NCBI GenBank assembly: GCA_018268755.1
Contig: JAFDVW010000009.1
Location: 186,001-250,000, forward strand
Direction: 5' to 3'
DNA length: 64,000 bases
Source of the DNA: Acidobacteriota bacterium
Lineage (GTDB): Bacteria; Acidobacteriota; Terriglobia; Terriglobales; Acidobacteriaceae
Shown: positions 1-64,000 of the stretch, piece by piece
Numbering within the stretch: the stretch's first letter is position 1
Layout of the letters: the number at the start of each line of letters is the position of its first letter
Position numbers and translations under genes: made by a program
Notes under the pieces: model-generated
The model's database searches: none
What the model was told of the DNA's origin: nothing
The model's input: only the letters and a program-made list of their open reading frames with translations

Positions 1-176
1 CCCCCGAAACATACAAAGCGGACAAGCCAGCGAGACCGGCGCCTTGAGACGGGACAAACGGTCCAGGGCCAGTCGTGGTACATCTTAGGGTCCGGGGACG
101 GCGGTGCCGCGATCAGCAAGCTATCGAATGGGGCCTGGGCCCAGGTTGGGGCCTTGAGCATGACACGGGAGAAAAG

Positions 177-1025
177 ATGAGCGCTTCGCCGCGACCAACA
201 TTCGACGGTCCTACTCACATTCCTTATGAGCAGGTGACCCGCCATGTCTGGGGAGATGCTACTTCGGGAGAAGTCATCGACTGGATTTATGTCTCCAGCT
301 CCAAAATCCATCAACTGGTGTTCTCCATTCCTTCAGGCGGCCATTTTCGCCACTCCGATAAGCACCGCACCGTGTTTGCCGCCGATGAGCTTTACTACGT
401 GATCTCCGGGACCTTCGTCATGACCAATCCGGAGACCGGCGAGGTCCACCGTCTTACCGCGGGAGAAGCCGCCTTTTTCCGCCGCGACACCTGGCACCAC
501 GGCTTTAACTGCGGCACCGAACCCTTGCGGGTCCTGGAATTCTTCGCGCCCCCGCCTTCGCAGGGCACCTCCAGCGCGTACGCCAAGACCAAACCCAACT
601 TGACGGAATTTCGTTACACCCAGAACGAATGGCTGGAAAAATGGCCGATGGAAAAGGCCGCGGCCGAGAATCGCTTTGCCATGAAAGTGCTGCGCGATTC
701 GGATATTCTGTGGCGCATGGAAGGCAAGGCCAGGCAGGCCCTGACCGGATTGCTGGTGTCCACCGACCATCTTACGGTGGGCAAAGTGTTCCTGCTGCCC
801 GGACAGGAATCCGAAGTGGAAGCCCACGGGGGCGATGAGAGCATTTACGTCCTGGAAGGCCAGGTCGCGCTGCGGGTGCAGGTGCCGGACGCCTCGCCCT
901 GGTATGAGCTGAAACCGGGAGACGGCTTTTTCCTGCCCCAGGGCACGCTCCATCAATATCGCAATCTCTCAGACAAGCCGGCGACTATTGTCTTTGGGGT
1001 CGCGCCCAAATATCTGCCCCGGTAG
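177..1025 (+). CDS. Bicupin (two cupin domains) protein
   Basis: A 282-residue protein with two cupin barrels, roughly residues 45-125 and 195-275. The first carries a typical cupin metal set, with His56, His59, His63, Glu71 and His107/108. The second has EAHGGDESIYVLEG and a late His in LHQY. No signal peptide is visible. I chose the ATG at 177 because GGGAG lies just upstream and the longer reading from 75 adds a non-cupin leader. It is the first gene of a plus-strand run leading to an isomerase, EamA transporters, an oxidoreductase and a ROK protein, so a role in sugar or sugar-acid turnover is likely. The substrate cannot be told from sequence. Confidence 0.8.
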   Translation: MSASPRPTFDGPTHIPYEQVTRHVWGDATSGEVIDWIYVSSSKIHQLVFSIPSGGHFRHSDKHRTVFAADELYYVISGTFVMTNPETGEVHRLTAGEAAFFRRDTWHHGFNCGTEPLRVLEFFAPPPSQGTSSAYAKTKPNLTEFRYTQNEWLEKWPMEKAAAENRFAMKVLRDSDILWRMEGKARQALTGLLVSTDHLTVGKVFLLPGQESEVEAHGGDESIYVLEGQVALRVQVPDASPWYELKPGDGFFLPQGTLHQYRNLSDKPATIVFGVAPKYLPR

Positions 1026-1076
1026 CCACAGCGCCGGGCACGTCGCCAAGCGGGTCGAGTTGCAAGGCAGGGACGC

Positions 1077-2045
1077 ATGAAGACAACTCCGCGTACACGC
1101 CGTGATTTCTTGTGCCACTCCCTGGCAGGTCTGGTGGCCGGATGTACGCTGGGCGGAACCAACCCGGTGCTCGCCATGGCTTCGCAAGCCAAGTCCCCCT
1201 ATGTGGACTTTCCCACCGAGCCACGCGCCCGCCTCGCCATTTCCAGCTGGTCGTTTCGCGACTACATCAAGACTCCGCGTGACGGTAATAAAAGCAAGCA
1301 GGCTCCCGGCATGGGCCTTCCCGAATTTGCCGCCTGGGTCAAGCGTGAATTCAACGTACCCGGAGTGGAGCCCTGGAACTATCATTTCGCCTCGCTCGAC
1401 CAGCCCTACCTATCGGCCTTTCGTGAGTCCAATGAGAAAGCCGGCGTGCGCATCGTCAACATCGCGGTCGATAATGTCCACAGCTACTACGCCGCCGACC
1501 CCGCCGTGCGCCGCCAGGCCCTCGAGAACGGCAAGGCCTGGGTGGATGCCGCGCAAAAACTGAATGCGGTCAGCATACGGACTTCCATCGCCAAAGCCAA
1601 AAATGCACAGCCCGAAGTGGCCATCGTGGCCGCCCAACTCAAGGAACTCGCCGACTATGCCGCTGAGCGAAACGTCGTGGTAAATCTGGAAAACGACAAC
1701 TTAGTCAGTGAAGACGCATTTTTCCTGGCAAAAGTGATTGATAAAGTGGACCATCCCTTTCTTCACGCTCTGCCCGATTTCTGCAATTCCATGCAGACGC
1801 GCAATGAAAAGTTCAATTACGATGCCCTGACCCAGCTCTTTGCCCGCGCTTACAACATTTGTCACGTCAAACAGTTCGAAGGTACTCCGGACGGAAAAAC
1901 CGTCAGCATTGATCTGCCCAGGGTCTTCGCCATCCTGAAAGCCAGCCACTACAAGGGCTTCTTCTCGATGGAATGGGAGGGCGACGGTCCGCCCCACGAG
2001 GGCACGCGTCAACTGCTCAAGGCTTGCGAGGACAATCTGCGGTGA
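1077..2045 (+). CDS. Tat-exported sugar phosphate isomerase/epimerase-like TIM barrel protein
   Basis: This 322-residue protein belongs to the xylose-isomerase-like TIM-barrel family (sugar phosphate isomerase/epimerase). Its N-terminus has a twin-arginine motif (TRRDFL, residues 7-12), then a hydrophobic stretch and LVAGC with Cys23 as a possible lipobox, so it is probably exported folded and perhaps lipid anchored. Family metal ligands fit Glu205 (NLENDN), Asp234 (DFCNS), His263 (CHVKQFEG) and Glu299 (SMEWEG). It lies 51 bp after the cupin gene, and its stop overlaps the next start. A periplasmic location for this enzyme fits extracytoplasmic sugar processing. Exact isomerase or epimerase activity is unknown. 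Confidence 0.8.
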   Translation: MKTTPRTRRDFLCHSLAGLVAGCTLGGTNPVLAMASQAKSPYVDFPTEPRARLAISSWSFRDYIKTPRDGNKSKQAPGMGLPEFAAWVKREFNVPGVEPWNYHFASLDQPYLSAFRESNEKAGVRIVNIAVDNVHSYYAADPAVRRQALENGKAWVDAAQKLNAVSIRTSIAKAKNAQPEVAIVAAQLKELADYAAERNVVVNLENDNLVSEDAFFLAKVIDKVDHPFLHALPDFCNSMQTRNEKFNYDALTQLFARAYNICHVKQFEGTPDGKTVSIDLPRVFAILKASHYKGFFSMEWEGDGPPHEGTRQLLKACEDNLR

Positions 2046-2494
2046 GCGAGCCCAAGGCCAGCACATTTTCCGCAACCCTCCGCACTCGCTGGTTCTGGTG
2101 CTCGATCCTCACCATCCTGGGCTGGGCCGGCTGGGCCCTGCTGCTCAAAATTGGCTCCCTGGAAATTCCCAGTGAGCCGTCGCTTTTCGTGCAGACGGCC
2201 GGCATGGTCCCGTTGGCTGTGGTGCTGGTGTTTTCCCGATCGGTACGCGGCCCGCAGGACAAAAAGGGCATCGGCTATTCCCTGCTGAATGGCATTATCA
2301 CCGGGGTGGGGATTTTCTGTTTGCTGGCGGCCTACCGCAGCGGAGGCAATACCTCTGTGGTGGCGGTGACCACCGCCCTCTACCCGCTGGTGACTTTTGC
2401 TTTGGCAGTACCGCTGTTGAAGGAAAAACTGAATAAGTCGCAGATCGCCGGCTTAATTCTGGCAACCTTGTCGATTGTGATCTTTTCGCAGTAG
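2042..2494 (+). CDS. Half-size EamA/DMT-family transporter (first of a pair)
   Basis: A 150-residue membrane protein of the drug/metabolite transporter (EamA) type. It has about four to five hydrophobic helices, starting with FWCSILTILGWAGWALLL and ending with AGLILATLSIVIF. A full EamA transporter has ten helices, so this is a half unit. The GTG start at 2042 overlaps the upstream TGA as GTGA, indicating translational coupling with the isomerase gene. The following gene is a second half-size EamA protein, so the two probably act as a heterodimer. A metabolite (sugar or sugar-derived) is a reasonable substrate guess from context only. Confidence 0.75.
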   Translation: MSEPKASTFSATLRTRWFWCSILTILGWAGWALLLKIGSLEIPSEPSLFVQTAGMVPLAVVLVFSRSVRGPQDKKGIGYSLLNGIITGVGIFCLLAAYRSGGNTSVVAVTTALYPLVTFALAVPLLKEKLNKSQIAGLILATLSIVIFSQ

Positions 2495-2506
2495 GGATTG
2501 GCATCC

Positions 2507-2923
2507 ATGCATATTGCGGCCTGGCTCGGCTTCACCATCCTGGCGCTGATCTGTTTCGGCGTCGTCGGCCTCTTGCAAAAGCTCTCGACGGACCTGATCT
2601 CCGCCGAGTCCGCGCTTCTCTGGCTGATTGCCGGTTTTGTGCTACTCGAGCCTTTTGTCTATCCCGGGCGCTCCATCTTGCAATACTCCCCACGCAGCAT
2701 CGCCATCATCTTTGTGGCCGGTATTCTCAATGCATTGGGCAGCTGGGCCATCCTGGCGGCGATGAAAAGCGGCGGCAAAGCCTCCGTCGTGGTCCCGCTC
2801 ACCGCAATCTATCCCATGGTGGTGTGCGTACTGGGTCCCTTGCTCCTGCATGAGCACATTACTTCCAAACAAGGTGTTGGCATTGCCTTCGGTCTGGCGG
2901 CCATTTTTCTGCTGGCCAGATGA
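2507..2923 (+). CDS. Half-size EamA/DMT-family transporter (second of a pair)
   Basis: A 138-residue membrane protein with about four to five helices, resembling the second half of an EamA transporter. Features include ILNALGSWAILAAMKSGG and a C-terminal VGIAFGLAAIFLLAR. I prefer the ATG at 2507, preceded by AGGGA at about 9 bp, over the TTG at 2498. It follows the first half unit by 12 bp and its stop overlaps the next ORF's first ATG (ATGA). The two halves share the motif (R/K)SGGxxSVV, suggesting they arose from one duplicated unit. The likely function is heterodimeric transport of a small metabolite. The substrate is unknown. Confidence 0.75.
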   Translation: MHIAAWLGFTILALICFGVVGLLQKLSTDLISAESALLWLIAGFVLLEPFVYPGRSILQYSPRSIAIIFVAGILNALGSWAILAAMKSGGKASVVVPLTAIYPMVVCVLGPLLLHEHITSKQGVGIAFGLAAIFLLAR

Positions 2924-4086
2924 CTTACGATCCACCAGGAAAGGATTGCAGCCCGGGCATGACCAAGAACTCCAATCAACTCCCTCCGCCCGTCCGAATC
3001 GGCATCGTGGGATGTGGCAATGTCATGGATGGCGCCTACATGCCCCTGATCCAGCGCCTGCAAAGCAAGGGCGCCGTGCAGGTGGTGGGCGCTTCCCACA
3101 CCAGCCGTGAGCGCTGTCAGGCGGTGCTCGACAAGTGGGAGATCCCGCAGTACTTTTCCACCTACGAAGAACTCTGCCACTCGCCCGCCATCGATCTGGT
3201 CGTGGTTCTGACTTCCATGCCCTCGCATGCCGCCATTGCCCGGGAAGCGTTGCGCAGCGGCAAGCACGTGATGGTCGAGAAGCCGCTGGCGGTGAAGTTG
3301 GAAGATGCCCAGGAATTGCTTCGTCTGGCCCAGACCTCCGCGCAATATCTGGTGTGCGCTCCCTTCGTGACCCTGAGCCCCACCTTCCAGATCATGCGCG
3401 AGCGGGTCAATGCCGGAGACATTGGCAAAGTATGCCTGGCGCGAGCCCGCTATGGCTGGTCCGGCCCCGATTGGTCGGATTGGTTTTACCGCCCCGGCAG
3501 TGGGCCAATTTTCGACCTCGCCGTCTACACCATCACCACCCTCACCGGAATTCTGGGCCCCGTTCGCCGCGTCACTGCCATGATGGGGACGGCGCAGCCG
3601 GAGCGCGTCATTAACGGCAAGACCATCAAGGTGGAAATTGAAGACAACGCGCAAATCCTTCTGGATTTCGGCCGGGCCGTCTTTGCCGTGGTCACCTCCG
3701 GCTTCACCATCCAGAAATACCGCTCTCCGGCGGTGGAGCTTTACGGGACCCAAGGCACCATCCAGATGCTGGGCGACGACTGGGCCCCGGAAGGATACGA
3801 GCTCTGGCAGAACAGCGTAGGGGCCTGGCAAACTTACTATGAGACCGATCCCCACTGGCAATGGACCGAAGGCCTACGGCATCTGGTGGAGTGCATTCAC
3901 CGCGGCAAACGGCCGCTGGTCACGCCGGAACATGCCTATCATGTGCTGGAAATCATGTTGCGGGCGCAGACGGCCGGACGTACCGGACAGGCACAGGACA
4001 TCGAAAGCTCCTTCACCCTAACCAAAGTGGAACCGGCATCGGAAGCGGAAGCGGCGCACCGCGTGCACGACCGAAGAAGAGAGTAG
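2920..4086 (+). CDS. Gfo/Idh/MocA family oxidoreductase
   Basis: A 388-residue NAD(P)-dependent dehydrogenase of the Gfo/Idh/MocA family. The N-terminal Rossmann fold shows GIVGCGN (residues 28-34). The conserved EKP motif sits at residues 120-122 (MVEKPLAVK), with Lys121 the usual catalytic residue. The C-terminal alpha/beta domain follows. Such enzymes oxidise or reduce sugars, inositols and related polyols. There is no signal peptide, so it is cytoplasmic, unlike the exported isomerase two genes upstream. The start at 2920 overlaps the preceding stop. An ATG at 2959, 14 bp after AGGAAAGG, is an alternative that leaves the Rossmann fold intact. Confidence 0.85.
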   Translation: MTYDPPGKDCSPGMTKNSNQLPPPVRIGIVGCGNVMDGAYMPLIQRLQSKGAVQVVGASHTSRERCQAVLDKWEIPQYFSTYEELCHSPAIDLVVVLTSMPSHAAIAREALRSGKHVMVEKPLAVKLEDAQELLRLAQTSAQYLVCAPFVTLSPTFQIMRERVNAGDIGKVCLARARYGWSGPDWSDWFYRPGSGPIFDLAVYTITTLTGILGPVRRVTAMMGTAQPERVINGKTIKVEIEDNAQILLDFGRAVFAVVTSGFTIQKYRSPAVELYGTQGTIQMLGDDWAPEGYELWQNSVGAWQTYYETDPHWQWTEGLRHLVECIHRGKRPLVTPEHAYHVLEIMLRAQTAGRTGQAQDIESSFTLTKVEPASEAEAAHRVHDRRRE

Positions 4087-4089
4087 AGC

Positions 4090-5046
4090 ATGCCCGTGTC
4101 CTCACGATCAGAAGCGCCGATGGATCCTCTTCAAAGCGAAGCTTGCGCGATTGGCGTTGATCTGGGCGGGACCAAAATCGCCGCCGGGCTGGTGTCATTT
4201 CCCTCGGCCAAAATTCTCGTCAAGGAAATCATCCCCACGCTTCCCGCGCGCGGCGGCCAGGCCGTGCTCGAGGACACCATCGCCCTGGCGCAGCGTCTGA
4301 AAAGTCAGGCCGCAGCGTTCGGCCTTTCCGTCCTGGGCATCGGTCTCGGCATCGCTGAGCTGGTCAACCGCGAAGGCAAAATCACCAGCGAGTATCTTTT
4401 TAATTGGCGCTCCCTGCCCGCCCGGGAAGCCCTCTCTCAAGTCGCGCCCACTCTTTTCGAGTCGGATGCGCGCGCTCCCGCGGTCGCCGAGGCCCATTTC
4501 GGCAGCGGGAAGAGTTTCCAAAATTTCGTTTACGTCACGGTCGGCACCGGCATCAGTTACTGTCTGGTGCTGGACAAAAAACCTTATCTCGGGGCGCATG
4601 GCCACGCCATCATCCTGGCCAGCGGCGCGCTCACTTCGCGCTGCGAGCAATGCGGCGCGGTACAGCACCAGGTGCTCGAGGAGTTTGCCGCCGGACCTTC
4701 TCTGGTGCGCCGCTATGCCGAACACTCGGGACGCCCGGTCACCAGCGGCCAGGAAGTCACCGCGGCCGCCGCGGCCGGCGATGCCATTGCCACTGAAGTC
4801 GTGCGCTCTTCCGGAGAAGCCCTGGGAAACAGCCTCGGCTTTCTCATCAACGTGCTCGATCCGGAAGCGGTCGTGGTGGGAGGCGGGCTGGGGACAGCCA
4901 GCGGATTGTACTGGGACACCTTCGTCGCGGCCACGCGCCGGCACATCTGGTCGGAGGTTTCGAGAGATCTGCCCATCCTCAAAGCCGGACTCGGCCCCGA
5001 TGCCGGCTTGATCGGCGCTGCAGCCGTCGCCTGGAAGAATCTCTGA
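4090..5046 (+). CDS. Divergent ROK-family sugar kinase/regulator-like protein
   Basis: A 318-residue ROK-family protein. DLGGTK (residues 24-29) is the N-terminal phosphate-binding loop. ESDARAP around 124-130 replaces the usual ENDAN, but keeps the putative catalytic Asp126. TVGTGISY replaces the usual glycine-rich GTGVGGG. The family zinc motif (GH...CxCGxxGCxE) is degraded: Gly-His at 171-172 and CEQC at 185-188 remain, but the third Cys is missing. There is no DNA-binding domain, so a sugar kinase role is the default. Altered substrate or loss of activity is possible. An alternative ATG lies at 4120. It is the last gene of the plus-strand catabolic operon. Confidence 0.75.
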   Translation: MPVSSRSEAPMDPLQSEACAIGVDLGGTKIAAGLVSFPSAKILVKEIIPTLPARGGQAVLEDTIALAQRLKSQAAAFGLSVLGIGLGIAELVNREGKITSEYLFNWRSLPAREALSQVAPTLFESDARAPAVAEAHFGSGKSFQNFVYVTVGTGISYCLVLDKKPYLGAHGHAIILASGALTSRCEQCGAVQHQVLEEFAAGPSLVRRYAEHSGRPVTSGQEVTAAAAAGDAIATEVVRSSGEALGNSLGFLINVLDPEAVVVGGGLGTASGLYWDTFVAATRRHIWSEVSRDLPILKAGLGPDAGLIGAAAVAWKNL

Positions 5047-5097
5047 CTTCTCGATTTCCGCTAAAATCAACATCCCCGCCCTGCCGCAAAGAACGCG

Positions 5098-5122
5098 GTG
5101 AAAGACACTCAAATGTCTTCAC
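5098..5122. terminator. Weak hairpin between convergent operons
   Basis: GTGAA-A-GACA pairs with TGTC-TTCAC around a six-base loop, with a single bulged A, between the converging ROK and beta-propeller genes. A partly T-rich stretch follows on the plus strand. It overlaps the stop of the minus-strand gene. It could serve as a weak bidirectional terminator, but there is no solid U-tract. Confidence 0.35.
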
Positions 5123-6186
5123 TTCCCTTTCACCAGCTCCAGCTTGATGGGGTAAGTCTGGTTCGACCACCACTGCGGCACATACAGGGATCCCTGTGCG
5201 TCCACATAGACGTCGTGCGGATGGCGGAATGTATCGTTGTAGACTTCAATTGGTTGCAGCTTACCCTCGCGATAAACTGCCGGTTCTCCGCCCACCACGG
5301 AAACCACCCGGTCGGCGGCATCAAGAATCAGAATCATCCCATTCAGGCTGGCGATGGCAATGTAGTGTTCGTAACGGCCGCCGGCCAGTTTGGGAAACTG
5401 CGCCACGTTGCTGGGCCGGGCGCCGGGGACAGGGACGCTTCGCAGCAACTCCCCCGAAAAAGAAAACCACTTCAGCGTTTCATTTCCCCGGTCGCACACC
5501 AAAAGCGAGGGTTTACCCGAGCGTGTATCCATCCATACCGCGTGGGGCTCATTGAGATTTTCGGGCGCAGGCCCCACGCCGCCGAAACTCGCGATGTACT
5601 TCCCTTGCGGATCGAAGTGGTGCACGAAGCTTGAACCATAGCCGTCGCTGATAAAGAACTCTCCCTCAGAAGTAAAGGCGCAGTTCGTGGGATGGTATTG
5701 ATTGATATTAGGATATTTGGCCGCAACGGCATCCGGCCCGGTCCGGCGCACCAGGGTTCCATCACCGCGATGAACGGCAACGCACTGCAAATCGTGGTCG
5801 GTGATCCAATACAGATCTTCGCCTTGATGGTCCTGGATCTCCAGGCCATGCGCCGCGGGATAACGTGTCTCCCAGGCGGACAGAAGTTTTCCCTGCTTGT
5901 TATAGGCAATCAGATTGTTGTGCGTATCGTTGGTGAGCATCACGATGCGGCCATTTCGATCTTCGGTCATGCCATGGCAATCTTTGACCGGATAACGCGA
6001 GCGGTCGAGCACTCCCCAATGGCGGACGGCGCGATAGCGCAACTCACCCTGTCCCAGAATCTCTTCTTCACAGGCCCCGCTTGGCGTTTCCGCCAAGAGC
6101 GGCGCCCCGCCAGCCAGCACGCCTGCGCTACCCAGCACTGTGGCGCTCTTCAAAAGTGAACGGCGGGAAATATTCATCTTATTCAT
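5119..6186 (-). CDS. Tat-exported NHL/6-bladed beta-propeller-like protein
   Basis: A 355-residue exported protein that opens with a twin-arginine signal (ISRRSLLK, Arg8-Arg9) and a hydrophobic Ala/Gly-rich segment. The body has repeated blade-like units such as PHDVYVDAQGSLYVPQW and PHAVWMDTRSGKPSLLVCD, typical of NHL or 6-bladed propeller proteins. I chose the ATG at 6186 because AAGGGG lies 6 bp upstream. An ATG at 6177 is also possible. It is the last gene of the minus-strand PSD1-DUF1501-cytochrome operon, 58 bp after the cytochrome gene. Propellers of this type bind ligands or partners. No catalytic residue set is evident. Confidence 0.75.
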   Translation of the reverse strand: MNKMNISRRSLLKSATVLGSAGVLAGGAPLLAETPSGACEEEILGQGELRYRAVRHWGVLDRSRYPVKDCHGMTEDRNGRIVMLTNDTHNNLIAYNKQGKLLSAWETRYPAAHGLEIQDHQGEDLYWITDHDLQCVAVHRGDGTLVRRTGPDAVAAKYPNINQYHPTNCAFTSEGEFFISDGYGSSFVHHFDPQGKYIASFGGVGPAPENLNEPHAVWMDTRSGKPSLLVCDRGNETLKWFSFSGELLRSVPVPGARPSNVAQFPKLAGGRYEHYIAIASLNGMILILDAADRVVSVVGGEPAVYREGKLQPIEVYNDTFRHPHDVYVDAQGSLYVPQWWSNQTYPIKLELVKGK

Positions 6187-6244
6187 GCAAGCCCCTTTTG
6201 GCCTTTCCCAACTCTCGGTCTTTCTGAAACTGGAAACCTGAAGC

Positions 6245-7693
6245 TCAAAATATGAGTTTGTGCCCAAGTTCCTGCGGCACGGCGGAAGCCGGAGAAATCT
6301 TCGTGCTCCCCACATACACGCGTTTCAAGCTGGGCATCCGCGCCAGCGCCGCTAAAGCCGCGGGCGTCACCTGCGTGTCAAATAGACTGAGCGACTCCAA
6401 CTTCTGCAGCGAGGTCAGCGCCTGCACCGTCGCGTCCGTTGTGGAGGTATGCATCAGACGCAGCGTCCGCAGGTTCTTCATCCCGGCCATCGCGCTGGCG
6501 GAGTGGCCGGTAATGGCGGTGCTGGAAAAATCGGCCAGCACAATCCGCTCCGCCAGGGGCGCCAGCGCCGCGACCTGTTCGTCTCCAAAGCGGGCCCGCA
6601 TCCAGGCGGCCTGCACCGTGAGTTGCGCTGAACCGCGCGACTCGTAGCCGACGACATTCGGCAATTTTTGCTGGAGCTGCGCGACGGCGGATGCAAGCTG
6701 CGCCCGTTCCGCGCTGACCGCCGCGGGGCTTATCTCGAGAATGGTCACCTCAACCGGCGCCCCAGCCACCGGCGTCGGCGCTCCGCCCGGGTTGGGCTGG
6801 GTGGCCGACGCACCGCCCGCAATCCACTGCTCGATCACGGCTATTTCAGCGGGAGAAAGCGGCCGCCTGTTCTCAGGCGGCATGGCGTCCTCGTCCCCCG
6901 GCGGCAGCGTGATGCGGCGGAACAATTCGCTGCTTTTGGCGTCTCCGGGTTTGAGGACCGCCCCATGCTTCCCGCCGCGCATGAGCCCGGAAAAACTGTC
7001 CAGGCGAAGCCCGGCCTTCTGTTTGCTGGGCCCGTGGCAGGTTACACAGTGTTGCTCAAAGATGGGACGGAGCTGTGCCCCATACCATGTGCCGGCGTCT
7101 ACCGCGGAAGAAGAACCCGCGGCCTCCTTCCCCGGAACGCCCAGCCAGTTCCGCAGGGGAGACGGCAGAAGTTCGGTCAGATGGTTCTCGCCATGAGTCA
7201 ACTGGCCGCCACGATAGCCGGTGAATGACGCTGCCAGCACGGCCAAAGCCAGGGCCCCCAGATACAACCGCTCGCGGGCTGGATTTCGCCGCAGCACCCA
7301 GCACACCCACGACAGAGCTCCCACCGCCACCGCTCCCCACATGTGCTGTGTGATGGTGGTCCCCGCATAACCACCGGCGCGCGCCAGACACCAGCCCAGG
7401 CCGGCCGCCGCTATGGCCCCCACCAACGTGACGCCCAGCGTGAACCGCGCTGCAGCCTGGACATGGGAGAACTTCGGATTTCTTCCCGCGATCTCCAGTA
7501 GGGGAAGAAAGATGAGCAGCGCAATAGGCAGATGGACCGACAGCGGATGCAGCCGTCCCAACAATTCCAGGAATTGCGCGTGGTTGTTTCCGTCCGGCGG
7601 CGCCACCAACAGAAGGACGGCCAGCAATACCAGAGCAGCGCCGGTATAAACGGCAAAAAGAAGTTCCGCGGAATATTTTGCCCGGTCCTTCAT
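6245..7693 (-). CDS. Membrane-anchored c-type cytochrome domain protein with LRR-like tail
   Basis: A 482-residue protein with three parts. Residues 13-160 hold about five membrane helices of a DUF2231-like region, with His49 and His54 within the helical bundle. Residues 205-300 are a Planctomycete-type cytochrome c domain with CVTCH at 216-220 and a likely distal Met271 in DEDAMPPENRR. Residues 390-475 are leucine-rich repeats (NLRTLRLMHTSTTDAT and similar). It probably carries electrons at the cytoplasmic membrane with the heme in the periplasm. It lies 40 bp downstream of the DUF1501 gene in the same operon. The combination suggests an electron acceptor for the neighbouring exported enzymes, which is inference. 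Confidence 0.8.
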   Translation of the reverse strand: MKDRAKYSAELLFAVYTGAALVLLAVLLLVAPPDGNNHAQFLELLGRLHPLSVHLPIALLIFLPLLEIAGRNPKFSHVQAAARFTLGVTLVGAIAAAGLGWCLARAGGYAGTTITQHMWGAVAVGALSWVCWVLRRNPARERLYLGALALAVLAASFTGYRGGQLTHGENHLTELLPSPLRNWLGVPGKEAAGSSSAVDAGTWYGAQLRPIFEQHCVTCHGPSKQKAGLRLDSFSGLMRGGKHGAVLKPGDAKSSELFRRITLPPGDEDAMPPENRRPLSPAEIAVIEQWIAGGASATQPNPGGAPTPVAGAPVEVTILEISPAAVSAERAQLASAVAQLQQKLPNVVGYESRGSAQLTVQAAWMRARFGDEQVAALAPLAERIVLADFSSTAITGHSASAMAGMKNLRTLRLMHTSTTDATVQALTSLQKLESLSLFDTQVTPAALAALARMPSLKRVYVGSTKISPASAVPQELGHKLIF

Positions 7694-7733
7694 CCCGGAT
7701 GAGGCCCCCGGAAAGCGCCGGAAAAATCCGTCC

Positions 7734-9266
<1,533 letters not shown>

Positions 9267-9271
9267 GGGAC

Positions 9272-12200
9272 TCACCTCGTCAACGCCGCATCCATGTTCA
9301 ACAACACACTGCCCACCGCCTTGAACCCCTCAAACTCCGAGCTCCGTGACGGGCTCGCGCGCAAGCCGACGGTTTTTAGCTTTGGCCGGCTTTCGCCGTT
9401 TGTCGTTTTATGAAACAACTCGCGCAAAATGGACAGCTCTTCTTCGGTCGGCGGCCGCGACAAAACCAGGCCGGCTTCAAAACGAAGTTGATCGTCGAGC
9501 CCGGCCCCGCTGGCCGTCGCTTCTTTCATGGTCCGTTGCGCCAGCGCCGCAGCTGCCTCGTCATACACCGGATCATTCAATGTCACCAGCGCCTGCAAGG
9601 GCGTATTGGTCGCAATGCGCCGTGGCAGGCTGGTGGCGCGATCGGAACCATCAAAAATCATAAAGCTGGGGTAGCCGCTGGTGCGCTTCACAAAAGTGTA
9701 AATCGCCCGCCGATAGCGGTCGGGGCCGGTCGCGTTCACCCATTTGTCGCTGTTGTACACCGAGTTCCACACACCCTCGGGCTGCGGTGGCATCACCGGA
9801 GGACCGCCCACCGTGCGCGTCAATAGGCCACTGGCCAGCAGGGCCTGGTCGCGCACCATCTCCGCCGTCAGACGTTGCTGCGGACCGCGCGCCAGCAGCC
9901 GGTTGCGTGGGTCTTTCTCCAGTAGAGTGGGAGTAGCGGCGGAACGCTGGCGATACGTCGCACTGCACACCATCTCTCGCAGCAGCGCTTTCATGTCCCA
10001 ATGCAAATCATTTTGAAAGTGCAGCGCCAGCCAGTCGAGCAGATCAGGGTGGCTGGGCAGTTCGCCCACGCTGCCAAAATTTTCCAGCGTCTCCACCAGC
10101 CCTACCCCAAACAGCTGCTCCCAATAGCGGTTGACCGCCACCCGCGCGGTGAGCGGTTGCCCCGGCTGGAAGAACCACTGCGCCAGCCCCAGTCGATTGC
10201 GCGGCGCGCCCTTGGGGAAGGGCGGGAAAATGCCCGGCACATCCGGCGGCAGCGCCGGGCCGATCTTGTTCAGAAAATTTCCCCGTTCAAACTCCAGCGT
10301 CGCCCGCTGCTCGTAGGTATCCTCTTCCGCCATCACCGGCACATTCACGGCGGAAATCTTGGCCAGGTGATCCTCCAGTTCCTGCAGGCGGGAAATGTTT
10401 TTTTTCCGCTCCCCCTCCATCGCCCTCGCCGCCAGATTGGCATCCTCGCTGAACTCCAGCCGCGCCCGCTTGATCGGCACCGGCTTATAGTCAATCTGGC
10501 GGGTTTGCTTCAAGGTGACTTGAATGCGCGCGCCGGCGGGCAAGCGCAGGGGTTCACCGGGGACCGCCACCATCCAGCGAGTGCGGAACAGCTTGGGATT
10601 GGCGGCGAAGCCGTATTCCGCTTCTTTCGTTTTGTCTTTGACTTTGACCGGCTCCCACGGGGACGCTTGGGAAGACGGAGTCACGGAATTTTCCAGATTT
10701 TCTCTGGAGTCGTAGAGAAACCAACGCAGCGGAATACGCTGCCTGCGCCCGCCCTGCACGGTGAAGGCCTGTACCGCGTCCACGATGAAACCATCTTCCG
10801 GCGTGTGCAGGGCTTTCGCGGCGTCCACCGGCAGCACCTCAATGCGAATTCCGGTAATGGGCCGGCCGTCGCTCGCGGCATCCAGCACATACACCGACTG
10901 CGGTGGGGTGTTGGGCTCGGAGAATGCCTCGCCATTTTCCAGGCGAAATGTTTTTGCGGGCCCGCCCCGGGCCCGGGCGATGGCCAGTCTTTGCCGCAGG
11001 GTGCGCACGATTTCGACCTGATCGGCCAAGGCCGCCTTCTTTTCAGCCGGCGGGACCTTCCTCTTTTCGATTTCAGCCAGATACTTCTCCGCAGCCGGCA
11101 GGCTTTCCAGGAGCGCCGGGACCTCATCGGCTCCGGCCGATTGGATAGGAGCAAGCTTCCACGCCGCCCTTTCCACCACCTTGCGGTCTGCATCTACGAC
11201 CGAGCGCAGCAGCGGCCCCAGTTCCTGCTGGATGTCCGCAGCTTCGGCGTATTTGGCTTGGTCTTTGGGAACGCGCAGATTGGGAAAATCGTCGTCGCGG
11301 TCAGCATCTTCCGAAGTGTTGAAGAAGGCCAGCGACTTGTAGTACTCGGGGTGGCGGATGGGATCGTAAGGATGGGAATGGCATTGCACACAATTCATGG
11401 TGACGCCGTTCAGCACCGACCATGTCGTCGCCACCCGATCCATGACCGCCACCATGCGGAATTCCTCGTCGTCGGTCCCGCCTTCCTGATTGTTCGGCGT
11501 CTGGCGGTGGAAGGAAGTAGCAATACGGTCCTGAAAGCTGGCGTTGGGCAGCAAGTCCCCGGCCAATTGTTTGGTCACGAATTGGTCGTAAGGCAGGTTG
11601 TGGTTGAAAGCATCCACCACCCAATCGCGATACACCCACACGCCTCGGCGGAGCATATCAGATTCATAGCCGTAGGAATCGGCGTAGCGCGCCAGATCCA
11701 GCCACATCGACGCCCAACGCTCCCCATAAGCCGGAGAAGCCAATAAACGGTCCACCTGCTTTTCATAGGCGTTGGGGGAGGAGTCGTCCAAGAAACTGGC
11801 CTGTTCCTCTGGGCTCGGCGGCAGCCCGGTCAAGTCCAGAGAGACACGGCGCAGCAGCTCCGCCTTGTCAGCTTCCGGGGATGGAGAGAGAGCCTCTTTT
11901 TCCAGCCGGGCCAGGACAAAGCGGTCGAGAGGCTGGCGGACCCACGCGGCCTGCCGGACCTCCGGCAGGGGCTGGGACTTGGGCGGAACAAAGGCCCAGT
12001 AGTCGGACCAGTTGGCGCCTTCCCGAATCCACTGCTTAAGAAGAGCAATCTGTTGCGGAGAAAGCTGCGGGCCGTGATAAGGCATGCGCAACTCCGGGTC
12101 GGCGGAGGTCACGCGCCGGATCAACTCGGAAGCATCCGGATCGCCGGCCACAATGGCCTGCTTGCCGGACTTGCCTTTGCCCAAGGCTTCTTCCCGAAAC

Positions 12201-12412
12201 AGAAAGGAGATGTTGCCCTTTTGCCGCACTCCCCCATGGCAGGAGAGGCAGTTCTGGTTGAGAATCGGGCGGATGTCCCGGCTGAAGTCGACCTGAGGCT
12301 TCGGCGAGCAACCGCAGAAGAAAGATAGGAATGCCACCAGCAGGAGGCTTGTCCTCCCTTGGCGCCGAGGGGCCCGGGGAACCAGTAGCGGGAAAACGCG
12401 AGGTCTGTCCAT
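9272..12412 (-). CDS. PSD1 domain protein: cytochrome c-like domain plus DUF1549 and DUF1553
   Basis: A 1046-residue exported protein with the full PSD1 architecture. A basic N-terminus and hydrophobic segment end at CGC (Cys35), a possible lipobox. A Planctomycete-type cytochrome c domain has CLSCH at 55-59. DUF1549 spans roughly 165-375 (DLTGLPPSPEE, ERWASMWLDLARYADS) and DUF1553 roughly 740-1010 (NRLGLAQWFFQPGQPLTARV). The start at 12412 has GGAG just upstream and skips an 89-residue arginine-rich extension. It is the first gene of a four-gene minus-strand operon with a LacI-type operator over its promoter. The reaction is unknown. The heme suggests a redox role, possibly polysaccharide or glycoside oxidation. 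Confidence 0.85.
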   Translation of the reverse strand: MDRPRVFPLLVPRAPRRQGRTSLLLVAFLSFFCGCSPKPQVDFSRDIRPILNQNCLSCHGGVRQKGNISFLFREEALGKGKSGKQAIVAGDPDASELIRRVTSADPELRMPYHGPQLSPQQIALLKQWIREGANWSDYWAFVPPKSQPLPEVRQAAWVRQPLDRFVLARLEKEALSPSPEADKAELLRRVSLDLTGLPPSPEEQASFLDDSSPNAYEKQVDRLLASPAYGERWASMWLDLARYADSYGYESDMLRRGVWVYRDWVVDAFNHNLPYDQFVTKQLAGDLLPNASFQDRIATSFHRQTPNNQEGGTDDEEFRMVAVMDRVATTWSVLNGVTMNCVQCHSHPYDPIRHPEYYKSLAFFNTSEDADRDDDFPNLRVPKDQAKYAEAADIQQELGPLLRSVVDADRKVVERAAWKLAPIQSAGADEVPALLESLPAAEKYLAEIEKRKVPPAEKKAALADQVEIVRTLRQRLAIARARGGPAKTFRLENGEAFSEPNTPPQSVYVLDAASDGRPITGIRIEVLPVDAAKALHTPEDGFIVDAVQAFTVQGGRRQRIPLRWFLYDSRENLENSVTPSSQASPWEPVKVKDKTKEAEYGFAANPKLFRTRWMVAVPGEPLRLPAGARIQVTLKQTRQIDYKPVPIKRARLEFSEDANLAARAMEGERKKNISRLQELEDHLAKISAVNVPVMAEEDTYEQRATLEFERGNFLNKIGPALPPDVPGIFPPFPKGAPRNRLGLAQWFFQPGQPLTARVAVNRYWEQLFGVGLVETLENFGSVGELPSHPDLLDWLALHFQNDLHWDMKALLREMVCSATYRQRSAATPTLLEKDPRNRLLARGPQQRLTAEMVRDQALLASGLLTRTVGGPPVMPPQPEGVWNSVYNSDKWVNATGPDRYRRAIYTFVKRTSGYPSFMIFDGSDRATSLPRRIATNTPLQALVTLNDPVYDEAAAALAQRTMKEATASGAGLDDQLRFEAGLVLSRPPTEEELSILRELFHKTTNGESRPKLKTVGLRASPSRSSEFEGFKAVGSVLLNMDAALTR

Positions 12413-12550
12413 GGAGCTCCGGCGCCGGCCGGACGAATTGGGCGAGATGGTAACGGCCTCCCTTCGAGGTGTCAAGGTCATCTTCCCTGCGCTCCCAGCC
12501 GGCCCGGGAGAGGATGAGCGGTGGCCGAACGTCCCCGGGACGGGTACCAG

Positions 12551-12579
12551 TTTACAACCGATGCAAGCGTTTGCGGCAA
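12551..12579 (-). promoter_or_regulatory. Candidate sigma70-type promoter of the PSD1 operon
   Basis: On the minus strand TTGCCG (12579-12574) and TGTAAA (12556-12551) are separated by 17 bp. The -35 box lies inside the operator at 12563-12587, so repressor binding would block RNA polymerase. The predicted transcript would have a leader of about 130 nt. The -10 match is only partial. Confidence 0.45.
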
Positions 12580-12587
12580 ACGTTTTG
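12563..12587. promoter_or_regulatory. Tandem LacI-type operator at the PSD1 promoter
   Basis: Two 12-bp near-palindromes, GCAAGCGTTTGC (12563-12574) and GCAAACGTTTTG (12576-12587), are separated by one base. The central portion forms an exact inverted repeat of CGTTTGC around one base. The core AACGTT with flanking GCA/TGC is the classic LacI/GalR-family operator form. The same 25-bp arrangement recurs at 12804-12828 and a single unit sits before the LacI gene. Confidence 0.8.
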
Positions 12588-12767
12588 TGGCGGGAGATGC
12601 GGGCGGCGCGGCCGGGGTTGCTTCGGCCTCGCAATAATCGTCCTGGTCCTCTCCCGGCACTCGCTGCAAATATGCCCAATAACTAGCTCCTCCGAATGAC
12701 GGGATCCCCCCGGGGGCGGCGCCGGACCGACGTCCCGGCAGATCCTGCCACGGCCTGCAAGTATGCA

Positions 12768-12797
12768 TTGACAAGCAGGCGGAGGTGCTCATACAGT
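12768..12797 (+). promoter_or_regulatory. Candidate sigma70-type promoter of the TonB receptor gene
   Basis: A consensus -35 TTGACA (12768-12773) is followed after 18 bp by TACAGT (12792-12797), a four-of-six -10 match. The expected start site is near 12804, exactly where the operator begins, which fits repression by a LacI-type protein. Confidence 0.6.
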
Positions 12798-12803
12798 GTT
12801 TGG

Positions 12804-12828
12804 GCTAACGTTTGCCGCAAACGTTTGC
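12804..12828. promoter_or_regulatory. Tandem LacI-type operator at the TonB receptor promoter
   Basis: GCTAACGTTTGC (12804-12815) and the perfect palindrome GCAAACGTTTGC (12817-12828) are separated by one base, mirroring the site at 12563-12587. The site begins at the predicted +1 of the receptor promoter. The likely ligand is the LacI-type repressor encoded at 16670-17725. Confidence 0.85.
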
Positions 12829-12928
12829 ACCCACCCGGCAAATTCTCGCCGGCGGCAAATGGCAGGCAACTTCGCGCCGGCGCCGCAAGCCGCGCGCGCT
12901 CAATGATCACAGGCCTTAGGAGGGCAGA

Positions 12929-15900
12929 ATGGGCAAGTGTAAGTCTGGCAGGGGCGCACTTCAGACAGGGATCGTAGGGCTGTTGGCTGTGGTTCTGGCA
13001 GTTTTGTCCGCTGTGCCGGCAAGCGCGCAATCCACCGCCGGCCTCACCGGCACGGTGCGCGATCCAAACGGCGCAGTGATTGCCAACGCCACCCTCAAAC
13101 TGACGAATAACGCGACAGGAGCCAGCCGCTCCACGGAGTCGTCTTCTCTCGGCGCTTATTCATTTCCCCAGATCTCTCCCGGGACCTATGAGTTGAGCGT
13201 GACCGCACAGGGCTTCAAAAGCACCGTCTATCGCAACATTGAATTGCAGGTCAGCGTGCAGGGCATCGTGAACGTGAACCTGGAACTGGCTTCGGTCAAC
13301 GAACTAGTCCAGGTTGTGGAGCAAGCGCCCTTGCTCAACACTTCAGACGCCTCCACGGGAACGCCTTTCGGCACCCAGCAGGTGTTGCAGCTCCCGCTGG
13401 AAGGCCGCAACGTCGCGGGACTCCTCTCTTTGCAGACTGGCGTCACCTATCTCGGGACCGACGTTTCTGACGCTCGTAACGGCAGCGTGAATGGTGGACG
13501 CAGTGACCAGGGCAACGTGACCCTGGATGGCGTGGATGTCAACGATCAGGACACTCGTCCTGCTTTCACTTCCGCGCTGCGCATGCCGCTCGATTCCGTG
13601 GAGGAGTTTCGCGTCACCACGGTGGGGGCCAACGCCGACCAGGGCCGCACCTCGGGAGCACAGATCAGCCTGGTGACCAAGCACGGCACGAATTCCTTTC
13701 ACGGCTCTCTCTACGAATTCAATCGCAATACCGCTTTTACCGCGAATTCTTTCTTCAACAATGCAGCCGGCGTTCCTCGTCCGCAGCTAGTGCGCAACGT
13801 TTTTGGCGGCTCGGTAGGCGGGCCGGTCATCAAGAACCGGGTATTCGCCTTCTTCAACTATGAAGGCCGCCGCGATGCCAGCGCCACCAACGTAACCGCC
13901 ACTGTTCCGACGCAGGATCTTCGCAACGGGTATCTCGATTACGTCAACAACAACGGAGGCGTTTCCCAACTGAGCCCCGACGATATTAAAGCGCTGGATC
14001 CGCTCGGGATCGGCGTAAGCCCGGCGGTGCTGGAACTTTTCAACCAATATCCTGAGCCCAACGACTCGACCCGCGGCGATGGGCTAGCGGCCACGGGCTA
14101 TCGCTTCAGCGCCAAAGCCCCGCTCTCCTGGAACACGTATGTAACGCGGCTAGACTGGCATGTCGACCAAGCCGGATATCACACCTTATTTCTACGGGGA
14201 AACCTGCAGAACGACCGGCAGACAGGAACTCCGCAACTGCCGGGCCAGCCGGCAAGCGGATCGACGCAGACCAATGCCAAAGGATTGGCGGTCGGTTATA
14301 CGCACGTACTGAGCCCACGTCTGGTAGGAACCTTCCATTATGGCCTGACTCGCATATCCACCGGCACTTCCGGCGCTGCTGAATCCCCGGTGGTCAATCC
14401 TTTCGATTACTTTCTCACCCCCGCGCTGAGCAATGTCACGGGCAGATCGACGGTGACTCCGGTGCACACCATCGCGGAGGATATGACCTGGACGCGGGGC
14501 AGCCACTCCTTGCAGTTCGGGGGCACGGCCCGTCTGATTCGCCGTCGCATTTCCTCGCAACAACCCTTCCCTTACGCCGGCGGCCAGGCTTATCAACTGT
14601 CAGGTGGGCAGCTGGCATTTACCCCTGCGGACGCTCCGATCGGCTCCGCCAGCGCGCCGAACGGGATTATGGCGCTTCTGGGAATTCTGGCGGCCGGCAA
14701 TGCGACCTACAACTACACGGTGCAGGGCGACCTGATACCGCAACAGGACGCAAAACTCCGCGACTTTGGCAGCTCGGAATATGAGCTGTACTTACAGGAC
14801 AGCTGGCGTCTTCGCCCCAACCTCACACTAACCGCAGGCTTGCGCTGGTCGTTGATGCCTCCTCCTTCGGAGCTGAATGGTCAGCAGACTACCAACGTGC
14901 CTTCCTATGGAACGTTGTTCCGGCGGCGGCTGGCGGACGCGGAACAGGGCTTGCCGGATGCCAACGAACTGGTCAGTTTTGTGGCCCGTGACAGCGCACA
15001 GGGCACGGCGCTTTACCCCACGTTTAAGAGAAACTTCGCGCCACGCATCTCTCTCGCCTACTCGCCGGACCACGACAAGGGCTGGCTCTCTCACCTGACC
15101 GGTGGGCCGGGCAAGACCAGCATCCGCCTGGGCGCGGGCATGTTCTATGACTTATTCGGCAGCGGGATGATCGACCAGCTCGACGCCAACTCCTTCGGAT
15201 TAACTACCACGCAGATCACCCCCATCGGCACGTTCGATGCGAACACGGCACCGCGGTTTACGTCGCTGACCGCGGTGCCTTCGAACCTGATCCCGCCCTC
15301 GCCGGGCGGAGGTCCGGGAACCCCGCCGATCGGACTGGTCACGGGCACGCAGGTGATCGACTACGGCATCAAGCCACCGTATGTCTTCAACCTGAACCTC
15401 TCTGTTTCACGCCAGTTAGGCAATAGCTTCGGCATCGATGTGGGCTATGTGGGAAGATTGAGCCGCCGTCAGCTCATCATGAGCCAGGGGGCGTCGCAAC
15501 CTCTCAACTTCCGTGATCCGCAGTCGGGAACCCGGCTCTATGATGCGATGGCCGCCCTGGATAGCGCGGCCAGACAGCAAGTGGCGGTGGCGGACATGCA
15601 ACCCATCCCCTTCTGGGAAAATCTCTACTCCAATGCGGCGGGTGGAGGCTTGACCGCCACGCAGGTCGTTTATAGCCAGTTTGCGCAGACGCCGACCGAC
15701 CCGGTCACCTCCCTGGTACAGGTGGATTCGGCCTGCAATCCGGCTTGCAGCAATCTCGGGGCTTATACCTTTATGCAGCCGCAATTCTGGGGACTGTTAG
15801 GACTGCAGAGCATTGGCAGCGCCAGCTACAACAGCATGCAGGTCACCCTGCGGAAACAACTCTCGAACGGCTACCAGTTCACCATCAACTACACTTATTC

Positions 15901-16585
15901 GAAGTCGCTGGACCTTTATTCGCAAACCGAAACCCGCCAGGGATACGGCTTCCCCAGCACCGTACTGAACGCATTGGACCCCGGAGCGCAGCGCGCGGTT
16001 TCCGACTTCGACATGACCCACCAGATCAACGCCAACTGGGTGGCCGAGCTTCCCTTTGGCAAGGGCAAGCATTTCCTCAACCGTGGAGGCATCGCCGACG
16101 CCGTGCTGGGTGGTTGGCAGCTGAGCGGATTGTTCCGCATCACGTCGGGACTCCCCTTCAGCCCCATGAACGGCTACCACTATCCCACTAACTGGTGCTG
16201 CGAAGTGGCCGCTACCCAGGTTGCCCCGGTCAAGACACAGAACGTGAAGCACTCCACCACCGGCGGACCCAACATGTTTGCCGATCCCGCGGCGGCCGTG
16301 CAAGCATTTGATTTCACTCGCACCGGCCAGGTGGGATCGCGCAACGTTCTGCGCGGAGACGGCATTTTCTCCATCGATATGGGGTTGGGCAAGCGCTTCG
16401 CCCTGCCCTTTGAAGGGCAAAGCCTGCAATTCCGCGCAGAGGCGTTCAACGTGACCAACACCGCGCGCTTTACCATCAACACCGAACAGAACATGTTCAT
16501 CGATAATCCCACGCAGTTCGGCACCTACGACAGCCTTCTGGGCGCGCCACGCGTGCTGCAGGTAGGATTGCGCTACGAGTTCTAG
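12929..16585 (+). CDS. TonB-dependent receptor, Oar-like, with carboxypeptidase-regulatory domain
   Basis: A 1218-residue outer-membrane protein. Residues 1-34 are a signal peptide ending ASA. Residues about 36-120 are a carboxypeptidase regulatory-like beta-sandwich (GTVRDPNGAVIANATL). A plug region follows (QVLQLPLEGRNVAGLLSLQ, SVNGGRSDQGNVTLDGVDVN), and the rest is a large beta-barrel ending in GLRYEF with a C-terminal Phe. AGGAGG lies 6 bp before the ATG. This is the size and layout of Acidobacteriota Oar-like receptors, which are thought to import oligosaccharides or peptides. It is divergent from the PSD1 operon and shares its operator type, so both probably respond to the same substrate. 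Confidence 0.9.
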   Translation: MGKCKSGRGALQTGIVGLLAVVLAVLSAVPASAQSTAGLTGTVRDPNGAVIANATLKLTNNATGASRSTESSSLGAYSFPQISPGTYELSVTAQGFKSTVYRNIELQVSVQGIVNVNLELASVNELVQVVEQAPLLNTSDASTGTPFGTQQVLQLPLEGRNVAGLLSLQTGVTYLGTDVSDARNGSVNGGRSDQGNVTLDGVDVNDQDTRPAFTSALRMPLDSVEEFRVTTVGANADQGRTSGAQISLVTKHGTNSFHGSLYEFNRNTAFTANSFFNNAAGVPRPQLVRNVFGGSVGGPVIKNRVFAFFNYEGRRDASATNVTATVPTQDLRNGYLDYVNNNGGVSQLSPDDIKALDPLGIGVSPAVLELFNQYPEPNDSTRGDGLAATGYRFSAKAPLSWNTYVTRLDWHVDQAGYHTLFLRGNLQNDRQTGTPQLPGQPASGSTQTNAKGLAVGYTHVLSPRLVGTFHYGLTRISTGTSGAAESPVVNPFDYFLTPALSNVTGRSTVTPVHTIAEDMTWTRGSHSLQFGGTARLIRRRISSQQPFPYAGGQAYQLSGGQLAFTPADAPIGSASAPNGIMALLGILAAGNATYNYTVQGDLIPQQDAKLRDFGSSEYELYLQDSWRLRPNLTLTAGLRWSLMPPPSELNGQQTTNVPSYGTLFRRRLADAEQGLPDANELVSFVARDSAQGTALYPTFKRNFAPRISLAYSPDHDKGWLSHLTGGPGKTSIRLGAGMFYDLFGSGMIDQLDANSFGLTTTQITPIGTFDANTAPRFTSLTAVPSNLIPPSPGGGPGTPPIGLVTGTQVIDYGIKPPYVFNLNLSVSRQLGNSFGIDVGYVGRLSRRQLIMSQGASQPLNFRDPQSGTRLYDAMAALDSAARQQVAVADMQPIPFWENLYSNAAGGGLTATQVVYSQFAQTPTDPVTSLVQVDSACNPACSNLGAYTFMQPQFWGLLGLQSIGSASYNSMQVTLRKQLSNGYQFTINYTYSKSLDLYSQTETRQGYGFPSTVLNALDPGAQRAVSDFDMTHQINANWVAELPFGKGKHFLNRGGIADAVLGGWQLSGLFRITSGLPFSPMNGYHYPTNWCCEVAATQVAPVKTQNVKHSTTGGPNMFADPAAAVQAFDFTRTGQVGSRNVLRGDGIFSIDMGLGKRFALPFEGQSLQFRAEAFNVTNTARFTINTEQNMFIDNPTQFGTYDSLLGAPRVLQVGLRYEF

Positions 16586-16593
16586 GCCTAAGC

Positions 16594-16640
16594 AAAATGC
16601 CGATCATCCGCGGAACACGCCGGATGATCGGCATTTTTTT
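16594..16640. terminator. Strong intrinsic terminator between receptor and LacI genes
   Basis: A perfect 14-bp stem, ATGCCGATCATCCG (16597-16610) with its complement at 16621-16634, has a 10-base loop and is followed by a run of seven T on the plus strand. On the minus strand the stem is also followed by TTTT, so it can end transcription of both converging genes. Confidence 0.9.
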
Positions 16641-16669
16641 GCCCGTAGAAACCGAAAAATCGGCCAGAA

Positions 16670-17725
16670 TCAGTTTCGCGTGGACACCGGAGCCGAGGAG
16701 CCGCGGACGATCAGGCGGGTCTCCACCACATATTCGCTGCCCTGGCGGCGCTTGCTGCGCATCAGGCGATGCAGGGCTTCAAAGGCCAGCCGGCCCAGCT
16801 GGTCGCGGGCTATACGCACCGTGGTCAGGGGAGGATTGGCGTAACGTGCATAAGGGATATCTTCCGCGCCGATAATGGAGATCTGTCCCGGGACCTCAAT
16901 TCCCGCCTCGACCAGCGCGTGCACCGCGCCCAGGGCCATGAGATCGTTGCCGCAAATTACTGCCGTAGCGACCTCGGGCTCCTTCAATAACGCCGCCATG
17001 GCCGCGCGTCCCCCTTCGATGGTATTGTCCCCCTCGGTGCAGTGGGTGGCGGGCATCTGGTTTTGCTCCAGGGCATCGATAAAAGCCTGCTTATAGGCCT
17101 TGGCGGAGAGGCGATGCTGCGGGCCGGTAATGAAGGCGGTGCGCCGATGGCCGATTTGCTTCAAATATTCCACCGCTTCCCGCACTCCGCTGGAATAATC
17201 CACACGGATATTGCTGCGCCCGCGGGAAAATTTGCTCCCATCCAGGGTCACTACTGGAATATCGTTTTGCAGGAGCTGGTCGATCAGGTCGGCCTCCAGC
17301 TGGGAGGTCATGACCGCCACGCCCTGCACTTTGTTCTCGATCATGCGCCGGACCGCGTTGGAAGCATGGATGGGATCATAGTTGGTGGGGGCCAGAAACA
17401 CGTCAAAACCAATTTCCACGACGGCGCGCTCGAAGGTCTTGATCATCTCCGGGAAAAAGGGGTTTTCCACGTCCGAGATGATGAGGCCAAAGGCGTCGCT
17501 GCGTCCCCGCGCCAGCCGCCGGCCGCTGGCATTCTTGTAATAGTTCAACTGGCGCATGATCTGCAGCACGCGCACACGCGTCACTTCCGCCACTGGGCGG
17601 GTGTTGTTCAGAACGTGGGAGACCGTGCTGATGGACACTCCGGCGCGTTCCGCAACATCTCTCATTTGCGGGGCGCCGTTGTTGCCGGCACGCCTGTTCC
17701 GAACGGGTCTGGTCATGGTGTTCAT
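16670..17725 (-). CDS. LacI/GalR-family transcriptional repressor
   Basis: A 351-residue regulator. The helix-turn-helix spans residues 20-44 (MRDVAERAGVSISTVSHVLN), followed by the hinge helix region and a periplasmic-binding-protein-like sugar-binding domain (FGLIISDVENPFFPEM, VICGNDLMALGAVHALVE). No clear Shine-Dalgarno is visible before the ATG at 17725. A second ATG is at 17716. A LacI-type operator lies 7 bp upstream over the predicted start site, implying autorepression. The same operator flanks the divergent PSD1 and receptor promoters about 5 kb away, so those are its likely targets. The inducer is presumably a sugar, not identified. Confidence 0.9.
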   Translation of the reverse strand: MNTMTRPVRNRRAGNNGAPQMRDVAERAGVSISTVSHVLNNTRPVAEVTRVRVLQIMRQLNYYKNASGRRLARGRSDAFGLIISDVENPFFPEMIKTFERAVVEIGFDVFLAPTNYDPIHASNAVRRMIENKVQGVAVMTSQLEADLIDQLLQNDIPVVTLDGSKFSRGRSNIRVDYSSGVREAVEYLKQIGHRRTAFITGPQHRLSAKAYKQAFIDALEQNQMPATHCTEGDNTIEGGRAAMAALLKEPEVATAVICGNDLMALGAVHALVEAGIEVPGQISIIGAEDIPYARYANPPLTTVRIARDQLGRLAFEALHRLMRSKRRQGSEYVVETRLIVRGSSAPVSTRN

Positions 17726-17731
17726 GGGGAC

Positions 17732-17743
17732 GCAAACGTTTCC
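17732..17743. promoter_or_regulatory. LacI-type operator before the repressor's own gene
   Basis: GCAAACGTTTCC differs from the perfect GCAAACGTTTGC palindrome at one base. It covers the start site predicted from the -10 box just upstream (on the minus strand) and ends 7 bp before the start codon, so it should give negative autoregulation. Confidence 0.75.
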
Positions 17744-17748
17744 CGGCC

Positions 17749-17754
17749 ATTGTA
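17749..17754 (-). promoter_or_regulatory. Candidate -10 box of the LacI gene
   Basis: TACAAT on the minus strand matches the sigma70 -10 consensus at five of six positions. The start site would fall about 17742, inside the operator. The -35 is weak (CTGCCG with 17 bp spacing), so the box is a candidate only. Confidence 0.45.
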
Positions 17755-17938
17755 AATTAAGGGCTTGGCTCCGGCAGCTCTTATATCAAGCTTCCCGAAA
17801 AATGCCCACTCCGCCAGCCGCCTGCCTGCAAAAAGGCACTTCCCTCCCTGCCCGGGAGGCGAACCAGAACCTCGAAACCTACAGGAGGTGGGAAATTGCG
17901 ATTAGGAAGAATCCGGGAGAGTACTGAGGAGAGACTTT

Positions 17939-18014
17939 TGGTGGACCTGGTCGGGATCGAACCGACGACCTCTTCCATGCCATGGAAGCGCGCTCCCAGC
18001 TGCGCCACAGGCCC
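17939..18014 (-). tRNA. tRNA-Ala (anticodon GGC)
   Basis: A 76-base cloverleaf with encoded CCA. The acceptor stem GGGCCTG pairs with CAGGTCC and includes the G3-U70 wobble that identifies tRNA-Ala. The anticodon stem CTTCC/GGAAG closes the loop ATGGCAT, giving anticodon GGC (reads GCC). The T-arm is GTCGG-TTCGATC-CCGAC and the D-arm GCGC-AGCTGGGA-GCGC. All elements are regular. Confidence 0.95.
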
Positions 18015-18192
18015 ACAGTGGTATGCAGTTATTTTCGCCCAGCTCCCCGCGATAGTCAAACTTGCCGGCCAACTTTCGCCGTCTTGCGCGGCAAGGATTT
18101 CGCCGCCAGCCCGGCTGTGCCCCAACCATTTTGCGAAAGGCCGCGGATTTCAAGTATCCTGAAGCGCAACTTAAAGGGGCGTACTTTCCATC

Positions 18193-18888
18193 ATGCATTG
18201 GAGCCCAACCCGGCAGTCCTTCCTTGCGCTGTCTTGTTTGTTCGCGTTTTCCCTCTTCGCCATCGGTCAGGAGAGTCCGACCGGCCAGGCGGCGGTCTCT
18301 TACAGCTCGGTGAGCCAGCTCAACGGCATCCTGTCGCAGCTCGAACAGGCCAGCCAGAGCACGCAGCTGGATCTAGCCAAGCTGCGCATCGAGAAGTGGA
18401 AAGTGGACTCCGACAGCAAACGCGACACCCTGGCCCGAGCGGAATCGGTGCAACGAAATCTGCAAGGGGCGTTGCCGGAAATCATCCGCGAGCTGCGTGG
18501 CGCGCCGGAGAGTCTGGCTTCCACGTTTAAGATGTATCGCAATCTGGGGGCCCTTTACGATGTTTTCGGGTCGGTGGTGGAGGCGGCGGGGGCCTTTGGC
18601 TCCAAGGACGACTTCCAGACCCTGGGCAACGATCTGAGCGCTTTCGACCGGGCCCGCCGGGCCATGGCGGACCGCATGGAAACCCTCTCCGCAGGCAAAG
18701 AAGCCGAGATTCTCCGCTTGCGGGCCGAACTGCAGAAGGCCCAGGCCAGCGCCCCCCCGGCCCCCCCGAAAAAGGTCGTTGTGGACGACACCACGCCGGT
18801 GAAGAAACCCGCGCCGAAAAAGCTCCCTCCCAAAGCCGGGAGCGCCGCCAAACCCGCGGCTACTCCCGCCACCTCCCAACCCCACTAG
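18193..18888 (+). CDS. Secreted protein of unknown function, Pro/Ala/Lys-rich tail
   Basis: A 231-residue protein I do not recognise. Residues 1-26 look like a signal peptide (FLALSCLFAFSLFAIGQ). The middle is mostly helical with a possible coiled coil (SQLNGILSQLEQASQSTQLD, then AKLRIEKWKVDSDSKRDTLA, and again near residue 170). From about residue 188 to the end it is rich in Pro, Ala and Lys (PPAPPKK, KKPAPKKLPPK), a typical flexible linker or cell-wall-interacting tail. It stands alone between the tRNA and the sigma factor gene, each about 200 bp away. Confidence 0.7.
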   Translation: MHWSPTRQSFLALSCLFAFSLFAIGQESPTGQAAVSYSSVSQLNGILSQLEQASQSTQLDLAKLRIEKWKVDSDSKRDTLARAESVQRNLQGALPEIIRELRGAPESLASTFKMYRNLGALYDVFGSVVEAAGAFGSKDDFQTLGNDLSAFDRARRAMADRMETLSAGKEAEILRLRAELQKAQASAPPAPPKKVVVDDTTPVKKPAPKKLPPKAGSAAKPAATPATSQPH

Positions 18889-19095
18889 GCCCCAGGATTT
18901 CCAGCCGAGCCGTGACTTTTGGGTTTCCGGGAGGCGGAAAATGCCGGTTTCGGGGAACTTCCCACGGCTGGCCGGGGTCTATTCATAGAAGTGGGTGAGG
19001 GTCTCGAGCCGCGAATTCATCCGGGAACGGGAAACTCGTTGCACTTTAGGCCAGGCATTGAGCCGAAAAAGAACCTATAATAGGGGGGTGTCGCC

Positions 19096-19845
19096 ATGCG
19101 AGCGTTGGCGGGAGCAACCACCTTGGGTGATTTAGCGAGTGCGCTGGGAGTTCGGGCTCAGGAAGCGGCCATCGTAGCCGAGTTAAAAGCAGGTTCTGAG
19201 GAAGCTTACGCCTGGCTGATCGGGGAGTTCCATCAGCCGATCTATAGCCTTGTCTATCGCATCGTCAGCGACCCGGCCGATGCCGCCGACACCACGCAGG
19301 AAGTCTTCCTGAAGATCTTTCGCGGGGTGAAGCAGTTCCACGGAGAATCCAGCCTCAAGACGTGGATTTATCGCATCGCCATCCACGAGGCCTCCAACCG
19401 CCGCCGCTGGTGGTTCCGCCACAAAGCGCACGAAACCTCCATGGAAAATACGGTGACGGAAGCCGGTTTTGAGACCGCGCCCGCCATCAAGGACATGCTG
19501 GTGGATGAAGGCGAGTCTCCCTTTGACAGCGCGGTGCATGAAGAGATCCGCATGCGGGTGGAAGAGGAGCTTCGGCAGGTCGCCGAACCCTATCGTACGA
19601 CCGTGATCTTGCGCGACCTGGAAGACATGTCTTATGAAGAGATCGCCGAGATCACGCAGGTTTCCTTGGGTACCGTCAAATCCCGGTTAACCCGGGGCCG
19701 CGAAGCCCTGAAGCGCCGTCTGGTCAAGTTTGTGCGGGAAGCGGGTCCGCAGCTTGGCTTGCTGGCGCCGGAAGAACCGGGGGTCGTGCCGCGTCCGCTC
19801 TCCACGGGTTCGTCCAATGGCAGGGAAGTTGAGGTGACGCCATGA
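19096..19845 (+). CDS. ECF-type RNA polymerase sigma factor
   Basis: A 249-residue sigma-70 family (RpoE-like) factor. Region 2 spans about residues 37-105 (DAADTTQEVFLKIFRGVKQF, with WIYRIAIHEASNRRR). Region 4 spans about 155-210 with the helix-turn-helix MSYEEIAEITQVSLGTVKSR. Residues 1-30 and the C-terminal 35 residues extend beyond the core family. AGGGGGG lies 8 bp before the ATG. The stop overlaps the next start (ATGA), and that gene encodes a zinc-finger anti-sigma-like protein, so the pair should form a regulatory switch. The signal sensed is unknown. Confidence 0.9.
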   Translation: MRALAGATTLGDLASALGVRAQEAAIVAELKAGSEEAYAWLIGEFHQPIYSLVYRIVSDPADAADTTQEVFLKIFRGVKQFHGESSLKTWIYRIAIHEASNRRRWWFRHKAHETSMENTVTEAGFETAPAIKDMLVDEGESPFDSAVHEEIRMRVEEELRQVAEPYRTTVILRDLEDMSYEEIAEITQVSLGTVKSRLTRGREALKRRLVKFVREAGPQLGLLAPEEPGVVPRPLSTGSSNGREVEVTP

Positions 19846-20504
19846 AGTGTGCCGATGCCAAGCCCTTGTTCTCGCAATACCTGGACGGCGCAGTCACAGG
19901 CAGGCAAATGCGAGACATCAGCCAACACCTGGCCGGCTGCTATCAGTGCAACCAGGACTATGTGCTGTTGCGCGGGACGCAACGCTTGCTGGGAAAGGTA
20001 GGCCATCGCAAAGCGCCGGCCGATCTGGCGCTGCAGCTGCGGGTCGCCATTTCGCAGGAAGCCGCCCGCACCTCGCGCGCCCACTTTGAGGGGTTGCAGG
20101 TCCGTCTGGAAAACGCCTTGCGCGCTTTCATGGTCCCCGCTACGGTTGGGCTCACCAGCACCATCGCCATCTTTTTCCTGATTATGGGCTTCCTGAGCCC
20201 GTTGCAAGCGGGCAGCCCCGACGTGCCGCTCATGCTCTATACCGCGCCGCAGCTGCAACAGTCGGCCTTCGGCATGTCGCTGGATTCGGTGAATGAAGAT
20301 TCCGTCGTGGTTGAGGCGTACGTGGATTCGCGGGGGCGGATTGAGGATTACCGCATCTTGTCCCATCCCGATCTGGAAAAGGAACTGCAACCGCAGGTCA
20401 AGAACATGTTGATCTTCACCACGTTTCGGCCCGCGACTTCCATGGGACGGCCGACTTCGGGCCGGGCCATTCTGACATTTTCCAAGATCAGCGTGCGCGG
20501 ATAG
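19842..20504 (+). CDS. Zinc-finger (zf-HC2) anti-sigma factor with TonB-like C-terminal domain
   Basis: A 220-residue membrane protein. The N-terminal zinc-binding anti-sigma motif is HxxxCxxC with His29, Cys33 and Cys36. A single membrane helix lies about residues 97-118. The outer part, residues 150-215 (VVVEAYVDSRGRIEDYRILS ... FTTFRPA), resembles the TonB C-terminal fold, which is an unusual sensor-like attachment. It is translationally coupled to the sigma factor and should hold it at the membrane until a periplasmic signal is felt. The TonB-like identification rests on pattern only. Confidence 0.8.
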   Translation: MKCADAKPLFSQYLDGAVTGRQMRDISQHLAGCYQCNQDYVLLRGTQRLLGKVGHRKAPADLALQLRVAISQEAARTSRAHFEGLQVRLENALRAFMVPATVGLTSTIAIFFLIMGFLSPLQAGSPDVPLMLYTAPQLQQSAFGMSLDSVNEDSVVVEAYVDSRGRIEDYRILSHPDLEKELQPQVKNMLIFTTFRPATSMGRPTSGRAILTFSKISVRG

Positions 20505-20534
20505 GTTCCCGGGGACCGCGCACCGGGGAAAGCC

Positions 20535-22175
20535 GTGGACCAGGGCGCCGGCCTCGGCCCTTTTGTTGACCCTCTGCCCGGAAGCTCATACACTTACAAC
20601 GACAGCTCCTGCCAAGCTTGGAGGTTCTTCCTGGGTCGCGGATTCCGGTACTCGCTGTTGGCTGCTCTGCTTGGGCTCGCCCTACAGGTGTCTTTCGCGG
20701 AGAATACGCCCAAAGTCGTTTTAGACACCAACGAAAGCATATTCACCGTATTCACCGCCATCAATGCCTGCGGGTATGACACCGAACTGAGCCTCTCCGA
20801 TCCCCTGCGCGAACAGATCCGAGGGGAAGTAGCTAAGGCCGTGGCCGCCTCCAGCGACGCCCACGATGCCGTACAACTGGTCTGCCAGTTCTACGCCGAC
20901 CATCAACTGCCGGACGCCTCGCGCAATTTGGCCCAATACGTGTCCCTGGCCCTTTACCTGGGAGAAGCGCCCACATTCGCGCTGCGGGTGAAGGAAGCCG
21001 ACCTGCCGCCGGACGCCAGCCGGGTCCTGGGCATCGTGCCCTTTCTGCAGCAGTTTTATACCCAGGCACAGTTGCATGCTATCTGGCTGCAACATGCCCG
21101 GGAATACACCGGGCTGACAGAGCGCTACCACGAGCCGCTGGCGAAAATGCTCTTTGATACGGAGATCTATCTCAAGCTTCCATCCTCCGGCTATTTGGGA
21201 CACCAGTTCATCGTGTATCTGGAGCCCATGGGGGCCCCGGGGCAAAGCAACGCTCGCAATTACGGCCTGGACTATTACGTCGTAATCTCGCCGGGAAAAT
21301 CCGCGGCCCTTAAGATGGAGCAGATTCGCCACACTTATCTGCATTACCTGCTGGATCCCCTGGCCATGAAGTACCCCTATTCGCTGAAGCGGCTTGACCC
21401 CATCCTGGTCGCAGTCAAGCCCTCGCCCATGGATGAAAATTTCAAGAGTGATGCGGCCCTGCTGGTCACCGAATGTCTGATTCGCGCCGTGGAAGCGCGG
21501 ACTCTGGGGTCTTCCAAGACCCCGGAAGCGGAGCGTTCCAAAGCGGTGCAGGAGTCGGTGGAGCAGGGGTTCGTGCTGACGCCGTATTTTTATCAGCAGC
21601 TGGAACAGTTCGAAAAAGGGCCCATCGGCCTGCGTAATGCTTTCCCCGACATGTTGAGTGGCATTGATGTCGGCAAAGAGCAAAAGGCCATTTTGCAAGT
21701 GCACTTCGCCAGCAAGGCCGACCCTGAGTTGCTGCATCTGACCCGCCCCAACGAAGGCAAACTGCTGCGCACGGCAGAGCAGAAGCTCGCGGCTGGAGAC
21801 CCTGCCGCGGCTCAGGCGCTGGCCCAACAGGCCCTGGACGAAAAGAGCGAAGATTCGGGGCGGGCCCTGTTCATCCTGGCCCAAGTCGCGGCCATGAAGA
21901 AGGACATGGCCGGGGCGCAGACCTACTTTGAACGCGCCCTGCAGACCGCGCATGAACCCAAGGTCGTGGCCTGGTCTCATATTTATCTGGGCCGGATTTA
22001 TGATCTACAGGAAGAGCGGGAACAGGCTTTGAATCACTACCGGGCGGCCATGAGCGCCGGGGCCGTGCTTCCGGAAATTAAGGCGGCCGCGGAACAAGGT
22101 CTGAGCAAACCCTATGAGCCTCCCGCCCATCCCAGCAACAAGCCGGCTGAGGAAGGCGAGGACGAACCCAAGTAG
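20535..22175 (+). CDS. Secreted TPR-containing protein of unknown function
   Basis: A 546-residue protein read from a GTG at 20535, which has GGGGAA a few bases upstream. A hydrophobic export segment near residues 40-56 (YSLLAALLGLALQVSFA) suggests either a longer than usual leader or a later start. The middle is mostly helical without recognised motifs. From about residue 415 to 525, repeated helix pairs (AAQALAQQALDEKSEDSGRA, AQTYFERALQTAHEPKVVAW) look like tetratricopeptide repeats, then a Pro/Glu-rich end. It follows the sigma/anti-sigma pair and may be co-transcribed. Function unknown. Confidence 0.7.
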   Translation: MDQGAGLGPFVDPLPGSSYTYNDSSCQAWRFFLGRGFRYSLLAALLGLALQVSFAENTPKVVLDTNESIFTVFTAINACGYDTELSLSDPLREQIRGEVAKAVAASSDAHDAVQLVCQFYADHQLPDASRNLAQYVSLALYLGEAPTFALRVKEADLPPDASRVLGIVPFLQQFYTQAQLHAIWLQHAREYTGLTERYHEPLAKMLFDTEIYLKLPSSGYLGHQFIVYLEPMGAPGQSNARNYGLDYYVVISPGKSAALKMEQIRHTYLHYLLDPLAMKYPYSLKRLDPILVAVKPSPMDENFKSDAALLVTECLIRAVEARTLGSSKTPEAERSKAVQESVEQGFVLTPYFYQQLEQFEKGPIGLRNAFPDMLSGIDVGKEQKAILQVHFASKADPELLHLTRPNEGKLLRTAEQKLAAGDPAAAQALAQQALDEKSEDSGRALFILAQVAAMKKDMAGAQTYFERALQTAHEPKVVAWSHIYLGRIYDLQEEREQALNHYRAAMSAGAVLPEIKAAAEQGLSKPYEPPAHPSNKPAEEGEDEPK

Positions 22176-22249
22176 GGCTGCGCACCCGAGGTCGAGTAAG
22201 AGCACAGATTTGGCAGTCGGAATTCAGCAGTCATTTCTAAGGAGACAGC

Positions 22250-23101
22250 ATGAAGCGAGCAGCAATGGCCATGGTAGTGCTTGCGCTGGCAACAATGACC
22301 TATGCGCAACAGGCGGCCCCGCAAGGCGGCGGCTCCCAATCGGGCACGGCCCAACCCGCCACGCCCCCCGCCGGCAAACATCCCCCGCAAGCCAAGACCC
22401 AACCGGAGTTCGAGGCTTACAAAGTGGCCGTGGCCAGCGCCAACGATCCGGCCGCCTTTGAGAAAGCGGCCAATGACTTTGCCGAGAAGTTCCCCGAAAG
22501 CGAATTGCGCATTCTGCTGTACCAGGGCGTTATGCGCGCTTACCAGGGGGCCAACAATGCCGACAAGATGCTGGAATCGGGCCGCAAGGTGCTGACCCTG
22601 GATCCTGACCAGCCCGAAGCGCTGGTGGGCGTGGCCGAAGTCCTGGTGGAGCGCACCCGCGACACTGATCTGGACAAAGATCAGCGCTGGGACGAAGCCG
22701 CCAAGAACGCCAAGCATGCCGTGGATACGGTAGAAACCGACTTGGCCATTCCCGCGGATACGCCGAAAGAGAAAGTAGACGCGTATAAGGGATATCTGAA
22801 GTCCAACGCTTACTCCATCCTGGGCACTATCGCCTTTAACAAGGAGCAGTTTGCCGAGGCCGAGGGCTACTTCCGCCAGTCGGTGGCCTCGCTTCCCGAG
22901 CAGCCCGATTCGATTGTGGTGCTGCGCCTGGCCCTTTCCCTTGACCGCCAGGGCAAGTATCCGGAAGCGCTCAAGGAAGCGAACCACGCGGTGGATCTGA
23001 CGCAGGAAGGCACCACTCCGGGACGGCTGGCCCGTCAGGAGCGGGACCGCCTGGTCCAGCTGACCGGGGGCAAGACTGCCGCCCCGGCGCAGCCGAAATA
23101 A
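22250..23101 (+). CDS. Secreted TPR protein of unknown function
   Basis: A 283-residue protein with a short signal peptide (MAMVVLALATMTYAQQ), a low-complexity Gly/Pro/Ala segment to residue 45, then TPR-like repeats to the end (VLRLALSLDRQGKYPEALKE). AAGGAGA lies just before the ATG, a strong ribosome-binding site. It follows another TPR protein and is followed by a stable hairpin. It is probably a periplasmic scaffold. No enzymatic motif is visible. Confidence 0.8.
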   Translation: MKRAAMAMVVLALATMTYAQQAAPQGGGSQSGTAQPATPPAGKHPPQAKTQPEFEAYKVAVASANDPAAFEKAANDFAEKFPESELRILLYQGVMRAYQGANNADKMLESGRKVLTLDPDQPEALVGVAEVLVERTRDTDLDKDQRWDEAAKNAKHAVDTVETDLAIPADTPKEKVDAYKGYLKSNAYSILGTIAFNKEQFAEAEGYFRQSVASLPEQPDSIVVLRLALSLDRQGKYPEALKEANHAVDLTQEGTTPGRLARQERDRLVQLTGGKTAAPAQPK

Positions 23102-23127
23102 GCGCCCGTCCGCGGCGGCTTAAGGAC

Positions 23128-23153
23128 AAGAGCGGCCCCCAGGGGCCGCTCTT
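23128..23153. terminator. Strong hairpin after the TPR gene
   Basis: A 12-bp perfect inverted repeat, AAGAGCGGCCCC and GGGGCCGCTCTT, encloses two bases. There is no T-run after it, so it may act as a partial terminator or an RNA-stabilising hairpin rather than a full intrinsic terminator. Confidence 0.55.
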
Positions 23154-23175
23154 CCTATCGCAGCCAATTCCATAC

Positions 23176-23967
23176 ATGACTCCCTCCGACACATCCCCAC
23201 TCCAACAGGCTCTGGGCCATACCTTTGCCCGCCCGGAATTACTGCAACAGGCCCTCACCCACAGTTCGAAAGCGCGCGAAGCCGAGGCCCGGCAAGAGGA
23301 CGAGGTGCGCGTCGCGGACAATGAACAGCTGGAATTTCTGGGCGACGCCGTCCTGTCTCTGGTGACCAGCGAAGAGCTGTTTCAGCACTTTCCTTCGTTC
23401 CAGGAAGGCGACCTCTCCAAATTGCGGGCCCATTTGGTGAGCGAGCGTCACCTGGTGAAGGTGGCGCGCAAACTGGACTTGGGCCATTTCCTGCTGTTGG
23501 GCAAGGGAGAAGAAAAAAGCGGGGGACGCTCCAAGACGGCCCTGCTGGTGGACGCTTTGGAGGCCATCCTGGCTGCCATCTATCTGGATGGCGGACTGGA
23601 ACCGGCCCGGCGTCTGATTCTGGAGCATATTGTCGCGCCCGAGTTGCAACACCTGGCGAGCACAGGCAAGCCCTTGCCGCTCAGCGACTACAAATCGGCC
23701 TTGCAGGAGCGATTACAGGCCATGGGCTGGTCCCAACCGGCCTATGTTCTGGTGGCCGAACAAGGCCCTGAGCACCATAAAATGTTCACTATTGAAACTC
23801 GTCTGCAGTTGCGGCCGGGGGAAGAACCGGCCTGCTTTGTAGGCCGCGGCGAAGGGCCGACGAAAAAGAGCGCGGAGCAGGATGCCGCCCGCCAGGCATT
23901 GGAATATCTCGCGACCTTGCCGGAAAATAGCAGTCAGGACGTAGGGCGGAAAGCCACCCATACTTAG
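23176..23967 (+). CDS. rnc: Ribonuclease III
   Basis: A 263-residue dsRNA-specific endonuclease for rRNA and mRNA processing. The signature NEQLEFLGDAVL is at residues 49-60, with Glu50 and Asp57 expected in the metal site. The second acidic pair is Asp126 and Glu129 (DALEAILAAIYLDGG). A C-terminal double-stranded RNA-binding domain runs from about 180 to 255 (SDYKSALQERLQAMGW, KKSAEQDAARQALEYL). It is about 25-35 residues longer than E. coli Rnc, mostly from an insert near residues 34-47. It lies 1 bp upstream of the first signal peptidase gene. Confidence 0.95.
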   Translation: MTPSDTSPLQQALGHTFARPELLQQALTHSSKAREAEARQEDEVRVADNEQLEFLGDAVLSLVTSEELFQHFPSFQEGDLSKLRAHLVSERHLVKVARKLDLGHFLLLGKGEEKSGGRSKTALLVDALEAILAAIYLDGGLEPARRLILEHIVAPELQHLASTGKPLPLSDYKSALQERLQAMGWSQPAYVLVAEQGPEHHKMFTIETRLQLRPGEEPACFVGRGEGPTKKSAEQDAARQALEYLATLPENSSQDVGRKATHT

Positions 23968-23968
23968 C

Positions 23969-24715
23969 ATGGCCGGTGAAAGCGAAAAGTCGAGCACGAA
24001 CCTGGTGGCTTCCTTACAGTCCCTGCTGGGTACCGTCATCATCGCCATCTTCGTCATTACGTTTGTGGTACAGGCCTTCCAGATCCCTTCCGAATCGATG
24101 GAAGACACCTTGCTCATCGGCGACTACCTGCTGGTGGACAAGCTGCACTATGGCGGCCGGCTGGCCGGGGGTATCGTCCCCTACCAACCGGTCAAGCGGG
24201 GCGACATCATCGTCTTTCACTACCCGGTGCACCCCGCACAGCATTTTGTGAAGCGGGTCATCGGCGTGCCGGGGGACAGGGTCCGCCTCATCCATCGCCG
24301 GGTCTACGTGAACGGCATCCCTTTGTATGAACCCTACGTCCAGTATCATGCTATGGAGCCGGACACCTATCGCGACGAGTTTCCGCGCGTGGACTTGCCG
24401 GTGCCGGGGCTGGAAGCCAGCTGGTGGCTGGAAATGCGCAAGCTGGTGGACGACGATCAGCTGATCGTGCCGCAAGGCCACTATTTCGTGCTGGGCGACA
24501 ACCGTGACCAGAGTTCGGACAGCCGCTACTGGGGATTCGTTCCCCGCGAGAACATCATCGGCCGGCCCCTGCTGATTTACTGGTCGCTGCGGCGCAGCGA
24601 GCAGGACATGCCGGAGTCGCCACGAATCAGTGATAAACTTTTTCATTTCGCATATGCCGTGACGCATGTGTTTCAACTGACGCGCTGGGACCGTACCCTG
24701 CGCGTGGTCAAGTAA
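23969..24715 (+). CDS. lepB: Signal peptidase I (first tandem copy)
   Basis: A 248-residue type I signal peptidase of family S26 that cleaves signal peptides at the outer face of the membrane. One N-terminal helix (about 17-36) precedes the catalytic Ser43 in PSESM. Lys95 in HFVKRVIGVPGD completes the Ser-Lys dyad, and LGDNRDQSSDSRYWGF is the conserved box E. It follows rnc by 1 bp and precedes a paralogous copy by 41 bp. The two proteins share the active-site regions but differ elsewhere. One may have a specialised substrate set. Confidence 0.93.
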   Translation: MAGESEKSSTNLVASLQSLLGTVIIAIFVITFVVQAFQIPSESMEDTLLIGDYLLVDKLHYGGRLAGGIVPYQPVKRGDIIVFHYPVHPAQHFVKRVIGVPGDRVRLIHRRVYVNGIPLYEPYVQYHAMEPDTYRDEFPRVDLPVPGLEASWWLEMRKLVDDDQLIVPQGHYFVLGDNRDQSSDSRYWGFVPRENIIGRPLLIYWSLRRSEQDMPESPRISDKLFHFAYAVTHVFQLTRWDRTLRVVK

Positions 24716-24756
24716 GTTCGATTTCCCAAGGCCGAGGGCCTGGTAAGAGGTTTCGG

Positions 24757-25521
24757 GTGGCGAAAGCAAAGCAGCAAGAACAAGAAGAAAAGCCCAAAGA
24801 AACAACCGTCGAGTTCCTGGCTTCGCTGGCGGCCGTACTGGTGACCGGGCTGTTCATCATCACCTTTGTGGTGCAGGCCTTCGAGATCCCCTCCCAATCC
24901 ATGGAAAACACGCTGCTGGTCGGCGACCACGTTTTCGTGAACCGGGTGCAGTTCGCTCCCCGGACCTCCTGGATGGGGCCCCTGCTTCCCTACCGTGAAA
25001 TCCGCCGCGGCGATATCGTGGTGTTTCTCTCGCCGGTACAGCCGGGCCTCTACGTGGTGAAAAGAGTGATTGGCATCCCCGGCGACCGCATTCACTTGCG
25101 CAATGGCGTGGTCTATCGCAATGGGCAAAAGCTGGACGAACCCTACCTCTACCCTGACGCGGACTACAACAACGCCTATCGCGATAACTTCCCGGCGGCG
25201 CCCGCCCACGATATGAACGTGAATGACAACTGGGCGCTGAATATGCCGCAATATATTCAAGGGGATGACCTGGTGGTCCCCGAGCACAGTTACTTCGGCA
25301 TGGGCGATAACCGCACGGTGAGCCTGGACAGCCGTTTCTGGGGATTCATTCCCGAACGCAACATCATCGGACGCCCCATGTTCATCTACTGGTCGTTTGA
25401 GACGCCGCGCGACCAGTATGAACGCACCGCCATCGGCGACCGGGCGCAATTCCTTCTGCATACCGTCATCCACTTCTTCGACGAAACGCGCTGGAACCGC
25501 ACGCTTAAGGTGTTACGTTGA
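24757..25521 (+). CDS. lepB: Signal peptidase I (second tandem copy)
   Basis: A 254-residue paralogue of the preceding gene. Catalytic Ser48 is in PSQSM and Lys102 in YVVKRVIGIPGD. Box E is MGDNRTVSLDSRFWGF. A charged N-terminal leader (KAKQQEQEEKPKE) precedes the membrane helix. The GTG start at 24757 is supported by AGAGG 6 bp upstream. The stop overlaps the next start as TTGA, so it is translationally coupled to the AsmA-like gene. Two full S26 peptidases side by side suggest division of labour, possibly for the many exported proteins of this genome. Confidence 0.93.
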   Translation: MAKAKQQEQEEKPKETTVEFLASLAAVLVTGLFIITFVVQAFEIPSQSMENTLLVGDHVFVNRVQFAPRTSWMGPLLPYREIRRGDIVVFLSPVQPGLYVVKRVIGIPGDRIHLRNGVVYRNGQKLDEPYLYPDADYNNAYRDNFPAAPAHDMNVNDNWALNMPQYIQGDDLVVPEHSYFGMGDNRTVSLDSRFWGFIPERNIIGRPMFIYWSFETPRDQYERTAIGDRAQFLLHTVIHFFDETRWNRTLKVLR

Positions 25522-28049
25522 AGTTTTTCCGCTCCAGGACGGGCATCCTGTTGCTTGGTCTGCTGGTGCTGTTGGCCCTGTTCTTGTTCCGTCCCGGGGC
25601 ATCGCGCCTGAAGGCGCGCGTTGTCGCGTCCATCAGCCTCTCCCTCGACCGTCCGGTAGAGATTGCGGCGGTGCATTTTCGTCTGCTGCCCCAGCCCGGG
25701 TTCGACCTGGACAACTTCATCGTCTATGACAACCCGGCTTATAGTGCGGAGCCTATGCTGCGCGCCTCCGAAGTCACAGCAGCGTTGCGGGTGCGCTCCC
25801 TGCTGCGCGGTAAGCTGGAGATCGCCCGTCTGGACCTTACCGAGCCCAGCCTGAATCTGGTGCGCAACAGCGAAGGCCATTGGAACCTGGAGAACCTGCT
25901 GGAACGGGCCGCGAAGACCCCGGTCGCTCCCACCAGCAAGCCATCCACGGAGCCTCGTCCCGGCTTCCCCTACATTGGGGCGGATAATGGGCGCATCAAC
26001 TTTAAGTTCGGTCACGAAAAAAAGGCCTATGCCCTCACCGACGCCGATTTCAATCTGTGGCAGGAGTCGGAAAATTCCTGGGGCATGCGGCTGAAGGCCC
26101 AGCCCACTCGCACCGATTACAGCCTGAGCGATACCGGGATCTTGCAGGTGAACGGACTGTGGCAGCGCTCCGACCGCCTGCGCGACACCCCACTGCAATT
26201 CAACCTGCAATGGGAACGCGGCCAGCTGGGACAGCTCACCAAGTTGATCTATGGCAAAGATCGGGGATGGCGCGGCGGGGTGGAGTGGTCGGCCAATATC
26301 TCCGGTACCCCCGCCAACCTGCTGATCCAGACCTCCGCCTCGATCGACGATTTTCGCCGTTATGACATCGCCAGCGGCGGCTCTCTGCGGCTGGCAGCGC
26401 AGTGTCGCGGGCGTTTCAGTTCCCTGGATCACAGCGTGTCGGAAGTCGCGTGCAGCGCCCCTGTCGGCGATGGCTCGTTGCGCCTGGAGGGAAATCTTGC
26501 CGCCACGACTTCCCTCACCCTGCTGGTCCAGGATGTCCCCATGCAAGCGGTGGCTTCGCTCGCCCAGCGGGCCAAGGAAAATCTGCCGGAAGACCTGATC
26601 GCTTCGGGAACATTGCAGGGCAAATTTCTTTATCAGCCTGAGCTGCCGGTCTCCGGTCAGGCGGCATGGCAGGGCAGCGGGGAAATTGCCAAACTGCGCC
26701 TGTCCTCCAAAGCCAACAATACCGACTTCGCCCTGGAAAAAATTCCCCTGCTGTTGACCAGCCAGAAAGCGGCAGCGCCCGGCAAGCGTAAGCCGGCGAT
26801 CCGCCAATTTCTGGCCGTGCCGGAAGGCATGCATCTGGAGATCGGGCCAGCCAGCCTGGCGTTGGGCCGGACGACCCCAGCGGCGTTCCAGGGATGGCTT
26901 TCGCCATCCTCTTATGATTTTGAGCTGCAGGGGGACACCCAAATCCGGCGGCTTCTCCAGCTGGCCCGCATGACTGGCATTCCCGTCTCGCAAGCGCTGC
27001 TGGACAGCCTGGGCCCGGAGGGCACCGCCAAAATCAACCTGCGCAGCAGCGGGCAGTGGAAAGGGCTGGTTGCGCCCCAGGCGGTCGGCTCCGCCGAGTT
27101 GCACAGCGTGCGCGCTGAAGTGCGCGGAATCAACGCGCCGGTGGAGGTGGCTGCGGCCAACGTGGTGCTTTCGCCGGAGGGCATCAGCGCTCAGAACATC
27201 AGTGCAACCACTGGTGGAACCACCTGGCGCGGCTCCTTATCCCTTCCCCGCGGATGTGTCCCCGGCAACGGCTGCCGAGTGAGCTTTGACCTGCAAGCGG
27301 ATGAAATCTCGACCGAGCGATTCAATCAACTGTTGAATCCCAACACCCGCTCCCGGCCCTGGTACCGTTTTCTTTCCAACTCTCCCGGAAGCCCCTGGCT
27401 GACCGCGCTGCGGGCCCACGGCAAGCTGGCCGTAAATCGCGTAAGCATTGCCAAATTGGCGGCCACGCGCGCTTCCGCGGACGTCGAACTCGACCGAGGC
27501 GTGCTGCGCATTTTGGGACTGCATGCCGACGTCCTGGGAGGACGCCACGAAGGCAGCTGGACGCTCGACTTCACCAGCAAGGCCCCGTCTTATAAGGGAG
27601 AAGGCTCCTTCGATCACGTGGCCCTGGCCCGGCTGGCCGACCTGATGCGGGATGGCTGGGTGAACGGCACGGCCAGCGCCACCTATCAAGCCTCGGCCAC
27701 AGGATGGAGCACAACCGAACTGTTCAACTCGGCGGACGCGGTCCTGCAGGTGAAACTCGAGAACGGCGCGTTCCCTCACATTGTGTTGGCCAATGGAGCG
27801 GGCGGGCTTCGGGCTTCCCGCTTCGTGGGCAAGGTGGCACTGCGCAACAGCCGCCTGGAATTTTCCGAAAGCAAACTCGACATGGCTTCCGGCATCTATC
27901 AGGTGAGCGGCGTGGCTTCTTTGGGACGCACTCTCAATGTCAAACTTACCCGCGACGGGGCCCACGGCTATGAGATTACCGGACCTCTGAACGCCCCGCG
28001 GGTGGCCCGAATCGAGCCCCCGGAAGCCCGCGCTGCCTTGAAACCATGA
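25518..28049 (+). CDS. AsmA-like envelope protein
   Basis: An 843-residue protein with a single N-terminal membrane helix (LLLGLLVLLALFLF) and a long periplasmic body. The start of the mature region (VVASISLSLDRPVEIAAVHF) matches the AsmA/DUF748 N-terminal pattern. The rest is beta-rich repeats in line with the AsmA/TamB bridge-like lipid-transfer superfamily. It probably acts in outer-membrane lipid homeostasis. A TTG start overlaps the upstream TGA (TTGA), with AAGGTG as ribosome-binding site. The next gene overlaps by ATGA, giving a coupled lepB-asmA-unknown unit. Confidence 0.8.
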   Translation: MKFFRSRTGILLLGLLVLLALFLFRPGASRLKARVVASISLSLDRPVEIAAVHFRLLPQPGFDLDNFIVYDNPAYSAEPMLRASEVTAALRVRSLLRGKLEIARLDLTEPSLNLVRNSEGHWNLENLLERAAKTPVAPTSKPSTEPRPGFPYIGADNGRINFKFGHEKKAYALTDADFNLWQESENSWGMRLKAQPTRTDYSLSDTGILQVNGLWQRSDRLRDTPLQFNLQWERGQLGQLTKLIYGKDRGWRGGVEWSANISGTPANLLIQTSASIDDFRRYDIASGGSLRLAAQCRGRFSSLDHSVSEVACSAPVGDGSLRLEGNLAATTSLTLLVQDVPMQAVASLAQRAKENLPEDLIASGTLQGKFLYQPELPVSGQAAWQGSGEIAKLRLSSKANNTDFALEKIPLLLTSQKAAAPGKRKPAIRQFLAVPEGMHLEIGPASLALGRTTPAAFQGWLSPSSYDFELQGDTQIRRLLQLARMTGIPVSQALLDSLGPEGTAKINLRSSGQWKGLVAPQAVGSAELHSVRAEVRGINAPVEVAAANVVLSPEGISAQNISATTGGTTWRGSLSLPRGCVPGNGCRVSFDLQADEISTERFNQLLNPNTRSRPWYRFLSNSPGSPWLTALRAHGKLAVNRVSIAKLAATRASADVELDRGVLRILGLHADVLGGRHEGSWTLDFTSKAPSYKGEGSFDHVALARLADLMRDGWVNGTASATYQASATGWSTTELFNSADAVLQVKLENGAFPHIVLANGAGGLRASRFVGKVALRNSRLEFSESKLDMASGIYQVSGVASLGRTLNVKLTRDGAHGYEITGPLNAPRVARIEPPEARAALKP

Positions 28050-28612
28050 GGATCGGCTTGCGCAGAATGCTTCTTGCCTGCAGCTTCGTGGCTGCGGCAT
28101 GGTGCATCCCGGCAGGCTCTGCCGGCGTGGAAGGGAAAATCCAATATCTGCAGAGCAACAGCAAGCGCAAGCCGCCGGACCCCCACCCCACTGCGTTCAG
28201 CGAAGCGGAAATCAACGCATACTTGGCGGCGGGTAAGGTGGCGCTTCCGGCGGGAGTGCAATCTGTGCGCTTCGCGGCCGAGCCCGGCGTCGTGACAGCC
28301 ACAACCCGGGTGGATTTTGATCGCCTAAAAGCAGGGCGTGCCTCCTGGAACCCGGCACTGGCAGTATTTTCCGGTCTTCATGATGTCATCGTCACCGCGC
28401 AGGCCCGGGGCACGCGGGGAACAGGCTACGTGGAGGTGGATACGGTAAGCCTCGACGGCGTGGAAATCCCCCGCTTCGTGTTGCAATTATTTATCGAAAA
28501 ATATCTGCAGCCCAGATACCCCAATGTGGGACTGAACTCGCGCTTCCCGTTACCGGCGCGGATTGCCACGGCCACAGTCGGCGCCCACAAAGTCACGGTC
28601 GTCCAGCAGTAG
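28046..28612 (+). CDS. Secreted protein of unknown function linked to AsmA-like gene
   Basis: A 188-residue protein with a signal peptide (RRMLLACSFVAAAWCIPAGSA). The mature part is predicted beta-rich with no catalytic motif that I recognise. It ends in RIATATVGAHKVTVVQQ. Its start overlaps the AsmA gene stop as ATGA, so the two are expected to be made in a fixed ratio and may act together in the periplasm. Confidence 0.75.
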   Translation: MRIGLRRMLLACSFVAAAWCIPAGSAGVEGKIQYLQSNSKRKPPDPHPTAFSEAEINAYLAAGKVALPAGVQSVRFAAEPGVVTATTRVDFDRLKAGRASWNPALAVFSGLHDVIVTAQARGTRGTGYVEVDTVSLDGVEIPRFVLQLFIEKYLQPRYPNVGLNSRFPLPARIATATVGAHKVTVVQQ

Positions 28613-28668
28613 AGAGGCCGCTCTGCAACGCTTGCCCGTCTTTTGCCTCATAGGCGGGACCCGCGGAA

Positions 28669-29157
28669 TTAATTTCTTTCTGTCGCGTCCAACTCCACAT
28701 GCTCCACAGGAAGCGGGCCGTTCGATCCGGAGATATATTCCACGTGGTGCGGCCGGGCATCGATGGCTTTGTCGAGTTCCGACAGATAGAGACTGGAAAT
28801 GTGGACGCCGTCGACCATCACCATGGTCGTAGCGACCAGGTGTTTGGCCTGCTCGCGGATGAACTGCTCCAGCAGCCGCTTGGGGCCGAGGAGTTCCACG
28901 CAAACCGGCAACGTGCGCAGGGGCATTTCCGACGAGTCATAGGCGACGGACGTTCCATCCTTGCTGAATCCGATGTGCCCCAGATTGACCGCGGCGTGCA
29001 TGAGACCGGCTTCCAGCGCGGCGTTCACCAGATAATGGGATAGCGGTTTCTCGAACATCCGGTTCCACCAGCGCGCGGACTTTTTGTTGTCTCCCCGCTT
29101 CATATACACACGCAGAGCAGAAATGGTCGCGGAAACCGCATGAATTTGCTCACTCAC
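28669..29157 (-). CDS. DUF190 family protein, PII-like
   Basis: A 162-residue protein whose pattern matches DUF190, a PII-like family: LRVYMKRGDNKK at about residue 15, LVNAALEAGLMHAAVNLGHIGF, then PVCVELLGPKRLLEQFI and VMVDGVHI. DUF190 genes often sit beside fluoride exporters (CrcB, CLC-F), which is exactly the case here: the CLC gene ends 29 bp upstream, in the same direction. It is probably part of the fluoride response controlled by the riboswitch before the CLC gene. The biochemical role is not established. The extra 15 N-terminal residues are unusual for the family. Confidence 0.75.
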   Translation of the reverse strand: MSEQIHAVSATISALRVYMKRGDNKKSARWWNRMFEKPLSHYLVNAALEAGLMHAAVNLGHIGFSKDGTSVAYDSSEMPLRTLPVCVELLGPKRLLEQFIREQAKHLVATTMVMVDGVHISSLYLSELDKAIDARPHHVEYISGSNGPLPVEHVELDATERN

Positions 29158-29186
29158 GGCTTGTCCTCCTCTTCAAGGCAAATGAT

Positions 29187-30962
29187 TTAAGTTCTCTCTT
29201 TTTCCAGTCTTTCCAGCAAAGACCGGCCCTGCTTTTCCTCGGGGCGCAGAATCTCCTGAGCGCGGCTGCGGGCACGCAGGATATCGCTGACGGAAATCAT
29301 GCCGATCAGCTGGTCAGTGGCCTGATCGGTGACTGGCAAGTAGTCCTGCCCGCCCTTGGTGAGTTCCTTTTCCGCAAGGGCCATGGAATGCTCGGCACGG
29401 AGAGTGCGCACGCGAGGATCCATGATTTTCGCTACCGAGGTGCTGACCCATTGCGACTTTGGCACCGAACGCAGAGACCGCAGTTCGATCATGCCCAGGA
29501 ACCGGCCGTCCTGCGCCACCACCGGCAGCGCCTGGAAGGGATGCTCAAAGATGCTGCGCTCAGCGAATTGGGCCAGGTTGTGGTCAGGAAAGGCCACCAC
29601 AATTTTCGTGGTCATCCAATCGCGGCAGTAGAAGGAAGCGAGCAGGGCCTCGTCGGTGGTTCGTTTATGGCGTTGCGATTCCGAATTGGAGATCCCTGCC
29701 GAAACCAGAAAAGCTGCGCACGAAGCGATCAGCGAGGGCACCACCAGCGTCGCGCTTCCGGTGGCTTCCGCGACAAACACCGCGGAAAACAGCAGGCTGT
29801 TGTAGCTGGCCCCCGCGAAAGCGGCGATGCCGACCAGCGTAAACAGTCCCGGCTGACTGGGATGAAACATCAGATCACAAGCGGCCCCCAGAGCCGCCCC
29901 GATGGTCGCCGAAGGAACGAATAACCCGCCCACCCCGCCGCTGCCAAAGGTGAGCGCCGTGACCAGGAGCTTGGCGGCAAAGATGAAAAGACATACCCAG
30001 AGAACGTAGTGGCCATTGAGCAGCCGGTTGGCAATGGGAAGACCGGCCTGCAGAATGGCCGGCTCGTGAATCAGCTTAAGCGAAAGCAGCGCGACGGCAC
30101 TGACCAGGGCTCCCCCGAAGCTGGTCTTGATGATGCGTGGCGCGGGCCACAGCGCCCACATGCGCTTGAATTCTTTCAGCAGCAGCAGAAACAAATGCGA
30201 GGCCACGCCACCCAGCAACCCAACGGGCAGGCAAAGCAACAGATCGCGGATTTTCAGCTGATAGGCAAAATGAATCGGGAAATAGGAATTTGCCGGACGC
30301 AAAAATGCAAAAGTGGCGTAGCTGGTGGCGGAAGCTACCAAAGCATGGATCAGCGACTCATGCGCCAGGTCGTGTTTGTAAGGCGACTCCACCCCCATAA
30401 TGGCCCCGGTCAGGGGAGCGCGAAAGATAGCGGCGATTCCCGCCGACGCCCCGGCAATCATCGTGGTTTCCACCCGGCCATGCAGGGCCAGGAAACGCCG
30501 GGAACGGTTCAACCGGCTTTGCAGGAAGGAACAGATGGTCCCGCCCAGCCACTTGCTGGCCCCTTCCATTCCGGCGCTGGCGCCGAATCCCATGGTGGCG
30601 ACTGACGCCCCCAGCTTAGGCAAAGCATGGCGGTAGTTGATCCCGGTTTCGGGTCGATGATAGGCAAGGACCACTTCGTCCGCCATGGAAGAGGAAGCCA
30701 CGCGAAACAGAGAGAGGATCGCCCCCGTCAGGGCCATGCCGGCTATAGGAAGCAGCGACAGAAACAGAGGACTGAGGTGGGAAGAAAATGTATCCCAGAG
30801 CAGAGCGTTGACGACGTAGTCGTAGCCCGCAATCGCGGCCCCGACCAGAACTCCCAAAGGCGCGGCGACCAGGAACACATGCCGGGCCAAAGCCAGGTGC
30901 TCACTGAGTCTTCGCTGTAGAGGGGTGGGCCGGGGTGTACGGAACGCCTGAGAGACAGACAT
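29187..30962 (-). CDS. CLC-family channel/antiporter with two CBS domains, probable fluoride exporter
   Basis: A 591-residue CLC-family membrane protein. The gating-glutamate motif appears as GMEGA (Glu133) in place of the common GREGP, and GGLFVPSATIGAALG matches the GGxFxP helix. The usual GSGIP selectivity motif is not present in its expected place (near residues 90-97). A tandem CBS pair occupies about 450-575 (GMIELRSLRSVPKS, LIGMISVSDILRAR). Known bacterial fluoride-type CLCs usually lack CBS domains. A crcB-motif fluoride riboswitch lies directly upstream, so fluoride export is the best reading. A GAGGT ribosome-binding site is 5 bp before the ATG and can be masked by the riboswitch. 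Confidence 0.85.
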   Translation of the reverse strand: MSVSQAFRTPRPTPLQRRLSEHLALARHVFLVAAPLGVLVGAAIAGYDYVVNALLWDTFSSHLSPLFLSLLPIAGMALTGAILSLFRVASSSMADEVVLAYHRPETGINYRHALPKLGASVATMGFGASAGMEGASKWLGGTICSFLQSRLNRSRRFLALHGRVETTMIAGASAGIAAIFRAPLTGAIMGVESPYKHDLAHESLIHALVASATSYATFAFLRPANSYFPIHFAYQLKIRDLLLCLPVGLLGGVASHLFLLLLKEFKRMWALWPAPRIIKTSFGGALVSAVALLSLKLIHEPAILQAGLPIANRLLNGHYVLWVCLFIFAAKLLVTALTFGSGGVGGLFVPSATIGAALGAACDLMFHPSQPGLFTLVGIAAFAGASYNSLLFSAVFVAEATGSATLVVPSLIASCAAFLVSAGISNSESQRHKRTTDEALLASFYCRDWMTTKIVVAFPDHNLAQFAERSIFEHPFQALPVVAQDGRFLGMIELRSLRSVPKSQWVSTSVAKIMDPRVRTLRAEHSMALAEKELTKGGQDYLPVTDQATDQLIGMISVSDILRARSRAQEILRPEEKQGRSLLERLEKERT

Positions 30963-30995
30963 GATGACCTCAATGAAGAGTTAGTAGAGGTCATC
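30963..30995 (-). promoter_or_regulatory. SD-sequestering hairpin (riboswitch expression platform)
   Basis: GATGACCTC (30995-30987, the 3' strand of the aptamer) is the exact reverse complement of GAGGTCATC (30971-30963), which contains the Shine-Dalgarno GAGG and abuts the ATG at 30962. One more A-T pair extends into the start codon. Without ligand this 9-10 bp hairpin would hide the ribosome-binding site. In the bound aptamer ACCTC instead pairs with GAGGT upstream, freeing the SD. This makes a translational ON switch. Confidence 0.8.
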
Positions 30996-31043
30996 AGCAG
31001 CAAGCTATTGCTTGCGCGGTTAAGGGCGCACCTCATGCCCTTA
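30981..31043 (-). promoter_or_regulatory. Fluoride riboswitch (crcB motif)
   Basis: On the minus strand the segment holds AAGGGC-ATGAGGT-GC-GCCCTT (first stem and loop), then AACCGC, a perfect GCAAGC-AATA-GCTTGC hairpin, and GCTGATGACCTCTACT. Order, spacing and conserved runs match the crcB-motif fluoride aptamer, including the GAGGT/ACCTC pseudoknot pairing. It sits just upstream of a CLC gene, a known target class. Confidence 0.9.
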
Positions 31044-31147
31044 CTTCGGCTTTAAAAATAACACATCCCCCAAAGACATTGCTACCGTTTCGCTGGTGGC
31101 ATTGATCTTTCGATTGGCGCCGTTTGCGCACTGCTGTCAAACTGCCT

Positions 31148-32842
31148 TTAAGGCTGATATCCCGGCCCGCGCAACACCTTCCCCGGCAAAGCTCCGGTCA
31201 TCTTTCCCTGCTCGATCACCGGCGTGCCGTTCACCAGAACATATTCCATGCCCTGAGAGAGCTGGTTTGGGTTTTCAAAAGTAGCTAAGTCCTTAATGGT
31301 GGCCGGATCAAAGATCACCACATCCGCCCACATACCGGTCTTCAGAACGCCGCGATCGGTCAGGCGCATACGCTGGGCCGCGAGGGCGGAAAACTTGCGG
31401 ATGGCATCTTCCAGAGTCAACTTTTTCTCTTCCCGCACGTACTTTCGGAGAATGCGCGGGAATGTGCCGTAGGCGCGGGGGTGGGGATGCTCCTGTCCGA
31501 GAATGCCCTCCGGCGAAGTTCCCGAGGAATCGTTATCAATGGAAACCCAGGGCTGCTGCAAGGCCAGGGCGACATCCGGCTCCGACATGCCAAAGACGGC
31601 CACGCCGGTCTGGGCCCGGTCCTGGATCAGGAAGTCGAATAAAGCATCCATGGGATCTTTGTTCCAGATCTTGGCGACCTCCGCCAGGGTCTTTCCCTGA
31701 AAGCGAATCAAATCAGGATTGTTGACCACACATAGCAGGATCGATTGCGGCCCGGGAATTTCCGCCCATTCATTGTCCCAATCCTGGGACGGGATGAGCA
31801 TTTCTTGGCGAATGCGGGCGCGCATGGCCGGGTCCTTCAGGCGCTCGATCAATTTGGCATCGCCGCCATCATGGGCCCAGGCGGGGATAAAGGCCGAGAA
31901 AGAATTGAACCAAGCAGGATAGGCGTAGGTATTGGCGCTGACATCGATTCCCTGGGCGCGGGCAGCGTTGATTTTGGCGATGACCTGGGGCATCTCTCCC
32001 CAGTTTTCCTTGCCGGCTACTTTAAGGTGCCAGATTTCAACCGGGAGATGCCCTTCCCTGCCGATACGGATGGCTTCGTCCAGCGCGGAGAGCACCGAGC
32101 TGCCTTCGTTGCGCATATGGGTGGCGTAAATGCCGCCCGACTTGCCAGCTTCGCCGGCCAGCGCGATCAGTTCCGCGGTTTTGGCATAAGGGGCGGGAGC
32201 ATATTGCAGCGAGGTCGAGACGCCCACTGCGCCGTCGCGCATGGCATCGCGCACCAACTGCTTCATTCGCTCAAGCTGCTCCGGAGAGGGCTGCTGATTG
32301 TCGTCGCCCAGCACCATGCGGCGCACCTGGGTTGCGCCGACGTAGGTCGCGAAGTTGAGTCCGATGCCCTGTTTTTCCAGGCGGGCAAAGTACTCTCGCA
32401 AAGTTTTCCAGTCAGGAGTGACCTGATAGTGATCGTAGACCGGCTTGTCGGCGGCGATGATCGCGTCATTGAGCGGCGCGATGGAGGTGCCTTCGCCGGT
32501 AATCTCGGTGGTAATTCCCTGGAAAATTTTGGACGGCAGGCGGGGGTCCACCAGAATCGTGACCTCCGACTGCCCCAGCATGTCGATGAAGCCGGGGGCC
32601 ACAACTTTCCCCTGCGCATCAATGGTGCGGGCCCGCGCGGCCCCACTCAGATTGCCAATGGCGGCGATCTTTCCGCCACGGACGCCGATATCTCCGGAAT
32701 ACCAGGGAGAACCCGTGCCATCGATGATGTGGCCGTTGCTGATGACGAGATCAAAAGAAGCAGTTTGGGCCGAGGCATGACCGGCGATCCAGATGGCGCA
32801 GAACAGCCAAAGCACAGCTTTCCCCAACGCGGTATCTCGCAT
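31148..32842 (-). CDS. D-aminoacylase/amidohydrolase-like exported protein with altered metal site
   Basis: A 564-residue amidohydrolase-superfamily protein resembling N-acyl-D-amino-acid deacylase. A signal peptide occupies residues 1-26 (AGHASAQ). The family pattern PGFIDxHTHDD is here PGFIDMLGQSE (residues 84-93), so the HxH metal pair is missing. GNCG with the bridging Cys is replaced by GEGT (117-120). Later conserved parts remain: THMRNEG, EIWHLKVAGK, HPHPRAYGTFPR. I chose the ATG at 32842, with GGGAGAG upstream. It follows an APC permease by 44 bp. It may hydrolyse modified amino acids or peptidoglycan-derived compounds. Confidence 0.8.
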   Translation of the reverse strand: MRDTALGKAVLWLFCAIWIAGHASAQTASFDLVISNGHIIDGTGSPWYSGDIGVRGGKIAAIGNLSGAARARTIDAQGKVVAPGFIDMLGQSEVTILVDPRLPSKIFQGITTEITGEGTSIAPLNDAIIAADKPVYDHYQVTPDWKTLREYFARLEKQGIGLNFATYVGATQVRRMVLGDDNQQPSPEQLERMKQLVRDAMRDGAVGVSTSLQYAPAPYAKTAELIALAGEAGKSGGIYATHMRNEGSSVLSALDEAIRIGREGHLPVEIWHLKVAGKENWGEMPQVIAKINAARAQGIDVSANTYAYPAWFNSFSAFIPAWAHDGGDAKLIERLKDPAMRARIRQEMLIPSQDWDNEWAEIPGPQSILLCVVNNPDLIRFQGKTLAEVAKIWNKDPMDALFDFLIQDRAQTGVAVFGMSEPDVALALQQPWVSIDNDSSGTSPEGILGQEHPHPRAYGTFPRILRKYVREEKKLTLEDAIRKFSALAAQRMRLTDRGVLKTGMWADVVIFDPATIKDLATFENPNQLSQGMEYVLVNGTPVIEQGKMTGALPGKVLRGPGYQP

Positions 32843-32886
32843 GCACTCTCCCTGATCCAATATGGCTGGGTTTCCCCGCTCGTATG

Positions 32887-34215
32887 TTACTGGACGCGAC
32901 GCCGCGCCTGCCAGCCCAGCGCCATCCCGGCAAAAATCCAGCACCCCAACGCCAGCCACTCATAGCGATCAAAATGTCCCGGCATCCAGGGCAGCACTTT
33001 CATCAGGACCATCAGCAGGCCGATGAGCGCGCCCACCGCCGCCACCACTCTCTGCCCGGGGGAAGGACGCATGCAGAAGTACGCGGCACAGGCGGCCAGC
33101 CACCCCGTAGCCGAAGCCACGGAGCCCACCTCAGTAATCGGCACCAGGATGGCATCACCTAAAAACATGCAGGCCGCCGTGGCTATGCCTACGCAGAGCA
33201 CTGCCGTCGCCGGCGTGAGATTGCGGGGATGGATGCGTCCGATGCGGTCATCCACCAGTCCCCGCCGGCCCATGGCAAACAGCAAGCGGCTGGCCGCCAC
33301 GAAGTTTCCGTTGAATACCTTGAACAGCGAGAGCATGGCCGCTGTCAGAATCACCATGACGATCCAGTGCGAGCCCACGGCATGCTCAAAGGCTACGGCG
33401 GTCATGAATCTGGTTTGCGTGAGTTGCCGCCAGGGCGCGACGTAACCCACGGAGGCAATCACGATGACGTAGAAAAGTACGCCCACCCCTATCGCCATGG
33501 CGATGGCTTTCATGAAGCCGCTGGCACGGAACTCCGGACTGGCTTCCTCCGCCGCCTTCCCCACCGATTCAAAGCCGGTCATGAAGTAGGGAACGATCTG
33601 CATGACCAGGAAAATGGAAATCCAGGGCGAGTGCGTAAACAGGGGAGGAAAGTTTTCCGGCGCTCCCCGGCTTACGCCGGCGACCACAAACACTATAAAT
33701 AAGGCCAGAGTGCCAAAGGCGGTCCAGTTCTGAAAGGCGGCGCTCAACCGGATGCCGCGGTAATTCAGGACGGTCAGCAGGCCGGTCAGCGCCAGACCAA
33801 GGGTCAGACGCGGCAGAAAGATGGGATGATCTCCCACCCGGTACAACTCCACGGAATCGAGGGCGGGGAAAATATAGGCTGCGATGCGGCCTACCGCCAC
33901 GGCTTCCCAGGGACAGACGATGAAATAGGCGAGCGTCATCATCCAGCCGGTGGCGAAACTGATGGAGGAAGGAAAAACTTTGGCGGTATAGGCGACTTCG
34001 CCGGCCGCGTCGGGCATGGCCATGACCAGCCGTCCATAGACATAGCCGATGGGGAGCAACAACGCGCCGCCGATGGCGAAACCCAAGATGCCGCCCATCG
34101 GCCCACCGCGCAACAGCCAGTCGTCCATGACGACCAGCCAGCCCACGCCCACCATGGTGCCCCAGCCCAGAGCGAAGTAATCCACGGTGCGAAGTTTGCG
34201 GGCGAGATGGGCCAT
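32887..34215 (-). CDS. APC-superfamily amino acid permease
   Basis: A 442-residue membrane protein with about 12 helices, of the amino acid-polyamine-organocation type. The first helix region (YFALGWGTMVGVGWLVVMDDW) and the GFESVGKAAEEASP motif near residue 220 are family hallmarks. It is the first gene in a short operon with the amidohydrolase, so import of the released amino acids is plausible. It is divergent from the peroxiredoxin gene. Substrate specificity cannot be read from the sequence. Confidence 0.88.
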   Translation of the reverse strand: MAHLARKLRTVDYFALGWGTMVGVGWLVVMDDWLLRGGPMGGILGFAIGGALLLPIGYVYGRLVMAMPDAAGEVAYTAKVFPSSISFATGWMMTLAYFIVCPWEAVAVGRIAAYIFPALDSVELYRVGDHPIFLPRLTLGLALTGLLTVLNYRGIRLSAAFQNWTAFGTLALFIVFVVAGVSRGAPENFPPLFTHSPWISIFLVMQIVPYFMTGFESVGKAAEEASPEFRASGFMKAIAMAIGVGVLFYVIVIASVGYVAPWRQLTQTRFMTAVAFEHAVGSHWIVMVILTAAMLSLFKVFNGNFVAASRLLFAMGRRGLVDDRIGRIHPRNLTPATAVLCVGIATAACMFLGDAILVPITEVGSVASATGWLAACAAYFCMRPSPGQRVVAAVGALIGLLMVLMKVLPWMPGHFDRYEWLALGCWIFAGMALGWQARRRVQ

Positions 34216-34305
34216 GGAGGCGGACTGCGTGAGCGCGCATTATAAAGCATGTCCGCGTTCGCGGGCCGCCGTGGCCAGCCCACGCCAGTGCTCAGGCCCT
34301 GAACG

Positions 34306-34314
34306 TGCGATAAT
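34306..34314 (+). promoter_or_regulatory. Possible extended -10 promoter for the peroxiredoxin gene
   Basis: TGCGATAAT resembles an extended -10 element (TGnTATAAT). The -35 region is weak. A transcript would begin near 34321, just before GGAGG at 34325-34329 and the ATG at 34337. This rests on sequence likeness only. Confidence 0.3.
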
Positions 34315-34336
34315 CTATCCTCCTCGGAGGCCCATC

Positions 34337-34804
34337 ATGTCGCAGATTCTCTCCCCCGGCACTGCCGCTCCTGACTTCACGCTCCCGATTGCTCCCGACA
34401 AGAAGATTTCTCTGCGCGAGCTGCGCGGCAAACCGGTGATTCTGGCTTTCTATCCGGCGGACTGGAGCCCGGTGTGCGGTGACCAGATGGCGCTCTACAA
34501 CGAAATTCTTCCCGAGTTCCAGAAATTCGGCGCAGAGCTGCTGGGCGTTTCAGTGGACGGGGTCTGGTGCCATGCCGCCTTCGCCAAAGACCGCAAGCTG
34601 CGCTTCCCTCTGGCGGCGGACTTCGAACCAAAGGGCGACGTGGCGCGGAAGTTCGGTGTTTATCGCGGCAACGACGGCATCACCGAACGCGCCCTGTTCG
34701 TGATCGACAAAAATGGCGTCATCGCGTGGAGCTATCTGTCCCCGATCGCCGTCAACCCGGGTGCGGACGGCATTTTGCAGGCGCTCGAAGATTTGCCCGA
34801 ATAG
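34337..34804 (+). CDS. Peroxiredoxin (AhpC/TSA-like)
   Basis: A 155-residue thioredoxin-fold peroxidase of the AhpC/TSA (redoxin) family. Peroxidatic Cys47 is in DWSPVCGDQ and the N-terminal APDFTLP is typical. A second Cys78 (GVWCHAAF) lies near the usual AhpE/BCP region and could be a resolving residue. GGAGG stands 7 bp before the ATG at 34337. The DsbA-like gene follows after 26 bp, so the two may form a thiol-redox operon that detoxifies peroxides. Confidence 0.9.
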   Translation: MSQILSPGTAAPDFTLPIAPDKKISLRELRGKPVILAFYPADWSPVCGDQMALYNEILPEFQKFGAELLGVSVDGVWCHAAFAKDRKLRFPLAADFEPKGDVARKFGVYRGNDGITERALFVIDKNGVIAWSYLSPIAVNPGADGILQALEDLPE

Positions 34805-34830
34805 ATTTCGTGCAACAGAAAGAGCTGAAC

Positions 34831-35358
34831 ATGAGTATGCTGCGAGTTCCTGTTTCCTCTCAAGACCACGTCCAGGGCGAGGTCCAGGCGGAAATCACGC
34901 TGGTGGAATACGGGGACTATGAGTGCCCGCACTGCGCCCACGCCCACCCCATTGTGAAGCGGGTGCAAAAACACTTTGGCAAGCGTCTGCGCTTTGTGTT
35001 TCGCAACTTCCCATTGACCCAGATCCATCCCCAGGCGCAAAGCGCCGCCGAGGCCACGGAATTTGCCGCGGCCCACGGACACTACTGGGAGATGCACGAC
35101 CGGATTTTCGAGAACCAAGCGCGTCTCAGCGCGGCATTCCTGTTGGAACTGGCCGAGTCGCTGGGCATGGCCGCCCCAGACCTGCGTAACGCCTTGGCAG
35201 AAGAACGCTATGCCGCTGTGGTCAAGAATGACTTCCTGGGCGGGGTACGCAGCGGGGTAAACGGAACGCCGACGTTTTTTATCAACGGCTACCGGCATGA
35301 TGGGCCCTTCGAGTATGCGGATTTGGTGTCTGCCATCGAGGCGCGTGCCGGGAAGTAG
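34831..35358 (+). CDS. DsbA-like thioredoxin-domain protein
   Basis: A 175-residue DsbA-family thiol oxidoreductase. The active-site motif is CPHC (Cys32-Cys35) in EYGDYECPHCAHAHP. The cis-Pro loop is GVNGTPTFFING. There is no signal peptide, so it is probably cytoplasmic, unlike classical DsbA. Such proteins (DsbA/FrnE-like) reduce or oxidise cytosolic thiols. The start at 34831 is the ATG right after a weak AAGAGC. It follows the peroxiredoxin gene, which supports a redox partnership. Confidence 0.85.
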   Translation: MSMLRVPVSSQDHVQGEVQAEITLVEYGDYECPHCAHAHPIVKRVQKHFGKRLRFVFRNFPLTQIHPQAQSAAEATEFAAAHGHYWEMHDRIFENQARLSAAFLLELAESLGMAAPDLRNALAEERYAAVVKNDFLGGVRSGVNGTPTFFINGYRHDGPFEYADLVSAIEARAGK

Positions 35359-35423
35359 CGTCTGCGCTCAACCATGGATGTGCTATGGTTTAGGCTCTTC
35401 GCGAAGTTGCCGGCGAGGCCCGC

Positions 35424-36236
35424 ATGCCCCGATACGAATATCGCCCTCTGAAACCGACTCCGGCCGCGGAAAAGGCATTCCTGGAGTGGGTCGACCATCT
35501 GGACCAACAATTCGCCAACCGCGATGCCGACCATCGCAGCAGCGTGGTGCGCGACGCCCTGCACCAGTTGTATCTGGGCAAGCGCTACACCCCACCCTAC
35601 GCCACCGCTCCCTTAGGCGAGCAGACGCTTTTGCACTCTTTCGATCCGCGCAATATTACTCTGGAGCCCGAGTACTATGGCGACGTGGACGCTGAAAAAT
35701 ACGCCGAGCGTAAACCGCTCATCTGGTTCTGGATGATGTTCGACCGCTCTCCCGCGGGCTTGAACCATTGGCTGGGCTTCCGCATGCGGGCCATGCTGGC
35801 GCGACACATTTTCAAACATTGCGGGCAGAACGTGAAGATCTTCCACGGCGTGGAATTCTCCTACGGCTATAACCTCACGGTGGAAGACGAGTGCGTGGTC
35901 CACAAATACGTTCTGCTCGACGACCGCGGCGAGATCATCATCCGCCGGGGAACCTCCCTTTCCGACTATGCCAACGTCTATTCGCATACCCACGATCTGA
36001 ATGATGGCATGATCGTAGACAATCAAAAGACCGAGATCGGGCCCCAGGCCCGCATTACCTACCACGCCACCGTGCTCAGCGGGGTCAAGGTGGGGGAACA
36101 TGGCCTGGTCGGATCCATGGGCGTGGCCTCCAAGAATGTGGAGCCCTTCCACGTGGTGGTGGGAGTTCCGGCTAAGCCGGTCAAGGTCAAGCCGATCGCC
36201 CCGGAAGAGTTGCGGAAGTCCCTGGAAAAACAGTGA
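35424..36236 (+). CDS. Left-handed beta-helix acyltransferase-like protein
   Basis: A 270-residue protein whose second half (about 135-245) has hexapeptide-like repeats (IFHGVEFSYGYNLTVEDECV, HKYVLLDDRGEIIIRRGTSL, KTEIGPQARITYHATVLSGV) and ends in VVVGVPAKPVKVKPIA, a typical acetyltransferase end. The N-terminal 130 residues do not resemble a known domain to me. A conserved His in HTHDL could be catalytic. It probably transfers an acyl group to a sugar or small molecule. It stands alone on the plus strand with no obvious partner. Confidence 0.75.
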   Translation: MPRYEYRPLKPTPAAEKAFLEWVDHLDQQFANRDADHRSSVVRDALHQLYLGKRYTPPYATAPLGEQTLLHSFDPRNITLEPEYYGDVDAEKYAERKPLIWFWMMFDRSPAGLNHWLGFRMRAMLARHIFKHCGQNVKIFHGVEFSYGYNLTVEDECVVHKYVLLDDRGEIIIRRGTSLSDYANVYSHTHDLNDGMIVDNQKTEIGPQARITYHATVLSGVKVGEHGLVGSMGVASKNVEPFHVVVGVPAKPVKVKPIAPEELRKSLEKQ

Positions 36237-36334
36237 CCTAAGCCGCTTTTGCCGGGCGGCCGGGGCCCCCTTTTCGCGGCCCAAACAAGGCGCGGCGGCC
36301 GGGTTTTACGTGTTACTATCGAAGGCAGTCCCGC

Positions 36335-37036
36335 ATGACCCTGCACCACGTAGATATCCTTTTCCAGTTGATCGTTTTTTTGTTTGCGATCAGCATTCAC
36401 GAGTCGGCGCACGCCTGGATGGCGAACCGTTGTGGAGACCCGACCGCCCGCATGCTGGGCAGGATCACGCTCAATCCCATCAAGCACATCGACCTGTTTG
36501 GCACGGTATTGCTGCCGCTGGTCGCCATGGTCAGCGGCTTAATGGTCATCGGCTGGGCCAAGCCGACCCCGGTGAATCCGCGAAATTTTCGCCATTATGT
36601 GAAAGACGACATTCTGACTTCCGTGGTGGGGCCGATCAGTAACTTTGTGATTGCGGCGGGGGCGGTGCTGGCGTTGCTGCTGATCTGCCTGGTGTCACCC
36701 TTGGGCAAAGTCGTGATTCAGTCCATCGTGTTTGACTATCCCAACCATCTCGATTCCCTGCTGGCGCACTCCGGGACGCTGATCATGCCGCTGAGCCTGC
36801 TGCTGTATGAGCTGATGTTTATTAATGTCGTGCTCGGCGTGTTCAACCTGTTTCCGGTACCGCCCCTCGACGGCAGCCATGTGATCCGGCATTTTCTCCC
36901 GGCGGGCATACTGCGCATTTATGATTCCATTGGTTTCTTCGGCGTGCTGATTCTGGTGTATTTCGGCGGCCGCTATATCTGGCAAGCGATTGACCCGGTT
37001 TTAGGGATTTTCAACTCCATACTCTTGAGAGCCTGA
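36335..37036 (+). CDS. M50-family site-2 metalloprotease
   Basis: A 233-residue polytopic membrane protease. The zinc motif HExxH is HESAH at residues 22-26. A second conserved region NLFPVPPLDGSH near residue 180 supplies the third ligand Asp and the family NPxPxxDG-like motif. This is the compact bacterial form of the site-2 protease (no PDZ domain). It probably acts on membrane proteins, with unknown substrates. Its stop overlaps the trpS start (TGATG), so the genes are coupled. Confidence 0.88.
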   Translation: MTLHHVDILFQLIVFLFAISIHESAHAWMANRCGDPTARMLGRITLNPIKHIDLFGTVLLPLVAMVSGLMVIGWAKPTPVNPRNFRHYVKDDILTSVVGPISNFVIAAGAVLALLLICLVSPLGKVVIQSIVFDYPNHLDSLLAHSGTLIMPLSLLLYELMFINVVLGVFNLFPVPPLDGSHVIRHFLPAGILRIYDSIGFFGVLILVYFGGRYIWQAIDPVLGIFNSILLRA

Positions 37037-38076
37037 TGCCTCCTCGTCCCAATCAACTGAAACGCGTGCTCAGCGGTATGCGGCCCACCGGCAAACTGCA
37101 CCTGGGGAACTTCGTGGGCGCGCTGGATAACTGGGTGCGCATGCAGGACCAGTACGAGTGTTTTTTCTGTGTGGCCGACTGGCACGCGCTGACCACCGAC
37201 TACGCCGACACTTCGAAGCTCAAGTCCAACTCCATGGAAGTGATGCTCGACTGGCTGGCGGCGGGGCTCGATCCGGAGCGCTGTCCCATGTTCATCCAGT
37301 CGCACGTCCCCCAGCATGCCGAGCTACACCTGCTGTTTTCCATGATTACGCCCCTGGGATGGCTGGAGCGCGTCCCCACCTACAAAGAGCAACGGGAAAA
37401 CATCACCGAGAAGGATTTGGGGACCTACGGCTTTCTGGGCTATCCCGTGCTGCAATCGGCGGACATTCTCATCTACCAGGCCGACTTCGTGCCTGTAGGC
37501 GAAGACCAGGTGCCGCACGTGGAGCTGACGCGTGAGATCGCGCGCCGCTTCAACATGTTCTACACCCGCAAAAATACTTCCGTCTTTCCCGAACCGCAGC
37601 CCTTACTGACGCCGGCGGCCAAGCTGCCCGGCACCGACGGGCGCAAGATGTCCAAGTCCTACGGCAACACCATCCTGATGACCGACCCGGAACCGATGGT
37701 GCGGCAAAAGCTGAAGACCATGGTCACCGATCCGGCGCGGGTGCGCCGCACCGATCCCGGCAATCCGGATGTCTGCCCGGTGGGCGACCTGCACAAGATC
37801 TTCAGCGACCGCGAGACCATCGCCAAGGTCAACGAGGGCTGCCGCTCGGCGGGAATTGGGTGCATCGAGTGCAAGGGCTGGGCGGCGGATTCGCTGGTCA
37901 GCATCCTCAACCCCATGCAGGAACGGCGCAAGAAATATGAGGACAATCCGCGGCTGGCCTGGGATATTCTGGAAGCAGGCGCCGCCCGCGCGAAGAAAGT
38001 GGCCAGCGCCACGCTCGAAGAGGTTCGGGAAGCGATGGGCACCTCGCTTGACTACGAACCTCCGCGCAATTCCTAG
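37036..38076 (+). CDS. trpS: Tryptophanyl-tRNA synthetase
   Basis: A 346-residue class I aminoacyl-tRNA synthetase that charges tRNA-Trp. The HIGH-type motif appears as GKLHLGN (residues 19-25) and the KMSKS loop at 204-208 (GRKMSKSYGN). GYPVLQSADILIY is the conserved Trp-binding region. Length is close to the bacterial norm of about 330. It overlaps the upstream protease stop. A small gap separates it from scpA. Confidence 0.95.
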   Translation: MPPRPNQLKRVLSGMRPTGKLHLGNFVGALDNWVRMQDQYECFFCVADWHALTTDYADTSKLKSNSMEVMLDWLAAGLDPERCPMFIQSHVPQHAELHLLFSMITPLGWLERVPTYKEQRENITEKDLGTYGFLGYPVLQSADILIYQADFVPVGEDQVPHVELTREIARRFNMFYTRKNTSVFPEPQPLLTPAAKLPGTDGRKMSKSYGNTILMTDPEPMVRQKLKTMVTDPARVRRTDPGNPDVCPVGDLHKIFSDRETIAKVNEGCRSAGIGCIECKGWAADSLVSILNPMQERRKKYEDNPRLAWDILEAGAARAKKVASATLEEVREAMGTSLDYEPPRNS

Positions 38077-38118
38077 CCACACCCAGATCCATTGCCGGAA
38101 CCGATAGAACGAGAACTG

Positions 38119-38982
38119 ATGACCGAAGAAGTAAAACTCGAAACTGGTCCTGACCCGGCGGCGGCCGCGCCCTCCGAGCCAGCCTCGCCCAGAAAGCCGC
38201 AAAAGCAGAGCGACTTCCCTTTTGCGGTCGCGGTCAGCGACGTCTATGAAGGCCCGCTGGACCTACTGCTCGACCTCATTCGCAAGCAGGACATAGACAT
38301 CTACGACATTCCCATCGCGCGCATCACGGCGCAATATCTGGCGTATGTGGAAAAGCTGCGCGAGCTGGATGTGAACGTGGCCGCCGAGTTCATTTACATG
38401 GCGGCGGTGCTCATCCACATCAAGTCCAAGATGTTGCTGCCCCGCGACCCACTGGCCCCCGCCGATGCGCCGGAAGATCCGCGCACCGAGCTGGTCAATC
38501 GCCTGCTGGAGCATGAGAAGTTCAAGTCGGCGGCACAGATGCTCCTGCAAAAGCAGCAGATTGAGGAAGCCGTCCTCTCCAATCCTGCGCTCAAGGAGTT
38601 CATGAATGCGGAAGGCACGGAGCCGGAGATCGCTGCCGATGTCATCGATTTGGTCAAGACCTTCCAGCAGATTCTGGAGCGGGCCCGAACCCGCCCGCTG
38701 ATCCAGGTGGATGAGGAATCCGTCACCGTGGGGCAGATGATTGATTATCTGCGGCGGCGGTTGTCGCTGGAAAACCGCCCGCTGCGCCTGAAGCAACTCC
38801 TCAACAACATTGAGTCGCAACAGGCCCTGGTCTGCATGTTTCTGGCCCTGCTCGAACTGGTGCGCCTGCAGGCCATCCAGTTGCGCCAAGAACGGGTTTT
38901 TGGGGAAATTCTCCTGCGCAAGCACGCCGGTTTTGACGCCATGCTGGCGGAGCAGTCCGCGGTGAAAGACGATTGGCGATAG
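38119..38982 (+). CDS. scpA: Segregation and condensation protein A
   Basis: A 288-residue-class ScpA (kleisin) subunit that works with ScpB and SMC in chromosome condensation. The N-terminal YEGPLDLLLDLIRKQDIDIY is the SMC-head-binding region, and the C-terminal end (LRLKQLLNNIESQQALVCMF and beyond) binds the other SMC head. I chose the ATG at 38119 over a TTG at 38092, since GAACGAGAA stands before it. scpB follows after 30 bp, as in most Bacteria. Confidence 0.92.
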   Translation: MTEEVKLETGPDPAAAAPSEPASPRKPQKQSDFPFAVAVSDVYEGPLDLLLDLIRKQDIDIYDIPIARITAQYLAYVEKLRELDVNVAAEFIYMAAVLIHIKSKMLLPRDPLAPADAPEDPRTELVNRLLEHEKFKSAAQMLLQKQQIEEAVLSNPALKEFMNAEGTEPEIAADVIDLVKTFQQILERARTRPLIQVDEESVTVGQMIDYLRRRLSLENRPLRLKQLLNNIESQQALVCMFLALLELVRLQAIQLRQERVFGEILLRKHAGFDAMLAEQSAVKDDWR

Positions 38983-39012
38983 ATTGCAGTTCGCACCAAC
39001 GATTGATCTGAC

Positions 39013-39732
39013 ATGAGCCTGAAAGCCCAACTCGAAGCCATTATTTACGCGGCGGAAACGCCCATCACCCAGGACCAGATTTTCCAGCTGGTGAAGGACT
39101 CGGTCCTCGCCGGCGGGACGGCCGATGAAGCGGAAGCCAAATCGCGTGTCCGCGGCGCCCTGGAAGAATTGCTCACCGCCTATGCGTCCGAAGACCACGG
39201 CGTAGAAATTCGCCAGGTGGCGGGCGGCTACCGCATGTCCACCAAGCCCGAGCAGCACGATCTGGTGCGTTCTTTCGCCAAGAGCCTGAAACCGCCCATT
39301 CGCCTTTCCCTGCCCGCCTTGGAGACACTGGCGGTCATCGCCTATCGCCAGCCGGTCACCGTGCCCGAGATCAACGAAATCCGCGGCGTGGATTCCGGAG
39401 GCGTAATCGGCACGCTGCTCGATCGCAAGCTGATCACCACGGCTGGCCGCAAGCAAGTGATTGGACGCCCTATTCTCTACAAGACCACCAAAGAATTTCT
39501 GTTGCGCTTTGGGCTCAAGGACGTCAACGAGCTGCCCAGCATGGAAGAATTCGAAAAACTGGTCGCGGAGTCGTTCCAGAGCGATCTGCTGCCGGCGGAG
39601 TCGAGTGCGGCGGAAACTCCGGCGGCTCCGGAAGCGGCAGATAGCAGTGAACCGTCGGGCGAACCCGAGGCTTCCGCTCCAGAGGCCCCGGCGGAAGAAG
39701 TGGCAAGCAAGACTGTGGATCATCCCGAATAA
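39013..39732 (+). CDS. scpB: Segregation and condensation protein B
   Basis: A 239-residue ScpB protein with two winged-helix domains (about 1-95 and 98-175, the latter with LPALETLAVIAYRQPVTVPE). It forms the SMC-ScpAB condensin with the preceding gene product. From about residue 195 the C-terminus is a low-complexity Ala/Pro/Glu-rich tail (AAETPAAPEAADSSEPSGEP), common in this protein and probably disordered. It is followed 4 bp later by a pseudouridine synthase gene. Confidence 0.92.
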   Translation: MSLKAQLEAIIYAAETPITQDQIFQLVKDSVLAGGTADEAEAKSRVRGALEELLTAYASEDHGVEIRQVAGGYRMSTKPEQHDLVRSFAKSLKPPIRLSLPALETLAVIAYRQPVTVPEINEIRGVDSGGVIGTLLDRKLITTAGRKQVIGRPILYKTTKEFLLRFGLKDVNELPSMEEFEKLVAESFQSDLLPAESSAAETPAAPEAADSSEPSGEPEASAPEAPAEEVASKTVDHPE

Positions 39733-39736
39733 ACGA

Positions 39737-40468
39737 ATGCCAGTCGAACGTCTACAAAAGATCATCGCCGCTGCCGGGATCGCCTCCCGCCGTAAAGCCG
39801 AAGAGCTGATTAGCAGCGGGCTGGTGTCCGTGAACGGCCAGGTGGTCAGCGAACTGGGCAGCAAAGCGGACGCGGAGCATGACCACATCCGGGTGAACGG
39901 AAAGCTGCTCAAGGGCGCACAGCGTCCGGTCTATGTGCTGCTCAATAAACCCAAAGGCTATGTGACCACCGTCCGCGATCCGGAAGGGCGGCCCACCGTC
40001 ATGGACCTGGTCCGCGGGCTAGGAGCACGGGTCTATCCTGTGGGACGTCTTGATTATGCCAGCGAAGGCCTGTTGCTGTTGACCAACGACGGCGACCTGG
40101 CCGCCAAGCTCATGAAGGCCGAATCACACGTGCCCAAGACTTATCTGGTCAAGGTGGCTGGGGTGCCCACGCCGGAAAGCCTGGCCAAATTGCGCGGCGG
40201 TATTTCCATCGCCGCCGACAAGGGCCGCCGGGTACGGACTGCGCCCGCGAAGATTCAGCCGGTGCGGGAAGGCGACAATCCCTGGTACGAAGTGACCCTG
40301 ATTGAAGGCAAGAACCGCCAGATTCGGCGCATGTTCGAGGAAGTCGGCCACCACGTGGAAAAAATCAAGCGGGTGCGGTTTGGATCGCTCGAGCTGGATG
40401 TGCATCCGGGAAAGTTCCGCCACCTCACCCTGCGTGAAATCGCCAAACTGAAATCCGCCACGCAGTAG
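39737..40468 (+). CDS. rluB: 23S rRNA pseudouridine synthase, RsuA/RluB family
   Basis: A 243-residue pseudouridine synthase. Residues 3-60 form an S4 RNA-binding domain. The catalytic motif GRLDYASEG has Asp106 as nucleophile. Other conserved runs are PVYVLLNKPKG and EGKNRQIRRM. It is usually found next to scpB, as here. The longer reading from 39461 overlaps scpB and lacks S4-like sequence, so the ATG at 39737 is preferred. RluB is the best match in the family, but RsuA or RluE specificity cannot be excluded. Confidence 0.9.
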   Translation: MPVERLQKIIAAAGIASRRKAEELISSGLVSVNGQVVSELGSKADAEHDHIRVNGKLLKGAQRPVYVLLNKPKGYVTTVRDPEGRPTVMDLVRGLGARVYPVGRLDYASEGLLLLTNDGDLAAKLMKAESHVPKTYLVKVAGVPTPESLAKLRGGISIAADKGRRVRTAPAKIQPVREGDNPWYEVTLIEGKNRQIRRMFEEVGHHVEKIKRVRFGSLELDVHPGKFRHLTLREIAKLKSATQ

Positions 40469-40484
40469 TTTCGAGGAGGTCGCG

Positions 40485-41504
40485 TTGCTCCGGCTCTCTC
40501 TGAACGAAAATCCGCTCGGGCCCTCCCCGCTGGCTGTGGAAGCCATGCAGCGGGCGCTGAGCGCCAGCCATCTTTATCCGGACCATGAGGCCAACCCGCT
40601 GCGCGAGCGGCTGGCCGGGTTCTATAGGATCCAGCCGCAAGACATTCTGGTCACGGACGGCAGCACGGCCGGACTCGAAATCATTGCCCGCACCGTGCTG
40701 GGCCCGGGACGGAATGCGGTGACCAGCGCCGGCTCTTTCATCGAATATCCCATCATCACCAAGTCCGTAGGCGCGCAACTCATAGAAGTTCCCCTGAAGA
40801 ATGACGGCTTTGATCTGGATGCCGTCGCGCAAGCTATTAACCCGGACACCCGGCTTATCTTCTTCGCAAACCCGAACAATCCTACGGGCACGCTGACCCC
40901 CGTGGAAGAGACGGAGCGCTTTCTCCGCAAGGTACCGGAATCCGTCATTGTCATCCTGGACGAAGCTTACTTCGAATTTGCGGAGTATTTTGCCGCCCGG
41001 CGCGGGGTGCCTTACACGCGCGCTTTGGAATGGATCCGCGAGTACCCCAACCTCCTGGTGCTGCGCACCTTTTCCAAAGTGCATGGGCTGGCGGGCCTGC
41101 GGGTAGGCTATTGCCTGGGACCGCATCCTCTGCTGGAGCGCGTGGCGGAGATGAAGCGCATGTTTTGTGTGTCCCAGCCGGCGCAGGCTGCGGCGCTGGC
41201 CGCGCTCGAGGACGATGCACACATCCAGCGGACTCTACAGAACAATGCGGAACAAGCGCAGTGGCTGACCGAACAGCTTACTGGGCTGGGCGTGCGTGTA
41301 CCGCCCACCTGGACCAATTTCCTCTACTGCGACTTGCAGCGTGAAGCCGGTCCAGTGGCCAAGCGGCTGGCGGCGGAGGGGATACAAGTACTTCAGCCTG
41401 GAGCCTGGGGTCTGCCCCATGCCGTGCGGGTCACCATCGGAACAGCGGAGCAAAATCAGGCCTTTCTCGCAGCGTTTCGCAAGGCGTGGCAGGCCCCAGG
41501 TTAG
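40485..41504 (+). CDS. hisC: Histidinol-phosphate aminotransferase
   Basis: A 339-residue fold-type I PLP enzyme for histidine biosynthesis. NENPLGPSP (residues 7-15), ANPNNPTGT and the PLP lysine Lys198 in RTFSKVHGLAGLRVGY are hallmark parts. The TTG start at 40485 has GGAGG at about 6 bp and is well supported. It is not near other his genes here. Substrate overlap with aromatic amino acids is known for the family, so some broad specificity is possible. It converges on the next gene with 5 bp between the stops. Confidence 0.88.
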   Translation: MLRLSLNENPLGPSPLAVEAMQRALSASHLYPDHEANPLRERLAGFYRIQPQDILVTDGSTAGLEIIARTVLGPGRNAVTSAGSFIEYPIITKSVGAQLIEVPLKNDGFDLDAVAQAINPDTRLIFFANPNNPTGTLTPVEETERFLRKVPESVIVILDEAYFEFAEYFAARRGVPYTRALEWIREYPNLLVLRTFSKVHGLAGLRVGYCLGPHPLLERVAEMKRMFCVSQPAQAAALAALEDDAHIQRTLQNNAEQAQWLTEQLTGLGVRVPPTWTNFLYCDLQREAGPVAKRLAAEGIQVLQPGAWGLPHAVRVTIGTAEQNQAFLAAFRKAWQAPG

Positions 41505-41509
41505 AACTC

Positions 41510-42526
41510 CTACATCATGGGAAGGCGCGCGGCGCCGTACAGCCCGGCATCACTTCCCAAAAGAGCGCGGGTGATCAGGGTCTTGGTAGGACCTTCCGGT
41601 TCGATCTGTGCGGAAGCGCCTTGGCCGCCCGTAAGGGAAGTAGCCGGAGCGGTGGCCGCATAGACCAAAGAGCGCTGCCGAATTTCCTCAAACATCGCGG
41701 GAGCAAAGGCCTCCCAGGCGCTGGAAGCTCCTCCCCCAATGACATACATGGGCAGATTCAGGACGTTGACCAGGCTGCCCAGCCCCAGGCCCAGCGCGCG
41801 GCCCACGCGGCGGAAAATCTTTTGCGCTTCTTCATCTCCCTGGATGGCCAGGTTGTAGACGGCCTTGGCGCTGAACTCAGGGTCGGAGCCGGCCGCGCGC
41901 GCCAGGTTGGGCGATTTGCCGCTGTGGATGGCTTCCTTCGCCATACGCACCACTGCCGTGGCGGAAGCGTACTGCTCCAGGCAGCCACGGTTGCCGCAAC
42001 CACAGGGATGGCCCTCCGGCTCCACGGTCATATGGCCGACTTCGCCGGCCATGCCCGTCATGCCATGCAGGATGCGTCCATGGATGACGATGCCTCCGCC
42101 CACTCCGGTGCCCAGGGTGAAGATCATCATGTCTTCCACATCGCGGGCCGCACCCAACCACTTCTCACCCAGGGCGGCAACGTTGGCGTCGTTCTCCAGA
42201 ATCACCCGCGTGCCCAGGCGCCGTTCAATCTCCTTATGCACAGGGGTGCCCGCCCAGCCGGGCAGGTTGGGCGACTCGCGCAGGGTGCCGGTCTTCATGT
42301 CGATGATGCCGGGCACACCGATGCCAATGCCAAACAAGTGTCCGGTGGTGGCGAATTTTTCGATCTGATGGCGAATGGCTTCGCACATCTCGCCGATCAC
42401 GTGGTCCTTGCCCAGCGCGACCTTGGTGCCGAGGGTCACTTTCTCGAGGAGCTGTCCGCTTTCATCAACCGTGGCAATGCGGAGATTCGTCCCGCCCAGA
42501 TCTACCCCAATGGAAAAATTAGGCAT
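41510..42526 (-). CDS. ROK-family glucokinase
   Basis: A 338-residue ROK kinase with all standard motifs, in contrast to the one at 4090. DLGGTN (9-14) is the phosphate loop. LENDANVAALGE holds the catalytic Asp. GTGVGGGIV is the second phosphate region, and GHPCGCGNRGCLEQYAS is the full zinc motif. It probably phosphorylates glucose or a related sugar in the cytoplasm. The ATG at 42526 begins MPNFSIGVDLGG. It sits between hisC and mutM without an obvious operon partner. Confidence 0.9.
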   Translation of the reverse strand: MPNFSIGVDLGGTNLRIATVDESGQLLEKVTLGTKVALGKDHVIGEMCEAIRHQIEKFATTGHLFGIGIGVPGIIDMKTGTLRESPNLPGWAGTPVHKEIERRLGTRVILENDANVAALGEKWLGAARDVEDMMIFTLGTGVGGGIVIHGRILHGMTGMAGEVGHMTVEPEGHPCGCGNRGCLEQYASATAVVRMAKEAIHSGKSPNLARAAGSDPEFSAKAVYNLAIQGDEEAQKIFRRVGRALGLGLGSLVNVLNLPMYVIGGGASSAWEAFAPAMFEEIRQRSLVYAATAPATSLTGGQGASAQIEPEGPTKTLITRALLGSDAGLYGAARLPMM

Positions 42527-42611
42527 AAGAATTTGGTAATAAGTCGATCAGAGTATCACCCTGCGTTTTGGATTGTCGAATGCGCCAAGAGGCTGCGATC
42601 ACCAGGAAAAT

Positions 42612-43466
42612 CTACTTCTGGCACTGGGAACAATAGTGGCTGCTACGTCCGGCAATCACGACGCGCTTGATCGGCTTTTTGCAAACCAGACAAGGCTCGC
42701 CTTCCCGCCCATAAACCCGGTGTCGCAGCTGGAAGAAACCTTCCTCGCCGTCGGCGTCCACATAATCGGAGACCGAAGAGCCGCCCAGCGCTACTGCCTC
42801 CTTCAGTACATGCTTCAGAGCCTGGTGGAGTTTGGTCAATTGCTCCCGCGTCAGAGTGGCGGCCTGCCGCTTGGGGCGAATGCCGGCCCGGAATAAAGCC
42901 TCGTCGGCGTAGATATTGCCCACGCCGCTGAGCAAATTCTGGTTCAGCAGGGCGCTCTTGATCGGGGTCTTGCGCCCACGAAAAAGCTCCAGAAAGCGCG
43001 GCAGGTCTACCTCCAGGGGCTCCGCTCCGGCCGCGGCAAAATCCGCCTGGGGCACGACGCTGAGCCGCCCGAAACGGCGCGGATCCACGAAGCGCAGCTC
43101 CCGCCCCGAGGCCAGATGAGCAATCGCATGCGTATGTTTGGCGATTTCAGTGTCTGCGGGGCACACCAGCATGCGCCCGGTCATCCCCAGATGGACGATC
43201 CACTGGGCCTTCCGGGGGGGCTGAGCCGCTTTTCTTTTCGCGGCCGAGGGCGGGCGAGCCCCGACGGATTCCAGGTCGAAGACAATGTGCTTGCCTACCC
43301 GCCGTACACGCTCGATACGCTTGCGCTCCAGGGTAGAGGCGATTTCAGCCGCTGGGGACTTCAGCGGCTCAGGCTTCTCCCCCAACCAGACGCTTGCAAT
43401 GACCTCCCCGCGCACCCGGCGATCCAGGCCGCGGGCAATGGTTTCTACCTCCGGTAGCTCAGGCAT
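42612..43466 (-). CDS. mutM: Formamidopyrimidine-DNA glycosylase
   Basis: A 284-residue DNA repair enzyme that removes oxidised purines such as 8-oxoguanine and cleaves the strand. The N-terminus MPELPEVET gives catalytic Pro2 and Glu3. Mid-region lysine and SALLNQNLLSGVGNIYADEA are the family DNA-binding segments. The C-terminal zinc finger (CLVC ... CSQC) is complete. A 10-15 residue insert near 80 (GARPPSAAKRKAAQPPRK) is lineage-specific. Divergent from purA. Confidence 0.95.
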   Translation of the reverse strand: MPELPEVETIARGLDRRVRGEVIASVWLGEKPEPLKSPAAEIASTLERKRIERVRRVGKHIVFDLESVGARPPSAAKRKAAQPPRKAQWIVHLGMTGRMLVCPADTEIAKHTHAIAHLASGRELRFVDPRRFGRLSVVPQADFAAAGAEPLEVDLPRFLELFRGRKTPIKSALLNQNLLSGVGNIYADEALFRAGIRPKRQAATLTREQLTKLHQALKHVLKEAVALGGSSVSDYVDADGEEGFFQLRHRVYGREGEPCLVCKKPIKRVVIAGRSSHYCSQCQK

Positions 43467-43519
43467 GCCAACAGTGTACCTGCCCCGGGGGCAAGCCGCA
43501 GGCGGCGTTTTCCGGCCAA

Positions 43520-43548
43520 TTGCCCTGTCCGCACGGTCACGGTATGAT
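43520..43548 (+). promoter_or_regulatory. purA: Candidate sigma70 promoter of purA
   Basis: TTGCCC (43520-43525) and TATGAT (43543-43548) are 17 bp apart, close to the consensus in both boxes and spacing. Transcription would start near 43555, giving a leader of about 120 nt before the purA start. The leader shows no riboswitch that I recognise. Confidence 0.6.
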
Positions 43549-43677
43549 AAAGAGTACCTCTGCTCGCCGGCGCACCCCAGTCATTCAGCAACGTATTCCC
43601 AGCTGCGCCCGGCGTGTGTGGTCCCGCTAGTCCGGCCCCGTGGCCTCGACCGCGTAGCCAATCATGGAGCCAGTATT

Positions 43678-44997
43678 TTGAGTCAAGGAAAGACCGCAGT
43701 CATCGTCGGCGCCCAGTGGGGCGATGAGGGCAAAGGCAAGATTGTCGATGTCCTCTCAGAAAAGTTCTCGATTGTGGCCCGTTATGCCGGGGGCCATAAT
43801 GCCGGCCATACCGTCATCATCAAGGGCAAGAAATTTATCTTGCAGCTGGTGCCCTGCGGGGTCCTGCGAGAGGGCTGCTCCAGCGTGATCGGCAACGGGG
43901 TCGTGCTCGATCCCATGGCCTTCCTCAAGGAGGTGGGCACGCTGCGCGAGGCGGGCGTTACAGTCGATGGCAACCTTTTTGTCAGCAATCGCGCCCATGT
44001 CATTCTGCCCTACCACCGCATGATGGAGCTGGGCTCGGAGAACGCTCCCGGGCGGGTGAAAATTGGCACGACCTCCCGTGGCATCGGGCCGACCTATGAG
44101 GACAAGATGGGCCGCCGGGGCCTGCGCGTGGCCGACCTGCTCGACTTGAAGCTGCTGCGCACCCACATTGAGAACGCCTGCCGCGAGAAGAACATGATCG
44201 CGCATGCCCTGTTCAATTCCGACCCGCTCGATCCCGACAAGATGTATCAGGACTACGCCGAAGTTTCCGGCAAGATCGCACCCTTTGTCCGCGATACCGG
44301 CGCATTCCTGAACCGGGCGCTAAAAGAGGGCAAGTCGGTGGTGTTCGAAGGCGCACAGGGCACGATGCTCGACATCGACCACGGCACTTATCCGTTTGTG
44401 ACTTCTTCCAGCGCCACCTCCGGCGGAGCGGCCATCGGCACCGGCGTGGCCCCCAATGCGATCCGTACCGTGATTGGCGTAACCAAGGCCTATTGCACGC
44501 GGGTTGGCGGCGGCCCCTTCCCCACCGAGATCCTCGATGATGCGGGCGAGCAATTGCGCGCCCGCGGCAACGAGTACGGCGCCGTTACCGGCCGCCCGCG
44601 CCGCTGCGGATGGATTGACCTGCCCCTGCTGCGCTACTCAGGCACGCTGAATGGCGTTTCCTGGTGGGTAGTCACCAAGATGGATGTGCTCGACGAACTG
44701 GCCGAGATCCCGGTCTGCGTGGGCTACAAAATCGACGGAAAAACCACCGACGAAATCCCCGCGCACTCCTGTGGCTACGACCAAATCGAGCCCATTTATC
44801 ACAAGCTGCCAGGCTGGCGCACCTCCACCGAGGGCATTACCTCGGTCGAGAAGCTGCCTCAGGCGGCCCGCGACTACCTCAAATTCCTGGAGGCGGAGAC
44901 CGGGGCCCGTATCGGGATGGTTTCCACCGGGCCCGGACGAGAGCAGACAATGTTTGTCGAAGCGTTCGCCAAGGAATTAAAATCGCTGACAGACTAG
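43678..44997 (+). CDS. purA: Adenylosuccinate synthase
   Basis: A 439-residue enzyme that makes adenylosuccinate from IMP, Asp and GTP, the first step of AMP synthesis. GAQWGDEGKGKIVD (residues 11-24) is the GTP-binding loop and GTTSRGIGPTYEDK is a conserved catalytic region. I use the TTG at 43678, which has GGAG about 9 bp upstream and a length close to the bacterial norm of about 430. The reading is open further upstream but that extension does not look like PurA. A strong promoter lies about 130 bp upstream. Confidence 0.94.
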   Translation: MSQGKTAVIVGAQWGDEGKGKIVDVLSEKFSIVARYAGGHNAGHTVIIKGKKFILQLVPCGVLREGCSSVIGNGVVLDPMAFLKEVGTLREAGVTVDGNLFVSNRAHVILPYHRMMELGSENAPGRVKIGTTSRGIGPTYEDKMGRRGLRVADLLDLKLLRTHIENACREKNMIAHALFNSDPLDPDKMYQDYAEVSGKIAPFVRDTGAFLNRALKEGKSVVFEGAQGTMLDIDHGTYPFVTSSSATSGGAAIGTGVAPNAIRTVIGVTKAYCTRVGGGPFPTEILDDAGEQLRARGNEYGAVTGRPRRCGWIDLPLLRYSGTLNGVSWWVVTKMDVLDELAEIPVCVGYKIDGKTTDEIPAHSCGYDQIEPIYHKLPGWRTSTEGITSVEKLPQAARDYLKFLEAETGARIGMVSTGPGREQTMFVEAFAKELKSLTD

Positions 44998-45032
44998 GCT
45001 GTTAGACACCTGCACAAGGGAGCTGCTGAGCG

Positions 45033-45320
45033 ATGGTCGTGTTGGCTGTGACGTGGATGGCGAAGGCGGGGCACGAAGCAGAAGTGGCCGCAATCTTTCA
45101 AAAACTCACCGAAGAATCCCGCAAAGAACCCGGCTGCCTGATGTATCAGGTACACCGGCACAAGACGGAACCGCGCCGCTTCTTTATCTACGAGCAGTAC
45201 AAGGACGATGCTGCTCTGGAAGCCCACCGCGCCGCCCCCCATTTCCTGCAGTATGCCCGCAAGGACTTGGCCAAAATCGGCGACCGCGTGGACGGCAACC
45301 TTTTCGAGCCGCTGGGCTGA
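45033..45320 (+). CDS. Antibiotic biosynthesis monooxygenase (ABM)-like protein
   Basis: A 95-residue ferredoxin-like dimer-forming protein of the ABM/YgiN family. The pattern EPGCLMYQVHRHKTEPRRFF, then YEQYKDDAALEAH and a C-terminal Phe-Glu-Pro is typical. Family members act as quinol or small-molecule monooxygenases without cofactors. The function here is unassigned. It lies 35 bp after purA and could be co-transcribed with it, and it converges on the tautomerase gene with a hairpin between them. Confidence 0.8.
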   Translation: MVVLAVTWMAKAGHEAEVAAIFQKLTEESRKEPGCLMYQVHRHKTEPRRFFIYEQYKDDAALEAHRAAPHFLQYARKDLAKIGDRVDGNLFEPLG

Positions 45321-45325
45321 AAACT

Positions 45326-45351
45326 GCGCGCGGGCCAGGTTGCCCGCGCGC
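45326..45351. terminator. Hairpin between converging ABM and tautomerase genes
   Basis: GCGCGCGGGC (45326-45335) pairs fully with GCCCGCGCGC (45342-45351) across a six-base loop. On the minus strand it is followed by AGTTTT, a short U-run, so it best fits termination of the sucC operon. It probably also halts plus-strand transcripts. Confidence 0.7.
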
Positions 45352-45353
45352 GC

Positions 45354-45539
45354 TTACTTGTCCGCCATCAGCACGCCGCCGGTGGCGTAGCTTTCCCGTG
45401 AAACTTCATTGATGGCGACAACGATCGCCTCCCGCTTGGCCCCGGCTTCTTCGACCAGAGCATCGGTGATGCGCTGCGCCAGCTTGCGTTTCTGCTCGAC
45501 CGTCCTGCCGGCGAGCATGGTGACTTGTACCATAGGCAT
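45354..45539 (-). CDS. 4-oxalocrotonate tautomerase family small protein
   Basis: A 61-residue protein with the 4-oxalocrotonate tautomerase pattern. Pro2 (after Met removal the catalytic Pro1) is in MPMVQVTMLAGRTVEQK, and the C-terminal GGVLMADK end fits. AGGGGG about 8 bp before the ATG is a good ribosome-binding site. It is the last gene of the sucC-sucD-ndk run. The real substrate is unknown; many family members have side activities on keto-enol tautomers. Confidence 0.88.
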   Translation of the reverse strand: MPMVQVTMLAGRTVEQKRKLAQRITDALVEEAGAKREAIVVAINEVSRESYATGGVLMADK

Positions 45540-45579
45540 AAGAATGGCCCCCTAGTTTTTCCTGCGCCTGGCCCCGGAA

Positions 45580-46002
45580 TTACTTGGCCAGTTCGTATCC
45601 GGCGAAGAAGTAGCTCAATTCGAAGCGGGCGGTGTCTTCCCCGTCCGATCCATGGATCGCGTTGAACTCGATGTTGGTGGCCCATTTCTTGCGAATGGTG
45701 CCCTCTTCCGCGTTGGCCGGGTTGGTCGCGCCCATGAGCTTGCGCAGATCGGCAATGGCATTTTCTTTTTCCAAAGCCAGGACCACGATGGGGCCGCTCG
45801 ACATGAAATCGGTCAGGGAGTTGAAAAACGGACGGCTGGCGTGCACGGCATAGAACTGCTCCGCCTGGTGCTTGGAAATCTCCAGCATCTTGATGGCGAG
45901 AATGCGAAAGCCATTGTCCTGAAATTGCTTGATGATGTCGCCGGTGGCGTTCTTTTTCACCGCGTCCGGTTTGATGATGGTAAAGGTGCGTTGCAGCGTC
46001 AT
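45580..46002 (-). CDS. ndk: Nucleoside diphosphate kinase
   Basis: A 140-residue Ndk that equalises nucleoside triphosphate pools. The phospho-accepting His117 lies in NAIHGSDG. Conserved IIKPDAV at the start and EHYxxH-like region ([12 protein letters not shown]) are present. Length matches the family. It follows sucD by 57 bp, so ATP/GTP made by succinyl-CoA ligase may be channelled to it, a link known in other bacteria. Confidence 0.95.
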
Positions 46003-46059
46003 ATCAACAGTGTTCCTTCGTGGGATCTGAAGTATCGTTCGTTTGCAAAATGCTGGAAG

Positions 46060-46938
46060 CTAGACTTTGGCGCCGATGGCCGCCAGCAGCGTCTCGCCCA
46101 TGACGGCGGGAGACTTGGCCACCTTAATGCCCGCAGCTTCCATGGTCTTGATCTTCTCTTCCGCCGTGCCTTTGCCGCCGGAAATGATGGCGCCGGCATG
46201 GCCCATACGACGGCCCGGAGGCGCGGTCTGGCCGGCGATAAAGCCCACCACCGGCTTCTTCATGTTCTTCTTGATGAACTCAGCGGCGATCTCCTCCGCG
46301 TTCCCACCGATCTCGCCGATCATGATGACAGCTTCGGTCTCGGGATCGCGGTTGAACAGGTCGAGCGCGTCCACAAAGTTGGTGCCGATGATGGGATCGC
46401 CGCCGATGCCGATGGCGGTCGACTGGCCTATGCCGCGCGTGCTGAGCTGGTGCACCGCTTCGTAGGTCAGGGTGCCGGAGCGGGAAACGATGCCGATTGA
46501 GCCTTCCTTGTGAATGCGGGCGGGCATAATGCCGACCTTGCACTTCCCGGGCGAGATGATGCCCGGACAGTTCGGCCCGATCAGGCGCGAGCGGCGGGTC
46601 TGTAAGAACTCCCAGGCGCGCACCATATCGAGCGCGGGAATCCCTTCGGTAATGCAGATGATCAGCTCGACTTCCGCGTCGGCCGCTTCCATGATGGCGT
46701 CCGCGGCGCCCGGCGGTGGAACAAAGATCACGGAGGTGTTGGCGCCGGTCTTGTCGACGGCTTCCTGCACGCTGTTAAAGATCGGCCAGCCCTCGTGCGT
46801 GGTGCCGCCCTTGCCGGGGGTCACGCCACCCACTACTTTGGTCCCATACTCCGCGCAGGCCTTGGCGTGGAAGGTGCCTTCCCGTCCCGTCAGCCCCTGC
46901 ACAATCAGTTTCGTCGACTTATCTACCAGAATGCTCAT
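46060..46938 (-). CDS. sucD: Succinyl-CoA ligase alpha subunit
   Basis: A 292-residue alpha subunit of succinyl-CoA synthetase in the TCA cycle. The N-terminal CoA-binding Rossmann region starts at [14 protein letters not shown]. The active-site His is in [13 protein letters not shown] near residue 247, the residue phosphorylated in catalysis. It follows sucC by 57 bp and precedes ndk. All signature residues look intact. Confidence 0.96.
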
Positions 46939-46995
46939 GGGTTCCTTTGCCGCTCCCGGCTTCCCGCCGGCTGGATTTCTTTGCTCACCGACCGA

Positions 46996-48168
46996 CTAGC
47001 CTTTGGCTGCGGCCACGACTTTTTCCGCCGCGTCTTTCATGGTCTCCGCCACCAGGAAATTCAGCCCGGATTGCTTCAGGATTTCTCTTCCTTGCTCCAC
47101 GTTGGTGCCTTCGAGGCGCAGGACGATGGGCAGCTGGATCTTGGTCTTCCTGGCCGCTTCCACTACCCCGTTGGCCAGCGTATCCACACGCAGAATGCCG
47201 CCGAAGATATTGATCAGCACCGCCTTCACGTTCTTGTCGCTGAGCAGGATTTCGAAAGCGTGGGTGACTTGCTCGGCGTTGGCGCCACCGCCCACGTCGA
47301 GGAAGTTCGCGGGCATGCCGCCGGCGTACTTAATGATGTCCATGGTGGCCATGGCCAGACCCGCGCCGTTGACCATGCAGCCCACGTTGCCATCCAGCTT
47401 GATGTAGTTCAGGCTGTATTTCGAGGCCTCGACCTCAAGCGGATCTTCTTCCGTAATGTCGCGCAGTTCCTTGAGGTCGGGATGACGGAACATGGCGTTG
47501 TCGTCGAAGTTGATTTTGGCGTCGAGCGCGAACAGACGGCCGTCGGTACAGGTGATAAAGGGGTTGATCTCCATCAGGGAGGAATCGGTCTCTTCAAACG
47601 CCTTGTACAGCCCGGTCATGAAGCGGACGGCTTCATTGATCTGCTTCCCGCTCAGGCCGAGTTTGAAGGCCAGCTTACGCGCCTGGAAAGCGCCGAGTCC
47701 CATGCCGGGGGTAATGTACTCCTTCAGGATGGCGTCGGGGTCCTTGGCGGCGACTTCTTCGATCTCCATGCCGCCCGCCGCCGAAGCCATGAACACCGGC
47801 TTGGCTTCCGCACGATCCACCACGATGCCGAGATAAAGCTCTTTTTCGATAGGCAGGGTTTCTTCGATGAGCAGGCGGCCGACGATCTTGCCCTCGGGGC
47901 CGGTCTGGTGCGTGACCAGCTTCATGCCCAGCATTTTGGCGGCGAGATCCCCCGCCTCTTCCACCGACTTGGCAATTTTCACGCCGCCACCCTTACCGCG
48001 GCCTCCAGCGTGGATCTGGGCCTTCACCACCACTCCGGTGGCGCCCGCGGAAAACAGATTTTTCGCGGCCGCTTCCGCCTCTTCGCGGCTCTCCACCATC
48101 TCTCCGCGCGGCACAGCGACACCGTACTTCTTCAGAATCCCTTTGGCCTGATACTCATGAATTTTCAT
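46996..48168 (-). CDS. sucC: Succinyl-CoA ligase beta subunit
   Basis: A 390-residue beta subunit with an ATP-grasp domain (about 1-240; [20 protein letters not shown]) and a C-terminal CoA-ligase domain (about 245-385; [20 protein letters not shown]). [11 protein letters not shown] is the standard start. With sucD it makes ATP or GTP from succinyl-CoA. It is first in an operon sucC-sucD-ndk-tautomerase. A candidate promoter lies at 48257-48286. Confidence 0.96.
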
Positions 48169-48481
48169 AGATGGTTTTCGCTCAGCTTTGTGATCTCAAT
48201 TTTTCCGGATCGGCAGGAACGTCGTTGCGGCTTCGTACTGCGGCAGCAAACCCTTGATTTTACAGAAGGGTAGGCGAATTGGGCAAACAAAAGGACATTA
48301 AAAACCAATGAAAAATGTGTCAGAGAGTGCAACTCGCTTCCCACTAAAACCTTAAAGCGCAGAGAACGCGGTAAAACCTCGGCCAGCATTGATCTGTCTG
48401 CGATACGTCCGCGGACTGACTCCAAATTCGGGATAGCGGAGGCCGAAACCTACGCGACTTTATGATGATTCCAGGAGTCCC
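48169..48481. promoter_or_regulatory. Intergenic region upstream of sucC
   Basis: This 313-bp gap between divergent genes carries no credible gene. The sucC promoter candidate is annotated separately. I see no RNA motif here. Confidence 0.6.
48257..48286 (-). promoter_or_regulatory. sucC: Candidate sigma70 promoter of sucC
   Basis: On the minus strand TTGCCC (48286-48281) and TAAAAT (48262-48257) are separated by 18 bp. The same TTGCCC -35 appears before purA. The predicted leader is about 80 nt. Confidence 0.45.
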
Positions 48482-48715
48482 ATGAAAATAATGGCAGCGC
48501 CCGGCCAGCCGCTAGAGTCTAATTTCCGGACGGCCTTACTGTCCGGTGGGCGCGCACCCATTCGCTGGACGTTTACGGATGTGAGCCCGGAATCCTTCCG
48601 CTGGCTGGGGGAGGCCCGGCGGCCCGACGGAAAAACCTGGAAGCTGGAGGCCGGTTTCGCGCCCGCCGCCTTCGCCCTCAAATGGATTTTGGAGAAAGAA
48701 GAGGTCTGCTTATGA
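48482..48715 (+). CDS. Small protein resembling the C-terminal part of DUF1579-type domains
   Basis: A 77-residue ORF with GGAG 5 bp before the ATG. Its sequence (TFTDVSPESFRWLGEARRPDGKTWKLE) is like the last strands of DUF1579 or similar lipocalin-like proteins that are usually at least 150 residues, so it may be a trimmed remnant or a genuine short gene. Its stop overlaps the DinB start (ATGA), which argues it is translated. Function unknown. Confidence 0.55.
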   Translation: MKIMAAPGQPLESNFRTALLSGGRAPIRWTFTDVSPESFRWLGEARRPDGKTWKLEAGFAPAAFALKWILEKEEVCL

Positions 48716-49188
48716 ATCAAGAGAAATCATTGCGCGAACATCTGGTGAAATTGCTGCAAGGCGGCGAAGCGCACGCGACTTTCGAAGACGCGGTCAAAGA
48801 CTTCCCGGTCCATCTGCGGGGCAAAAAGCCGAAGGGCGCCAAGCACTCGCCCTGGGAAATCCTGGAACACCTGCGCATCGCGCAGTGGGACATCCTGGAG
48901 TTTGCCCGCAATGCCCGGCATGTCTCCCCGGATTTTCCCTCGGGTTATTGGCCGGAGAAGGCCACTCCTCCGGATGAGAGGGCGTGGAATACGAGCGTAG
49001 CCGCGTTTCGGGCTGACCTGACGGCAATGGTGGAGCTGGTCCGCGATGAGGCTACCGACCTTCACGCCCGCATCCCTCATGGCAGTGGGCAAACCATCCT
49101 GCGCCAGGCCATGCTGACGGCCGACCACAATTCGTATCATTTGGGCGAACTGGTCCTGGTGCGGCGGTTGCTGGGAGCGTGGGAGTAG
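48712..49188 (+). CDS. DinB-family protein
   Basis: A 158-residue four-helix-bundle protein of the DinB/YfiT superfamily. The metal-binding His set fits His in ILEHLRIAQWD plus HNSYH in TADHNSYHLGELVLVRR. The ATG at 48712 overlaps the upstream stop and has AGAGG 6 bp before it. Members of this family are often thiol transferases (mycothiol or bacillithiol related) or of unknown function. It forms a two-gene unit with the small protein. Confidence 0.8.
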   Translation: MNQEKSLREHLVKLLQGGEAHATFEDAVKDFPVHLRGKKPKGAKHSPWEILEHLRIAQWDILEFARNARHVSPDFPSGYWPEKATPPDERAWNTSVAAFRADLTAMVELVRDEATDLHARIPHGSGQTILRQAMLTADHNSYHLGELVLVRRLLGAWE

Positions 49189-49200
49189 GACGGCTGGGAA

Positions 49201-49267
49201 TGTGGGGCGGACACTCTTGTCCGCCATCTGTCCGCCAGAAACCGCGGGCAGGAGCGCCCGCGCCACA
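49201..49267. repeat. REP-like palindromic element
   Basis: TGTGG (49201-49205) and CCACA (49263-49267) flank two hairpins: GGCGGACA-CTCT-TGTCCGCC (8-bp perfect stem) and CGCGGGC-AGGAGC-GCCCGCG (7-bp stem). The phrase resembles short GC-rich intergenic repeats I associate with Acidobacteriota genomes. I see only this copy in the window, so repeat status is inferred. Confidence 0.55.
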
Positions 49268-49348
49268 AGATATGCCCCTACACCAGCATTGCATTGACCA
49301 TCCCACCCCAAGTCAATAAGATGGCTTGACCTGTCCGGCAGCGGACCC

Positions 49349-52294
49349 ATGATCGGCCAAACCATCTCGCACTATCGCGTTCTGGAGAAACTCGGGGGCG
49401 GAGGGATGGGTGTGGTCTTCAAGGCGGAAGACCTCAAGCTGGGCCGCTTTGTGGCCCTGAAATTCCTCCCCGATGAAGTCGCCAAGGACTCCCAGGTGCT
49501 GGCTCGCTTCCAACGCGAGGCCAAGGCCGCGTCCGCGCTCAACCATCCCAACATCTGCACCATCCACGAAATTGATGAGCACGACGGCAAAGCGTTCATT
49601 GCCATGGAGTACCTGGATGGCGTCACCCTGAGGCATCGCATCGCGGGGCGACCGCTGGAGTTGGAAATCCTGCTGGCCCTGGCCATCGAAATCGCCGACG
49701 CGCTCGACGCGGCCCATAGCCAGGGTATTGTTCACCGCGACATCAAGCCGGCCAACATCTTCGTAACCAAGCGCGGGCACAGCAAGGTCCTCGACTTCGG
49801 CCTGGCCAAGATGACGCTGGAGCGGGAATCCAGCGAAACCGCCCTGCCGACCGCAGGGGTGAGCGCGGCCCACCTGACCAGCCCCGGCACCGCCCTTGGC
49901 ACCGTTGCCTACATGTCGCCGGAGCAGGCGCGGGGCAAGGAACTCGACACCCGCACCGACCTGTTCTCCTTCGGCGCGGTGCTCTATGAGATGGCCACCG
50001 GCATGGTCCCTTTCCGCGGCGACACCTCCGCCGTGATTTTCGAGGCCATCCTGTCGCGGGCCCCGGCTTCCCCGGTGCGGCTGAATCCCGATGTGCCGGT
50101 GGAGCTGGAGCGCATCATCAATCGCGCCCTGGAAAAAGACCGCACCCTGCGTTATCAGCACGCATCGGAGATGCGGGCGGAATTGCAGCGCCTGAAGCGC
50201 GATACCGATTCCAGCCGCTCCGTGATTGCGGCCGCAGACGCTCCGCTGACGCCGGTCAGCAGTGACCGCGTGCCGGTAGCGGCGCCCACTCCGATTTCCG
50301 GTACGGCGGTTCCTGTTTCCAGTTCCTCGGCCCACACCCCGGCCGCATCGGGCAGCCAGCTTGCGGTAACCCCGAGCTCGAATCGCAGGTTGCTTCTGGC
50401 GGCTATCGCCGCTGTGGTCGCCGCCACGGTGATTGCCGGAGCATTTTTCTACACCCGCAAATCGCAGGCAATGACGGAAAAGGATTCCATCTTGCTGGCC
50501 GACTTCACCAACACCACCGGCGACGCGGTTTTCGACGGAACACTAAAACAGGCGCTGGCCGTACAGCTGGAGCAATCTCCTTATTTGAACGTCATGCCGG
50601 AATCGCGCATTCGGGAGGCGTTGCGTTACATGGGGCGCCAGAGCGACGAGCGCATCTCCCCGGATATCGCCAAGGAAATCAGCTTGCGCGAGGGTACCAA
50701 GGCTGTATTGGTTGGCTCTATCTCCAGCCTGGGCACGCACTATGTCATTGACCTGAACGCGGTCAATACGCAAACCGGAGATTCGCTGGCGCGCGAGCAG
50801 GTGGAGGCGGAGAGCAAAGAGCAGGTGCTGAAGGCGCTGGACAAGGCTGCGTCCAACCTACGGCAAAAACTGGGCGAGTCCCTGAGCTCGGTGCAGAAGT
50901 TCGCCACCCCTCTGGAGCAGGCCACTACATCCTCGCTGGATGCGCTCAAGTCGTTTTCCCTGGGGCAGGCTGAACACACAAAACTGAACGATGAAGGCGC
51001 CGTTCCCCATCTACAGCGCGCCGTCGAACTGGACCCCAACTTTGCCATGGCCTATTCGACGCTGGGCGTTGCCTACGGCAACATGGGCAAATCGAAGGAG
51101 TCGGAAGAAAACCTGGCTAAAGCCTACGATCTGAAAGACCGCGTCAGCGAGCGCGAACGGCTCTATATTTCCGCCCACTACCATTCCGAGGTGGAGGGAG
51201 ACGCTCTGGCTACCATTGCGGCGTACGAACAGTGGAAGCAGCAATATCCCCGCGACAACATTCCCTGGGACAACCTGGCGTTGCTGTATGGGGCGATGGG
51301 AAACCAGGAAAAAGCCATGGCCAGTGCTTCGGAAGCCATGCGTCTCGATCCCAAAGATCGCTTCGCTTATCAGAACCTGTCGGATTCCTATCTGCGGCAG
51401 GGACGCTTCGACGAATCCAAAGCCATCATCGAAAAGGCTCTCGCCCAAGGCATGAAGGTGCCGGCCGGGGTGCTCTCTCTGTATCAAATTGCTTACCTGC
51501 GGAACGACCAAGCAGGCCTGCAGCAAGCCTATGAAGCCGCGATCGGCACTCCCTTCGAGCCCATCGAGACCGCCCTGAAGGGCCTGGGAGAGTGTGCCAA
51601 AGGAAAAGTCAGCAGCTATCGCGGACTGATGGGGCAATCACGGCTGAAAGCGCAACAAATCGGAATCACAGAGATGATCGCGACCGCTTGGACCTTCCAG
51701 GCCACCTGCGACTTTTATTTCGTGAGTACAGAAGAGGCGAGGAAGGATGCCGCCCAGGCGGCCGCCACCGTAGTGGATCGAGGTACGCGGTCCCTGCTGG
51801 CGGGGATTTGGGCCACGCTGGGGGAAAACGAGCGCGGGGAAAAGCTGGTACAGGAGCTGGAACGCGCCTATCCCAAAGACACCCTCATTAACCAGGCATT
51901 CGCTCCCACCACACGCGCCATCCTGGCCGCCAATCGCAAGCAGCCCGCCGAAGCCATTGCCCAGATGGAAAAAGTCCGGCCCTATGAATTCGGCGGTCCT
52001 CCGAACGGCACTGGCCTTTGGCCCACTTTTGTTCGCGCTGAGGTCTACCGCCAGATGCAGGATTGGAACAAAGCGATCGCAGAGTACCAGCGTGTCCTCG
52101 ATCACCGGGGAGTAGACACGCTCAGCATCCATTTACCCTTGGCCCAATTGGGAATGGCACGGTCCTATGCGGGCCAGGGCGATGTCGCCAAGGCCCGTAC
52201 CGCCTATCAGGACTTGCTCGCCTTCTGGAAAGACGCCGATCCCAATGCGCCGTTAGTGAAACAAACAAAGGCGGAATACGCCAAATTGAAGTAG
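49349..52294 (+). CDS. Ser/Thr protein kinase with TPR-rich extracytoplasmic region
   Basis: A 981-residue signalling protein. The kinase domain (about 1-280) has the Gly-loop [29 protein letters not shown] and a SPEQARG activation-end motif. After a Pro/Ser-rich linker with a stretch of prolines, a membrane helix is at about 350-370 ([20 protein letters not shown]). The outer part starts with a FlgO-like beta segment ([20 protein letters not shown]) and is followed by several TPRs to the end. This architecture is abundant in Acidobacteriota. It stands alone. No Shine-Dalgarno is evident at the ATG. Confidence 0.92.
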
Positions 52295-52358
52295 CCACGC
52301 CCGGTCGCTTGCCTTCTGAGCAAGAGTCCATCTTGACCGGTATACTGGCGAAGGAGAC

Positions 52359-53141
52359 ATGCGCGCCTTTCGCCAGGTAACTCTTTTCGTTTTTCTACTC
52401 GCCGGGGCGCTGAGCGCCGAGCAGGTCTCCCAACTCAAGCCCACCGGCTACGTGAATGATTTCGCCCACGTCTTAACTCCAGCCGCATCCGCACAGATCA
52501 CGGATATTTGCCGGCAGGTAGACGACAAGGCGCACGCCCAGATCGCCCTCGTCACCATCAATACGCTTAATGGTTCCGACATCGAAAGCTTTGCCGTCGA
52601 CCTGTTCAAGCAGTGGGGCATCGGCAACAAGGCCACGGATAAAGGGGTCCTGATCCTGTATGCGATCCAAGACCGGCGGGCCCGCATTGAAGTGGGCTAT
52701 GGCCTGGAGCCGATTTTGCCGGACGGCAAAGTGGGAGGCTTCCAGCGCGAGGCGATTCCCCAAATGCGGGCCGGGGACTACAGCGGCGCGCTGCTTTTAG
52801 TGACTTCGCGAGTCGCCGACGTGATTGCGCAAGATGCGGGAGTACAGATCACAGGCTCCGTGCCGCGCCGGCCGGTCCAGACAGATGAGCCGCCCGAGAT
52901 CAAGCTGACTTTAGGGAAGATCATCGTCTTCATTGTTATTTTGTTGATTATTCTGTTCACCCCACTGCGTACCCTGCTGTTCTCCATTCTGCTTTCCAGC
53001 CTGTTCGATGGCCGGGGACGCGGTGGCTGGGGTGGTGGCAGCAGCGGCGGATGGGGTGGAGGAGGCTTCGGGGGCGGCGGCGGCTTTGGCGGATTTGGCG
53101 GCGGTAGCTCCGGCGGCGGCGGAGCCAGCAGCAGTTGGTAG
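52359..53141 (+). CDS. TPM-domain (YgcG-like) membrane protein with glycine-rich tail
   Basis: A 260-residue protein. A signal peptide (FVFLLAGALSAEQ) precedes a TPM domain at about 30-160 (YVNDFAHVLTPAASAQI, GVLILYAIQDRRARIEVGYG). One helix lies at 185-210 (VFIVILLIILFTPLRTLL), then a Gly/Ser tail. AAGGAG lies close to the ATG. This is the YgcG form, often found with LemA, which is present two genes downstream. It may act in envelope stress or membrane-protein turnover. No catalytic residue is obvious. Confidence 0.88.
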   Translation: MRAFRQVTLFVFLLAGALSAEQVSQLKPTGYVNDFAHVLTPAASAQITDICRQVDDKAHAQIALVTINTLNGSDIESFAVDLFKQWGIGNKATDKGVLILYAIQDRRARIEVGYGLEPILPDGKVGGFQREAIPQMRAGDYSGALLLVTSRVADVIAQDAGVQITGSVPRRPVQTDEPPEIKLTLGKIIVFIVILLIILFTPLRTLLFSILLSSLFDGRGRGGWGGGSSGGWGGGGFGGGGGFGGFGGGSSGGGGASSSW

Positions 53142-53180
53142 AACGCAAGATGACGGGAATTTTATGGATGGTGGAAAACC

Positions 53181-53927
53181 ATGAGCGCAGAAAAAAGTCC
53201 TGACAAACTTCTCGATGGCCTGGTCAGCAAGCTGCGCGAGGCCGCCGGCGAAAATCTGGTGAGCGTCATTCTCTATGGCTCGGCGGTGGCGGGAGGCTTC
53301 CACCCCGGGGTTTCCAACCTGAATGTCTTTTGCGTTCTCCAAGACGCCTCCTTCTCCGCCCTGCGGGCCCTGGAACCGGTGGCCAAGTGGTGGGACGGAC
53401 AGAAGCAGCCTCCGCCGCTCATCATGACCCGGCAGGAACTGGAGCGCTCGGCCGACGTCTTCGCCATCGAGTGGCTCGACATGAAGGCCAGCCACCGCGT
53501 GCTGCACGGATCGGACGTGCTCGAGCAGCTGCATATTCCCATGCATCTGCACCGTGTACAGGTGGAATATGAGCTGCGGGAAAAGCTGGTTCTGCTGCGC
53601 CAGAAGCTTCTTTTGCTTGCCCGCAACGATGAGAAGATGTGGGACCTGGTGCTGCATTCCGCGCCGTCCTTTCTTACCCTGTTCCGCCATGCCCTGATCG
53701 CCATGCAGGAAGCGCCGCCCGCCACTAAGGCGGAAGTGGTGCAGGCGCTGGCCAAACGGGCGGGATTTGATCCCTCCGGGATGCTGGAAGTCCTGGAGTT
53801 GCGCCAGCGCAGGGCCCATGCCGGAGAGTTCGATGTCTCCAGCCTTTGCGCCAGATACCTGGCGGCGATCGAGCACGTGACCGCCGCTGTCGATACAATA
53901 ATGGATTCGGGCAGTCCGAATTCCTAA
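53181..53927 (+). CDS. Nucleotidyltransferase-fold protein lacking the metal-binding DxD
   Basis: A 248-residue protein with an MNT/Pol-beta-like N-terminus. VILYGSAVAGGFHPGVSNLNVFCVL has the GS...G helix-start of nucleotidyltransferases, but the usual SDxD is SNLN, so both metal-binding Asp are missing. The rest is helical (YELREKLVLLRQKLLLLARN) like a HEPN/substrate-binding part. It is likely to be catalytically inactive, perhaps a regulator or partner. It lies between TPM and LemA genes and may be co-expressed with them. Confidence 0.65.
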   Translation: MSAEKSPDKLLDGLVSKLREAAGENLVSVILYGSAVAGGFHPGVSNLNVFCVLQDASFSALRALEPVAKWWDGQKQPPPLIMTRQELERSADVFAIEWLDMKASHRVLHGSDVLEQLHIPMHLHRVQVEYELREKLVLLRQKLLLLARNDEKMWDLVLHSAPSFLTLFRHALIAMQEAPPATKAEVVQALAKRAGFDPSGMLEVLELRQRRAHAGEFDVSSLCARYLAAIEHVTAAVDTIMDSGSPNS

Positions 53928-53955
53928 CCTCCAACTGTCTCGCAGGAGAAGAGAT

Positions 53956-54576
53956 ATGAAAAAGGGTTTGATTGTGGTCGCAGTGCTGGTGGTGATTGCA
54001 CTGTTTGCGTTTGGGCAGTACGTCGGCGTCCGCAATACTCTGGTCACCAAGAACGAAGCGGTAAAGGCCGCCTGGTCGCAGGTGGATATTGTCCTGCAGC
54101 GCCGCGCCGACCTCATCCCCAACCTGGTGAACACCGTGAAGGGCTACGCCCAACAGGAAGTCACCGTGTTCGGCGATATCGCCAAGGCGCGCTCCGCCCT
54201 GCTCTCCGCCGGCACGCCGCAAGACAAGATCGCCGCCAACCGGCAACTGGATGGCGCGCTGGGACGGCTGCTGCTGGTGGTGGAGAACTATCCGCAGTTG
54301 AAGTCGAATGAGAACTTCCTGCGCCTGCAGGATGAGCTGGCGGGCACGGAAAACCGCATCGCCGTGGAGCGCAAGCGCTACAACGACACGCTGCAGGACT
54401 ACAACACCTACGTGCAGAAGTTCCCCAACAACATCTTTGCCGGATGGGCGGGCTACAAGGTCAACGACGCCTACTTCACGGCCGACGCCGGATCGCGCCA
54501 GGCCCCGAAGGTCGACTTCGGCGCGCCGCAGAGCGCGACCCCACCGGCCACGCCGCAACCGGCCACCGCGCAATAA
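53956..54576 (+). CDS. LemA family membrane protein
   Basis: A 206-residue LemA protein. An N-terminal membrane helix (4-20) is followed by the LemA helical bundle ([59 protein letters not shown]). The C-terminus is a Pro/Ala-rich tail. GGAGAAGAG just before the ATG is a good ribosome-binding site. It occurs near TPM genes in many genomes, as here, and is probably involved in envelope organisation. trpD begins 2 bp after its stop. Confidence 0.92.
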
Positions 54577-54578
54577 CC

Positions 54579-55625
54579 ATGATCCTCGACGCCCTGCATC
54601 GTATCGCCAACCATCGCGAGTCTCTTTCCCGGGAAGAGGCTCGCATGGTCATGACGGAGGTCCTTACCGGTCAATGCACGGACGCGCAGATTGCCGCCCT
54701 GCTGGTGGCCCTGCATATGAAGGGCGAGACGGTGGAGGAGATTGTTGGTTTTGCCGAAGCCATCCGCGCCGCGGCGGCGGCGCTGGCCTTGCCGGAAGAG
54801 TCCGCCGTCGATGTCAGTGACACTGAGCGCGATGCGTTGGTGGATACCTGCGGCACCGGCGGCGATGCCAGCGGCACCTTCAACATCTCGACCGCCACAG
54901 CTTTTGTGGTGGCGGGAGCCGGGGTACGGGTCGCCAAGCACGGCAATCGCAGCGTGACCTCAAAGTGCGGCTCGGCCGATGTGATGGAAGCGCTGGGCGT
55001 CAACATCAACCTGCTTCCTGAGCGCACCGCCGTCTGCCTGCAGGAAACGGGGATCGCATTTCTCTTTGCCCCCGCCATTCACTCCGCCGCCAAGTTTGTG
55101 CAACCGGCCCGCCGCGAGCTGAAGTTGCGCACCGTGTTCAATCTGCTCGGACCACTCACCAATCCGGCGCGGGCCTCCGCCCAGGTAGTCGGAGTTTATT
55201 CCGTCGACCTGGTGGAGAAGCTGGCCGAAGCGCTGAGCATGCTGGGCCTGCATCGCGCCCTGGTGGTCCACGGCATGGACGGGCTGGACGAAATCACCAT
55301 CAGCGGCCCCACCCGGATCGCCGAAGTGCGCGAGGGCGCAGTGCGCAGCTATGAAGTGACCCCGGAGGAGTTTGGCTTGCAACGCGCGCCGATGGAAGCC
55401 ATCGCCGGCGGCGATGCGCGGGCCAATGCCGATATCATCCGCCGCGTTCTTTCCGGAGAAAAATCGGCCCGGCGGGACGTCGTCCTGCTCAATGCCGCCG
55501 CCGGTCTGGTAGCGGCGGGCAAGGCCCATCATCTGACGGAGGCCCTGCCTCTTGCGGTGCAATCCATTGATTCGGGCGCGGCCGCAGCCAAGCTGGAGAA
55601 GCTGGCGCAGTTTTCCAGACAGTAG
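54579..55625 (+). CDS. trpD: Anthranilate phosphoribosyltransferase
   Basis: A 348-residue enzyme of tryptophan synthesis that joins anthranilate to PRPP. CGTGGD (91-96) and [21 protein letters not shown] are the PRPP- and anthranilate-binding motifs. It starts at the ATG at 54579, 2 bp after lemA, and the longer reading from 54444 is only overlap with lemA. Other trp genes are not in the window except trpS at 37.0 kb. No clear ribosome-binding site is visible, so it may be coupled to lemA translation. Confidence 0.93.
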
Positions 55626-55670
55626 GCGCCGGATTTCCCAGTGGCATTTCCCAGAAATGATCGAGCGAGG

Positions 55671-57317
55671 TTATCGCCCGGCCGGGCTTTGGCTGGATAC
55701 CTGGTGTTGCTTGAGCCAGTCATTGGCTTGTTGCTGTGCCGCCAGGGTCTGGCTGCGGGTCATGCGCGAGGCCAGGACGGCCACGCGATATTTGCTGGCT
55801 TCGTCCCCGCCCGCCTGGGCCAGCACGGACCAGAAGTAGGCTTTGCCAATGTCCTGTGGCACACCGCGCCCCGCCCAATAGTAGGCCCCCAGGGTCGCCT
55901 GGGCCACCACGTGGCCTTGCTCCGCGGCTTTGCCAAACCACTGCACCGCTTCCGAGTAATCCTGGGGAACATCTTCCCCGGTCGCATAATGCACGCCCAC
56001 GGCGAACTGGGAAGGCGCATCGCCTTTTTGCGCCAAAGCGCGCAAGCCGTCGAAACTCAGGGCGGGCACCGAAGCAGCGGTCTTGGGCGCTGCTACCGAG
56101 CTGGCGTGGGCGACCTCGGCGCTCTTGTGTCCCGTGCGGGGATAAAAAATCCAGGCCCCGGCAAACAGCAGGGTCGCGACCACCGCAATCTGCAAGCCGC
56201 GACGGAAATAGGGGGCAGCCTGCGCCGGAACGCGAATCTTCAACTCGCTCTTCCCCGGCAAATCTTCCGCCTCGGCCGCCTCGGAGCTGGTGCGCGGAAC
56301 CTCCCCGTTAGTTTCCTCCAGGAGTGATGACCGACCAGAGCCCCCCACCTCTCCCTGGGACCGCTCCACGGCCTCGGCCACGTACTCACTCATGCGTTGC
56401 ACGATGATCACGTGCGTGCCGCTGAAAGCCTGTGGGACGCCGGCAAAGACTTCCACGATCCCAATCACCGCCCGCTCCGAGATCACAGGAGCGGCCAAAA
56501 TAGAGCGAATCCCCAGGGCCTGGCAGGTTTCCCGGTCTACATAGGGGTCCGTCTCAGAGTCATCGCAGCGCATAAGCCGTCCGCTGCGAACACATTCTCC
56601 GGAAAATCCGCTCTCCACCTGCAGGCGCACGCCCGGGCCGGGAGCATCCTCGCCGGAGCTGGCGCGGCACACCATTTCTTTGCCATCGCCCAGGGCTATG
56701 GCCGCCCCGGAAGCGCCGGTAAAAGCAAGGGAGCGCTCGGCAAGCAGGGTTAGAGCGCCTTCCAGGTCTGCGCCCAACAAGGCCACTTCGCGCTGCACGG
56801 CCGCCAATCCTGACAAAATGGAGGTGTAATCCGGGGCCTCTCGCAGGCCGGGAGCGGCAGCCTGCCGCCCACTATCGTCGCCTTCGTGGAGTTCCTCGCG
56901 GATGACGGCACGGGCGGCCACATGGTTGACACAGGCCACCACCATATTCAGGAAGAGCCACTCCCGCAGCTGGCGCAAGGAAGAATCGGGCATGCTAGGA
57001 AAATGCAGGCCGGTCCGGCCGGAAGCTCCCGTCCAAACCACAGATCCCGTGGTGTAAATATGTGCCTTGGTCTCGGACAGGTCGAGACACAGATTGACTT
57101 CGCTTCCCACCGTCAAAGGGGACGAGCTCTGCATGCACAGGCCTTGCTCGCTGAGGTCGATGACTTCACTCAAATCGAGGGCCATGCTGCTGCTATTGCC
57201 GGAAAGGGAGGCGTAAGCCGGAGAGTGGACCTTCTGCCGCACGCAGCGGCGTCTTTCCTGCAACGACGGGTTCGGTGACCGGCCCGGTTCCGCCGGATTC
57301 ATCCCGAGGGGCAACAT
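55671..57317 (-). CDS. PilZ-GAF-Sel1 membrane protein
   Basis: A 548-residue protein with an unusual domain order. An N-terminal PilZ-like segment (RRRCVRQKVHSPAYASL, VIDLSEQGLCMQ) could bind cyclic di-GMP. A GAF domain spans about 180-330 (ASGAAIALGDGKEMVCRA, VRSGRLMRCDDSETDPYV, DRETCQALGIRSILAAPV). A membrane helix (IAVVATLLFAGAWIFYP) is near residue 385, and a C-terminal Sel1-like repeat region ends near 535. The adjacent gene has a closely related GAF domain. It probably couples nucleotide or small-molecule sensing to envelope functions. Confidence 0.82.
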   Translation of the reverse strand: MLPLGMNPAEPGRSPNPSLQERRRCVRQKVHSPAYASLSGNSSSMALDLSEVIDLSEQGLCMQSSSPLTVGSEVNLCLDLSETKAHIYTTGSVVWTGASGRTGLHFPSMPDSSLRQLREWLFLNMVVACVNHVAARAVIREELHEGDDSGRQAAAPGLREAPDYTSILSGLAAVQREVALLGADLEGALTLLAERSLAFTGASGAAIALGDGKEMVCRASSGEDAPGPGVRLQVESGFSGECVRSGRLMRCDDSETDPYVDRETCQALGIRSILAAPVISERAVIGIVEVFAGVPQAFSGTHVIIVQRMSEYVAEAVERSQGEVGGSGRSSLLEETNGEVPRTSSEAAEAEDLPGKSELKIRVPAQAAPYFRRGLQIAVVATLLFAGAWIFYPRTGHKSAEVAHASSVAAPKTAASVPALSFDGLRALAQKGDAPSQFAVGVHYATGEDVPQDYSEAVQWFGKAAEQGHVVAQATLGAYYWAGRGVPQDIGKAYFWSVLAQAGGDEASKYRVAVLASRMTRSQTLAAQQQANDWLKQHQVSSQSPAGR

Positions 57318-57384
57318 AGGAGTTCCACCATATTACTCCAAGGAGAAAACCAGCCAGGAGTTCTTTTCCGTTCCAAAGGACGGA

Positions 57385-58206
57385 CTAGGCGGAGCGGCGT
57401 TCGGCGAGTTGCCGCAGATTGGAAAGCCGCGACATGGCCGCCACCATCATGCCGGAGAGGTGCTGCATGGTGGCAACGTCCCTTCCATCGAAGGCATAAG
57501 GCGCCGAGGAGAGCACTTCGAAGACTCCCAGGGTGCGGCGGAAATGGCGTAAGGGAGCAGCCAGAATCGAGCGTACGCCCAGGCGGCGGCAGGTGGCCAG
57601 GTCCACGCGCGGATTGCGCTCGGTATCGTGGCAAACCACCACTTCCCCGGTGCGGACACAATCGGCGGAGATGCCGGAATCCGTCTGCAGACGCACCCCC
57701 AGATCAGGAGCGGTGCGGCCGGCACGGGCACGGCACACAATCTCATCTCCCTTGCGCAGCGCGATGGCGGCGCCGGTGGCCCGGGTCAGCGATTGGGCAC
57801 GCTCGGCAATCACGTGAATGGCCGGCTCCAGGTTGATTTCGTAAGGGTGAATTTCCGCGTTCATGCTGATTACGGAGGCCCCGCTGCTGCTGCGCACATG
57901 GTGGCGATTGGGGGCAAACGCGCTGAAGGACGCGGGCATGTAATTCTCCGCAGAGGTAACGGTCGAAGCGGGCACGGTGCGTAACAGATCGCGCACCAGC
58001 CGGTCGAGCTCGGCATCCGCGATCAGATGGGCCGTCTGCTGGCCGCGCATGGATCCGCCCAGAACACGGGAAAGGCTCAGCACCGCCTGACTCCCGCATG
58101 CCAGACAATTGGGAGTATTGTTCTCGCTGATCATTTCGCATTCCACGCAGAAGACCGCGGTCTGCAACGATAAGAACTTGATGTCCTCCAGCTTGACCCA
58201 GCCCAT
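57385..58206 (-). CDS. GAF-domain protein with N-terminal zinc-ribbon-like motif
   Basis: A 273-residue protein. Two CxxC pairs near the start (CVECEM and CLACGS) resemble a zinc ribbon. A GAF domain lies about 125-265 (ATGAAIALRKGDEIVCRA, VRTGEVVVCHDTERNPRV, DLATCRRLGVRSILAAPL). It is similar in sequence to the GAF domain of the next gene downstream (55671-57317), with 67 bp between the genes, so the pair probably arose by tandem duplication. Ligand and output are unknown. Confidence 0.75.
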   Translation of the reverse strand: MGWVKLEDIKFLSLQTAVFCVECEMISENNTPNCLACGSQAVLSLSRVLGGSMRGQQTAHLIADAELDRLVRDLLRTVPASTVTSAENYMPASFSAFAPNRHHVRSSSGASVISMNAEIHPYEINLEPAIHVIAERAQSLTRATGAAIALRKGDEIVCRARAGRTAPDLGVRLQTDSGISADCVRTGEVVVCHDTERNPRVDLATCRRLGVRSILAAPLRHFRRTLGVFEVLSSAPYAFDGRDVATMQHLSGMMVAAMSRLSNLRQLAERRSA

Positions 58207-58347
58207 CGTTCAGTGACCCTCTTTCAGTGTCCCTCCCACATACAGGGAAGTACTGACGTTAAATGTGGGGAGTATTCCTCAGAAGTGGCTGAGCTGGTTC
58301 CGTCTGTGGATAACTTGCGCGGGGCGGGCAAACCGCTGTGGATATTT

Positions 58348-60000
58348 TTACCCCGCTTGGGCCGCCGCCAACACGGGATTCTCCGCCTGCGCCGCCAGCT
58401 CTACGCTTTGCGCGACGACGGCGCGATCCAACGCCTCCGCCAGGGCCACGGGAAAGACCGAGGTCAGGAGATTGATGTCGAGCTGCAGATCGCGCTGGCT
58501 ATAGAGACGATAGATGGCGAGCGTGCCGCAACGGCGATGCGTGCTGGTCACCAGGTCCAGATTCAGACTCCATGCACTCACCATGGCGTGGGCATAGGTC
58601 CCGGGTTTTCTCCAGCGCAGGCGCGGCGGTTTGCCGTGTTCGACGATGAGCTGCAGTCCGGGAATTTCCGGAAGCTGGACCGGCGTTGCCTGCAAACGCA
58701 GCTCAAAGACATCGAAATCGTTGCCCTCGAAGGCCGCCGTCAGGATGCGGCCCAGCTGGTCGTAACTCTGCGCGACCTTCAACTCCTCGATGGCGCGGCG
58801 AATGGCGAGATTGTTCACGAAGACCTGCCGCTGTCCCATCGTCCGTTGCGCGATGCGGCGAAGTTCGCCAAACTCCAGATAGTTCAGGTGCTGCACTCCT
58901 ACCCAAACCCCAACTCCCAGCACCGCCAGCACCAGGCCCAGCGTGCTGCCCGTGGGCCAGAGCAAAAACAAGCTCAACATGGCAAACACGGCGGAGACGC
59001 CATAGAGAACAATGACCGCCTGACGCTGCGACATGCCGCGTTCCAGCAACTTGTGATGAATGTGTTCGCGGTCCGCGGTGAACACCGGGCGGCCGCTGAT
59101 GAAACGCCGCAACACGGAAAGCGTGGTTTCGAGAATCGGTAATCCAAACGAAACCATAGGGATGGCCACCGCGATGAGGGTGGGCGCCTTCTGCGCTCCT
59201 TGCAGGGCCAGCGCACTCAACATGAAGCCGATAAACAAGCTGCCGCTATCGCCCAGGAAGATGGTCGCAGGATTGAAGTTGTAGCGGAGAAAGCCCAGCA
59301 CCGCGCCGGCCAGCGCCAGGGTCATCAGCGGCACCATCGGGGTCTGGCTGACCAGGGCGGCCACAAACACGACCGTGGTGGAGAACAACGCCGAGCCCGC
59401 CGCCAGCCCGTCCAGGCCATCGATCAGGTTAAAAGCATTGGTGATGGCCAGGACCCACAGAATGGTCAGGGGCAGGCTGATCATCCAGGAAAAATGATGA
59501 TCGCCAAAAAGCACTGGCAGATCGAGAATACGCAGACCACCGGCATACAGCATGGCCGCGGCCAGGGCCTGCACGCCGAACTTCAGATAGACACTGGCCC
59601 CATGCAAATCGTCGTAGACACCCAGGGAAAAGACCAGAAAGCCGGGGACGAGAATAGTCAGAAGAGATTGCGGCGATGCCCCCCAGGCCAGGCCGGGATT
59701 CCAGAAATTCAATCCCAGGGCCGCCACCAGCGCGGCCAGGAACGAGGCCATGATGGCAATGCCGCCAATGCGTGGGAGCGGCCGGCTATGCAAATGGCGC
59801 TGCGGGCCGGGTGGCGCGACCCACCCGCGAGCGACCGCCCAGTTCCGTATGTACCTGGTGAGGACAAACGAAAACAGCAGCGACACCAGGAAAATTCCCA
59901 GGTAGAACGGTGTCAACAGCTTCCCCCCGTCGCCCGAAGGACGCAGGCCGGCCTCTATCTGCCAAGCAACGCTCGCCTTCAGTGCGAAAGCCAAAAGCAC
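58348..60000 (-). CDS. WecA-type UDP-sugar:undecaprenyl-phosphate phosphotransferase with extra C-terminal domain
   Basis: A 550-residue polytopic protein of the MraY/WecA family. Signature parts are GPQRHLHSRPLPRIGG (about 80-95), YDDLHG, NLIDGLDGLAAGS, FLGDSGSLF and the ADREHIHHKLLERGMS loop. The catalytic core ends near residue 350. About 190 further residues form two more helices and a soluble domain that I do not recognise. It starts with GTG at 60000, GGAAC upstream. It would load the first sugar phosphate onto the lipid carrier for exopolysaccharide. Divergent from the export gene. Confidence 0.85.
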   Translation of the reverse strand: MLLAFALKASVAWQIEAGLRPSGDGGKLLTPFYLGIFLVSLLFSFVLTRYIRNWAVARGWVAPPGPQRHLHSRPLPRIGGIAIMASFLAALVAALGLNFWNPGLAWGASPQSLLTILVPGFLVFSLGVYDDLHGASVYLKFGVQALAAAMLYAGGLRILDLPVLFGDHHFSWMISLPLTILWVLAITNAFNLIDGLDGLAAGSALFSTTVVFVAALVSQTPMVPLMTLALAGAVLGFLRYNFNPATIFLGDSGSLFIGFMLSALALQGAQKAPTLIAVAIPMVSFGLPILETTLSVLRRFISGRPVFTADREHIHHKLLERGMSQRQAVIVLYGVSAVFAMLSLFLLWPTGSTLGLVLAVLGVGVWVGVQHLNYLEFGELRRIAQRTMGQRQVFVNNLAIRRAIEELKVAQSYDQLGRILTAAFEGNDFDVFELRLQATPVQLPEIPGLQLIVEHGKPPRLRWRKPGTYAHAMVSAWSLNLDLVTSTHRRCGTLAIYRLYSQRDLQLDINLLTSVFPVALAEALDRAVVAQSVELAAQAENPVLAAAQAG

Positions 60001-60189
60001 AAAAGTTCCGTTGTTAGCACTCTAGGGAATCTCCCGCAGCGCCACAATTCTCTTTCTTGGTTCCCCGAACAACCGCCACGCAATCCGCCCAAATGAAGAA
60101 AAGTATCTGTTTCCAAGTTTGAGGCGAGGGCGGTTTCGTTCGTTTTTGCGAATCTCACGCGTGCTAGACTGCGATCCATTGGTGGGAAC

Positions 60190-61152
60190 ATGATTCGGAT
60201 CAAGAGTTCGCGTAATGCTGCGGGAAGCGCGTTGACGCTGGTGACGCTGGCCATGTTGGCATGGGGACCACGTCTGCATGCACAGGAGGCACAGGCCTTG
60301 CCTGACGCCATGGCTGCCCCACAAGGTAAAGCCTCGGTTTTGCGCCTGGGGCCCGGCGATCTGCTGGAACTCAACGTCTACAACGTCCCCGAACTCACCA
60401 CCAAGACCCGTATCGGCAGCAATGGTGATGTCTACTTGCCGCTGGTGGATTATGTCCATGTGGCGGGACTCAGCCTGGAAGACGCGCAGGCCCTGATTGA
60501 AAAGCGCCTTTCCGATGGCGGATTCGTGAACGACCCGCATGTCACCCTGTTTGTCTCGGAATATGCCTCCCAGGGTGTCAGCTTGCTGGGTGAAGTCATG
60601 AAGCCGGGAGTATATCCGGCCCTCGGCCAGCAGCGCTTGTTCGATCTGATCTCCTCCGCCGGCGGGCTGACGGAAAAGGCCGGGCGGGACGCCACCATCA
60701 CGCATCGCGATCAGAACGGCAAAGCCACCGTCGTCCCCTTGGGCAAGAATCTCGCCGACCTGCCCGACAGCAACGTGACGGTCCTCCCGGGAGACACGGT
60801 GGTCATCCGCAAGGCGGACGTGGTGTACGTGGTGGGCGATGTAGGCCGGCCCAGCGGGTTTCTCATGGATAACGGAAGGTTGACCGTTCTGCAAGCCATC
60901 GCGCTGGCGGGAGGCACGACCCGCACCTCCAAGCTCAGCGATGCCCGCATCCTGCGGAAGGGGCCGAACGGCACCGCCGAAACCCGGATCGAACTGAAAA
61001 AGATCCTGCAAGCCAAAACCGCGGATGTTCCCATGCAGGCCGATGACATTCTGTTTATTCCGACCAGCACGGGCCGCATCGTGGGCACCCGTTCCCTGGA
61101 AGCGGTCGTGCAGGCTGCCACGGCCCTGAGCATCGTAGCCATCCGCCCGTAA
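60190..61152 (+). CDS. Wza-like polysaccharide export (OPX) protein
   Basis: A 320-residue exported protein. A signal peptide (TLVTLAMLAWGPRLHAQ) precedes a Poly_export domain (LGPGDLLELNVYNVPELTTK) and two SLBB-type beta-grasp domains (SLLGEVMKPGVYPALGQQRL and VVYVVGDVGRPSGFLMDNGR). The lipobox Cys typical of many OPX proteins is absent. It forms or feeds the outer-membrane exit of a capsule or exopolysaccharide. It faces the initiating transferase gene across a 189-bp divergent region. Confidence 0.92.
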   Translation: MIRIKSSRNAAGSALTLVTLAMLAWGPRLHAQEAQALPDAMAAPQGKASVLRLGPGDLLELNVYNVPELTTKTRIGSNGDVYLPLVDYVHVAGLSLEDAQALIEKRLSDGGFVNDPHVTLFVSEYASQGVSLLGEVMKPGVYPALGQQRLFDLISSAGGLTEKAGRDATITHRDQNGKATVVPLGKNLADLPDSNVTVLPGDTVVIRKADVVYVVGDVGRPSGFLMDNGRLTVLQAIALAGGTTRTSKLSDARILRKGPNGTAETRIELKKILQAKTADVPMQADDILFIPTSTGRIVGTRSLEAVVQAATALSIVAIRP

Positions 61153-61167
61153 TCGCGCCCGCAGCCG

Positions 61168-62430
61168 TTAGGCGGCCAGGCTATGGGGCGGTGCTTTTCC
61201 CAGCAGTTCTTCGCAGATTTCCAGATAATCCATGGCGGTACGCTGACGGGAAAGATGCTGCTGGATATACCAGCGTCCATTCGCCCCCAGCACTTTGCAC
61301 AATGAAGGATTGGCTGCCAGGTTGAGGATGGCCCGGCACAAGCCGCTGGCGGATTCCGGCTCCACGAAGACGCCGGCGTGCGCGTTCTCCACGATTTGCC
61401 GGGCTTGCCCGTCCACGGCCAGGACCACTGGGCGCGCGCAAGCCATGAATTCCAGCATCTTGGTGGGGATCACGGTCTTGAACAGGTCCGTCTTTTTTAA
61501 CAACACCAGGCTGGCGTCACAGGCGCTGATATAGGCGGGAATTTTTTCCCGCGGCTGCTGCGCCAGGAAGCGTACGTTGTGGAGGCCGCGGTTTTCTGCC
61601 AGAGCCTGAATACGCGCCTTCTCCGCACCTTCGCCGATCAGCAGAAAATGTATGTGCGGGGCCGACTGCTGCAGTGTGGCGGCAGAGTCAAGCAGCGTTT
61701 CCAGGCCGTGCGCCATGCCCATGGTGCCGATATAGCAAACGGTAAACTTCCCTTCCAGGCCGAGTTCGCGGCGCAGGACATCGGCGCTCTGCGGACGAAA
61801 CAGGTCGGTCTCGACCCCGTTTTCGACCAGCGCAATCTTTTCGCTGGGCACCCTCCAGCGTTGCGTCAGCACATCGCGGAAGGCTGGACTTACGATCACG
61901 ATGCGTTGGCTGTGGCGATAAAGGAACCCGGCCACCCGCCGCAGGCTGCGCTGCAGCCAAGAGTTCTCGCCTCCCACCCCGACCGCGGACAACGACTCGG
62001 GCCACAGGTCGCGCACTTCAAAGATCAACGGCACACCGCGCAGGCGGGAAATCCACCATCCGGAGAGCCCGACCAGCAATTGCGGCGAGCTGGCGATGAT
62101 GACGTCCGGCTTCTCCAGAACTGTGCCGGTGAGCGCGGCCGAAACACAAAACGAGCTGTAATTCAGCATGCGCTCCCAGGCTTTGCGGTTGGGAAAAGGC
62201 AACAACCACGTGCGTATGACCTGAACTCCCTCTTTCCTCTCGCGCACTACCAGACGGCGAAACGCACGCCGATATTCCTCCGGTACAACCCCGGTCGGAT
62301 GGTTGGGAAAGCCGGTGAGCACGGTGACCTCGTGCCCGGCGCGCACCCAATGCCGCGCCAGCTCCGAGGCACGGGCCGCGGGCGCTCCCATCTCCGGCGG
62401 AAAGTATTGGGAAACGTAAAGGATCTTCAC
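61168..62430 (-). CDS. GT4-family glycosyltransferase (WbuB-like)
   Basis: A 420-residue two-domain GT-B glycosyltransferase. The N-terminal part begins MKILYVSQYFPPEMGAPAAR, typical of WbuB/WcaI-like sugar transferases. The C-terminal nucleotide-sugar domain has CYIGTMGMAHGLETLLDSAA and the E..PRE-type region (LAQQPREKIPAYISACDASL, MLEFMACARPVV). It is cytoplasmic. It converges on the OPX gene (15 bp between stops) and lies in the same direction as the epimerase gene. Donor sugar is unknown, commonly FucNAc, GlcNAc or uronic acid in this group. Confidence 0.9.
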   Translation of the reverse strand: MKILYVSQYFPPEMGAPAARASELARHWVRAGHEVTVLTGFPNHPTGVVPEEYRRAFRRLVVRERKEGVQVIRTWLLPFPNRKAWERMLNYSSFCVSAALTGTVLEKPDVIIASSPQLLVGLSGWWISRLRGVPLIFEVRDLWPESLSAVGVGGENSWLQRSLRRVAGFLYRHSQRIVIVSPAFRDVLTQRWRVPSEKIALVENGVETDLFRPQSADVLRRELGLEGKFTVCYIGTMGMAHGLETLLDSAATLQQSAPHIHFLLIGEGAEKARIQALAENRGLHNVRFLAQQPREKIPAYISACDASLVLLKKTDLFKTVIPTKMLEFMACARPVVLAVDGQARQIVENAHAGVFVEPESASGLCRAILNLAANPSLCKVLGANGRWYIQQHLSRQRTAMDYLEICEELLGKAPPHSLAA

Positions 62431-62501
62431 CGTCTGACTCTCAGAAATCTTGGCAGGAGGGTCGCCTTGCCGCTATATCAAGCGAGGTACGCGCGCGAAA
62501 G

Positions 62502-63485
62502 TCAGTAGTAGCAGAGCTTGAAGGCGCCCTTGTAGCAGACGGCGCGCGTCCGCTTGGCCCGGCTGTGGGTGTAGGAGTCCCAGCGATCGGCGAAATCGGC
62601 AAAGGCCTTCTCTCCCGTCAGGCGCTGCATGATGCCCAATTGCACAATGTGCAGGCGGTGATAGAACGGGCTGGCCACCATGGGCAGGCGCGTTCCGGAG
62701 AGCTCATAGAGCGACCAGAAACCGAGATCGTAGCGCTGCAGATTGGCCAGAACGGTTTGTACCGCGGCGTCAAACAGCCGCTGCGCCTCCGGCTCGCCCG
62801 TGGCCAGGAAGTAGTCATACACGCCCCACATGGCCCATAGGAACCCATTGAGGATGTGCGTGGGCGGCGCGACGATGTACTCCTCAAACCACAAATTGCC
62901 TTGCGCATCGCGGAAACTCACGCCGCCCTGCTCCACCGGCCGAAGAAAGCTATGCAAGGCGCGCGTCGCGGCCTCACGATACTGCGGCGCGTGCGTTTCC
63001 CGATACGCCCGCAACAACAGGGAAATTCCCTGCCCCTGCGCCAGGCCCGAATACCACGGCGCTTTCAGCCGCGAACGATACTCCCAGTCGAACTGATGGT
63101 TCCACACCCAGACGCCGTGCGCATTCGGCTCCAGAGTGCGGCAGAGCCAATCGGCGGCGCCCAGGAATCTGGTCTTCCGTTCTTCGCTGCGACTGCGGCA
63201 AAACAGGTTGTAGTTGCCCAGACCCCACTGCGCAACGGCGATGGGGTTGTATTGCCGCCCGATCTGCCCGCGATAGTCGAGCAGGGGGATCCCGTCCGCA
63301 TCATGGGGGCCCGCGTAGTCGGCCTTCTGGGAAAACTGCATGTAATATTCGCCGAGTTGGTGGACGGTCGCGGCGGGATTCGGTTCCGGCGTATCGTGCC
63401 AGAAAGTAAGCTGGCTGCGGCCCCAGCCGAGATAGGCGGGAAGGATGCGCCGGTAATATTGCAGCCGCTTAACCAGAATCGACAT
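62502..63485 (-). CDS. D-glucuronyl C5-epimerase C-terminal domain-like protein
   Basis: A 327-residue protein that fits the C-terminal (alpha/alpha)-barrel domain of glucuronyl C5-epimerases. The match is PWYSGLAQGQGISLLLRAY, then HILNGFLWAMWGVYDYFLAT and the tyrosine-rich KGAFKLCYY end. Eukaryotic enzymes turn glucuronate to iduronate in heparan. The bacterial version would act on an exopolysaccharide or its lipid-linked unit. No N-terminal signal is visible, so it is cytoplasmic. Its gene is 71 bp upstream of the GT4 gene, the likely partner. Confidence 0.8.
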   Translation of the reverse strand: MSILVKRLQYYRRILPAYLGWGRSQLTFWHDTPEPNPAATVHQLGEYYMQFSQKADYAGPHDADGIPLLDYRGQIGRQYNPIAVAQWGLGNYNLFCRSRSEERKTRFLGAADWLCRTLEPNAHGVWVWNHQFDWEYRSRLKAPWYSGLAQGQGISLLLRAYRETHAPQYREAATRALHSFLRPVEQGGVSFRDAQGNLWFEEYIVAPPTHILNGFLWAMWGVYDYFLATGEPEAQRLFDAAVQTVLANLQRYDLGFWSLYELSGTRLPMVASPFYHRLHIVQLGIMQRLTGEKAFADFADRWDSYTHSRAKRTRAVCYKGAFKLCYY

Positions 63486-63536
63486 GATCTTAATTGCGAC
63501 TATAGCACCGGCAAAGCGCGCAACCGGCGGCCGGGG

Positions 63537-64000
63537 TCACTCTGTGTTGACTCGCCAGACACTGGTTTCGAAGTCATGGCCCTGCACGGCGATGGTGCTG
63601 AGCGCGAGCAAACCGCTGGTATTTTCTCCCCCGGGAAGAAAGGCGTTGCCGTATTGAAAGAAGCGCATCGGCCAGCCGTCCTTTTTCCAGGCCAGCAGCG
63701 GCTGCCAATCCCCACCGTGGAGGCTTCCGTAGAGACGCACATGACGGTCAGCATTCACCTGGCTGGGCTCCACCATGGTGGAGAAAAACATGGCGTCCCC
63801 CGCGCGGCAGCCCGCGATGGAAGAGCTGCTCAACGGGGCAAGGGGCGCGACCTCGCCGCCACGGCCGAGAAAGTATACGGAGTTCTTTTCCAGCGGCGTA
63901 TCGGATGCAAAATACAACCCATGCTCCGCTGGAACGGCAGCCACGGCGCGGGCCTGCTGATTTCCGGCCAGCACCGTCTCCACGCTGCGGAAATCGCAGG
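63537..64000 (-). CDS. Partial gene, C-terminal part of a beta-rich protein
   Basis: The reading frame is open to the window edge, so the 5' part is missing. The visible 154 residues (from CDFRSVETVLAGNQQARAVA) contain propeller-like strands: HGLYFASDTPLEKNSVYFL and AMFFSTMVEPSQVNADRHVR. They resemble sialidase-like or glycan-binding beta-propellers. It lies upstream of the epimerase gene in the same direction and is likely part of the exopolysaccharide locus. Function not assigned. Confidence 0.6.
   Translation of the reverse strand, partial: CDFRSVETVLAGNQQARAVAAVPAEHGLYFASDTPLEKNSVYFLGRGGEVAPLAPLSSSSIAGCRAGDAMFFSTMVEPSQVNADRHVRLYGSLHGGDWQPLLAWKKDGWPMRFFQYGNAFLPGGENTSGLLALSTIAVQGHDFETSVWRVNTE

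Follow-up and report, generated by a model that had tools for sequence, protein, structure and literature searches.

Fluoride riboswitches that act on translation have been reported earlier (PMC8814607, PMC11077080). In such switches, for example that of Pseudomonas syringae eriC-F, the aptamer is built of P1, P3 and a pseudoknot, its 3' strand doubles in a downstream masking or terminator hairpin, and a gene for a fluoride exporter or a CLC protein follows. In the terminator versions the pseudoknot competes with hairpin P4 (PMC13273304), and the outcome is decided by the order of synthesis and by the pseudoknot locked by fluoride (PMC11077080, PMC13273304). The translational masking mechanism, which is also known from PMC13273304, has already been described for this riboswitch class and is less novel than the original prediction for our locus implied.

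Two groups of CLC proteins have to be considered as well. The CLC-F fluoride/proton antiporters (eriC-F; structure 6d0j) combine the CLC fold and the gating glutamate with control by a fluoride riboswitch. According to a review, they carry three signatures, GNNLI/GMGLI, GREGT/V and GEVTP (PMC11139923). The second group comprises canonical CLC chloride/proton antiporters and channels with CBS domains.

We analyzed a locus from the genome of a soil acidobacterium, located in a stretch of 64,000 nucleotides which we refer to as the window. It is highly probable that the leader studied here is a fluoride riboswitch which turns on translation of a two-gene unit, composed of a CLC gene and a DUF190-like gene. 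The leader shares the architecture of translational switches, but it pairs GAGGU with ACCUC instead of GGAGU with ACUCC, and its arm is in register 0, with pairing that runs back over GAUGA, whereas it runs forward over CUAC in the known switches. As in the terminator versions, the pseudoknot strand is exchanged with a downstream hairpin; here, however, the hairpin contains the Shine-Dalgarno (SD) sequence and flanks the start codon, rather than forming a terminator with a U-run. The window switch is a clean natural case of three-way sequence exchange between a loop, a shared strand and an SD arm. With its shifted arm register it is one more member of the known kind of switch, and the finding that reaches further is a putatively fluoride-controlled CLC lineage which fails every CLC-F signature.

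Fluoride aptamer and masking arm in the leader of the CLC gene

We searched the minus strand of the window using cmscan and obtained a match to the fluoride (crcB) riboswitch model RF01734 at positions 30978-31049 (34.6 bits, E = 7.9e-6). The match spans the full model (1-64), and its score is marginal, exceeding the gathering score of 34 bits by just 0.6 bit. The score is low because the Rfam model does not score pseudoknot pairs, so that a compensated double change loses points. In the covariance search of the whole genome (5.36 Mb) the E value of this riboswitch was 1.6e-7, and no second match was found. The original prediction had placed a crcB-motif aptamer in the CLC leader and proposed the search with RF01734 as a check; the match over threshold confirms it, and the predicted coordinates (30963-31043) were right to within a few bases.

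Read along the transcript, AAGGGC-AUGAGGUGC-GCCCUU corresponds to P1 (predicted helix of the 5' strand AAGGGC, 31037-31042, and the 3' strand GCCCTT, 31022-31027) and is followed by AACC. The middle part, GC-GCAAGC-AAUA-GCUUGC-U-GC and then U, contains P3 (predicted helix of the 5' strand GCGCAAGC, 31010-31017, and the 3' strand GCTTGCTGC with one bulged T, 30997-31005). The 3' part consists of GAUGACCUC, a 15-nt loop, GAGGUCAUC and AUG. The conserved AACCG and GCUGAUGAC segments of RF01734 were present in the cmscan alignment as UUAACCGC and GCUGAUGAC, respectively. The pseudoknot is composed of GAGGT in the P1 loop (31034-31030) and ACCTC (30991-30987), with 5/5 pairs.

The ACCTC strand is contained in the 3' strand of the aptamer, GATGACCTC (30987-30995). 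The putative masking arm, GAGGTCATC (30963-30971, minus strand), is the exact reverse complement of this strand and abuts the ATG at 30962. These two segments form a hairpin of nine exact pairs with a loop of 15 nt and a predicted energy of -14.9 kcal/mol. The SD sequence GAGG (30971-30968) lies 5 nt from the ATG and is fully paired in the unconstrained fold. The prediction of a perfect complement which holds the SD and abuts the start codon was therefore correct (9/9 pairs). Such an arm is rare in shuffled sequences: the chance of a complement of at least 9 nt to the 3' strand was approximately 0.12% (20,000 dinucleotide shuffles of the 60 nt downstream), and an equally good stem score was obtained in 6 of 5000 shuffles. 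Further, among the 31 GAGG-N4-8-ATG contexts of the window, a 9-nt match was observed at the CLC leader only, and the remaining contexts gave 4-7 nt. There was no U-run after the window hairpin: ATGTCTGTC comes next, and the last base of the arm directly precedes the start codon. An intrinsic terminator at this hairpin was considered and rejected, since none was detected downstream of it.

Pseudoknot and expression platforms in related leaders

We compared the window with a set of 155 distinct leaders, mostly from Acidobacteriaceae, for which the aptamer coordinates were taken from the covariance search. In this family a fluoride riboswitch over the cut-off was found in 116/150 genomes. The pseudoknot paired fully in approximately 122 of the 152 leaders with a readable P1 loop, and natural double changes were present among them (GAAGU:ACUUC, GGUGU:ACACC, GGUGC:GCACC, GGGGU:GCUCC). 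The pair of the window, GAGGU:ACCUC in place of the usual GGAGU:ACUCC, is carried independently by one more leader (L124), and in the window the SD arm is altered to match. The change in the window pseudoknot is compensatory relative to the consensus, and the pseudoknot covaries across leaders. The P1 loop of the window has one extra nucleotide (9 nt), a feature of 16/152 leaders, the window included.

Further, we sorted the leaders by rule according to the segment that follows the aptamer. In 74/155 leaders the SD was part of an arm complementary to the 3' strand of the aptamer, a U-run followed the stem in 18/155, and 63/155 had neither. When compared with shuffles, 37 of the 74 SD arms reached the 5% level, and the remainder were short AGGAG matches; about half of the arms are no better than shuffles because CUCC of the aptamer is itself similar to an anti-SD. 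With SD arms in 74/155 leaders, translational ON control is ordinary in the sampled group. All other SD-arm leaders have a paired segment that begins at one of positions 3-8 of GAUGACNNCUAC, and the window alone among the 74 begins at position 0 and extends back over GAUGA. The window genome is the single genome of its genus, with no close relative offering covariation for this register. Among relatives of the window CLC, the SD-arm platform was found in L010, L012, L022 and L023, and a U-run following the hairpin in L007 and L009.

A separate class of leaders (L146, L148, L165, L166, L168, L174 and L179) has an arm GGAGUCAU which pairs with AUGACUCC, with no adjoining start codon or U-run. 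In several of them a gene similar to Na+/H+ antiporters starts further downstream.

CLC protein encoded downstream

The gene that follows the leader (29187-30962, minus strand) encodes a CLC-family transporter of 591 aa (P0001). As had been predicted, it contains CBS domains: we identified PF00654 (203 bits) and two C-terminal CBS stretches (PF00571, 54 bits). The original prediction overlooked what we regard as the more unusual point, namely that the sequence of this CLC does not conform to the CLC-F type. The motifs of P0001 are SSSMADE, GMEGASKW and GGVGGLFVPSATIG, and the window protein and its relatives have S(S/A)MADE, GMEGASKW and GGVGGLFVPSATIG in common. The selectivity motif GNNLI/GMGLI is absent from P0001, where SSSMADE is found. 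GREGT/V is absent as well; its place is taken by GMEGA, both in the window and in all clade rows that cover the site, except for the disrupted frame of L013. In place of GEVTP, the window has GLFVP, with GFFVP, GLYVP and GLFIP as clade variants. As a control, we used 12 riboswitch-driven CLC-F proteins from the same bacterial family. All of them had GREGT and GEVTP, while GNNLI was present in 10 and GNNLL in 2.

The tree separated the window clade, with 24 rows (support 100/100), from two other groups, namely CLC-F with 12 rows (100/100) and the canonical CLCs with 17 (76/40). As the first stems of the window clade and of CLC-F are both very long, how deep the two split is uncertain. Membership of P0001 in CLC-F was rejected, since the three signatures are absent and CLC-F is monophyletic without P0001. 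The two CBS domains and the DUF190 partner gene set P0001 further apart from CLC-F. One clade member, L013 (2224-2700, from a MAG), has a CLC frame which breaks after 158 aa, with the riboswitch and DUF190 present; it is either a disrupted gene or an assembly error.

P0001 resembles canonical CLCs in the layout of CLC and CBS domains and in the GxFxP-type motif GLFVP, but it has SSMAD where they have GSGIP and GMEGA where they have GREGP, in addition to the fluoride riboswitch upstream. The gating glutamate is retained (E133 in GMEG), and Ser193 is aligned to Glu203 of CLC-ec1. The position of the chloride-binding Ser107 corresponds to Ser92 in canonical alignments and to Ala94 in the CLC-F alignment; the helix modelled to start at residue 94 favours Ser92 as the equivalent. 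Met93-Ala94-Asp95 is invariant, with Asp95 at the place of P110 of canonical CLCs. Profile alignment gave E = 2.8e-55 with canonical CLCs versus 6.6e-20 with CLC-F, and the CBS domains help the canonical score. The AlphaFold model of P0001 (pLDDT 85.7) matched CLC structures with Z of 37-44. The top match was the CLC-F antiporter 6d0j (Z = 43.7, 2.8 A), followed by CLC-ec1 (Z = 42.0), a gap which is too small for assigning function.

Association of the riboswitch with CBS domains and DUF190

The second gene of the unit (28669-29157, minus strand, 162 aa) starts 29 nt downstream of the CLC gene. Its product is a divergent member of PF02641, over the cut-off (26.3 bits, cut-off 23.4). A DUF190-like gene followed the CLC gene in the window and in L006-L010, L012, L013, L017 and L020, and in none of the CBS-less loci; most of the CBS-containing members have such a neighbour. 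A riboswitch over the cut-off was present upstream in 12/12 clade members containing CBS domains vs 0/12 of those without them. CBS domains were found by Pfam in 12/23 aligned members, which were matched to the 12 riboswitch-bearing ones by length and single scans. In L017 the riboswitch is located approximately 0.9 kb upstream of the CLC gene. In nine loci of CBS-less homologues, extending the search down to E = 1 brought up no sub-threshold riboswitch upstream. At least four changes of the riboswitch/CBS label are needed on the tree, and the association is therefore not one inherited block, in a sample which is small and consists mostly of MAGs. Genome searches revealed further clade members in 2/300 genomes of the family, 1/396 genomes of the phylum and 4/195 genomes around L017, so the clade is sparse. 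Horizontal spread via plasmids was considered and rejected, as no plasmid match was obtained.

In seven genomes (that of the window, L010, L011, L017, L020, L022 and L023) the sole fluoride riboswitch is located before or near the CLC gene. In related genomes, CLC-F genes sit behind the same class of riboswitch. The window genome also encodes CrcB, without a riboswitch, and CrcB was found in 77/149 genomes of the phylum (52%). Among ten genomes with a CBS-less homologue, 9/10 were without a fluoride riboswitch and 9/10 without CrcB. Both the fluoride riboswitch and CrcB are lacking from nine genomes with a CBS-less CLC (L014, L015, L016, L019, L024, L026, L027, L028 and L030), in which this CLC may take the place of CrcB.

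In L007, a Deltaproteobacteria MAG, the CLC unit adjoins riboswitch-HAD-CrcB-DUF190-enolase. This fluoride island (1278-7743) contains on one strand an MFS-like gene, a riboswitch, CLC, DUF190 and a second riboswitch, which is followed by a HAD-like gene, CrcB, a second DUF190 (with a P-II match too) and enolase. The genomes of L006 and L008 (Acidicapsa dinghuensis) have 13 and 14 fluoride riboswitch matches, respectively, mostly clustered on few contigs.

Possible function of the CLC protein

We think that the window CLC probably exports fluoride, as a member of a lineage distinct from that of the known CLC-F antiporters. With the window clade there would then be two CLC lineages under riboswitch control, the second one probably a fluoride exporter too. 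More tentatively, and with somewhat less than even confidence, we propose that the SMADE/GMEGA/GLFVP clade evolved fluoride export independently and that CBS domains, perhaps as sensors of nucleotides, act together with a DUF190/PII-like partner to tune its riboswitch-controlled members, with riboswitch, CBS and partner gained and lost together.

The main alternative, which is rather doubtful but which we take seriously, accepts a genuine fluoride switch and makes the CLC a chloride/proton transporter which fluoride stress induces as an aid to balancing acid or ions. The missing CLC-F signatures, the canonical-looking GGLFVP, the alignment of Ser92 with Ser107 in canonical alignments, the better (CBS-aided) profile score with canonical CLCs and the presence of CrcB in the window genome are all in its favour, and Na+/H+ antiporters are likewise controlled by riboswitches (PMC11139923). 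However, the place next to the sole fluoride riboswitch, which the CLC gene occupies in seven genomes, is most often held by exporters, and an ordinary CLC behind a fluoride riboswitch was not found in the sample. The motifs differ from canonical CLCs too (P110 to invariant Asp95, GREGP to GMEGA), and the best structural match is CLC-F 6d0j, with a small lead.

The CLC gene is more important than the switch, as rules based on the three signatures (PMC11139923) would miss this lineage or call it a chloride channel. If the protein does export fluoride, selectivity for fluoride evolved repeatedly among CLC proteins, or was reached in a different way, and the association of CBS and DUF190 would point to regulation at the protein level, for which we found no description for fluoride export in the literature searched. 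A search for literature linking DUF190 with fluoride returned unrelated papers only.

Proposed mechanism of switching

Without fluoride, GAUGACCUC of the unfolded aptamer would pair with GAGGUCAUC and bury the SD beside the start codon. With fluoride (Mg-fluoride cluster), ACCUC would be locked to GAGGU of the P1 loop; the pseudoknot, once formed, would prevent the masking hairpin and give the ribosome access. P1 and P3 would be kept in both states, and the competition would be limited to pseudoknot and mask. Both structures use ACCUC, so that fluoride can be bound or the SD masked, but not both at once, as the original prediction had argued and as the sequence supports. We infer that the window RNA binds fluoride and that translation changes with it. 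The SD-masking ON arrangement that had been predicted gains support from the 9-bp arm with GAGG, the shared ACCUC, the absent U-run and the fit with the other leaders.

In the unconstrained fold, P1, P3 and the masking hairpin coexisted, and all bases from the SD through the last base of the arm were paired. When the pseudoknot strands were held unpaired in a 240-nt fold, the SD was partly freed (unpaired probability 0.02-0.64), in a computation which cannot represent the pseudoknot itself. With -5.4 kcal/mol, calculated as a duplex, the 5-bp pseudoknot is far weaker than the mask (-14.9 kcal/mol), and switching would therefore have to rely on cotranscriptional order and stabilization by fluoride.

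This imbalance, together with the RF01734 score barely above the cut-off and the extra nucleotide in the P1 loop, could also mean that the aptamer is decayed, that switching is lost and that the strong hairpin keeps translation of the CLC low and constitutive. We consider this quite improbable. P1 is fully complementary, the pseudoknot changes are paired and matched in the arm, the 9-nt loop occurs in 15 further leaders, and GAGGU:ACCUC also occurs in L124; three mutually matched segments are unlikely to survive decay. Equally improbable is transcriptional rather than translational control (Rho-dependent or premature termination at the hairpin): L007 and L009, upstream of the same gene, build a U-run terminator from the same aptamer strand and untranslated mRNA may become exposed to Rho, but in the window ATGTCTGTC follows the hairpin without a U-run and the arm finishes at the start codon.

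Upstream of the window leader we found no consensus match to a sigma-70 promoter. Between the upstream gene and the aptamer there is a hairpin, TGCTACCGTTTCGCTGGTGGCA (31080-31101), which is terminator-like on the plus strand.
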